The notes beneath the pieces are model-generated. The model made no database searches, had not been told where the DNA came from, and saw nothing but the letters and a program-made list of their open reading frames with translations. Positions 1 to 41,557 of a DNA stretch of 41,557 nt are shown in pieces. The DNA is from Actinomycetes bacterium (GTDB lineage Bacteria > Actinomycetota > Acidimicrobiia > Acidimicrobiales > Acidimicrobiaceae). The stretch lies in the NCBI GenBank assembly GCA_021806545.1, contig JAJZXI010000004.1:1-41557 (forward strand). The letters run 5' to 3'. Made by a program: the position numbers and the translations under genes. Within the stretch, counting starts at the first letter, position 1. The number at the start of each line of letters is the position of its first letter.

Positions 1-151
1 TTTCAGGACACACCGTAGAGTACCTCTTTACAGACGGGCTTGCGCTCTTGCTTAGTCAGGGTCAAACGAGCTCGGCTATGGCTCACAAGTACCATTCGCC
101 TATCCCTCCTCGCCCTCAAGAACGGGGGTTGTCGGCGCTCTTAGTCTCCAT
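1..151. other. Window edge, no supported gene
   Basis: This stretch lies downstream of acpS. The only minus-strand reading frame with a ribosome-binding-like purine run is a 30-codon frame at 95 down to 3, which resembles nothing I know. No convincing hairpin plus T-run terminator is visible after the acpS stop, so the transcript may continue beyond the window. Confidence 0.5.
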
Positions 152-520
152 TTACCCCTCGATGAGCGATACCACCTGCGCGATCGCGAGCGTTCTGGTG
201 TGCGTCAGGCTGAGGGCGAACTCGTGACAACCCTGCTCAAGTGCAAGCGTCGCCGCCGCACCCGTAAGTCGCAACGATGGCTGCCCTGTCTCAAGGCGCA
301 CGGTCTCGATATCGTGGAAGGGAACAGCTCCGAGGCCGACACCAAAGAGCTTCATCGTCGCCTCCTTAACACAGAAACGCGCTGCAAGACTCTCGACCCT
401 CCCGGAAACCGAGGTGACCTCCGACACGGTAAAAAGACGGTCAATCATCGCGGGCGTCCGCTCCAGCGCGACGCGAAAGCGGTGAATCTCGACCGCGTCA
501 ATGCCGGTACGTACCCTCAT
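152..520 (-). CDS. acpS: Holo-[acyl-carrier-protein] synthase
   Basis: AcpS transfers the 4'-phosphopantetheine arm from coenzyme A to a serine of acyl carrier protein, activating it for fatty acid synthesis in the cytoplasm. The 122-residue length is typical. Visible signatures are GIDAVEIHRF near the N-terminus (Asp8 is the expected Mg2+ ligand), the ARFCVKEATMK motif (Lys52, Glu53) and SLTHT near residues 104-108. Its ATG overlaps the TGA of the upstream LysR gene in an ATGA, so the two are probably co-translated. In many actinobacteria acpS lies just downstream of glmS; here a regulator and a divergent glycosyltransferase sit between them. Confidence 0.95.
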   Translation of the reverse strand: MRVRTGIDAVEIHRFRVALERTPAMIDRLFTVSEVTSVSGRVESLAARFCVKEATMKLFGVGLGAVPFHDIETVRLETGQPSLRLTGAAATLALEQGCHEFALSLTHTRTLAIAQVVSLIEG

Positions 521-1449
521 TCGACCTCGGGCGCTCCTGCGGTCTCCGCGGTCTCGATGAATCTGGCCGCCGGCGTCGAAAGCGTCTCCCGGGCACGTGA
601 TATGACCCGAAATCGTCGAGAGATCGGGGGCAGCTCACGAATCTCGACACGCACCAATTCATGAGCAGCGACCTCACGCACCACCGCCAGCGAGGAGAGA
701 AACCCCCCACCGACCCCTTGGAGGATCGCCTCCTTCACCGCCTCTCCACCGGCCAGCTCGATCGCTAAACGCGGAGTGAGACCGCTGAGCGCCAGCGCTT
801 CCTCGGTGGCCCGCCGGACACCAGATCCAGCCTCTCGCAGAATGAGCGGGATCCTCGCGACCTCACCCCACCCAAGCATCTGATTGGGAAGCGCGCCGAG
901 CAGCTCTGGGCGCACCACATAGACGAGGTGATCGCCTCCCACGACAATCTCGAGCATACCCTCTGGCAACACCTCTGAAGGTGACTCGATGACGCCAACC
1001 TCGAACTCCCCAGCGACGACGAGCTCGGTCACCTCCTTCGAGTTCAACGACCGCGTCCGAAGGTCCACCCCCGGATACTTGGTGCGATAGCGAACCAGCC
1101 AACGGGGCAGGATATAGGCCGAAACTGTGTTCGAGGCGGCAATCAACAAGAGACCGTCGTTGCCCTTGGCAACACTGTCGACGTAGTCGAGGACCCCCCG
1201 ATAGCTGCGATAGACCTCGCGAGCACGCCGAGCAAGGTCTTCGCCGGCGACCGAGAGTTCAACGCCGTGGCCAGAACGCACATGCAGGCGCTGCCCGACG
1301 GCATCGGAGAGATGCTTGAGCTGTTGAGAGACACCAGGCTGGGAGATTCCAAGTTCCTTTGCAGCCTCTGAGAGGTTGCGCGTCTCAGCCACGATTGCCA
1401 AGGTGATGAGGTAGTTCGGATCGATCCGCCGCTGCTCAGGAGTAATCAT
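517..1449 (-). CDS. LysR-type transcriptional regulator
   Basis: This is a 310-residue LysR-family regulator. The N-terminal winged helix-turn-helix (about residues 8-67) has the family pattern AAKELGISQPGVSQQLKHL. The rest is a periplasmic-binding-protein-like effector domain starting near residue 95, including REAGSGVRR, a motif of the CbbR/YeiE/CysB-like branch. The inducer cannot be told from sequence. The ATG is preceded by AAGGGA with a short spacer. It overlaps acpS by four bases and is divergent from a glycosyltransferase across an 81-base gap with inverted repeats, a layout typical of autoregulated LysR genes that also control the divergent gene. Control of the glycosyltransferase or acpS is inference. 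Confidence 0.93.
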   Translation of the reverse strand: MITPEQRRIDPNYLITLAIVAETRNLSEAAKELGISQPGVSQQLKHLSDAVGQRLHVRSGHGVELSVAGEDLARRAREVYRSYRGVLDYVDSVAKGNDGLLLIAASNTVSAYILPRWLVRYRTKYPGVDLRTRSLNSKEVTELVVAGEFEVGVIESPSEVLPEGMLEIVVGGDHLVYVVRPELLGALPNQMLGWGEVARIPLILREAGSGVRRATEEALALSGLTPRLAIELAGGEAVKEAILQGVGGGFLSSLAVVREVAAHELVRVEIRELPPISRRFRVISRARETLSTPAARFIETAETAGAPEVE

Positions 1450-1484
1450 AACTTCCCTTAGTGTATCGCGACGAGTAATAACAT

Positions 1485-1508
1485 GTGAAATACGTTCACG
1501 AGTTCGTG
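1485..1508. promoter_or_regulatory. Candidate LysR operator (overlapping inverted repeats)
   Basis: GTGAA-N5-TTCAC (1485-1499) is a short dyad of the T-N11-A kind bound by LysR-type regulators. It overlaps a second dyad, CACGA-GT-TCGTG (1497-1508). Both lie in the gap between the divergent lysR-type and glycosyltransferase genes. Their role as an operator is inference from position and form. Confidence 0.45.
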
Positions 1509-1511
1509 GAG

Positions 1512-1517
1512 TAGAAT
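1512..1517 (+). promoter_or_regulatory. Candidate -10 element for the glycosyltransferase
   Basis: TAGAAT ends 13 bases before the ATG at 1531, and no ribosome-binding sequence precedes that ATG. A start site about seven bases after the hexamer would give a nearly leaderless mRNA, which is common in actinobacteria. I see no good -35 element; the operator dyads occupy that position. Confidence 0.3.
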
Positions 1518-1530
1518 CTACGCTGCAACT

Positions 1531-2556
1531 ATGACACGGCCCCTACGAATCGGCTTCGTCGGTACTGAACTGGCGCCCCTGAGACCAAGCGCGGGCGGCC
1601 TCGAACGTCTGGTGACCGGCTGGGCGACAGCACTCAGTCGGCAATTTGCGACCACGTGCATCTCCCGCTTTGACGACGCATCACCGGGAACTAGATACAA
1701 CACCACCGCGCCTCTCGCACAACTCGTCGAGGGCTGCGACGTCGTCGTCGTCAACAACCGGCCAGCATGGGCAAATGAGATCGATCTGCCTGTCGTACTC
1801 GTTTTGCACAACACCGTCGAAGCCTGGGCTCTCCCGGGTTGGGATGCCACCCGACACCAGCTGACCACGCCGACGGTCATGGGCCCGAACGTCGTGGTAG
1901 CCGCGGTGTCGTCCTACCTCGCTCGCCATGTCCAAGAGCAACTGGGACTCGCCGCGTTGCCGGTAGTTCTACCTCCGTTTATCGATCCAGCCTTTGCCGA
2001 TGGTCCGCGATGGCAACCCAACGAGAACAGCCTGCTCTTCCCCAATCGACTGCTCACCAAGAAGGGGGTTCTCGAGACCATCGCCGCGATAAAGCGTGTG
2101 AGCGACCCCCGCGCTACGGTGGTCTTTCTAGAGAACTTTGCCCCGTGGAGCCAGCCGACTGGGGAACATCTCACACTCCTAGAACACATCAACGCCTGCG
2201 CAAGGTGCCGCCTCGAGCCACGCATCGAGGCGAGTGCTACGCTTGCGAACCGCATGCTGGGAGCCCAAGCAGTCCTCGCCCCGTCGATACATCCCGAAGG
2301 GTTAGGACTGGTACCTCTTGAGGCGCTGGCGCTCGGCATTCCGACCATTATCTCGAGCATGGGTGGACTCGGTGAGCTCGCTCGCTATGGGGCAACGGTC
2401 GTCGAGCCTATCGATGATGCAGGATTCGCCGCGGCGATCGAGGAGAGCACCCAGAAGCCGCCAGCTATCGATGTCGATGGCGTCCGACGCGACTTTGGTC
2501 TTCGACGGTCGGCTGAAATCTTGGCGGCCTCGCTCCAGGAGGCTATTCTACGGTGA
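1531..2556 (+). CDS. GT4-family glycosyltransferase
   Basis: This 341-residue protein has the two-domain layout of GT-B, family 4 glycosyltransferases, which move a sugar from a nucleotide-sugar to a glycan, lipid or small molecule. The N-terminal domain carries the glycine-rich acceptor-side loop (PSAGGLERL). The C-terminal domain has NRLLTKKGVLETIAA and an E-x7-E type donor motif in EGLGLVPLEALALG. No signal peptide or membrane segment is seen. Donor and acceptor cannot be deduced. It is the only plus-strand gene in the left 40 kb and converges on glmS, the 3' ends overlapping by 14 bases. It may be controlled by the divergent LysR-type regulator. Confidence 0.88.
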   Translation: MTRPLRIGFVGTELAPLRPSAGGLERLVTGWATALSRQFATTCISRFDDASPGTRYNTTAPLAQLVEGCDVVVVNNRPAWANEIDLPVVLVLHNTVEAWALPGWDATRHQLTTPTVMGPNVVVAAVSSYLARHVQEQLGLAALPVVLPPFIDPAFADGPRWQPNENSLLFPNRLLTKKGVLETIAAIKRVSDPRATVVFLENFAPWSQPTGEHLTLLEHINACARCRLEPRIEASATLANRMLGAQAVLAPSIHPEGLGLVPLEALALGIPTIISSMGGLGELARYGATVVEPIDDAGFAAAIEESTQKPPAIDVDGVRRDFGLRRSAEILAASLQEAILR

Positions 2557-4381
2557 CGGTCTTGGCAAGATTCCGGGGCTTATCGAGATCCAGACCGCGG
2601 ACCTTCGCCATCCAGCCAGCAAGAACTTGCAGCGGTAGGACCATGAGCAGCGGCGCATGGAGGGCAAGGCAAGGTGGTACGCGAAGCACGGCATCGGCAA
2701 GATCGTCAGCGCTTTGATCACCGTCTGGGGCCACAACGATGAGCTTGGCACCCCGCGCACGTACCTCCTCTAAATTCGACAGCATCTTGTCGTGCAGACG
2801 ATCATCTCCGAGCAACGCCACGACTACCGCCTGCTCATCGAGCATCGCGATCGGTCCATGCTTGAGCTCTCCCGCAGGATACGCCTCAGCTGCGATGTAG
2901 CTGAGCTCCTTCATCTTGAGTGCACCCTCCATCGCCACCGGATAGAGAAGATTCCGTCCGATGAAAAAAAAGCGATCGAGCAGGAGATATTGCTCGACAA
3001 CACCGCGCCAGATCCCCTCTCTCTCGACGGTGGTCCGAATCAACGGTGCCATCTCAGCAAGTTCCTGGCGACGCCGCTTTGCCTCGTCCGGATACAGCGT
3101 GCCTTTGATCTCTCCCAAATAGATGGCAAACATCGCAAGTGCACCAATCTGTGCCAGATGTGTCTTGGTCGAGGCGACCGAGATCTCCGGACCCGCCCGT
3201 GTATAGAGCACGCCATCGGCGACACGACTGAGCTGACTGCCAATCACGTTCGTAATGGCTATCGTTCGCGCACCATTGACTTGGCAGTCACGCAACGCGG
3301 TGATGGTCTCGAGTGACTCACCCGACTGGCTGATCCCAATCACCAACGTATCGGCATCGAGAATTGGATCACGATAGCGATACTCGGATGCCACGTCGAC
3401 CTCGACCGGTACCCGAGCGAGGTGCTCGACTAGATACCGACCCACCAAACCGGCGTGATAACTCGTACCGCAACCGATGATCACCACCTTGCGCACGCGT
3501 GCAAGCTCATAAGCGTCGATCCGAAGTTGGTCGATCACGGGAGCACGGTTACCATCCATCAACGCCGAGACCGTGTCGTAGAGCGCTTCAGCAGACTGGT
3601 GCAGCTCCATCTCGTAATAGCTGGCAAAACCATCCAGTACCGCATCCTGTGAACTCCACTCGACCGTCAACGGCTCGAGGTCTCCCACCGACAAACCCTG
3701 ATCCCCCGCGATAGGGTTGCCAAGGACCACGGCAACGTCCTCTGGCACCTCGTAGAACTGCTCCGCGAGCGACAAGAACGCCGGTGCGTCCGACGCGAAA
3801 AACGCCTGTCCTTCGCCGACGGCAGCGAGCAGCGGCGATGTGCGACGTATGCCCAACAGGAGCCGTGGCTCAAAGCGAAGCGCGACGACCAACGCCATGT
3901 GTCCCCTGAGCTGAACAAAGACATGCTCAAGGGCCCGAGCCGGCAGGAGTCCCTCGCCGAGCGCCTCCTCCATGAGATGGGCCACCACCTCGGAGTCGGT
4001 GTCAGAGCCAAAACGGTGACCACGTTCGATGAGCGCTGCCCTCAACTCCCGAAAGTTCTCGATGATGCCGTTGTGCACCACCGCAATATCGCCGTGGCAG
4101 TCAAGATGGGGGTGCGTATTGGCAAGCGTCGGAGCACCATGCGTAGGCCAGCGAGTGTGTCCAAGCATCACCTCGCCTTTGCGAAAAGGCCGCTCCGCAA
4201 GCCAAGATGCCAACACGTCCATCGACTCGCGTGCGACCGATGCCCGCGCAGTGAGAAGCTCCCCGTCGTGGATAACCGCGATGCCTGCCGAATCGTAACC
4301 CCGATACTCCAGGCGTCTGAGTCCTTCGAAGATCGACACAAGATCGAGTTCGGATCCTACTGCCCCTACGATGCCGCACAT
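2543..4381 (-). CDS. glmS: Glutamine-fructose-6-phosphate aminotransferase
   Basis: GlmS makes glucosamine-6-phosphate from fructose-6-phosphate and glutamine, the first step of UDP-GlcNAc and peptidoglycan precursor synthesis. The 612 residues are full length: an N-terminal class II glutaminase domain with the nucleophile Cys2 (MCGIVGAVG) and the GHTRWPTHG motif, then two SIS isomerase domains (IGCGTSYHAG and GISQSGES in the first, ELKHGPIAM in the second), ending in the usual KPRNLAKTVTVE. A strong GAGGAGG lies nine bases or fewer before the ATG. It follows glmM by 12 bases, so the two consecutive pathway enzymes form one unit. No glmS ribozyme is visible in the short gap. Confidence 0.98.
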   Translation of the reverse strand: MCGIVGAVGSELDLVSIFEGLRRLEYRGYDSAGIAVIHDGELLTARASVARESMDVLASWLAERPFRKGEVMLGHTRWPTHGAPTLANTHPHLDCHGDIAVVHNGIIENFRELRAALIERGHRFGSDTDSEVVAHLMEEALGEGLLPARALEHVFVQLRGHMALVVALRFEPRLLLGIRRTSPLLAAVGEGQAFFASDAPAFLSLAEQFYEVPEDVAVVLGNPIAGDQGLSVGDLEPLTVEWSSQDAVLDGFASYYEMELHQSAEALYDTVSALMDGNRAPVIDQLRIDAYELARVRKVVIIGCGTSYHAGLVGRYLVEHLARVPVEVDVASEYRYRDPILDADTLVIGISQSGESLETITALRDCQVNGARTIAITNVIGSQLSRVADGVLYTRAGPEISVASTKTHLAQIGALAMFAIYLGEIKGTLYPDEAKRRRQELAEMAPLIRTTVEREGIWRGVVEQYLLLDRFFFIGRNLLYPVAMEGALKMKELSYIAAEAYPAGELKHGPIAMLDEQAVVVALLGDDRLHDKMLSNLEEVRARGAKLIVVAPDGDQSADDLADAVLRVPPCLALHAPLLMVLPLQVLAGWMAKVRGLDLDKPRNLAKTVTVE

Positions 4382-4393
4382 CGTCGCCTCCTC

Positions 4394-5731
4394 CTACTCG
4401 GCTCGAAGGCGACTCGTCACCATCGTCACCGCACTCACCAGCTGATCCGCCAGTCGCTCGGCGACCATAAGATCGGACGCCTCCACCAAGATCCTAAACA
4501 CCGGCTCTGTCCCGCTGGGCCGAAGGACGACACGACCGTCTCCACCTAACTCCACCTCGACTGCCCGCTTGAGTTCGACGAACTCTGGATCGGACAGAAT
4601 ACGATCCCTCGCCTCGGTATGCACCTGTCGGTGAACCTGCGGGAATCGGACCACCTCGCAAGAGCGAAATCGATCGAGCGATCCGCCCCAGTCTTCGAGT
4701 GCATGCACCAGCATCGCCGCGGTCACCAGGCCGTCCCCGGTTGGACCAAGCTCACGGATGATGATATGCCCACTCTGTTCGCCACCGAGGGACAACGAAC
4801 CCGCGCTGAGCGCGGTCGCTATCTGCCGATCGCCGACGTCAGTGCGAACAACCCCAATCCCATGAGTACTTAGCACGCGTTCCAATCCCAGATTGCTCAT
4901 AACTGTCGCCGCCACCGCCCCATTACTCAGCGCACCTCGGGCGTTGAGGTATAAGGCAAGCAGCGTCAAAAGCTCATCCCCGTCAACAATAACCCCAGTC
5001 TCGCTGACCGCGATCAATCGATCGGCATCGCCATCAAAAGCAAGTCCAAGATCAGCATGCCGCTCCACCACGACCTTGGCAAGGTGCGCTGGGTGCGTCG
5101 CACCAACACCAGCATTGATATTGCGTCCATCCGGCTCGTCACCGATCGTCGCGACGATCTCGGCTCCGAGCCGTTCGACCATCGCCGGAGCGAGCCGCCA
5201 CGCAGCACCGTTGGCGCTGTCGACGACCACCCGGAGTGGATAGGAGATGGGGCCGAGCCGATCGAGGATCCAAGACAGATACTCCTCCTCAAAGGAGCGC
5301 TGCTCAAAGCTACCCAGCTCACCAAACTCCGGCCGCTCACCCCCGAGGAACGCCACCAACGAGCGCTCGATACGCCGCTCCACCTCCGGTGCTACCTTTG
5401 CCCCCCCAGCGTCAAAAACCTTGATCCCGTTGTCGAAATACGGATTGTGTGAGGCTGAGATGACCACGGTGGGCAGACCAGTTGAGCGAGCAACCCACGA
5501 AAGCGCCCCGGTCGGCACGACACCACAGTCGACGAGATCAACACCGACCGAGGCGATGCCAAGCCCCACCGCCTGGCTCAACCAGAACCCAGACTCTCGG
5601 GTATCACGCCCGATAGCGAAAGCTGGGGGTCGGATCGCGAGCGCGATACCAACCCCCAGCCAATAAGCGACCTCCATGGTCAACTCCTGATTCGCCCGTC
5701 CGCGAATTCCGTCCGTTCCGAAGCGAAGCAT
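4394..5731 (-). CDS. glmM: Phosphoglucosamine mutase
   Basis: GlmM interconverts glucosamine-6-phosphate and glucosamine-1-phosphate, the step after GlmS. The 445-residue alpha-D-phosphohexomutase has RFGTDGIRG at the N-terminus, the phosphoserine loop ISASHNPYFDNG (catalytic Ser94), the metal-binding DGDADR loop and the C-terminal phosphate-binding RPSGTEP. The ATG follows the rpsI TAA directly (TAAATG) with no gap, so expression is tied to the ribosomal transcript upstream. This links cell wall precursor supply to ribosome synthesis, an arrangement also known in other actinobacteria. Confidence 0.98.
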   Translation of the reverse strand: MLRFGTDGIRGRANQELTMEVAYWLGVGIALAIRPPAFAIGRDTRESGFWLSQAVGLGIASVGVDLVDCGVVPTGALSWVARSTGLPTVVISASHNPYFDNGIKVFDAGGAKVAPEVERRIERSLVAFLGGERPEFGELGSFEQRSFEEEYLSWILDRLGPISYPLRVVVDSANGAAWRLAPAMVERLGAEIVATIGDEPDGRNINAGVGATHPAHLAKVVVERHADLGLAFDGDADRLIAVSETGVIVDGDELLTLLALYLNARGALSNGAVAATVMSNLGLERVLSTHGIGVVRTDVGDRQIATALSAGSLSLGGEQSGHIIIRELGPTGDGLVTAAMLVHALEDWGGSLDRFRSCEVVRFPQVHRQVHTEARDRILSDPEFVELKRAVEVELGGDGRVVLRPSGTEPVFRILVEASDLMVAERLADQLVSAVTMVTSRLRAE

Positions 5732-6124
5732 TTACCGCTTCGAGTACTGCGGTGCCTTGCGAGCCTTCTTGAGACCGTACTTCTTGGACTCCTTCTTCCG
5801 CGCGTCCCGGGTGAGCATTCCCTCCTTCTTGAGTGCTGCCCGATGCTCGGGGTGCAGCTCGATAATCGCGCGAGCAAGCCCAAGTCGGATTGCATCGGCC
5901 TGACCAGCAGTGCCTCCGCCGTCTACCGTGGCATAGACATCGTAAACCTCATCAAGCTCGACAACCTTGAGCGGCTCCGTGAGATGCCCACGCTGGGACA
6001 CCGACGTGACATACGCACGTAACTCCTTGCCGTTGACGATGACGGCGCCGTTGCCTGGTACCAATCGAACTCGAGCGGTAGCGGTCTTACGCCGCCCCGT
6101 AGACTGAGTCAAGGGTGTAGTCAT
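5732..6124 (-). CDS. rpsI: 30S ribosomal protein S9
   Basis: S9 binds the head of the 30S subunit; its C-terminal tail reaches the P-site tRNA. The protein ends in the invariant QYSKR and has the GRRKTATARVRL start region. I chose the ATG at 6124 (130 residues, matching the family) because GAGGAG lies just before it. A GTG at 6136, overlapping the rplM stop as GTGA, would add four residues. rplM and rpsI form the usual L13-S9 pair. Confidence 0.97.
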   Translation of the reverse strand: MTTPLTQSTGRRKTATARVRLVPGNGAVIVNGKELRAYVTSVSQRGHLTEPLKVVELDEVYDVYATVDGGGTAGQADAIRLGLARAIIELHPEHRAALKKEGMLTRDARKKESKKYGLKKARKAPQYSKR

Positions 6125-6132
6125 TTCGCTCC

Positions 6133-6582
6133 TCACTGCGCCTGTACACGGCTACGAAGATCCAACACCGTCGGCTGCTGTGCAGCATGAGGGTGGTTCG
6201 GCCCCGCATAGACCTTGAGCTTCCGATACATCTGGCGACCAAGTCGGTTTTTTGGCAGCATCCCCTTGATGGCAAGCTCGACAGCACGCTCAGGATGCTT
6301 CTCCATCAGCTCATAAAACTTCGATTCCCTGAGGCCACCAGGATACCCGGAGTGATGGTAATAGACCTTCTTCTCGGCCTTGGCACCTGAAAGCGCAATT
6401 TTCTCGGCGTTGACCACCACGACATGGTCGCCACAATCCAAATACGGCGCAAAGTATGGCTTGTGCTTGCCCTTCAGAAGGCTCGCCACCTCGGTGGCCA
6501 GCCTTCCAAGGCGCAATCCTTGGGCGTCTACAACCCACCAGTCACGCTCAACGGTAGCGGTAGTGGTTACAAAGGTCTTCAT
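6133..6582 (-). CDS. rplM: 50S ribosomal protein L13
   Basis: L13 is an early-assembly 50S protein. The 149 residues include the family stretches [16 protein letters not shown] and [12 protein letters not shown] and the C-terminal [13 protein letters not shown]. The ATG is preceded by GAGGAAGAG. It lies 28 bases after truA, so L13-S9 appears to be joined to the alpha-operon transcript through truA. Confidence 0.98.
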
Positions 6583-6610
6583 ACCTACTCTTCCTCATTC
6601 AACTTGAGAG

Positions 6611-7450
6611 TCAGTCGCTGGGACACTCGGCGCTCCATTCTAGGGGAAAGTCGAGCTCCAACCTGCCAATTGTAGCCCAGTCTTGCTCGAAACCACGTTC
6701 CCTCAGCAGGCTCGGGGCCCACGCCCACTCCTCGCTATAGCCAACCCTCCACAGGTAGAGCCCCCCAGGAGGCGCCAGCTCGCTCAGCAGTCCACGGTTG
6801 TGCATCTCGACCGCGTGGGCGACCTGGCTCACCGATGCACGACCCCGACCCACTCGGACCAAGGCTCCAACGATCCTTCTGACCATCTGATGACAGAAGC
6901 TGACACCGAGAACGGATATATCGATCATCCCTGCTCGCTCGATAACATCGATAGCGTGAATCCGTCGCCGGTAGCCACCAGCGCTGTTGACTTTGCACAA
7001 CGCATCGAAATCATCCACGGTCAATAGGTACGCAGCCAGCTCCGCCATAGCCCCACGATCAAGCTCGTCCGTCAGCTGCCAGGCCGAAGGGAAAAGCGGA
7101 TCGTGAGACCCTCGCCGAATCCGGTAAAGATACTGTCGCCAACACGCAGAATGGCGAGCGTGAAACTCTGGTGGAACCAGTACAACCGATCGAAGCATGA
7201 TCCCGTCCGCGAGGAGCGCATGAAGGCGCGGCCATGTCCCGTCGCGAACATCCGCGCTAGCAAACGAGATGACCTGTGATCGCGCATGGACACCGGCATC
7301 GGTGCGCCCCGCCATAGCGAACTCCGACATGTCGACCCTGAGCAGCTCCAACCCGCGCATCAACGAACCCGCGACGGTTGCAACGTGGGGCTGGAGGGCC
7401 GAGCCGTGAAAGCGTCGCCCATCGTAGGCGAGGACTAACGCTCGACGCAT
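6611..7450 (-). CDS. truA: tRNA pseudouridine(38-40) synthase
   Basis: TruA converts uridines 38-40 in the anticodon arm of many tRNAs to pseudouridine. The 279-residue protein begins with LVLAYDGRRFHG and has the catalytic aspartate in AGRTDAGVHA (Asp51). The later VSFCHQMVRRIVGAL is the family's binding motif. It sits between rplQ (13 bases upstream) and rplM, a conserved place for truA in Gram-positive bacteria. No clear ribosome-binding site precedes the ATG, so translation may depend on coupling to rplQ. Confidence 0.96.
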   Translation of the reverse strand: MRRALVLAYDGRRFHGSALQPHVATVAGSLMRGLELLRVDMSEFAMAGRTDAGVHARSQVISFASADVRDGTWPRLHALLADGIMLRSVVLVPPEFHARHSACWRQYLYRIRRGSHDPLFPSAWQLTDELDRGAMAELAAYLLTVDDFDALCKVNSAGGYRRRIHAIDVIERAGMIDISVLGVSFCHQMVRRIVGALVRVGRGRASVSQVAHAVEMHNRGLLSELAPPGGLYLWRVGYSEEWAWAPSLLRERGFEQDWATIGRLELDFPLEWSAECPSD

Positions 7451-7463
7451 ACGAGCGCTATCG

Positions 7464-7820
7464 CTACACGAACTCGATCACGACCATCGGTGCGCCGTCG
7501 CCGTGGCGAGGGCCGCGCTTGAGAATGCGCACATACCCGCCTTGGCGATTGGAATATCGCGGACCCACTTCATCGAAGAGCTTTTTCGTCGCATCTTCGT
7601 CACGCAGGAACGCGATCACCTGACGCCGCTGGTGGAGATCACCCTTCTTGGCCTTAGTCACCAGCTTCTCCACTACGGGTCGCAAGGCTCGTGCCTTTGC
7701 ATCCGTGGTGAGTATCGACTCCGCTGCTATCAACGACGCGCACAAGTTCGCCAGCATCGCCCGCTGATGTGATGCATCACTGCCGAGACGATTACCCCTT
7801 TTTGGTCGGCCGGGTACCAT
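7464..7820 (-). CDS. rplQ: 50S ribosomal protein L17
   Basis: L17 lies near the polypeptide exit tunnel on the 50S subunit. The 118 residues match the minimal bacterial form (GNRLGSDASHQRAMLANL) and lack the long C-terminal extension seen in many other actinobacteria. Its ATG shares one base with the rpoA stop (TAATG), the usual coupling of the two. Confidence 0.98.
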   Translation of the reverse strand: MVPGRPKRGNRLGSDASHQRAMLANLCASLIAAESILTTDAKARALRPVVEKLVTKAKKGDLHQRRQVIAFLRDEDATKKLFDEVGPRYSNRQGGYVRILKRGPRHGDGAPMVVIEFV

Positions 7821-8758
7821 TAGCTCTCACTCCTTAGCGACATATTTCGTAACGCCAACTTCTCTGCGACCTCGTCCAGTGACTTCTGGCCGAAGTTCGT
7901 GATCGCCAGTAGGTCGTCCGCGGTGCGCTCGACCAGATCACCAATCGTGTTGATCTGTGCCCGCTTGAGACAGTTTCGAGGACGTTCGGTCAGATCAAGC
8001 TCCTCGATTGGAAGATCAAAGTCCGGCGAACGCTCCTCGATCGCCGCCTCATCGGCAACGACGAGACGGCTTGCATCCGCTACCAGTTCGGAAACGAGTT
8101 CGAAGATGCCGGTCAGCGTTCCTGCCGCGGAAGCCAGCGCCTCACGGGGTGTAATCGAGCCGTCGGTCTCGACATCAACGACGATCTGGTCATAGTCAGT
8201 GGCCTGACCGACACGAACCGGTTCGACAACGTAATTTGCATTGCGAATCGGCGAGAAGATTGCATCGATCGGGATGATCCCAATCGTATTGGTTCGCTTG
8301 TTCCGCTCTGCAGAGACGTAACCTCTCCCCTGCTCCACTACGACATCGAGTGCAAGACGCCCCTTGTCCGAGACCGTAGCGATATACAGATCAGGGTTGA
8401 CGATCTCGACCTCCGAAGAGAGCATGAAGTCACCCGCATGTACCGACGCAGGACCCTTGACGTCCAGTCGAATCGTTACAGGATCGGGCGAATAACACCG
8501 AAGGACGATGTCCTTCAAATTCAAGATGATGTCGATGACATCCTCTTTGACTCCGCCGATGGTGGTGAACTCATGCAGCGCATCATCAAAGCGCACCTGC
8601 GTGATCGCCGCGCCAGGGACCGACGACAGCAACACTCGCCGGAGAGCATTGCCAACAGAATGACCAAAGCCCGGCTCGAGTGGGCCAATCGTAAACACCT
8701 GCCGATTGGCAACCTCCTCGCCTACCTCTTCTACTCTCGGTCGCTGAATTATGAGCAT
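7820..8758 (-). CDS. rpoA: RNA polymerase alpha subunit
   Basis: Alpha dimerises to nucleate core polymerase assembly. The 312 residues include the N-terminal assembly domain (PLEPGFGHSVGNALRR) and a complete C-terminal domain for DNA and activator contact (NCLKRAQINTIGDLVERT, FGQKSLDEV). I chose the ATG at 8758; a TTG one codon upstream is possible. GAGG precedes both. It falls between rpsD and rplQ as in the standard alpha cluster. Confidence 0.98.
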   Translation of the reverse strand: MLIIQRPRVEEVGEEVANRQVFTIGPLEPGFGHSVGNALRRVLLSSVPGAAITQVRFDDALHEFTTIGGVKEDVIDIILNLKDIVLRCYSPDPVTIRLDVKGPASVHAGDFMLSSEVEIVNPDLYIATVSDKGRLALDVVVEQGRGYVSAERNKRTNTIGIIPIDAIFSPIRNANYVVEPVRVGQATDYDQIVVDVETDGSITPREALASAAGTLTGIFELVSELVADASRLVVADEAAIEERSPDFDLPIEELDLTERPRNCLKRAQINTIGDLVERTADDLLAITNFGQKSLDEVAEKLALRNMSLRSES

Positions 8759-8807
8759 CAATCGTTCCTCTTTATTTCACTAGTGGCTTCACGCGGACTC
8801 AACACCC

Positions 8808-9434
8808 TTACTTCGAGAACAACTCCACAACGAGCTGTTCGCGCACGTCGAGATCGATCTGCTCGCGAAGTGGCGGATTCAGCACGCGCACTGCAAAGCC
8901 AGTGGGAGCGACCTCGAGCCAGGCCGGAGCCGGTCGGGCCAAAACATCTCGATTGAACTCTATCACCGCCAGTGAATGTGAGCTCTCTTTGAGCGACGCT
9001 TGTTGGCCTGGTCGCAGGCGATAACTCGGGATATCTACTCGCTTGCCATCGACCAGAATATGGCCGTGCCGGACCAGCTGACGGGCCTGAGCGCGCGAGG
9101 ATCCCCACCCTGCGCGATAGACGACGTTATCGAGGCGCAACTCGAGCAGCTGGAGAAGCCTCTCGCCGGTGATACCACGCTGTCGAGCCGCCTCACCGTA
9201 TGTCTTGGAGAACTGTCGCCCCATCACCCCATAGGTCCTGCGAACCTTCTGCTTCTCTCGAAGCTGGATCGAGTACTCCGAAGGCTGGCGTTGGCGGTCC
9301 CGACCGTGTTCACCAGGAGGAAACCGCCCGATTGTAATCGGGCACTTCGCACTATCGCACTTTGGCCCCTTCAGGTACAGCTTGGTCTTCTCTCTGCGAC
9401 ACAACCGACATACCGGACCCGTGTAACGCGCCAT
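8808..9434 (-). CDS. rpsD: 30S ribosomal protein S4 (zinc type)
   Basis: S4 starts 30S assembly by binding the 5' domain of 16S rRNA and can act as a translational repressor. The 208-residue protein keeps a four-cysteine zinc site near the N-terminus (Cys9, Cys12, Cys26, Cys31) and the S4 RNA-binding domain (LELRLDNVVYRAGW). It starts directly after the rpsK stop with no gap. Confidence 0.98.
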   Translation of the reverse strand: MARYTGPVCRLCRREKTKLYLKGPKCDSAKCPITIGRFPPGEHGRDRQRQPSEYSIQLREKQKVRRTYGVMGRQFSKTYGEAARQRGITGERLLQLLELRLDNVVYRAGWGSSRAQARQLVRHGHILVDGKRVDIPSYRLRPGQQASLKESSHSLAVIEFNRDVLARPAPAWLEVAPTGFAVRVLNPPLREQIDLDVREQLVVELFSK

Positions 9435-9833
9435 CTAAACTCTTCTCCTCTTCTTGGGTCGGCATCCGTTATGCGGAATCGGCGTCACGTCCCGGACAGA
9501 ACGAATCTCGATGCCCGCCGACGACAACGCCTTGTGGGCGGTCTCACGGCCGGAGCCGGGACCTTTCAACATGACGTCGACCTCACGCACGCCGTGCTCC
9601 ATCGCCCGCTTGGCGCACGTCTCACCAGCCACCTGAGCGGCAAACGGCGTTGACTTACGACTCCCCTTGAACCCAACGTTGCCCGAACTCGCCCACGCGA
9701 GCACATTGCCTGTTGGATCCGTGATCGTCACGATCGTGTTGTTGAACGACGAGTGAATATAGGCGACTCCTCGCGCAATATTCTTCCTCTCCCGCTTGCG
9801 CGGTCTCCTACCGCCTGGTCTTGGCTTTGCCAC
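9435..9833 (-). CDS. rpsK: 30S ribosomal protein S11
   Basis: S11 forms part of the 30S platform near the E site. The 132 residues carry [20 protein letters not shown] and the C-terminal [13 protein letters not shown], including the Asn-Gly that becomes isoaspartate in many bacteria. The start is GTG at 9833, with AGGAG four bases upstream. Confidence 0.98.
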
Positions 9834-9899
9834 AAAACTCCTCTCACAATCGGCGGACTACCCGCCGCCCTTCGTGCCATCGCGGCCCAACGCCGCAAG

Positions 9900-10277
9900 C
9901 TAACGCTTGACCTTCTTCTTACCAGCTACCGTCTTACGCGGGCCCTTGCGTGTCCTCGCATTCGTGTGGGTACGCTGCCCATGCACCGGAAGTCCGCGAC
10001 GATGGCGGATGCCGGCATAACACCCGATTTGAACCTTGCGCTTGATGTTCTGATCGATGTCCCGACGCAGATCACCCTCTACCTTGAGGTTCTGATCGAT
10101 ATAGGTGCGAAGGCGGAGAATCTCGTCATCGGTGAGATCTCGAACCCTCGTGTCCGGGCTGACCTCAGTGGAGGCGCAAATCTGCTGCGCCGTTGTGAGG
10201 CCAATCCCGAAGATATAGGTCAGCGCTACCTCGACGCGCTTCTCCCGCGGAATATCAACACCTGCTATACGAGCCAT
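9900..10277 (-). CDS. rpsM: 30S ribosomal protein S13
   Basis: S13 sits in the 30S head and contacts the P-site tRNA and the B1 bridge. The 125 residues include [20 protein letters not shown] and the basic tail [15 protein letters not shown]. It starts two bases after the rpmJ stop. A 66-base gap before rpsK holds a short 5-bp GC hairpin but no T-run. Confidence 0.98.
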
Positions 10278-10279
10278 AC

Positions 10280-10393
10280 CTATCCTTGCCGTTGCTTATG
10301 ACGAGGGTTCTCGCAGATCACGAGCACCCGACCTTCTCTGCGGATCAACTTGCACTTCTCACAGATTGGCTTGACACTTGGTCGCACCTTCAT
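10280..10393 (-). CDS. rpmJ: 50S ribosomal protein L36 (zinc type)
   Basis: This 37-codon gene encodes L36, a small zinc-ribbon protein of the 50S subunit. The protein starts [14 protein letters not shown] and ends NPRHKQRQG, with zinc ligands Cys11, Cys14, Cys27 and His32 all present. GAGGAAGGAG lies just before the ATG. Its place between infA and rpsM is the conserved one. Confidence 0.97.
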
Positions 10394-10490
10394 AGTGCTC
10401 CTTCCTCACTCAGCAAGCAAACCGCCACTTCGTGTCCCTGCTAACCTGGCGGCACCACCGGGCCACCATAATCTTTTCTTTCCGCTGTGA

Positions 10491-10715
10491 CTACTTATAC
10501 CTGTAGGTGATACGACCTCGAGCGAGATCGTAGGGAGTGAACTCCACCTGGACCTTGTCTCCAGGCAGTATCCTGATCCGATGCATGCGCATCTTCCCGG
10601 AACTGTGGGCCAGCACCTTGAGGCCATTCTCCAGTTCGACTCGAAACATCGCATTCGGGAGTGGTTCCACCACCGTCCCCTCAAGGACGATCGTGTCCTC
10701 TTTTCCTTTCGCCAG
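10491..10715 (-). CDS. infA: Translation initiation factor IF-1, CTG start
   Basis: IF-1 is a single OB-fold protein that blocks the A site of the 30S subunit during initiation. The frame keeps the whole family sequence: [20 protein letters not shown], then [20 protein letters not shown] and ending GRITYRYK, 74 residues. Between the in-frame stop at 10725-10727 and a GTG at 10673 the only plausible start codon is CTG at 10715, with AGGAGG five bases upstream. Starting at the GTG would delete the first strand of the OB fold. An ATG at 10720 directly touching the AGGAGG is out of frame. The CTG start is therefore inferred with fair confidence. Confidence 0.93.
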
Positions 10716-10761
10716 TTCATCCTCCTACAGATAATGCTGATTGATACTCCCAGACACGCCA

Positions 10762-10776
10762 CGCCCCTCAGGGGCG
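10762..10776 (-). repeat. GC-rich hairpin in infA leader
   Basis: CGCCCC-TCA-GGGGCG is a perfect 6-bp stem with a three-base loop in the 131-base gap between map and infA. No T-run follows on the minus strand, so it is not a standard terminator. A TATACT hexamer (10829-10834 on the complement) in the same gap could be a -10 element but has no matching -35. Confidence 0.35.
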
Positions 10777-10846
10777 AGGCCTTTGCTTGCCGACCAATCG
10801 GCCGCGGGGCGCAAAAAGCTACCCTGCTAGTATAATCGGAAGCCAC

Positions 10847-11602
10847 TCAAGGGGTGCCATCAAGCTCCGTAAAGACCTCCGGACCATCCTCAGTCACAGC
10901 GATCGTGTGTTCGAAATGCGCCGCCCAAGTCCCGTCCGCGGTAACCACCCCCCAGCCATCCGGCAGCACGACCGTCTCCTCCCCACCAAGGGTGAGCATG
11001 GGTTCAACTGCATAGACCTCGTGGACCCTGAGCTTAGGGCCGGGCCGCCCCGGCCAATAGTTTGGGACATTGGGAGGCTCGTGCATCTGCGTGCCAATAC
11101 CGTGCCCAACATAGTCACGAATCACTCCAAGGTGCGCGCCGAGGGCAACCTCCTCTACCGCCCGTCCGATCTCGTGAAGGTGACGTCCCGCAAACATCTG
11201 TTCAATCCCAGCCACCAGGGAGGCCCGGGTCACCTCGACAAGCCGCTGAACAGGCTTGGACACCTCGCCAACGGCTACGGTAATAGCAGCGTCACCGTGG
11301 TAACCCTCGACAATTGCGCCGGCATCGATCGAGATGATATCACCCTCTCGCAAGACCTCTGTCGGGCTGGGTATCCCATGAACGATGACATTATTGCGCG
11401 ACGTGCAGATCACAGCCGGAAAACCGTGATAGCCCAGGAAGTTGGATCGTGCTGCGCGCTTGGCAAGCACTTCGCGTGCCACTTGGTCCAAATCTGCCGT
11501 GGTAATCCCGGGCCGAACGGCATCGCGACAGGCTGCAAGCATCTCCGCGGTCACTTTGCCTGCCTTGCGCATCGAGGCAAGTTCCACCACCGTACGAATC
11601 AT
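10847..11602 (-). CDS. map: Methionine aminopeptidase, type I
   Basis: MetAP removes the initiator methionine from nascent proteins. The protein (251 residues from the ATG at 11602) has the pita-bread metal ligands in family order: SIDAGAIVEGYHGDAA (two Asp), YVGHGIGTQMHEPP (His), EPMLT (Glu) and FEHTIAVTEDG (Glu). I prefer this ATG because GGAGG lies nine bases upstream; a TTG at 11608, overlapping the adk stop as TTGA, is only three bases from it. Its place after secY and adk is conserved. Confidence 0.96.
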   Translation of the reverse strand: MIRTVVELASMRKAGKVTAEMLAACRDAVRPGITTADLDQVAREVLAKRAARSNFLGYHGFPAVICTSRNNVIVHGIPSPTEVLREGDIISIDAGAIVEGYHGDAAITVAVGEVSKPVQRLVEVTRASLVAGIEQMFAGRHLHEIGRAVEEVALGAHLGVIRDYVGHGIGTQMHEPPNVPNYWPGRPGPKLRVHEVYAVEPMLTLGGEETVVLPDGWGVVTADGTWAAHFEHTIAVTEDGPEVFTELDGTP

Positions 11603-11604
11603 TC

Positions 11605-12282
11605 TCAACCGCCTCCGGAGAATCCGTGTCTCGCCAACACGTCGCTGATTCGGCCAAGAACCTCATCAGGGGTTCCGATGCCATCGACGGTCTCCAAAAG
11701 ACCCAAATCAGCGTACAGACCCAACAACGGTGTCGTCGTCTCCTCGTAAATCTCGAGCCTGCGCAAGATCGCCGCCTCGGTATCATCCTCTCGCTGGATG
11801 AGTTCGCCTCCGCAGTTATCGCAGATGCCTGCGGTTTTGGGCGGCAGTTCATCAGAGTAAATGCTGCCACAGACTGAGCAAACCCGCCGCGAAGACAGGC
11901 GGCGTAAGACCAAATCGACCGGCACCTCAAGATTGATGACGATATGCAGCGAAGCAGGACTCAAAAGCTCATTGAGCGCCTCGGCCTGATCCTTGGTACG
12001 AGGGAAGCCGTCGAGCACAAAACCCCGCAAACGCGCATCAGGCTGCTCCAAACGCTCTGCGATGACTCCGTTGATGACCGAGTCAGGTACGAGCTCGCCG
12101 CGATCCATGAAGGACTTGGCGAGTTGTCCAAACGGAGACCCAGCGGCCACTGCAGCACGCAACATGTCACCCGTGGAGATGTGGGGAATCGCGTACCGGT
12201 GGGATACCCTGACGCACTGAGTACCTTTCCCCGCCCCTTGTCGGCCTACCAACACGAGTCGGAGAGGGTGAGCAGCGGTCAT
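11605..12282 (-). CDS. adk: Adenylate kinase (zinc LID)
   Basis: Adk interconverts ATP plus AMP and two ADP. The 225-residue long form has the P-loop GRQGAGKGTQ (residues 13-22; most family members have G-P-P or G-A-P at the first positions), the AMP site ISTGDMLRAAV, and a LID with four cysteines (135, 138, 154, 157) that should bind zinc. Its ATG follows the secY stop directly. The secY-adk-map-infA order is the standard Gram-positive one. Confidence 0.98.
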   Translation of the reverse strand: MTAAHPLRLVLVGRQGAGKGTQCVRVSHRYAIPHISTGDMLRAAVAAGSPFGQLAKSFMDRGELVPDSVINGVIAERLEQPDARLRGFVLDGFPRTKDQAEALNELLSPASLHIVINLEVPVDLVLRRLSSRRVCSVCGSIYSDELPPKTAGICDNCGGELIQREDDTEAAILRRLEIYEETTTPLLGLYADLGLLETVDGIGTPDEVLGRISDVLARHGFSGGG

Positions 12283-13578
12283 CTACTTCAGGAATCCCTT
12301 ATAGTTACGCATGGTCAGTTGAGAGTTGATCTGCTTTACCGTCTCGAGGGCGACGATAACCGCGATCAGGATCGTCGTACCGGCGTAGGGAAACGACGTG
12401 ATGTGCCATGCCGACAATAGGATCGATGGGATCACTGCGATGGCAGCAAGGAATAACGCGCCCGGCAAGGTGATTCTGTTGAGGATACGCGAAAGATACT
12501 GTTGTGTAGGCTGACCAGGTCGAACACCCGGTATATAGCCATTTTGCTTACGAATAACCTCGGCCTGCTGGTACGGATCGAAGGCAACCGTAACGTAGAA
12601 GAACGTGAACACAATGATCAACAGACCATAGGTGATGATATAAAAGCCGCTCGTCGCGTTCAAGAGGTGATTGTTGACGAACGTTCGAAAGCTAGTTACC
12701 GGGATCACGTTGGACAACAAAACCGGAAAGTAAAGAATCGATGAAGCAAAAATGATCGGAATGACACCGGCCTGATTCACCTTCAGGGGAATGTATGAAT
12801 TACCCCCTTCGTACATCCGCCGGCCCACGACCCTGCGGGCGAAGACGACGGGAATCCGGCGCTGTCCCTGTTCGACAAAGACAATCGCGACGAGCAGCAG
12901 CAAAACCACCAAGACAATGACCGTGAACTTGAGAGCCCCCGCCTGGTCGTAGATGAGGCGCCCTCCCGAAGGAATGATGCTGACCACGTTCGCAAAAATC
13001 AGAATTGACATGCCCTGGCCAACTCCACGCTCGGTGATGGACTCCGCCATCCACATCACCAACGCCGTGCCTGCCGTCAAGGTGAGGACGATAAAAAGTA
13101 CGCGAGGAACCGTGAAGTCCGGTATGAGATCGAGCGCCTTCTGGTTCGCCAACAAAATACCAAGGCCGCTATGGAATACAAAAGCCAGACCAGTGGCCTG
13201 CAGAAGCGCAAGACCGATCGTGAGATATCGGGTAGTTTGGGTGATCTTGCGTTCACCGGCAGACCCCTGGTCTCTCCACTCCGTCAGTTTCGGGATCACG
13301 CCAGTGAGCAGCTGGATAATGATCGAAGAGGTGATGTAGGGCATGATACCCAATCCAAACAGTGCCGCTCGAGAAAGCGCACCACCGGAAAATAGGTCGA
13401 GAAAACCGAAGATCCCTGCGCCTCGAGACTGCGTCACCAGCTGGTGTATGGCCGAATAGCTGACGCCAGGCACCGGAATATTAGAGCCTAGCTGATAGAT
13501 TCCGACCATAAGTAGTGTGAAAAGGACCTTATTCCTAAGGTCCTTGACACGAAAAACATTGACAAAGTTCTGGAGCAT
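12283..13578 (-). CDS. secY: Protein translocase subunit SecY
   Basis: SecY is the channel of the Sec translocon. The 431 residues carry about ten hydrophobic membrane segments. Family marks are the N-terminal FRVKDLRNKVLFTL, the plug region after PVPGVSY, and the cytoplasmic loop GQRRIPVVFARR. It lies in its conserved position after rplO and will work with SecE encoded at 38740-39021. Confidence 0.98.
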   Translation of the reverse strand: MLQNFVNVFRVKDLRNKVLFTLLMVGIYQLGSNIPVPGVSYSAIHQLVTQSRGAGIFGFLDLFSGGALSRAALFGLGIMPYITSSIIIQLLTGVIPKLTEWRDQGSAGERKITQTTRYLTIGLALLQATGLAFVFHSGLGILLANQKALDLIPDFTVPRVLFIVLTLTAGTALVMWMAESITERGVGQGMSILIFANVVSIIPSGGRLIYDQAGALKFTVIVLVVLLLLVAIVFVEQGQRRIPVVFARRVVGRRMYEGGNSYIPLKVNQAGVIPIIFASSILYFPVLLSNVIPVTSFRTFVNNHLLNATSGFYIITYGLLIIVFTFFYVTVAFDPYQQAEVIRKQNGYIPGVRPGQPTQQYLSRILNRITLPGALFLAAIAVIPSILLSAWHITSFPYAGTTILIAVIVALETVKQINSQLTMRNYKGFLK

Positions 13579-13603
13579 CAGACTCTACTACGCTTCCGCT
13601 TCA

Positions 13604-14104
13604 CTACCGATTCATCAGGGCGTTGCCCAAGGATGGACGACGGCCTGACTTGTAAGGCAACGGCAACTCGGTCACCGATCCACCTGCAGATTCTATCATC
13701 TCCCTAGCGGCCTTGGAAAATCCGTGCGCCGAGACCTCGAGACCAGCCTCAATAGCACCACGAGCACAGACCTTCACTAGGGCACCCTTGCGAATGACCC
13801 CAGCCTCTTCGAGCACCGCAGGAGACACCGACCGTACGCCACGCTCCGCAAGCACCGCGAGCTGATCAAGATTCACAACGGTGTAGGAGACGCGAAAGGG
13901 GTTGTCGAAACCCCTCAACTTCGGAATGCGCTGCGTCAGCGGCAACTGGCCACCCTCAAACCCTACTGGGATCGTATCACGAGCGCCCTGACCCTTGGTG
14001 CCACGCCCAGCCGTCTTGCCGCCCTTGCCACCGATACCACGGCCTACTCGACGTTTACGCGTCTTGGCACCCTCATTCGGGGAAAGATCGTGTAGGTAAA
14101 TCAC
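13604..14104 (-). CDS. rplO: 50S ribosomal protein L15
   Basis: L15 is a late-assembly 50S protein with a long basic N-terminal extension into 23S rRNA. The 166 residues include KRRVGRGIGGKGGKTAGRGT and PLTQRIPKLRGF. The start is GTG at 14104, overlapping the rpmD stop as GTGA. It precedes secY by 25 bases. Confidence 0.97.
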   Translation of the reverse strand: MIYLHDLSPNEGAKTRKRRVGRGIGGKGGKTAGRGTKGQGARDTIPVGFEGGQLPLTQRIPKLRGFDNPFRVSYTVVNLDQLAVLAERGVRSVSPAVLEEAGVIRKGALVKVCARGAIEAGLEVSAHGFSKAAREMIESAGGSVTELPLPYKSGRRPSLGNALMNR

Positions 14105-14304
14105 TGCAACTCCTCTACGACAACAAGGTGCGCCACGTTGCGCAACATGCCTCGAATCTCTGGTCGATCTGGCAACACATGTTCCCTGCCAATACGGCCA
14201 AGCCCAAGCGCTCGCAGCGTACCACGGTGAACGGGCTTGGATCCGATCAGAGAACGTACCTGTCGAACCTTTATCTGCTTGTTTTCGCCCTGCTTCTTAC
14301 TCAT
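14101..14304 (-). CDS. rpmD: 50S ribosomal protein L30
   Basis: L30 is a small 50S protein. From the ATG at 14304 it has 67 residues, with the family core [20 protein letters not shown] and ALGLGRIG. The ATG overlaps the rpsE stop by eight bases (ATGAGTAA), which favours this start over any longer upstream frame. The N-terminal [10 protein letters not shown] is slightly longer than the shortest bacterial forms. Confidence 0.95.
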
Positions 14305-14839
14305 GGGCACTCTCCTGCTGACGCTTACGCTCCTCATACGAGGCGAGCAAACCCTTGGGTGCGACCTGATCGGGATACTTGCCTCTTGCCCTCGCGATGT
14401 GCTCGGGGCTGAGCAGGTGCGCAAGCCCATCCATCGTCGCATGGGCAACGTTGATACCATTCGACGAACCAAGCGACTTGGCCAAGACATCCGTGATGCC
14501 GGCCATCTCGAGGATAGCGCGTGCCGCACCGCCGGCAATCACTCCAGTACCAGGAGCTGCTGGCTTGAGCAGTACACGCCCCGCTCCAGCGCGCCCGATA
14601 ATCGGGTGCGGAATGGTCGATCCCGCAAGCGGAACGGAAATTAACTTGCGCCGGGCCTCTTCTGTCCCCTTCTGCACCGCGATGCTGGCCTCCTTGGCCT
14701 TGCCATAGCCGATGCCAACCCGACCGTTACCATCACCGACCACCATGAGCGCCGTGAATGAAAATCGCCGACCACCTTTGACAACCTTTGAGACTCGGTT
14801 GACTTTGATCGTCCTGTCCTCGTATTGACTCTCCGGCAT
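14297..14839 (-). CDS. rpsE: 30S ribosomal protein S5
   Basis: S5 lies at the 30S mRNA entry channel and helps decoding accuracy. The 180 residues have [20 protein letters not shown] and the [19 protein letters not shown] loop with the usual sequence at the spectinomycin site. GGAG lies six bases before the ATG, which abuts the rplR stop. Confidence 0.98.
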
Positions 14840-15193
14840 CTAAAACTCCAATCCAGCTTCTCGAGCCGCCTCGGCGAGGGCCGCTACCCTCCCGTGGTAT
14901 TGAAAGCCACCGCGATCGAACACCACACGGGTCACCCCATGAGCCGCTGCTCGCTCGGCAATCACTCGACCAACCTCTTTGGCAGCATCACAGTTACTCG
15001 TTGGGCCCCCTGGAAACTCCAGCGTCGAGGCGGCCGCCAAGGTCATCCCCTTGTCATCATCAATTAACTGAGCAAACATGTGCCGGTTCGACCGGTAGAC
15101 GGCCAGCCTCGGACGCTCGGCTGATCCAGCAACCTTACGCCTAACCCGCTGATGTCGCCTCTTTTGTCGACTAAACGACTGACTCACTGACAT
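14840..15193 (-). CDS. rplR: 50S ribosomal protein L18
   Basis: L18 binds 5S rRNA with L5. The 117 residues include [20 protein letters not shown] and the C-terminal [20 protein letters not shown], both diagnostic. It lies six bases after rplF and directly before rpsE, the standard spc order. Confidence 0.98.
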
Positions 15194-15199
15194 CGCAAC

Positions 15200-15739
15200 C
15201 TACTTCCCGGCCTTTCCAACCTTGCGCACAACCCTCTCGCCCTCATAGCGAACACCTTTACCCTTATAGGGCTCCGGTTTACGAATCTTACGGATATTCG
15301 CAGCTACTTGGCCAACAAGCTCCTTGTCGACCCCTTGGACGATCAATCGCGTAGGAGACGGCGCCTCGAAAGCGATCCCCTCTGGCGCTCGAACGATCAC
15401 CGGATGCGAGAACCCCAAAGCCAGCTCTACCTCGCCCGGGGAACGCAGCTGTGCGCGATAACCGACACCAACGATCTCGAGCTGCTTGCGAAACCCTTCA
15501 CTGACACCGACCACCATGTTATTAACCAACGTCCTCGATAGGCCGTGCATCGCTCGCGCCTGACGGGTATCGTCCACGCGCGTGACATTCACCGTGCGCT
15601 CGTCAAGCTCTACCGCCACCATCGGAGGCAAATCCCTTTCGAGCTGCCCCCTGGGGCCCTGAACCTTGACACGCGAACCATCGATGGCAATATCGACACC
15701 GTCGGGAAGGACAATCGGCTGTTTACCTATACGTGACAC
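15200..15739 (-). CDS. rplF: 50S ribosomal protein L6
   Basis: L6 sits near the sarcin-ricin loop and the GTPase centre. The start is GTG at 15739, giving SRIGKQPIVLPDGV at the N-terminus and 179 residues, matching the family. A longer in-frame extension upstream is not conserved. AGGAG lies nine bases before the GTG. The C-terminal KPEPYKGKGVRYEGE signature is complete. Confidence 0.96.
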   Translation of the reverse strand: MSRIGKQPIVLPDGVDIAIDGSRVKVQGPRGQLERDLPPMVAVELDERTVNVTRVDDTRQARAMHGLSRTLVNNMVVGVSEGFRKQLEIVGVGYRAQLRSPGEVELALGFSHPVIVRAPEGIAFEAPSPTRLIVQGVDKELVGQVAANIRKIRKPEPYKGKGVRYEGERVVRKVGKAGK

Positions 15740-15753
15740 CTTCTCAGACTCCT

Positions 15754-16164
15754 CTACCACACATGACAGATGACCTCGCCCCCGACGCCAGCCCTGCGAG
15801 CATCGCGATCCGTCATCAGCCCCCGCGACGTCGAAAGAACAGCCACGCCCATGCCACCGAAAACACGCTGAATTGAGGCGGCCTGGGTATAGACACGCAG
15901 CCCTGGCTTCGAGACGCGCGTGATACCGTTGATCGCGCACTCGCGGTTCCGAGCACCCACATAACGCAGCTGAATCTCGAGCACTGTCCCCGGTCCAGCC
16001 TCAGCGGGCGAGACGGAAAACCCCTCGATATAGCCCTCCTCCTTGAGGATACGGGCAAGTTCCGTTTTGATCTTGGAGCCAGGCATCCGAACCACGCTGT
16101 GACGGACTCGCGAAGCATTGCGAATCCGGGTGAGCATATCCGCAATTGGATCAGTCATACTCAT
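15754..16164 (-). CDS. rpsH: 30S ribosomal protein S8
   Basis: S8 binds the central domain of 16S rRNA and in enteric bacteria represses the spc operon by binding the rplE region. The 136 residues have MTDPIADMLTRIRNA and the C-terminal STSRGLMTDRDARRAGVGGE. The ATG used gives MSM before TDPIADML; the second Met is an alternative. It lies 10 bases after rpsN. Confidence 0.97.
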   Translation of the reverse strand: MSMTDPIADMLTRIRNASRVRHSVVRMPGSKIKTELARILKEEGYIEGFSVSPAEAGPGTVLEIQLRYVGARNRECAINGITRVSKPGLRVYTQAASIQRVFGGMGVAVLSTSRGLMTDRDARRAGVGGEVICHVW

Positions 16165-16174
16165 CGCTAACCTC

Positions 16175-16360
16175 CTACCAGCTGGCCTTCGTCACGCCAG
16201 GAATCTCGCCGAGATGCGCCATCTCCCTCAGACAGATCCTGCACAGACCAAACTTACGATAGACCGCATGCGGTCGACCGCAGCGTTGGCATCGCGTATA
16301 GGCCCGCACTCGATACTTTGGGCGGCGATTCGACTTGGCAATCAACGCTTTCGTGGCCAT
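16175..16360 (-). CDS. rpsN: 30S ribosomal protein S14, zinc type
   Basis: This is the short 61-residue zinc-binding S14 (type Z) with Cys24, Cys27, Cys40 and Cys43. S14 sits in the 30S head next to S3 and S10. It abuts the rplE stop. The longer zinc-free paralogue that some actinobacteria carry is not in this window. Confidence 0.98.
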
Positions 16361-16930
16361 TTATACACCTTCCTTCCGGAACGGGAAGCCAAAGGCAAGC
16401 AGTAGCGCTCGCCCCTGAGCATCAGAAGCAGCCGTCGTGACAATGGTGATGTCCATACCACGCGTGGCATCGACTTTGTCATAATCGATCTCTGGAAAAA
16501 TCAACTGCTCGTTGACGCCAAAAGAGTAGTTCCCATGGCCATCGAACGAGCGCGGATTCAGACCACGAAAATCTCGAATACGAGGAATCGCAATCGCGAT
16601 CAAGCGATCAAAGAACTCCCACATACGGTCACCGCGCAGGGTAACCATTGCCCCGATCGGCATACCCTCGCGCAACTTGAAGGCCGCAATTGACTTACGC
16701 GCTCGCCTGGTAGCAGGCTTTTGACCGGTGATCGCCTCGAGATCGCGTATCGCGCCCTCGAGCAGCGACTGCTGCTGTGTCGCTCGGCCAACACCCATAT
16801 TGACGACGATCTTGTCAAGCGTCGGTACCTGGTGCACATTCTTGACACCAAGCTCCTCAAACAAGCGCGCCTTGATCTCGGTATCGTAACGAACCTTGAG
16901 ACGTGGCCGCTCCGTCACTGTAGTACTCAT
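16361..16930 (-). CDS. rplE: 50S ribosomal protein L5
   Basis: L5 anchors 5S rRNA and contacts the 30S head. I chose the ATG at 16930, which overlaps the rplX stop as ATGA and has GGAG four to six bases upstream, giving 189 residues beginning [16 protein letters not shown] start at 16954 would overlap rplX by 28 bases. Family marks are [23 protein letters not shown] and [11 protein letters not shown]. Confidence 0.97.
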
Positions 16931-17232
16931 AGCGCTCCTCGGCACTTCCGGCAAACACGGAACCGCTTGCCAAACTCATCAACATCGATTGCAATCCGAG
17001 TCGGCCCACACGTCGAGCACACCACCGCGACGTTTGACGCGTCGATAGGCAACGACTTATCAATGATCCCTCCTGGGGTCGTCGTATCGCGTGCCTTCGT
17101 GTGACGCTTGACGACATGTACGCCCTCGACAAGCACCTTGCCCTCAGCCGGATATGCCTTGAGGATCTGCCCCTCTGAACCCTTGTCAGTCCCACACAGG
17201 ACTCGAACTCGATCTCCACTCTTCAATCGCAT
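16927..17232 (-). CDS. rplX: 50S ribosomal protein L24 (zinc type)
   Basis: L24 is an assembly initiator of the 50S subunit. The 101 residues contain the KOW motif ([18 protein letters not shown]) and two CxxC pairs (Cys72/75, Cys94/97) forming a zinc knuckle. Its ATG shares one base with the rplN stop (TAATG). Confidence 0.97.
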
Positions 17233-17600
17233 TACAACACCTCCGGTGCCAATGAAACAATGCGCATAAATCGCTTGTCACGCAGCTCCCGACCGACCGG
17301 CCCGAAGATTCGGGTGCCACGCGGCTGCAGCTGATCATTGATCAGAACGGCGGCATTGTCATCAAAGCGGATATAGCTGCCATCCGCTCGGCGCGACTCC
17401 TTGCGCGTGCGCACGACAACACACTTGACAACGTCCCCACGCTTGACGCCAGCACCCGGGAGCGCATCCTTCACGGTCGCGATGAACACATCACCGATGC
17501 CCGCGTAACGCCGACGACTACCACCTAACACGCGAATGCAGAGCACTTCGCGGGCTCCCGAATTGTCGGCCACTCGCAGCCGACTCTCTTGCTGAATCAC
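17232..17600 (-). CDS. rplN: 50S ribosomal protein L14
   Basis: L14 lies at the subunit interface (bridge B8). The start is GTG at 17600, overlapping the rpsQ stop as GTGA with GGAG eight bases before it. This gives the normal 122-residue protein beginning [18 protein letters not shown] after the initiator. Longer in-frame sequence upstream is not conserved. Confidence 0.97.
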
Positions 17601-17866
17601 CTTGCACGCTCCACCACTCGAACCAACCTCCAACGCTTGAGCTTTGAGAGCGGTCGGGTCTCGACGACCTCGACGGTATCCCCCACATGGGCATCATTAT
17701 GCTCATCGTGGACGTAGAGCCTCTTTGTTCTTGAGATCGTGCGCATGTACCGCGGGTGACGAACTCGCTGATTCACCAGCACGACAATCGTCTGATCCAT
17801 GGCGTCGGACGCTACCACGCCCTCGCGCACCTTTCGCTGTGGGCGCTCGTCCTGAGACTCGCTCAT
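17597..17866 (-). CDS. rpsQ: 30S ribosomal protein S17
   Basis: S17 is an early 30S assembly protein with an OB fold. From the ATG at 17866 it has 89 residues, including [18 protein letters not shown] and the [16 protein letters not shown] tail. AGGAGG lies six bases before this ATG; a GTG one codon upstream is too close to it. Confidence 0.97.
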
Positions 17867-18075
17867 CACTTTCCTCCTCGGGCAATAATGCGCCGTTCAC
17901 TCAAAACCGTCTCAATACGGGCGATCTCCTTACGAAGAACACCCAATTTGGCGGTGTCTGTCCCTTGGGCCGACGCTAGAGCAAAGCGCAGGCGGAATAG
18001 CTCCTCCTTGGCCTCAAGCAGCTTGGTCTGCAACTCCTCATCGAGAAGCTCTCGAAGATCGACGGCCTTGCTCAT
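17866..18075 (-). CDS. rpmC: 50S ribosomal protein L29
   Basis: L29 is a small helical protein at the tunnel exit, part of the docking site for trigger factor and SRP with L23. The 69 residues include [20 protein letters not shown] and the [16 protein letters not shown] end. Its ATG overlaps the rplP stop as ATGA, and its stop touches the rpsQ start. Confidence 0.97.
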
Positions 18076-18506
18076 CGAGAACCCCCAATTGACTCGACGC
18101 CCTCCTTGACAACAAAGCGTGCCTTGATCGGAAGCTTTTGAATCGCGCGCTCCATGGCGGCCCTACCCAGCTCCTCATTGACGCCGTCCAACTCGAAGAG
18201 AATCTTGCCTGGACGCACGACCGCTACCCAGAACTCAGGATTGCCCTTGCCCGAACCCATACGTGTCTCAGCGGGCTTCTTCGTTACCGGCTTGTCAGGG
18301 AACACCCGAATCCACACCTTCCCACCGCGTCGAACGTGACGCGTCATGGCAACGCGGGCTGCCTCGATCTGGCGTGCGGTGATCCAACCAGGCTCTAGGG
18401 CTTGGATACCATAGCGACCAAAGCTAACCTCAGTGCCTCCCTTGGCCTTCCCAGTGAGCCGCCCGCGGTGGGTTTTGCGGTGCTTAACCTTGCGTGGCAT
18501 CAACAT
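18072..18506 (-). CDS. rplP: 50S ribosomal protein L16
   Basis: L16 helps position A-site tRNA on the 50S subunit. It has [20 protein letters not shown] at the start and the [20 protein letters not shown] core. An ATG at 18506 is eight bases from GGAGGTGG and gives 144 residues; the ATG at 18500 gives the more usual N-terminus. Either is plausible. It follows rpsC by three bases. Confidence 0.97.
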
Positions 18507-18509
18507 CTG

Positions 18510-19397
18510 TTAATCCACCTCCTTCTTGAAGTGCGGCGCTTCACGTCCCTCATCCTTGGTGCGGCGCTCGATCTCCTCCTCTTCGGCGAGCAGACGCTCG
18601 AGCTCCTCTGGCACCGCGGGCTCGTCCACCGTAGGCGCGACAATCTCCACCGGCTCCTCGACCGCAACGTCCTCGGTCACCCTCCGCCTCCCACCACCTG
18701 CGGTGATGATGCGTCGTGGGCGCTCTGGCAACGCAGAGGGTCGAGCTACCCGGGCCGTCGCTACCTGATAGGGCACGATATCTCCACGGTAAATCCACAC
18801 CTTGACACCGACGGTTCCCGAGTTGGTATGCGCCTCTCGCAGACCGAAATCGATGTCCGCACGCAGCGTGTGTCGTGGCACCCTACCCTCACGATGAGTC
18901 TCCCGCCGAGCCATCTCCGACCCGCCAAGGCGACCCGAGCATTGGACGGTGACACCCTTGCCACCCTCCTTCATCACGATCTGAATCGAACGCTTCATAG
19001 CGCGCCGGAAGCTCACCCTGCGAGCGATCTGATCGGCAATACTCTGCGCGACAAGCGTCGCGTCGAGCTCCGGATTGCGGACCTCCTCGACGTTGAGCTG
19101 AACACGAGGGTACCCAGTGAGCTTCTCCAAGGCTTTGCGAAGTCGGTCGACCTCGGAACCCTTCTTCCCAATCACGATACCCGGGCGAGCGGTATGGATA
19201 TCGACCTTCAGCCGGTCGCGCGTGCGCTCAATATCGATCCTTGAGACCGCAGCGGTCGCAAGCTCACGCTGCAACCATGAACGAATCTTATAGTCCTCGA
19301 TAACCCACTTCTGGTAGTCTTTGTCTGCATACCAACGTGACTTCCAGTCCGTTGTGACACCAAGACGAAAGCCGTAGGGGTGTACTTTCTGACCCAT
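18510..19397 (-). CDS. rpsC: 30S ribosomal protein S3, extended
   Basis: S3 forms part of the mRNA entry tunnel and has helicase-like activity with S4 and S5. The 295 residues include the KH domain ([18 protein letters not shown]) and the C-terminal S3 domain ([18 protein letters not shown]). Compared with about 233 residues in E. coli there is a long tail after residue 230, rich in Glu ([16 protein letters not shown]), ending KKEVD. Such tails occur in other actinobacterial S3 proteins. Its ATG shares one base with the rplV stop. Confidence 0.97.
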
Positions 19398-20122
19398 TAG
19401 GAGTTCTCCTGTCCCTCATCCACCGTGGTAGCATCTCCCACAGACTCCTGATGGGCAACGTCATCGCTGCCCTCATTCGTCGTCGCTGTGTCGAGCACAG
19501 GCTCCGTGTCTTGGGGCACCTCACCGAGCTGTGACTCATTATCCGCTTCAACAGCGTCATCTACAAGCTCCCCGGAGGTCCCAACCACACTTGGCTGTTC
19601 GATCGCAAGCATCGCAGCCGTCTCTTCGGCTTCACCGCTCGCTACCTCCTGGGTGGTAGTGCTGACGACTTCGCGCTGTGCCCCACCCCGTGAGGAGGCG
19701 ACGCGCTGGGCCCGTCTGGCACTCTGGCGCCCCGAACTCCTGGCTGCCTCAACCCTCCTCATCTCTAGTGGCATCTCCTCCACCACGATGGTGATGTGGC
19801 AACTGCGCTTGCGAATTCGCGTGGCGCGCCCGCGTGCCCGTGGCCGAAAACGTTTGATGGTAGGGCCTTCGTCGGCAAAGGCCTGCGCAACGAAAACCTC
19901 ATCGGCGCCAAGCCCATAGCGAACCGTCGCGTTCGCAACTGCTGAGGCGAGTAGCTTCCCTACAACCTCACTCGCCTCCCGGTTGACCAACGAGAGCGCG
20001 CGAATTGCGTCGACCGCCGACTTGCCACGGATCAGATCCAATACCTGGCGTGCCTTCGTCGGGCTCATCCGGTAGTAGCGCAACACCGCTCGCGCCTGAT
20101 TCGTCTCCATAGTCTTGGCCAC
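19397..20122 (-). CDS. rplV: 50S ribosomal protein L22 with acidic C-terminal tail
   Basis: L22 lines the exit tunnel with its beta-hairpin. Residues 1-118 are a normal L22 ([39 protein letters not shown]). Residues 119-150 are basic and Arg/Ser-rich. Residues 151-241 form a tail with 24 Asp/Glu, no Lys or Arg and low complexity, so it is predicted disordered. The total of 241 residues is about twice the usual length. The start is GTG at 20122, overlapping the rpsS stop (TAGTG); an ATG four codons later is an alternative. I see no frameshift or fusion to a known domain in the tail. Confidence 0.95.
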
Positions 20123-20403
20123 TATCGCCTCCTCGCAGTCTTTTCCTGTCCTGCGTGGTAACGGAAGGTCCGCGTCGGCGCAAACTCTCCCAGCTTGTGA
20201 CCGACCATCGACTCGGTGACATAGACCGGAACGTGCTTGCGTCCGTCATGCACCGCGATGGTATGTCCAACCATGTCAGGAATAATGGTGGAACGACGCG
20301 ACCACGTCTTGATGACGCGTTTCTCGTTCTTCTCGTTGAGATCATCCACCTTCTTCAACAGATGATCATCGACGAACGGACCCTTCTTAAGACTTCTGGG
20401 CAT
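20122..20403 (-). CDS. rpsS: 30S ribosomal protein S19
   Basis: S19 forms a complex with S13 in the 30S head. The 93 residues have [18 protein letters not shown] and the C-terminal [20 protein letters not shown]. It lies three bases after rplB in the standard S10 order. Confidence 0.98.
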
Positions 20404-20406
20404 CTA

Positions 20407-21243
20407 CTATCTCCTGGCTCCACGACCGCGACGTCGCCGAATAATTAACTGTTCCGAGTCTCTATGGGCACGTCGAGTCCGCCCTTCGGGCTTACCCCAC
20501 GGTGACACCGGGTGACGACCACCAGAGGTCTTACCTTCGCCCCCACCCAGAGGGTGATCGACCGGGTTCATCGCGACACCACGCGTCTGGGGGCGTACAC
20601 CCTTCCAACGGTTACGGCCAGCCTTGCCGATGGAAAGCAACTCGAACTCCGCGTTCCCTACCTCACCGATGGTCGCTCGTGCATCCGCTGGAACCCTACG
20701 CATCTCGGTGGAGGGAAGACGCAGCGTCGCGTACACCTCATCGCGACCGACCAGCTGGACACTCATCCCCGCGCTGCGAGCAATCTTTCCGCCTTGACCA
20801 GGTCGGAGCTCTACATTGTGCACTACCGACCCTACCGGTATCGCCCGCAGAGGCAGTGCATTGCCTACGGTGATGTCAGCCCCAAGCCCAGACTGAACCT
20901 TATCCCCAACTTTGAGCCCACGAGGCGCCAATATGTAGCGCTTTTCGCCATCATGATAGTGCAAAAGAGCAATGCGAGCGTTGCGATTGGGATCGTACTC
21001 AATAGCCGCGACCGTCGCCGGAACTCCATCCTTTGTCCGCTTGAAGTCGATCACACGATACTGTTGCTTGTGCCCACCACCACGGTGGCGGGCCGTCTTT
21101 CGGCCTTTGGAGTTGCGGCCGCCGGTGCTGGACTTGGGCTCGAGAAGTGACTTCTCAGGCGCCTTCTTGGTCAGCTCCTCAAACGTCGAAACGGACTGAA
21201 ACCGCCGTCCCGCACTCGTTGGCTTACGTCTACGAATCGCCAT
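20407..21243 (-). CDS. rplB: 50S ribosomal protein L2
   Basis: L2 supports subunit association and the peptidyl transferase centre. The 278 residues include the conserved [16 protein letters not shown] (with the key His) and [14 protein letters not shown] near the C-terminus. Nothing unusual is seen. It lies seven bases after rplW. Confidence 0.98.
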
Positions 21244-21250
21244 TTTCTAC

Positions 21251-21559
21251 CTACCTCTGCAACAATTCGATAGCAAAACCCTCGCGCAGAGTCACGTACG
21301 CTATCTTGGTATCGGGACGGAAACTTACCTTGCCAGTACGGCGATTGCGCGTCGATTTGCCCTTTCGATTCAGCGTGTTGACCTTGGCCACCTTCACCTC
21401 GAAAAGCTGCTCAACCGCCTTGCGCACATCGATCTTCGTCGCATCGGTATCGACCTCGAAGGTGTAGACACCCGAATCCATGAGCTGATAGCTCTTCTCC
21501 GACACCAACGGCCGACGAAGAATCTGGTATCGATCTCCAGCATGCATGACGTTACTCAC
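21251..21559 (-). CDS. rplW: 50S ribosomal protein L23
   Basis: L23 sits at the tunnel exit and docks trigger factor and SRP. The 102 residues contain RPLVSEKSYQLMDSGVYTFE. The GTG at 21559 overlaps the rplD stop in an eight-base GTGAGTAA, the same overlap form as rpsE/rpmD. An ATG at 21547 (MHAGDRYQIL) is a reasonable alternative, with GGTGAG about seven bases upstream. Confidence 0.96.
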   Translation of the reverse strand: MSNVMHAGDRYQILRRPLVSEKSYQLMDSGVYTFEVDTDATKIDVRKAVEQLFEVKVAKVNTLNRKGKSTRNRRTGKVSFRPDTKIAYVTLREGFAIELLQR

Positions 21560-22193
21560 CCTCTCTGTCGCTCAAGCGTTCGACAATCGCACTCAGTGCG
21601 GCCTCGGTGAACAACACCACGTCACTGATGAGCACGGTACGGGTCAACAACGACGCTGGTGTTGCGATCATGAACTCCGGGAGATTGCGAAAACTCCTGA
21701 CAACTTCGAACTCCCCGGGGAGGGCTACGAGGGCAACGCTCTTGCCACCCAAGCCAGCGCCCTCGACAATGCCCAGCGCGCTCTTGGTCGAGGGAGCGCC
21801 CATCTCACCGCGCAGCACATACACAGCGCCACCGCCAGCTCGGTCGGAGAGAGCCTGGCGAAGTGCCGCTCGGACCATCTTCTTCGGTGTCGCCTGCGCA
21901 TAACTTCTCGGCCGCGGCCCATGAACAATACCACCGCCGGTGAACTGCGGCGCCCGCGTCGATCCTTGGCGAGCATTACCCGTGCCCTTCTGTCGAAACG
22001 GCTTTGCACCGCCGCCAGAGACCTCAGCGCGTGTCTTGGTGGAGTGGGTACCGCGTCGGCGATTCGCCTCCTCTGCGACTACCACCTGATGGAGAAGGCC
22101 GACATTTGCGCGCACATCGAAGACCGCCTCCACGAGATCCAGCTCGCCATCGAGGGCACCGGTGACACTCACTACCTTGGCCTGCAACGTCAT
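21552..22193 (-). CDS. rplD: 50S ribosomal protein L4
   Basis: L4 lines the exit tunnel and, in enteric bacteria, represses the S10 operon. The 213 residues have the tunnel loop KPFRQKGTGNARQGSTRAPQ and the PKKMVRAALRQALSDR helix region. The ATG overlaps the rplC stop as ATGA. Confidence 0.98.
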   Translation of the reverse strand: MTLQAKVVSVTGALDGELDLVEAVFDVRANVGLLHQVVVAEEANRRRGTHSTKTRAEVSGGGAKPFRQKGTGNARQGSTRAPQFTGGGIVHGPRPRSYAQATPKKMVRAALRQALSDRAGGGAVYVLRGEMGAPSTKSALGIVEGAGLGGKSVALVALPGEFEVVRSFRNLPEFMIATPASLLTRTVLISDVVLFTEAALSAIVERLSDREGE

Positions 22194-22837
22194 AGTCGCC
22201 TCCCACTTTTCACTGTGTCGCGGATCACGACCATAGCGCCACGTGGGCCTGGAACCGCGCCTTTGATCAAGAGCAGCTGCCGCTCTGGCTCAGAGCGGAC
22301 GACCTCAAGATTCATGATGGTCGTACGCTCACTTCCGTACTGACCAGCCATGCGGGTGCCTTTGAAGACGCGAGCCGGCGTGGCGCATGCACCAATGGAC
22401 CCCGGAGCACGGTGCTTCTTGTGGTTACCGTGGCTGCCACCCTGCCCCTTGAAATTATGCCTCTTCATGCCGCCCGAGAACCCGTGTCCTCTGCTAGTGC
22501 CGATCACATCTACTCGATCGCCCGTGCTAATCATCGACGCGTCGATCTGTGAACCGACGCCAAGCTCCTGCGACCCGTCCAGCCGAAACTCCATGATCCT
22601 TCGACCTGGCTCCACGCCCCTGGAGGTGAACTGCCCGAGCACGGGTTTGGTCAGCTTCGAAGGCTGCGCGACGCCGACGGCAACCTGCAGCGCTTCGTAT
22701 CCGTCACGTTCGATCGTCTTGCGACGCAAAACCCGCGCCGGTAGGACCCGAATCACCGTCACCGGAACGACATGATCGTTATCCACCCAGACCTGGGTCA
22801 TGCCGACTTTTTCACCGACAACTGTTTTACTAGCCAT
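22190..22837 (-). CDS. rplC: 50S ribosomal protein L3
   Basis: L3 is an early assembly protein reaching the peptidyl transferase centre. I chose the ATG at 22837 (MASKTVVGEKVGMTQVW, 215 residues) because AAGGA precedes it and longer upstream sequence is not conserved. The central finger GFSGGMKRHNFKGQGGSHGN is intact. Confidence 0.97.
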   Translation of the reverse strand: MASKTVVGEKVGMTQVWVDNDHVVPVTVIRVLPARVLRRKTIERDGYEALQVAVGVAQPSKLTKPVLGQFTSRGVEPGRRIMEFRLDGSQELGVGSQIDASMISTGDRVDVIGTSRGHGFSGGMKRHNFKGQGGSHGNHKKHRAPGSIGACATPARVFKGTRMAGQYGSERTTIMNLEVVRSEPERQLLLIKGAVPGPRGAMVVIRDTVKSGRRL

Positions 22838-22998
22838 GAAATCCTTCAATCTCTGCAACGGCACATACGCCAAGACGCGCATTGGTGCCAAAATTATCGC
22901 GAACGCCGGAGGGTCCCGCGAAGGCACAACCGGACATGAAACGACCCAATAATCCTACTCCCAGGCACCCGTCATCCCAGCACCCGAACAGCAGGTTT
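22838..22998 (-). other. rpsJ-rplC gap, unusually wide
   Basis: This 161-base gap is wide for an S10 cluster. It holds an imperfect tandem pair, CCCAGGCACCCG (22960-22971) and CCCAGCACCCG (22976-22986), just after rpsJ, and an isolated GATAAT hexamer on the minus strand near 22895 without a matching -35. A regulatory leader for rplC-rplD is possible but I see no clear structure. Confidence 0.3.
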
Positions 22999-23319
22999 TT
23001 ACACGTTCTGGATTTTGATCTCGATATCGACTCCAGCAGGAAGCTCGAGTCGCTTGAGCGCGTCGACCGTCTTGGCCGAATGATCGACGATATCGAGAAG
23101 GCGCTTGTGGACTCGCATCTCGAAGTGCTCTCGGGAATCTTTGTACTTGTGCGGCGATCGAATCACCGTGTACCGATGAATGTCCGTCGGCAGCGGGACA
23201 GGCCCGACAACCTTTCCCTGTGTACGAGTCACCGTATCCACGATACGCTGCGTCGACGCCTCGAGGATCTCGTGGTCAAACCCCTTGATCCGTATCCTGA
23301 TTCGCTGTTTATCACTCAT
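22999..23319 (-). CDS. rpsJ: 30S ribosomal protein S10 (NusE)
   Basis: S10 is both a 30S head protein and NusE, a partner of NusG and NusB in transcription antitermination and coupling. I chose the ATG at 23319 ([20 protein letters not shown]), giving 106 residues. The [20 protein letters not shown] stretch is standard. It is the first gene of the S10 cluster and follows tuf by 89 bases. Confidence 0.97.
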
Positions 23320-23370
23320 TTCGCTCCGTCTCCTGGCCGGATCCGGTCCGGCAACCGCCAAAACACGCTG

Positions 23371-23398
23371 AATGGCCCGGAGCACTCTCCGGGCCATT
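23371..23398 (-). terminator. 12-bp hairpin between tuf and rpsJ
   Basis: A perfect 12-bp GC-rich inverted repeat (AATGGCCCGGAG, four-base loop, CTCCGGGCCATT) begins about 11 bases after the tuf stop. On the minus strand it is followed by CAGCGTGTTTT, a short and delayed T-run. It could be a weak terminator, a processing site or a 3' end stabiliser for tuf mRNA. Confidence 0.6.
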
Positions 23399-23408
23399 CA
23401 CCGTAAAA

Positions 23409-24596
23409 CTACTTGATGATCTTCACGACACGACCAGCGCCAACCGTTCGGCCACCCTCCCGAATGGCAAAACGAAGGCCCTCGTCCATCGCGATCGGCT
23501 TTCCGAGTTCTACCTTGATGCTGATGTTGTCACCAGGCATCGCCATCTCCGTGCCCTCGGGCAACATGATGCTTCCCGTAACATCGGTGGTCCTGAAGTA
23601 GAACTGCGGACGGTAATGATTGAAGAACGGCTTGTGACGGCCACCCTCTTCCTTGGACAATACATAGACGTTCGCCTCGAACTCCGTATGCGGAGTTATA
23701 CTGCCCGGCTTACAAACGACCTGACCGCGCTCGACATCCGTACGCTTGACGCCACGAAGCAGAACGCCAACATTATCGCCGGCCATCCCTTCGCCAAGCT
23801 CCTTGTTGAACATCTCGACACCAGTCACGACGGTCTTTTGCGTGGGGCGCAGACCAACGATCTCGACCTCTTCAGAGACCTTGACCTTGCCGGCCTCCAC
23901 CTTACCAGTGACCACCGTACCTCGACCAGGAATCGTCAATACATCCTCAATCGGCATAAGGAAGGGTCGATCCAGGGGTCGATCTGGCTCGGGAATATAC
24001 TCATCGACCGCATCCATGAGCTCAATGATCTTCTCTTCCCACTCCTTGTCGCCCTCGAGTGCCTTGAGCGCTGAGACGCGAACGATCGGCGTGTCATCGC
24101 CAGGAAATTCGTACTCATTGAGCAATTCACGAACCTCAAGCTCGACAAGGTCCAACAACTCCTCGTCGTCAACCATGTCGGCCTTGTTCAACGCGACAAC
24201 GATGTAGGGGACGCCAACCTGGCGCGCCAACAGCACATGCTCGCGTGTCTGGGGCATCGGACCATCGGTGGCAGCGACAACCAAGATCGCACCATCAACC
24301 TGAGCAGCTCCGGTGATCATGTTCTTGATGTAGTCCGCATGCCCAGGCATATCGACGTGCGCGTAGTGCCGCTTGTCCGTCTCGTACTCGACGTGGGAGA
24401 TGGCAATGGTGATACCACGAGCCTTCTCTTCAGGCGCCTTGTCGATCTGATCGAAGGGCTTGAACTTAACATTTGGATTGCGCTCAGACAACACCTTCGT
24501 GATCGCCGCTGTCAACGTCGTCTTACCATGGTCGATATGACCCATGGTACCGATGTTCAAGTGAGGCTTACTCCGCTCGAACTTCTGCTTTGCCAT
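23409..24596 (-). CDS. tuf: Elongation factor Tu
   Basis: EF-Tu brings aminoacyl-tRNA to the ribosome. The 395 residues are full length: P-loop [15 protein letters not shown], switch region [16 protein letters not shown]3 [12 protein letters not shown] (Met replaces the Cys of enteric EF-Tu), NKADMV, then domains 2 and 3 ending [11 protein letters not shown]. It follows fusA by 70 bases; that gap contains a 6-bp GC hairpin (24622-24638). Confidence 0.99.
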
Positions 24597-24666
24597 CTTC
24601 TCCTGCTCCGTTGCTACTCACTGCGCCCACATGGCGCAACCTTGACCCATTACAGAACTACGTAGT

Positions 24667-26754
24667 CTACTCGCCTCGGACCTTGCGAACGATCTCCGCC
24701 GCAATCGAATCCGGGACTTCTTGGTACGCATGGAACTGCATGGTATACGTCGCCCGACCCTGCGTCCTAGAACGTAAGTCGGTCGCGTAACCAAACATCT
24801 CCGACAATGGAACCAGTGCACGAATAACTTGGTTATTCCCCACCTGGTCCATGCCCTCGACTCGGCCACGCCGAGACGAAAGGTCTCCGATGACATCCCC
24901 CATGTAATCATCGGGGGTAACCACCTCCACGGCCATGATAGGCTCCAGCAAAACCGGGTCTGCTGCCCGTACTGCCTTCTTCACAGCCATAGAACCTGCG
25001 ATCCGGAACGCCATCTCCGAAGAGTCGACATCGTGATACGATCCAAATACCAGCGTGACTCGCAGATCCTGGACGGGGTATCCCGCCAAGACCCCAGAGC
25101 CAAGCGCATCCTGGATGCCAGCATCGACCGCGGGGATATACTCCTTGGGTATAACTCCACCGGTAATCTTGTCGACAAACTCATAACCACTACCGGTACC
25201 AAGCGGCTCCACGTTGATCACCACGTGGCCGTATTGCCCACGCCCACCGGTCTGTCGGACATAGCGCTCTTCAATTCGCTCCACCGGCTTACGGATAGTC
25301 TCTCGATAGGCGACCTGGGGTTTTCCGACATTGGCATCAACCTTGAACTCGCGAAGCATGCGATCGACAAGCACTTCGAGGTGCAGCTCTCCCATTCCCG
25401 AGATGACGGTTTGGCCCGTCTCTTGATCCGAGCGGACGCGAAACGTGGGATCCTCCTCAGAGAGAGCGAACAGCGCACGGCTCATCTTCTCTTGGTCAGC
25501 TTTCGTTTTGGGCTCTACGGCAACGTGAATAACCGGATCAGGAAACTCGAGGCTCTCGAGAATGATCGGCTTCGATGGATCACACAGCGTATCGCCCGTT
25601 GTCGTGTTCTTGAAGCCTACTGCGGCAACGATGTCGCCTGCTGCTACCGAGTCGATATCCTCTCGGTGATTTGCATGCATGAGAAGGATGCGACCGAGAC
25701 GCTCCTTCTTGTCCTTGGTCGAGTTCAACACCGTCGCTCCCTTCTCGAGGGTGCCGGAGTAGACCCTAAAGTAGGTCAATTTCCCAACAAAGGGGTCAGT
25801 CATGATCTTGAAGGCCAGAGCGGAAAACGGAGCATCATCCGATGGCTCCCGCTCGAGCATCTCCGCACCTGAGAGGCTAGTGCCAACCGCAGGCTTGATG
25901 TCGACGGGAGACGGGAGATAATCAACGACGGCGTCGAGCAACGGTTGAACACCCTTGTTCTTGAAGGCTGAACCGCACAGTACAGGCACCAACGAGTTGG
26001 CGATCGTCGCCTTGCGGATGGCACCAATGAGGAACTCAGGAGAGATCTCCTCATCGCCAATATAGAGCTCCATCAACTCGTCATCGAAGTTGCTCAATAC
26101 ATCGATCAATTCACGATGAGCCTTCTCGGCCGCTGCCTCGAGATGCGAGGGAATGGCTTCGGCGTGAAACTTATCGCCCATACCCTCATCCCAGAGAATC
26201 GCCTCCATATGCAGGAGATCAATGACGCCCAGAAAGTCACTCTCTGACCCGATAGGAAGCTGTATCACCAGCGGATTCGCATCCAGGCGGTCCTTGATCA
26301 TCTCGACACAGCGCTCAAAGTTCGCGCCAACCCGGTCCATCTTGTTGACAAAACAGATCCGTGGCACCGCGTACTTGTTTCCTTGTCGCCAGACCGTCTC
26401 TGTCTGGGGTTCGACACCAGCTACCGCATCGAAGACCGCCACGGCACCATCGAGGACCCTCAACGAACGCTCCACCTCGACCGTGAAGTCAACGTGCCCA
26501 GGCGTATCGATGATATTGATACGATGATCTTTCCAAAATGCCGTGGTGGCGGCTGACGTGATGGTGATGCCACGCTCTTGCTCCTGGGGCATCCAGTCCA
26601 TCGTGGCCGCACCTTCATGCACCTCACCGATTTTGTAGTTCTTGCCCGTGTAATACAGGATCCGTTCGGTCGTGGTCGTCTTGCCCGCGTCAATGTGGGC
26701 CATAATCCCGATATTACGAATCCGCTCGAGAGGAATCTCTCGTTTGGTAGCCAT
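24667..26754 (-). CDS. fusA: Elongation factor G
   Basis: EF-G drives translocation and, with RRF, ribosome recycling. The 695 residues have the P-loop [56 protein letters not shown], and domains II-V to the end ([20 protein letters not shown]). It lies in the str order rpsL-rpsG-fusA-tuf. Confidence 0.99.
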
Positions 26755-26782
26755 TTGTTCTCTCTCCTCTTCGTCCTACACT

Positions 26783-26825
26783 CCGGCTTGGTGCCGAAGC
26801 AGACGTTCAACTCTCCTCAAGCCGG
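26783..26825 (-). promoter_or_regulatory. fusA leader inverted repeat
   Basis: An 8-bp inverted repeat (CCGGCTTG at 26783-26790 and CAAGCCGG at 26818-26825) encloses 27 bases in the 193-base rpsG-fusA gap, ending 28 bases before the fusA ATG. A consensus TTGACA lies upstream on the same strand (complement of 26855-26860), but no -10 sequence is found at the expected distance. Leader structure or a fusA promoter are both possible. Confidence 0.35.
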
Positions 26826-26947
26826 CCAACTCTCGCCCACGACGAGCCCGCACCTGTCAACGACAGCGCCAGTAGCTTCGCCCTACCAAGTTGCCCGCTC
26901 GCACACTCATGCAGACCAAAGCGACTCGGACTCTATCCTTTCGGCGG

Positions 26948-27418
26948 TTACCAGCGGTAGTGCATGAAGGCTCTATTGGACTCCGCCATCTTGTGGGTGT
27001 CGTCGCGGCGCTTTACCGATGCACCAACACCGTTGGATGCATCCAACACCTCATTCGCCAAACGCTCTATCATGGTCTTCTCGCGACGCCCTTTGGCATT
27101 GGTGACGATCCAACGAATTGCGACCGAGTTAGCTCGCCTTGGCTTGACAAGAACAGGAACCTGATACGTCGTACCGCCGACTCGTCGAGAACGCACCTCA
27201 GTGTCGGGTCGTGTGTTCTCGACGGCACGCTTGAGTACCGTTACCGGGTCGCTGCCAACCTTCTCTGCGATCATGTCGAGGGCACGGTAAACGATATGTT
27301 CAGCCACCGACTTCTTGCCACTGACCAGAACCTTATTGACAAATTGCGCAACCAGTACCGAGTGATAGACCGGATCGGAGGCGATGAACCTAGGTTGGAT
27401 TGGCCCCTTCCTGGGCAT
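26948..27418 (-). CDS. rpsG: 30S ribosomal protein S7
   Basis: S7 nucleates assembly of the 30S head and in E. coli represses the str operon. The 156 residues have [20 protein letters not shown] and the ALRWIV-like [11 protein letters not shown] stretch. It follows rpsL by four bases. Confidence 0.98.
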
Positions 27419-27422
27419 GACT

Positions 27423-27794
27423 CTACTTCTCCCTCTTCGCGCCGTATCGGCTGCGAGCCTGCTTGCGATTCTTCACTCCGGCCGAGTCAAGTGACCCACG
27501 GACGATCTTGTAGCGGACCCCAGGGAGATCCTTGACACGACCGCCCCTGACCAGAACGATCGAGTGCTCCTGGAGATTGTGACCAATGCCTGGAATATAG
27601 GCGGTAACCTCGACTCCGGAGGTAAGCCGCACGCGCGCCACCTTGCGCAGCGCAGAGTTCGGCTTCTTGGGAGTTGCCGTGTAGACACGTGTGCACACAC
27701 CCCGACGCTGCGGGGAGCCTTTGAGCGCCGGCGTCTTGGTCTTCGCCCGCTTAGACTCGCGACCCTTCCTAACTAACTGTGAAATGGTAGGCAA
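27423..27794 (-). CDS. rpsL: 30S ribosomal protein S12, TTG start
   Basis: S12 is at the decoding centre. The start is TTG at 27794, giving [15 protein letters not shown] and 123 residues; GAGG lies about seven bases upstream. No ATG or GTG gives a family-like N-terminus. Residues linked to streptomycin response are wild type: the Lys in [11 protein letters not shown] and the Lys in [11 protein letters not shown]. The Asp of KDLPG, the target of RimO methylthiolation in some bacteria, is present. Confidence 0.96.
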
Positions 27795-27895
27795 GACGTT
27801 CCTCTCGTCAATTACATTCTGGTTTGGCCAACAGACGGAGCAACCCTGAGTCACTCCTAGCCCAACGGGACAGTCTAACGGTCATCATGGTCGAT

Positions 27896-30800
27896 CTAGC
27901 CCTCCTCGATGAGATCATCAGGCCCATTCTGTCCGTCCCCTTCCGAGGTCCAGAACGAAAGCTTCCGATGGAAGGGGGCCTTGACCTCAACCGAGCGATA
28001 CTCTCGAACACCCGATCCGGCCGGGATCAGCTTCCCTAGAATGATATTCTCCTTGAGCCCAAGCAAAGGGTCCGATTTGCCCTCGATCGCAGCCTCGGTA
28101 AGGACTCGAGTCGTCTCCTGGAAGGAGGCAGCACTGAGCCACGATTCCGTCGCTAGCGACGCCTTGGTAATGCCCATGAGCTCAGGACGACCTTCGGCCG
28201 GCTTGGACCCCTGAGCAAAAAGCGCCCGGTTCACCTCAGCGTACTGTTGAGACTCCACACGCTCACCCGGCAGGAAATCGGAGTCACCGGGTTCAGCGAC
28301 GAGTACCCGACGCAGCATCTGTCGTACAATGAGTTCGATGTGCTTGTCGTGAATTGGAACGCCCTGGTCCCGATAGACCTTCTGGACCTCCTCGACAAGG
28401 TACTGTTGCGTCTCTCGAATACCCTTGATCTCGAGCACCTGTTTGGGATCCTTCGGACCATCCACGAGTGGGTCGCCAGCTGCGACCTCCTGTCCATCTT
28501 GGACATTGAGATGTACCCGTGTCGGCAGGAGGTAGGTCTCCTCGGTACCGTCATCATGGACAACACTCACACGCTGTCCATTCTCCTCGTCCACCAGTCG
28601 CACTACACCGGCGCCATGCGTCAGGATCGCCGCGCCCCTTGGGGTTCGCGCTTCAAAGAGCTCGACGACTCTCGGTAGGCCGTGCGTGATGTCTGAACCC
28701 GCAATACCTCCCTGGTGGAAGGTACGCATCGTAAGCTGAGTACCCGGCTCGCCAATGGACTGAGCAGCGACAACACCGACCGCCTCACCCAACTCGATGA
28801 GGCCCACTCCACCCAATGACTTGCCGTAGCACATGGCACAGACGCCGTGAGAAGTCTCACAGGTCAGGGCGGATCGAACACGAATCTGGTTGACCTCAGG
28901 ATCATCAGCGATCTGCGTGACCAGCGTATCGGTCAACAACGTCCCACGGCCGATCTCGGTTCCATCAGCAAGACTCACCGAATCCGCCAGCACTCGTCCG
29001 AAGGCACGGGTCTCAATATAGAACCGCTGCCCGGCCTCGTCACGTCGGATGTCCTCCAGCCAGATACCCCGGTTGGTCCCACAATCGATCTCTCGAACGA
29101 TCATCTCCTGCGCCACGTCGACAAGACGACGCGTGAGGTAGCCAGAGTCAGCAGTGCGCAGGGCGGTATCAGCCAATCCCTTCCGGGCGCCGTGGGTGGA
29201 GAGAAAATACTCCAACACCTGGAGCCCTTCACGGAAGGACGACTTGATAGGCCGGGGAATCATCTCGCCGCGTGGATTGGCCACGAGACCCTTGATCCCA
29301 GAGATCTGCCGAATCTGCTGGGGATTACCGCGCGCGCCGGATTCGATCATCATACCCAAGGGGTTCATCGTGTCAGCGGCAAGCATCTCATCGATCGCGC
29401 GCCCGATCTCCGCAGTCGCCGATGTCCAGATCTCGATCTCCTTCTGCTTGCGCTCATCATCCGTGATGATGCCCCTTTTGAACTGCGCCTCTGCCTTCTC
29501 AGCCTCGCGCTCGTACCTATTCAGAATCTCCGCCTTCGCAAACGGCGTCTTCACATCATCGATAGAGATAGTCAAGCCAGACTGACTCGCATACCGGAAC
29601 CCCAAATCCTTGATCGCATCCAGCGTTACCTGGACCGTGATCCGAGGATAACGGTTCGCTATCTCCTCGACAATGCCTCCGATCGGAAGGTTCTTCTTCC
29701 CGATGATCTCGTTGACGAAGCGAAAATCCTCTGGCAGGGCCTCATTGAAGATGACTCGACCGGCCGTGGTTCGAAGTTCATCCACCTCGCCATCGGCTCC
29801 GATCCGTCGCAGACGAATGGGAGCGTGTAAGCCAAGCTCCCCGGCATCGAGCGCGCGGCGAACCTCATAGTTGTGCCGAAACACCTTGCCAGCACCGACC
29901 TCATCCTCGCGGATGATGGTCAGGTAGAACAGCCCAAAAACCATGTCCAAGCTCGGTACCGTGATTGGGCGTCCAGTCGCCGGCGAGATGATATTGCTCG
30001 CCGAGAGCATCAAGACTCGAGCCTCTGCCTGTGCCTCCGGGGAGAGCGGCAGGTGAACCGCCATCTGGTCGCCGTCAAAGTCAGCATTGAACGCCGTCGT
30101 CACCAGCGGATGGATCTGGATCGCCTTACCCTCGACCAGGACCGGTTCGAACGCTTGAATGCCGAGCCTATGCAGCGTTGGAGCGCGATTGAGCAGGACG
30201 GGATGCTCGCGGATTACCCCATCGAGAACCTCCCATACCTGCGGCCGACGGCGCTCGACCATACGTTTGGCCGATTTGATGTTCTGCGCAAACTCGAGCT
30301 CTACAAGGCGCCGCATCACGAACGGCTTGAAGAGTTCAAGCGCCATCAGCTTGGGCAAACCACACTGGTGCAATTTCAAGGTCGGCCCGCCAACGATAAC
30401 CGAACGTCCCGAATAGTCGACACGCTTGCCCAGTAGGTTCTGGCGAAATCGACCCTGCTTGCCCTTGAGCATATCCGAGAGACTCTTGAGTGGGCGGTTA
30501 CCCGGACCCACAACCGGGCGGCCACGACGACCGTTGTCAAAGAGCGCGTCAACAGCCTCCTGGAGCATACGCTTCTCGTTATTCACAATGATCTCCGGGG
30601 CCCCCAGATCAAGCAGTCGCTTGAGCCGATTGTTACGGTTGATCACGCGGCGATAGAGATCGTTCAGGTCCGAGGTCGCAAAACGACCGCCGTCAAGCTG
30701 GACCATCGGGCGAAGGTCCGGAGGAATCACCGGAACCACGGAGAGAATCATGGCCATCGGGTCGTTGATACGTCGACCATCGTCATCTCGGCGGTTGAAG

Positions 30801-31741
30801 GCTGATACAATCTTGAGCCGACGGATAGCTTTTTGTCGACGCTGCGCCGAAAGCGGCCGCCGTGCATCCGTCGGTTCGATCATCTCACGAAGCTTGACCT
30901 GCTCAGTGTCGAAATCGATACGGCTGATGAGATCGGCAATCGCCTCGGCACCCATGCCACCGTCAAAATAGTCCGCATAGCGAGCACGAAGCTCCCGCCA
31001 AAGAATCTCATCCTCGATGATCATTCTCGGATAGAGTTCACGAAACTCGTCGAACGCCCGGCGGACAAGTTCAATCGACTGATTGGCGCGCTCCCTGACG
31101 GTCTGAATCTCCTTTTCGAGTTGCCGTTGACGGGATCGGATATCGCTGTCCTTGGCGCCTTCGGCCTCCAAGGCTGCAAGCTGCTCCTCTAACTCCTGGA
31201 AGCGGTGCTCGATCTCGATATCGCGAGCATCCTCAAGGCCCTTGATCTCCTCGAGCATCTCGGTCTCCAGGTTCGGCAGGTCCTGATGGCGGCGATCCTC
31301 ATCAACTGAGGTGACAAGATTCGCGGCAAAATAGATCACCTTTTCGAGTTGCTTGGCCTTGAGCTCCTCCTTGGGCGTGGTGCCCATCAAGAGGTACGCC
31401 AACCACGATCTGGTCCCACGCAGGTACCAGATATGCACGACCGGCGCCGCCAGTTCGATATGGCCCATACGCTCCCGGCGCACCTTCGCCCTTGTGACTT
31501 CCACACCGCAGCGCTCGCAAACGATCCCCTTGAATCGCACCCGCTTGTACTTACCACAGGCGCATTCCCAATCCCTGGTCGGACCAAAAATGCGCTCACA
31601 GAACAGTCCATCACGCTCCGGACGCAGCGTGCGATAGTTGATCGTCTCCGGCTTCTTTACCTCACCTCGCGACCAGTTCTTGATGTCATCCGAGGTGGCA
31701 AGGCCAATTCTGATCTGATCAAAACGACTTAAGTCAAGCAT
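27896..31741 (-). CDS. rpoC: RNA polymerase beta' subunit
   Basis: Beta' carries the polymerase active site. The 1281-residue protein has the N-terminal zinc ribbon ([20 protein letters not shown]), the catalytic [16 protein letters not shown] with its Mg-binding aspartates, the second zinc site ([11 protein letters not shown]), and the bridge helix/trigger loop region ([22 protein letters not shown]). The ATG follows the rpoB stop directly with no spacer. It ends 101 bases before rpsL. Confidence 0.99.
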
Positions 31742-34700
31742 CTAAATTCCTCTTTCTTGGCGTCCGTCATCTTCGTAGTCAACATTGCGCTCTGGGCGGC
31801 TGAGATTGATGCCGAGGTCCTCCGAAGCCGAGTATGCGTCCTCGTCAAGCTCACGCAACTGGACGCGTTCGCCGCTCGGAGAGAGTACATCGACATTGAG
31901 GCACAACGACTGCATCTCCTTGATGAGAACCTTAAAGCTCTCGGGGATACCAGGCTCAGGGATGTTCTCACCCTTCACAATCGACTCATAGACCTTCACG
32001 CGCCCCACCACGTCGTCGGATTTGATGGTCAAAAGCTCCTGAAGTGCGTAGGCCGCGCCGTAGGCCTCGAGTGCCCATACCTCCATCTCACCGAAGCGCT
32101 GCCCACCGAACTGCGCCTTGCCTCCAAGTGGCTGCTGGGTGATCATCGAGTATGGTCCAGTCGAGCGTGCATGGATCTTGTCATCCACCATGTGTGCGAG
32201 TTTGATCATGTACACATAGCCCACCATGACAGGGCTGTCATAGGGTTCGCCTGTGCGACCATTGAACAGCTGCGCCTTGCCATCCTCACCGACGAGCCGA
32301 TTCCCATCACGCGACTGCGGGTTGAGATTGATGAGCAGCTCCTTGATCGTGGGGAGCCCCCCTGCCTCTTCGGTCTCATCCCAATGAGCGCCATCGAATG
32401 ACGGACTGGCTACCCACGTGTTTGGAGTGGCTCGTGGCCTGGTCTTGCGAGGTGGTGTCTCGTTGCTCGTCTCGTCCTGGATCGGGGTCCAACCCCACTT
32501 TGCAGCAAAGCCAAGGTGGCCTTCGAGCACCTGGCCAACGTTCATACGAGACGGGACACCAAGCGGATTGAGGATGATGTCGAGCGGGGTCCCATCGGCC
32601 ATGCGAGGCATATCCTCCAAAGGAAGAATCCTCGATATAACACCTTTGTTGCCATGGCGCCCCGCAAGCTTGTCACCCTCGGAGATCTTGCGATGCTGAG
32701 CGACATAGACGCGGACAAGCTGATTGACTCCGGGAGGTAGCTCGGTGGAGTCGTCACGGCTGAACACCTTGATATCGATCACCTTACCGTACTCGCCATG
32801 GGGCACTCGAAGCGATGTGTCGCGCACCTCTCGCGACTTCTCCCCAAAGATTGCCCGCAAGAGGCGCTCCTCTGGTGTGAGCTCTGTCTCGCCCTTCGGG
32901 GTTACCTTGCCGACAAGGATGTCGCCAGGTCCCACCTCCGCGCCAATGCGAATAATGCCTCGCTCGTCGAGATCCGCTAGTGCCTCTTCCGAGAGGTTGG
33001 GAATATCCCGCGTGATCTCCTCGGCTCCGAGCTTCGTGTCGCGCGCGTCGGTCTCGAACTCCTCGATATGAATCGAACTGAGCACATCGTCGCGAACAAG
33101 ACGCTCCGAGATAATGATCGCATCCTCGAAGTTATAGCCTTCCCAAGGCATGAACCCAACGAGAAGGTTCTTGCCCAGTCCAAGCTCACCGTTCTGCGTG
33201 GCTGGGCCGTCAGCCAAGAGGTCTCCGGCCTCAACACGATCGCCCTGGTCGACCAAGGGACGTTGATTCCAGCACGTATTCTGATTCGAGCGCTCGAACT
33301 TCACCAACCGATACCGCTTGGTTCCCAGCGGTACACCGTTGACATCACTCTGGCCTTGGTCATACGTGACGACAATGGAGTCCCCAGTCACCTCAGTGAC
33401 AACGCCCGATCCCTTGGCCACCAGAACATCACCAGCATCGCGGCCTGCGCGCGCCTCGACGCCAGTGCCGACAAACGGAGCCTCGGGGATCATGAGGGGT
33501 ACCGCTTGCTTTTGCATGTTGGCCCCCATGAGCGCTCGGTTCGCATCATCATGTTCAACAAAGGGAATCAATGAGGTCGAGACGGAGACGACCTGCGAGG
33601 TAGACACGTCCATAAGGTCCACCTCTTGTGGCGTCGCCAACTCAACTTCGGAGGTCGATCCGTATGACACTTCGTTGACGCCAACCTTGACGACGGCTCC
33701 CTGGGGTCCTCGTCTTACCAGAATCTTCGGCTCGACAAAGCGCCCATCGGCATCGAGTCGGGCATTCGCCTGCGCAATGACGAACTCCTCCTCCTCATCA
33801 GCGGTGAGGTAGACGATTTCATCCGTCACCCTGCCGTCAGCCACCTTGCGGTAGGGAGTTTCGATGAACCCAAATCTATTGAGTCTGGCATAGCTTGCGA
33901 GCGCACCAATGAGACCGATATTCGGACCCTCTGGCGTCTCAATCGGGCACATGCGGCCATAGTGCGACGAGTGCACGTCGCGCACCTCGAACCCTGCACG
34001 CTCGCGCGACAGACCTCCGGGGCCGAGGGCCGAAAGCCGACGCTTATGTGCAAGACCAGATAGCGGATTATTCTGGTCCATGAACTGCGAAAGCTGGCTT
34101 GTAGAGAAGAACTCCTTCACAGCGGCCACCACCGGACGGATGTTGATCAAGCTCTGGGGAGTAATCGCCTCGACATCTTGGGTCGTCATCCGCTCGCGCA
34201 CAAGGCGCTCGAGCCTGGAAAGGCCGATCTTGAGCTGATTTTGGATCAACTCACCAACGCTGCGCACGCGACGGTTGGAGAAGTGGTCCTGGTCATCATA
34301 TCGATATCCGATCTCGCCGCTCGCGAGGTGGAGCATATACGATGCCGTTGCCACCACCTCGGCCCTCGAGAGGACTCCGGGTGTTTCGTAATCGGTGTCC
34401 AGTGGATGTCCAAGGATGTCTTCGAGCCGAGCGATCTCGGGCTTGAGTCGCTTGTCAATCTTGTAGCGGCCAACCCGGGTCAGGTCGTACCGCCGCGCCT
34501 GGAAAAAAGCCCCTTCGAGATACATCCGCGCCGCATCGGCATTTGGCGGCTCACCCGGGCGCACACGCTTGAACACCTCAAGCAGGGCATCCTCTTCGGT
34601 CTGGGCCTGGTCCTCCTTCTCCCACTGGGGAATCAGAAAGTCAAAGTGATTAACCAACTTCTGCAGATCACTCGGATCGGAAAAGCCAATCGCTCGCAAA

Positions 34701-35293
34701 AGCGTAAACAGGCTCAGTCGCCGCTTACGCGCGACGCGAGCACCCGCCTGAATGTCTCGCCCAGGTCGAGCCTCCACGTCGAACTCCAACCACTCACCCC
34801 GGTACGGGTTGATCGTAGCCGTCACAATCGTCCTTTGATCACGGCCCGGCTGGAACAAGACCCCAGGCGAGCGTACGAGCTGCGAGACGATCACACGCTC
34901 GGTGCCGTTGATCACAAAGGTTCCGCGATCCGTCATCAGGGGGAAATCACCCATGAAGACGATCTGCTCCTTGATCTCGTAGGTACTCTTATTGGAGAAC
35001 TTCGCACGCACAAAGATCGGTGCGGCGTAATTCATATCCTTCTCTTTGCACTCCTCGACGGAATATTTCGGGAAGGGAGCAAGGTCTGGATCGTTTGGGT
35101 CGTATTCGAGCTCCAGGGAGAGCTGGCCTCCGTAGTCCTCGATCGGGGAGATATCATGGAATGCCTCCGCCAAACCCTCCTCAAGGAACCAACGGAAGGA
35201 ATCCGTCTGAATAGCGATAAGATCAGGTAGCGGTAGGACCTGAGGAAGTTTTGCAAACGAGAAACGCTGGGGTGAGCGGTTAAGCAAGGTCAA
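31742..35293 (-). CDS. rpoB: RNA polymerase beta subunit, TTG start
   Basis: This is the full-length 1183-residue beta subunit. The start is TTG at 35293 with AAGGAG six bases upstream. The rifampicin-binding cluster is wild type: [20 protein letters not shown] then RLSALGPGG, with the Asp, His and Ser positions that mutate in resistant strains all unchanged. Other marks are [16 protein letters not shown] and the C-terminal [21 protein letters not shown] lineage-type insertion with [15 protein letters not shown] lies after [10 protein letters not shown]. Expression is probably set by the attenuator just upstream. Confidence 0.99.
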
Positions 35294-35324
35294 GTACTAC
35301 TCCTTAGGCGAGATCCGAAAACAC

Positions 35325-35367
35325 AAAAAAACTCACACAAGCGACAAGGTCGCTCAGATGAGTTTTT
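35325..35367 (-). terminator. Terminator-like attenuator between rplL and rpoB
   Basis: On the minus strand this reads AAAAACTCA, five bases, GCGAC-CTT-GTCGC, five bases, then TGAGTTTTTTT. A 9-bp outer stem and 5-bp inner stem are followed by seven T. It ends 31 bases before the rpoB start. This matches the position of the E. coli rplL-rpoB attenuator, which lets most transcripts stop after rplL. Partial termination here is inference. Confidence 0.8.
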
Positions 35368-35429
35368 CAAGAGCTCAGTTGTGGGCAAGACACTACGAGG
35401 TATAGCATAGATGGGTTAGCAGGCCGTGA

Positions 35430-35465
35430 GGTCGTTTGCGCCCGAAATGCTGAGCGCAAACGACC
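35430..35465 (-). repeat. 12-bp stem-loop after rplL
   Basis: GGTCGTTTGCGC (35430-35441) pairs perfectly with GCGCAAACGACC (35454-35465) across a 12-base loop, starting 20 bases past the rplL stop. There is no T-run, so it is more like an RNase III-type processing stem, as known in the E. coli rplL-rpoB gap, than a terminator. Confidence 0.65.
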
Positions 35466-35485
35466 GGTGATCGCAAGAGCGAGCG

Positions 35486-35878
35486 TTACTTCAGCTCGAC
35501 AGTCGCGCCAGCTCCTTCAAGCTGCGCCTTAGCCTTCTCGGCATCCTCTTTGGATGCCTTCTCCAAGACCGGCTTGGGAGCCGCGTCGACGAGATCCTTC
35601 GCCTCCTTGAGACCGAGATTCGTCAGTGCGCGCACCTCTTTGATGACCTGAATCTTCTTTTCACCAGCCGACGTCAGAATAACGTCGAACTCATCCTGCT
35701 CCTCTGCGGCCGCCGCTGCCTCACCGGCACCTCCACCGGCTACTGCACCAGCTGGGGCTACCGCCACCGGTGCTGCCGCCGTGACACCAAATCGCTCCTC
35801 GAACGCCTTCAAGAGCTCCGAAAGCTCGATGACGGTCATCTCCGAAATCTGATCGAGCAATGCCTGAACGTCTGCCAT
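35486..35878 (-). CDS. rplL: 50S ribosomal protein L7/L12
   Basis: L7/L12 forms the multi-copy stalk that recruits translational GTPases. The ATG at 35878 gives 130 residues: an N-terminal dimerisation domain ([20 protein letters not shown]), an Ala/Gly-rich hinge, and the C-terminal factor-binding domain ([20 protein letters not shown]). AGGA lies about six bases before the ATG. Confidence 0.98.
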
Positions 35879-35956
35879 TAGTTTCCTTTCGTGTCCCACT
35901 GGACGATTGTGCCAACTACTACGTTGCGCTATTTACTGTGAACTATCTCTCAAGCT

Positions 35957-35977
35957 CGGACGAGCCCGGCTCCTCCG
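35957..35977 (-). repeat. Hairpin in rplJ-rplL gap
   Basis: CGGA-C-GAGC-CCG-GCTC-C-TCCG forms an 8-bp stem with one mismatch in the 119-base gap between rplJ and rplL. No T-run follows. It may affect the rplJ:rplL expression ratio, which is inference. Confidence 0.4.
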
Positions 35978-35997
35978 ACACGAGCGCTGGCCTGATG

Positions 35998-36528
35998 TTA
36001 GGCAGCCTCTCGCTGATCGATCAGTGCCTTCAACCCATAGGCGAAATCTCGTGGAACGGCATTCAAAGCCGAAGCGAAATTCACCATCGGTGCCGCGATC
36101 ACGCCTGCCACCTGCGCAAGCAGGACATCGCGGCTCGGCAAGCTCGCTAGCGCAAAGACAGCGGGCTGATCGAGCAGTTGTGAACCCATCAACGCGCCTT
36201 TGACGACGAGCTGATCGTTGATGCGCGAGAAATCGCGGAGACCCTTCGCGGTCGCGGCTGCATCCGGGCCAGAGAATACGAGACCACTCGGTCCGCTGAG
36301 CAACTCGACAAGCACTTCGCGGTCCGCGGCCTTCGCAGCAATCCTCGTCAATGTATTTTTGAACACCTTGTACTCGGCGTCAACGGTGCGAAGCTGTGCA
36401 CGCAGCGCCTGAAGATCTGCCACCTTGAGCCCTCGGTACTCGGTGACAAACACTACCTCAGTCTGAGCTAGCTTGTCCCGAATCTCCTCGACGACAGCAA
36501 CCTTGGCAGGACGCGGATTGTCGATCAT
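35998..36528 (-). CDS. rplJ: 50S ribosomal protein L10
   Basis: L10 is the stalk base that anchors L7/L12 dimers. I chose the ATG at 36528 (176 residues, MIDNPRPAKVAVVEEIRDKL) because GGGAGAG precedes it and the longer upstream frame runs through non-conserved sequence. Family marks are TEYRGLKVADLQALRAQL and the FKNTLTRIAA region. Confidence 0.97.
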   Translation of the reverse strand: MIDNPRPAKVAVVEEIRDKLAQTEVVFVTEYRGLKVADLQALRAQLRTVDAEYKVFKNTLTRIAAKAADREVLVELLSGPSGLVFSGPDAAATAKGLRDFSRINDQLVVKGALMGSQLLDQPAVFALASLPSRDVLLAQVAGVIAAPMVNFASALNAVPRDFAYGLKALIDQREAA

Positions 36529-36698
36529 TATCTCTCCCTCTAGTCTCACACCTGAACCTTGGCCAGGTCTGACATTCCATGCCCGACTCGGAGAGATCGC
36601 TTCATCGGGCACCCCGAAGGGAATTAAGTAAATACACCGGACCTCTTGAGCGAATCGAGGCGTTCTATACTATAGCGGCCCAGCAGCCGACCACCGGC
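36529..36698 (-). promoter_or_regulatory. rplJ leader, possible L10 autoregulation site
   Basis: The 170-base rplA-rplJ gap holds a CCC-TTCG-GGG tetraloop hairpin (36612-36621) and, right after it on the minus strand, a 7-bp stem (arms 36605-36611 and 36580-36586) with an 18-base loop. A TATAGT-like hexamer lies near 36670, shortly after rplA. In many bacteria L10 with L7/L12 binds a structured leader here to repress its own translation. I see structure in the right place but cannot confirm the L10 consensus. Confidence 0.4.
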
Positions 36699-37412
36699 CT
36701 ACGCGGCTGAGACATCCTCATCAACGAGACGGATACGATTCGGATCGACAGCGACCGACGGGGTCATCGTCGCGCTCAGATGCACCGACCGAAAATACCG
36801 CCCCTTCGCAGAGGCCGGCTTTGCCCGCGCCAATTCATCAATCACCGCTTTGAAATTCTCCAACAGCGCTGCGGTCGGGAACGACACCTTCCCAATGGGC
36901 ACGTGGACGTTACCCACCTTGTCGGTACGAAACTCTACCCTGCCCGCCTTGAACTCCGTAACGGCCTTGGCAACCTCTGTAGTTACCGTACCTGTCCGTG
37001 GGTTCGGCATGAGCCCACGAGGTCCAAGCACCCGACCAAGGCGGCCAACCTGACCCATAAGGTCCGGAGTGGCGATCGCGACGTCGAAGTCGAGAAAACC
37101 ACCGGCAACTCGCTCGACAAGATCATCAGCCCCAACCACATCGGCTCCCGCATCCCTAGCCTCAGCCGCGGTCTCGCCAGCCGCGAACACCGCGATGCGA
37201 ACGGTGCGCCCAGTGCCGTTAGGCAGGGATACCGTCCCTCGAACCATCTGATCAGCCTTACGCGGATCGACCCCAAGCCGAACGGCCAACTCGACTGTCT
37301 CGTCAAACTTCGCCCTGCTCATCGATTGAACGAGCGCTACCGCTTCGCGAGGCAGATACAGCTTCTGCGGATCAACCGTCGCTACCTGCTCTGTGTACAC
37401 TTTTCCAGCCAT
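36699..37412 (-). CDS. rplA: 50S ribosomal protein L1
   Basis: L1 forms the mobile stalk near the E site and represses the L11-L1 mRNA in many bacteria. The 237 residues include [34 protein letters not shown] and the C-terminal [19 protein letters not shown]. It follows rplK by 42 bases. Confidence 0.98.
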
Positions 37413-37454
37413 GACAAACTCCCAACTCTACGATTTACTCAACCGAGAATCGTC

Positions 37455-37883
37455 CTATTCAGCGACGGTGATACCCATCGACGCTGCTGTCCCAATCACC
37501 TGCTTCATCGCGGACTCGAGGTTGAAGGCGTTCAAATCCGGCATCTTCGTCTTCGCAATCTCCTCAATCTGATCCCGCGTCACGGTGCCCACCAAAGCAC
37601 GACGATTGGTAGCGGAGCCCTTGTCCAGCCCTGCTGCCTGCTTGAGAAGCTCCGAAGTCGGTGGAGTCTTGAGAACGAAGCTAAAGGAACGATCTTCGAA
37701 GATCGTCACCTCGACCGGGATAACCTGGCCGCGCTGTGCCTCGGTCGCCGCGTTGTACTGCTTGACGAACTCCATCGTCTGGATACCGTGAGGTCCGAGC
37801 GCGGTGCCGACGGGAGGCGCAGGCGTCGCCGCCCCAGCCGGCAAATTGATCTTGACAATGGCTGCGACACGTTTCTTCGCCAC
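37455..37883 (-). CDS. rplK: 50S ribosomal protein L11
   Basis: L11 binds the GTPase-associated rRNA and is needed for stringent factor Rel activation. The 142 residues start at GTG (37883), with AAGGAG ten bases upstream. Most is canonical, but the N-terminal proline-rich segment reads [17 protein letters not shown], where most bacteria have PPVGPALGQ followed by G-V-N-I-M. Thus Thr27 stands at the E. coli Pro26 position. A TATACT hexamer (complement of 37915-37920) upstream is a possible -10 element. Confidence 0.97.
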
Positions 37884-37979
37884 GATTACTGAACTCCTTA
37901 CATTGAACCAGACAAGTATATAGGGTGCAACAAAGCCTGAATGCTACAGCGCTCCGTTGCTCGAGTGTGAACCCGAAAA

Positions 37980-38717
37980 TTAGATCTTGGTTACCTGCGA
38001 GAAATCCAGCTCAACTGGTGTCTCGCGCCCGAAGATGTTGAACAGCACCTTGAGCTTCATCTGGTCGGCGTTGATCTCCGAGATCTGACCCGAGAAGTCC
38101 GCCAAGGGGCCTTCCTTGACCTGAACGGTATCGCCAATCTCAAAGCCATGCGAGGGCTTACGTACCGTAGAGGTCCGCATCTCCTCCGGCGTCTTGAACG
38201 CTAACATCGACTCAACTTCCCGCTTCGACAGCGGGGTTGGCTTTGAGCCAGAGCCGACAAACGAGGTGATCCCTGGAGTATTGCGGATGGCGGTCCATAC
38301 CTCATCATCCATGTCGGCTCGAACCATGACGTAGCCGGGAAACACCTTCCGTCGGACCGAGACTCGCTTGCCATTCTTGATCTCCGCAACATCTTCCATT
38401 GGGATTTCAACTTCGTAGATGCGCTCGTCGAGGTTGAGCGACTTGACCCGCGCGAACAAGTTCGTCTTGACCTTGTTCTCGTATCCCGAATAACAATGGA
38501 CGACGTACCAATCCCCAGCCCGATCGTACGGCGACTCGACGCTCTCGTCCCCTGCCTCTTCATCCACTGGATAGTCCGGATCGTCGCCCCGCTCATGATC
38601 GGCATGTGCCACTGAGGCGTCGACATCGCCGCCCAGAGCTGCTCCTGCTACCGAGTGAGCCTCCTCGGTCTCCGAGTCCTTCACTTGCTCGTCTACCACA
38701 TTCTTATCTGACACCAC
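37980..38717 (-). CDS. nusG: Transcription termination/antitermination protein NusG
   Basis: NusG binds RNA polymerase and links it to Rho or to the ribosome through S10. The NGN domain starts at [19 protein letters not shown] and the C-terminal KOW domain is [20 protein letters not shown]. An acidic N-terminal extension of about 68 residues precedes the NGN domain, as in other actinobacteria. Several GTG codons compete as start; I chose 38717 (245 residues) because GGGAG lies five bases upstream. 38714 and 38723 are alternatives. Confidence 0.96.
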
Positions 38718-38739
38718 GGTCACTCCCACATCTCTTGAC

Positions 38740-39021
38740 TCAACCGTACAGCTTCGCAACACCGGTCGAGAACAGGAGGTTCAACAAAAAGATCAGGCCC
38801 ACAACAATAACTAACGTGACGAACACGACCGTGGCATAGCTGCGCACCTGCGCACGAGTCGGCCAATCGACCGCCTTGAGTTCGGTGATGACCGAGCCAA
38901 AGTACCGACGAATACGACCCTTCTCCTTGGTTCGCTTCGTCTTTGACCGTCGTACGGCCTCTTGCTTTTTTTCTGGCGCCATCTGCTGGCGCGCCATCAA
39001 CCGCTTCGTCTCGCGATTCAC
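38740..39021 (-). CDS. secE: Protein translocase subunit SecE
   Basis: SecE clamps the SecY channel. The 93 residues have a very basic N-terminal half, the conserved amphipathic helix ([20 protein letters not shown]) and one membrane segment near the C-terminus. The start is GTG at 39021, with GAGG seven bases upstream. It precedes nusG by 22 bases and follows tRNA-Trp, a standard bacterial order. Confidence 0.97.
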
Positions 39022-39062
39022 GTCAAAACCTCATTACTTCACGAATGTTGCCAGCCTATCAG

Positions 39063-39135
39063 CAGGGCAGGAGGGACTCGAACCCCCAACCCCCGGTTTT
39101 GGAGACCGGTGCTCTACCAATTGAGCTACTACCCT
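39063..39135 (-). tRNA. trnW: tRNA-Trp (CCA)
   Basis: A complete cloverleaf: acceptor AGGGTAG/CTGCCCT with discriminator G, D-arm GCTC/GAGC, anticodon stem CCGGT/ACCGG with loop CTCCAAA (anticodon CCA), and TTCGAGT T-loop. No 3' CCA is encoded. It starts seven bases after the sigma-factor stop and ends about 40 bases before secE, so it is probably processed out of the mRNA. Confidence 0.97.
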
Positions 39136-39142
39136 TTGAGGC

Positions 39143-39730
39143 CTACCAGCTTATCAGGGCTTCTCCTTGATTGGCACCTTCTGCGCCCCCAAGCGCAGCC
39201 TCTTGAGCAAACAAGAGCGCAAGCTGCTTCCTGGCTCGATACAGGCGAACCTTAACGTTCGCCTCGGTCTGGTCGGTGGCCTCGGCGATCATTCTGACGC
39301 TATAGCCCATGCCGTAGCGCATGACAAGCAGCTCACGCGTCGCATTGGGTACCTTGTCTAAGAGCGAAATCAAGTCGACCGTCGCTGCGGTAGCCTCGTT
39401 CGGATCCTCCCGAGCAACATCAGCCACCACCGGGGAGCACACCTCGAGGGAGCACTCTCGGTGCGTAATCCGATTCCGAGCCCGCAAGTGCCCCAGCGCC
39501 GAGTTCACGACGATACGGTACACCCACGTCTCATACTTTGAATCGCCCCGAAAGCGCTCAAGCGAGCGAAATACGTTCAAATAGGCGTCCTGCAGCACGT
39601 CGCCGACACTTTCCGCATCTCCAAGGATCCTCATCGCTACGCTCGCGCTTGCGCGTTGCGTACGCTTCAGGATCTCCTCGAAGCTAGGCTTGAGGTCGCC
39701 CACCGCCTGAATCGCCTTTGGCGGAGTCAG
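39143..39730 (-). CDS. ECF-type RNA polymerase sigma factor
   Basis: This protein has sigma-70 region 2 ([20 protein letters not shown], then [15 protein letters not shown]) and region 4 ([20 protein letters not shown] with [15 protein letters not shown]), and no region 1 or 3, so it is an ECF sigma factor. The best start is CTG at 39730: AAGGAG lies five bases upstream and the CTG overlaps the rpmG stop as CTGA, giving 195 residues. A TTG at 39772 or ATG at 39766 lie inside rpmG without a ribosome-binding site. No anti-sigma gene is adjacent; tRNA-Trp follows by seven bases. Target promoters are unknown. Confidence 0.88.
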
Positions 39731-39891
39731 CGGGTCTCCTTGTGCAACGTGTGCCGACGATCCCATTGGCAAAACTTACGCATCTCGATTCGCTCGCGAT
39801 CGTTCTGCTTGTTCTTCGTCGTGATGTAGTTCCTTCGCTTGCACTCCTCGCACGCAAGGGTAACCTTCACTCGCTTCTCATTCTTTGCCAT
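39727..39891 (-). CDS. rpmG: 50S ribosomal protein L33
   Basis: L33 is a small 50S protein near the E site. The 54 residues ([20 protein letters not shown]...HTLHKETR) are standard in length. The first CxxC (Cys14, Cys17) is present, but the second reads FCQWDRRH, so Asp44 replaces the usual fourth cysteine and zinc binding is doubtful or altered. AGAGG lies six or seven bases before this ATG; another ATG is one codon upstream. It heads the rpmG-sigma-tRNA-Trp-secE-nusG unit. Confidence 0.96.
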
Positions 39892-40467
39892 CATCTACCT
39901 CTCTCGTGCTGCTCCACACGTCGGCATCGCCTACCTCGGTGGCGTGATACTTTGGGCTATCACCCGCGCCACCACCAAACAGCTTCCCCCATCAGACTAC
40001 TAAGCTGCGAGCACGCTACGTCCCGAACAAGCGAGACAACGCCGGTTCGTTACACCAACTAATCGCGTTTTCGTTCCGCCAGCGTACGCCGCCACCAGCA
40101 TCTCCCCATCTACGATATCAACGTTCACGCCGGCCACGGCTGCTAGGCCGAGCACCCTGATATCTTCGGTCTCTCACGTGTCGGACGAAAATACAGCCAG
40201 CGGTGGTCATCACCAGATCGCGGGGAGTGCATGGAGCCAACAGGGTGCTCGCACGGCGCCGTTCGAATGAGCATCTTCGATCCACGGATATACCTATTGC
40301 CTGCCGGAGCCGTCGATCATGCCACGAGAAAACTTCGAACCCCGCAACGATGGCACCTCACAATCGACCCATCCGCAGTGGGGTCAAGTTCAGGCAACTC
40401 ATCGCCCTACGCAAAAGACCCAGGGCAGGCACCATCGCTCTGGATCAGCTTCCTGACCATGAGTCAT
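39892..40467. other. 576-base stretch without a recognised gene
   Basis: This lies between rpmG and tRNA-Met. I see no family-like reading frame on either strand; plus-strand frames here are antisense to tRNA or to rpmG and match nothing. A 6-bp hairpin (GTGATA/TATCAC, 39944-39963) lies about 50 bases before rpmG. It most likely carries the promoter and leader of the rpmG unit, but I cannot point to convincing -35/-10 elements. Confidence 0.4.
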
Positions 40468-40543
40468 GGTAGCGGCGGTCGGACTCGAACCGACGACCCC
40501 ACGATTATGAGCCGTGTGCTCTTACCTACTGAGCTACGCCGCC
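40468..40543 (-). tRNA. trnM: tRNA-Met (CAT), elongator
   Basis: The cloverleaf has acceptor GGCGGCG/CGCCGCT (a G-U first pair), discriminator A, D-arm GCTC/GAGC, anticodon loop CTCATAA (CAT) and T-arm GTCGG/CCGAC. The paired first position and the lack of three G-C pairs in the anticodon stem argue for elongator rather than initiator. CCA follows directly (40468-40470) and may be encoded. Confidence 0.95.
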
Positions 40544-40549
40544 TTTGAG

Positions 40550-40622
40550 AGCCCCCTGTCGGAATCGAACCGACGACACCAGCCTTACCATGGCTGTGCT
40601 CTGCCGACTGAGCTAAGGGGGC
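40550..40622 (-). tRNA. trnT: tRNA-Thr (GGT)
   Basis: The cloverleaf has acceptor GCCCCCT/AGGGGGC, discriminator T, D-arm GCTC/GAGC, anticodon stem CAGCC/GGCTG with loop ATGGTAA (anticodon GGT) and T-arm GTCGG/CCGAC. It lies six bases upstream of tRNA-Met, so the two are one transcript. The next 35 bases upstream are AT-richer and probably hold the promoter. Confidence 0.96.
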
Positions 40623-40783
40623 AACACGTTGAAGGCTCAATCTATGATATAAGGTAATGAGAATCGATCCTGACGCCATTGGGCTTTTCCCGGCCTCGCC
40701 AGCTTACTTTACAGCGGCGCAGCTCCCCTGGTGAGCCTCACTTCGTGGGGCGGCACGCCTCTAACGAGACCGGGAACCACCTG

Positions 40784-41290
40784 ATGTCATCGCCGGCGGC
40801 GTCTGTCTCTGTTCGCTATCTCGAACCAGGGGATGCCGAACCGCTACGCCAGATCTACAACCATGCCGTGCTCTCATCAACCGCAACCCTCGATATCGAA
40901 CCGCGCAGTCCTTCTGACCAGGAACGATGGCTTGAGTTGCACATGGGCGTCTACCCAACACTGGTTGCGGTCTGTGATGAGCAACCGATCGGTTACGCCT
41001 CGATCTCACCGTTCCGTCCGCGGGCCGGTTATAACTCAACTGTCGAAGACTCCGTCTACATCGATCCCAAGTATCAGGGACAGGGGATTGGTCGCCTCCT
41101 GCTCGAGCGTCTGCTAGCTACGGCGACCTCACTCGGATTCCATAGCTGCATTGCTCACATCGTTGCAGACCACAAGGCATCCCTCAACCTCCACCTCGCC
41201 TGCGGCTTCACCCTGGTTGGTGTCGAGCGCGAAATCGGTCGCAAGTTCGGACGGTGGATCGATATGGCGATCCTCCAACGCCAACTTTGA
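40784..41290 (+). CDS. GNAT N-acetyltransferase (phosphinothricin acetyltransferase-like)
   Basis: This 168-residue protein resembles the Pat/Bar and MddA branch of GNAT acetyltransferases, which acetylate phosphinothricin, methionine sulfoximine or related compounds with acetyl-CoA. Marks are VRYLEPGDAEPLRQIYNHAV, IGYASISPFRPRAGYNST, the acetyl-CoA loop DPKYQGQGIGRLLLERLL and the end RKFGRWIDMAILQ. The ATG at 40784 gives a family-like N-terminus, though no strong ribosome-binding site precedes it; in-frame sequence reaches back to 40679. It is divergent from tRNA-Thr and not part of the ribosomal block. True substrate is unknown. Confidence 0.88.
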   Translation: MSSPAASVSVRYLEPGDAEPLRQIYNHAVLSSTATLDIEPRSPSDQERWLELHMGVYPTLVAVCDEQPIGYASISPFRPRAGYNSTVEDSVYIDPKYQGQGIGRLLLERLLATATSLGFHSCIAHIVADHKASLNLHLACGFTLVGVEREIGRKFGRWIDMAILQRQL

Positions 41291-41557
41291 ACAAACGGGA
41301 GTGCAATCCCTTCCGTGAGCAAGGAATCAAGCGACCGGAACGACGACAGCGCAAAGCATGAAATGACGGATGAAGTCACCGCCGATAATGATGTCAGGGG
41401 TTGGTCTTGTGGTAACGGTGTCGGCGAACGAAGAGTAATCGCAAACGAAGCATCGTGAAGCACCTCTATCATCCCTATCACCTTGTCTGGCGCGAACTAC
41501 CGCCTGACCCGCGATGCTTGCCACGTTGTATCGTGGTTGTGAAACCAGGCAGTTGAT
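41291..41557. other. Window edge, no supported gene
   Basis: After the GNAT gene two short plus-strand GTG frames are linked by a GTGA overlap (41315-41458, 47 codons; 41455-41556, 33 codons). Neither resembles a known protein and the window ends there. I do not call them as genes. Confidence 0.4.

Follow-up and report, generated by a model that had tools for sequence, protein, structure and literature searches.

The 192-nt gap between rplL and rpoB, both of which lie on the minus strand, appears to mark the boundary between two transcription units and, beyond it, to hold a self-contained leader, consisting of a promoter and an attenuator, that would control rpoBC; we put the probability of this reading at roughly 0.6. 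In this arrangement, a hairpin after rplL (stem 1) would form the 3′ end of the rplJ-rplL message, either as a terminator or as a stop for 3′-exonucleases after termination by Rho or by another route, and rpoBC would be transcribed from its own promoter, with a predicted start near 35397. About 75 nt into the rpoBC transcript, RNA polymerase would terminate part of the time at a second hairpin followed by seven T residues (stem 2 and T7), and only a fraction of the initiations, and of the read-through from rplL, would get to rpoB. The combination of separate promoters and an attenuator would then set stalk protein at a high level relative to polymerase.

The window analyzed here is the whole 41,557-nt stretch of DNA, from a source genome whose assembly has 161 contigs. 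Its RpoB is at most 76% identical to that of the closest named relatives, which are metagenome-assembled genomes labelled Acidimicrobiaceae, Actinomycetes, and once Acidobacteriota; from these we take the class to be, probably, Acidimicrobiia. Comparisons within the genus of the window (g1) used seven species, giving 21 species pairs, and f1 denotes its family. In the direction of transcription, the gap contains the rplL stop codon (35486-35488), stem 1 (35465-35430), TATGCT (35409-35404), an invariant leader that includes stem 2 (35368-35326), T7 (35331-35325), AAGGAG, and the TTG start of rpoB (Table 1). The true start of rplL is probably an internal ATG (MADVQALL...) rather than the listed GTG. 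The first-pass annotation of this DNA had described the two hairpins; the conserved promoter and leader that lie between the stems were absent from its account.

Table 1. Features of the rplL-rpoB gap and its flanking genes (window coordinates)
Feature	Position	Strand	Remarks
rplL (L7/L12)	35486..35899	-	ORF list and translation; 92-97% identical within the genus
Stem 1	35430..35465	-	Hairpin without U-tract; probably forms the 3′ end of the L10-L12 message
Predicted -10 of the rpoBC promoter, TATGCT	35404..35409	-	Invariant in 7/7 species (alignment columns 80-85)
Predicted transcription-start region	35390..35398	-	Matches the actinobacterial rpoB nonamer TTGCCGTGC in diverged form; alignment by eye
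Possible 8-codon upstream ORF, GTG...TGA (VSCPQLSS)	35367..35393	-	Stop codon reaches into the base of stem 2
Stem 2 and T7	35325..35368	-	Predicted from sequence to be an intrinsic terminator that attenuates rpoBC within its leader
Shine-Dalgarno of rpoB, AAGGAG	35300..35305	-	Invariant within the genus
rpoB	31742..35293	-	TTG start at 35293

Folding of the whole gap gave an energy 4.0 standard deviations below that of shuffled sequences. An Rfam search of the 41.5-kb window and nine related loci returned only tRNAs and no family matching the gap, and in open-licence papers we recognised nothing on the rplL-rpoB gap in Acidimicrobiia or on the start-site nonamer described below.

Stem 1 had been reported as a perfect 12-bp stem-loop shortly after rplL, and it is present beyond chance. 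Its perfect arms (35430-35441/35454-35465) lie 20 nt past rplL, and 14 pairs form when the element is folded. Two perfect stems of at least 12 bp (loop 3-12) occur in the window, stem 1 and one after tuf; there were none in 20 shuffles of the window, and 12 bp was reached in 0 of 1000 shuffles of the gap. When the seven g1 species were aligned across 18 pairs, 7 pairs were changed on both sides, 3 varied on one side, 5 were invariant, and 3 departed from pairing only through unpaired cells (90.5% of cells paired), over a region in which identity among the species is 51-96%. Its length is 12-14 pairs in the window, and some relatives reach 18. As judged from these alignments, stem 1 covaries within the genus and is selected for pairing.

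Hairpins in this position are widespread among the loci with a located rpoB and rplL end, to which our hairpin and terminator counts refer. Of 49 genomes, 41 have a hairpin that begins no more than 45 nt past the rplL stop, where shuffles predict 3.4; at a stricter threshold the count is 34 of 49 (1.7 expected). It is absent in 3 of 10 members of g4, in 4 of 15 genomes outside the family, and in 1 of 2 genomes of g7, and in the remaining g7 genome the hairpin found near rplL overlaps the -10. A tract of at least five T (T5+) is absent after stem 1 in all seven g1 members, so stem 1 does not qualify as an intrinsic terminator; such a tract follows the corresponding hairpin only in L013 and L062 (both g8, in the same family) and in L133. 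We consider that stem 1 probably closes the L10-L12 (rplJ-rplL) message. A dispersed repeat was rejected, as a genome search gave no second copy of stem 1; the only further match at E <0.01, taken as chance, covers 25 nt on the side of stem 2 and lies in a probable permease gene (L111). Stem 1 resembles the hairpin after tuf. This other perfect stem (14 bp, window 23369-23400) lies between tuf and rpsJ, is also without a direct U-tract, and is kept in four relatives.

Downstream of stem 1, TATGCT occupies the position of TATACT or TATGCT in related genera, and conservation of the g1 gap begins at this -10. No -35 was recognisable for it in g1, and a simple sigma-70 scan of the window did not call TATGCT at 35404-35409. 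The start nonamer in the window keeps 5-6 of the 9 letters of TTGCCGTGC. The g1 form is degenerate (T[CT]GTAGTGT), and all seven g1 members were missed by the regular expression used in the counts below; it was placed by ungapped alignment to g5, where the spacing of the -10 and TTGCCC is equal.

Upstream of rpoB, TANNNT followed after 4-8 nt by TTG[CT][CG][CG]TGN was found at 78 of 133 loci, compared with 0.31 per shuffled set, and the spacer is exactly 6 nt in 72 of these 78 matches. This count took loci up to L196 with upstream stretches of at least 150 nt, same-genome duplicates being set aside. By group, matches were present at 15/33 loci of family f1, 13/20 of other families of the order, 11/21 named loci (L117-L136 and L175), and 39/59 of other actinobacteria. 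A TTG -35 at 16-18 nt accompanies 22 of the 24 matches in the order and named groups and 0 of the 15 inside the family, which must on this account rely on something other than a -35. The expression counted here is slightly wider than the actinobacterial element as defined by TANNNT, 6 nt, TTGC[CG][CG]TGN; in the window the -10 of this element is kept and the nonamer is degenerate. Among ten genomes picked for an exact rpoB element, the exact element matched once in the whole genome in nine and twice in one, and in each of six other actinobacteria the whole-genome count is one or two. Taken together, these sequence comparisons indicate that rpoBC probably has its own promoter between the stems. 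The nonamer reads TTGCCGTGC in Acidimicrobiia and TTGCGCTGC/G in other actinobacteria (for example, L021, L045, L117, and L155). Two coding interpretations of this region were tried and rejected: a conserved leader peptide starting at the TTG of the nonamer would differ in length among genera, from 2 codons up (by eye), and an extended ORF that would begin at TTGCCC, cross the terminator, and run on into rpoB is interrupted by a T-run deletion in L004.

The leader from the -10 to rpoB (columns 76-196) is 0.926-1.000 identical in all 21 g1 species pairs. Over the first 600 codons of rpoB, four-fold sites are 0.32-0.42 identical in 19 of these pairs and 0.60 and 0.75 identical in the other two, and four-fold sites of rplL are 0.32-0.82 identical among the same species. 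Between L003 and L006, all 121 leader positions are identical at a four-fold identity of 0.40. When 395 genomes of the class were searched with the leader DNA, 3 matched, all of them members of the genus, the source genome included. This conservation alone does not prove a special regulator, because the leaders of other essential operons, namely the fusA-tuf gap and the rplK leader, are likewise highly conserved. In the fusA-tuf gap (window 24597-24666, 70 nt), 67 of 70 columns are invariant in five genomes; this gap contains a TTGCGCC...GGGCGCA stem. In the rplK leader (window 37884-37979), conservation starts at a -10 (TATATACTTGT, TATACT), and the stretch upstream has diverged.

Stem 2 had been annotated as a 9+5-bp hairpin with a seven-T run. 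The hairpin and the T-run (35325-35331) are real, and the hairpin (35326-35368) is longer than proposed, with 19 pairs counting G-U and one C-U mismatch. It lies ~30 nt before rpoB and has the features of an intrinsic terminator, a stable hairpin directly followed by a U-tract. On either strand of the window it is the sole hairpin scoring at least 24 with a T5+ tract, compared with an average of 0.05 in 20 window shuffles, and none of 2000 shuffles of the gap produced one; its significance rests on this strict scan, because a loose scan of the window gave no excess (9 found, 8.1 expected), which we put down to the limits of the loose scan. In the seven g1 species, 18 of the 19 pairs never vary. 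Covariation, which had been proposed as a check on both stems, is thus borne out by the 7 of 18 double-sided changes in stem 1 and is uninformative for stem 2.

A leader terminator with T5+ was found at 9 of 129 rpoB loci, in 7/7 members of g1 and 2/2 members of g5, two related genera. In g5, the apical stem is different and the pairing and T-run are retained; the g7 leader has a GC-rich hairpin without a strong U-tract. An RpoB tree of 28 rows unites these three groups as a clade (support 100/100) and does not resolve the branching among them. Because it occurs at so few loci and in only two related genera, the leader attenuator is, on this distribution, a local, lineage-specific innovation, and the earlier suggestion that the gap has conserved control across phyla gives way to convergence at most. 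Close genera without the attenuator get along without one. In g4 (L028 and L029), a strong hairpin lies ~130 nt before rpoB, just upstream of the rpoB -10 (GATGAGTCTATCCC...); it is terminator-like and stands before the promoter, not after it.

Attenuation of rpoBC, as the first-pass annotation had proposed, is the best reading of stem 2, and the cell probably throttles production of RNA polymerase there. Because every route into rpoBC passes stem 2, the terminator must be leaky or controlled.

The first-pass annotation had explained the gap by analogy with E. coli, with stem 1 as an RNase III site and stem 2 as a partial terminator of read-through from the rplJL promoter, and without a significant rpoB promoter. 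Both hairpins exist, the source genome encodes RNase III as well as Rho, and stem 1 is selected for pairing, reaching its greatest lengths in relatives. The order of the elements, however, is opposite to that in E. coli: in strain MG1655, where the gap after rplL measures 319 nt, the stem of the terminator spans nt 40-65 and is followed by U5, and the RNase III site lies further downstream, after the terminator. In the window, the U-tract terminator does not follow rplL directly and comes after stem 1 and the -10. The rpoB promoter that is conserved in relatives, with its -10 kept here between the stems, argues against an rpoBC fed mainly by read-through and against a stem 2 that acts on read-through only. 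As for processing, we found nothing specific to RNase III in stem 1; its 12-14 pairs are short for a two-strand cut by this enzyme, and in g8 and L133 a U-tract terminator takes its place. We regard the E. coli-type explanation as quite unlikely, and homology of the hairpin pair with that of E. coli is rejected on the order together with the narrow distribution of the attenuator.

Two further proposals concern how polymerase might pass stem 2. In one, a near-leaderless upstream ORF would be translated and a ribosome at its stop would block the 5′ arm of the terminator; full transcription of rpoBC would then depend on ribosomes engaging the leader, and polymerase synthesis would be coupled to translation capacity. 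A GTG ORF of 8-9 codons is present in 11/11 genomes of g1, g5, and g7, with the GTG 10 nt past the -10 and a stop that begins 1 nt before the hairpin, and the short ORF therefore ends at or before the hairpin in the whole clade. This geometry is kept despite a 3-nt difference in length and different hairpins among the three groups. Precedents exist in mycobacteria, where uORF-controlled attenuators of ilvB1 and whiB7 are described (PMC13236596) and mRNAs are described as commonly carrying small ORFs at their 5′ ends (PMC4633059). Nevertheless, the stop-at-hairpin geometry is suggestive only, because the three groups have a common ancestry, with letters such as TCTTGA in common, and we picked the start codon with the sequences already in view; among shuffled leaders, 11-12% for g1 and g5 and 1.5% for g7 also have a stop no more than 3 nt from the hairpin. 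The GTG has no Shine-Dalgarno, and the predicted start places it at ~+5, whereas leaderless initiation in mycobacteria is described as needing RTG at +1 (PMC4633059). The peptide is poorly conserved (VSCPQLSS or VSCPPLSS in g1, VLCPELSSL and VLCPEMSSS in g5, VRRPATTSS and VRLFAICSS in g7) and has no regulatory codon run, and the g7 hairpin has no strong U-tract, as noted above. Folds of partial transcripts gave no strong antiterminator; the sole candidate was a weak helix (TGAG/CTCA) with 4-5 pairs. We hold translation of this ORF with blocking of the terminator to be doubtful, and it is a shade more doubtful still that the ultraconserved leader of this one actinobacterial clade is a ribosome-gated switch through which ribosome supply sets the amount of RNA polymerase. 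The other proposal, that GCTCTTGAAAAAC before stem 2 is a boxA through which Nus factors let a modified polymerase pass the terminator, is very improbable. A boxA-like GCTC[CT]TTGAAAAC was found upstream of 16S in 12 of the 20 rRNA loci examined, and the g1 leader fits this core with one base missing. Against this, the candidate letters coincide in part with the terminator's A-tract, g5 departs from the boxA of its own order, the three rRNA leaders of g1 read GCACATTGAAAACTGAA, and the reading was made post hoc; a boxA in the rpoBC leader is a weak lead only. Within the order, the boxA-like GCTC[CT]TTGAAAAC precedes a conserved AGTGCGG-type box (L082, L084, L085, L087, L090-L095, L097, and L098), and the three rRNA leaders in the genus of the window carry a degenerate boxA-like form.

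The balance between ribosomes and RNA polymerase is an old question that has mostly been argued from E. coli. In the lineage studied here this balance appears to be set otherwise, by a separate rpoBC promoter and by a terminator gained within its leader. The start-site nonamer common to actinobacterial rpoB promoters offers a defined sequence on which experiments could be done in species that can be cultivated.

Compared with rplJL-rpoBC of E. coli, the common feature is a U-tract terminator in the gap that is able to lower rpoBC relative to rplL, with a stem of similar fold energy (-19.5 kcal/mol here and -20.5 kcal/mol in E. coli). The difference is that here the other stem comes first and the terminator stands in a leader behind the predicted rpoBC promoter. 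In the growth-rate attenuator of E. coli ampC, a ribosome in a tiny leader ORF blocks the terminator; the putative ORF described above would follow the same blocking logic, in a different gene and phylum and without a Shine-Dalgarno. The attenuators of ilvB1 and whiB7, as described in PMC13236596, also place a short ORF and then a Rho-independent terminator in the 5′ leader, whereas here the target is rpoBC, the ORF is putative, and neither a regulatory codon run nor a convincing antiterminator is present. For mycobacteria, PMC6181997 describes an rpoBC operon served by two promoters of its own, for which the work it presents detected no read-through, and gives CGCTATNGTT as the motif of promoter II. 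In the mycobacterial loci that we compared, this CGCTATNGTT is accompanied by TTGCGCTGG 6 nt after its -10, and on sequence we take the promoter II element to be the counterpart of the element described here. The mycobacterial arrangement has two promoters, and a set of 80 named loci, mycobacteria among them, yielded no leader terminator; the window has one predicted promoter and an attenuator; what the two have in common, going by the description in PMC6181997, is an rpoBC promoter of its own, predicted in our case, between rplL and rpoB.
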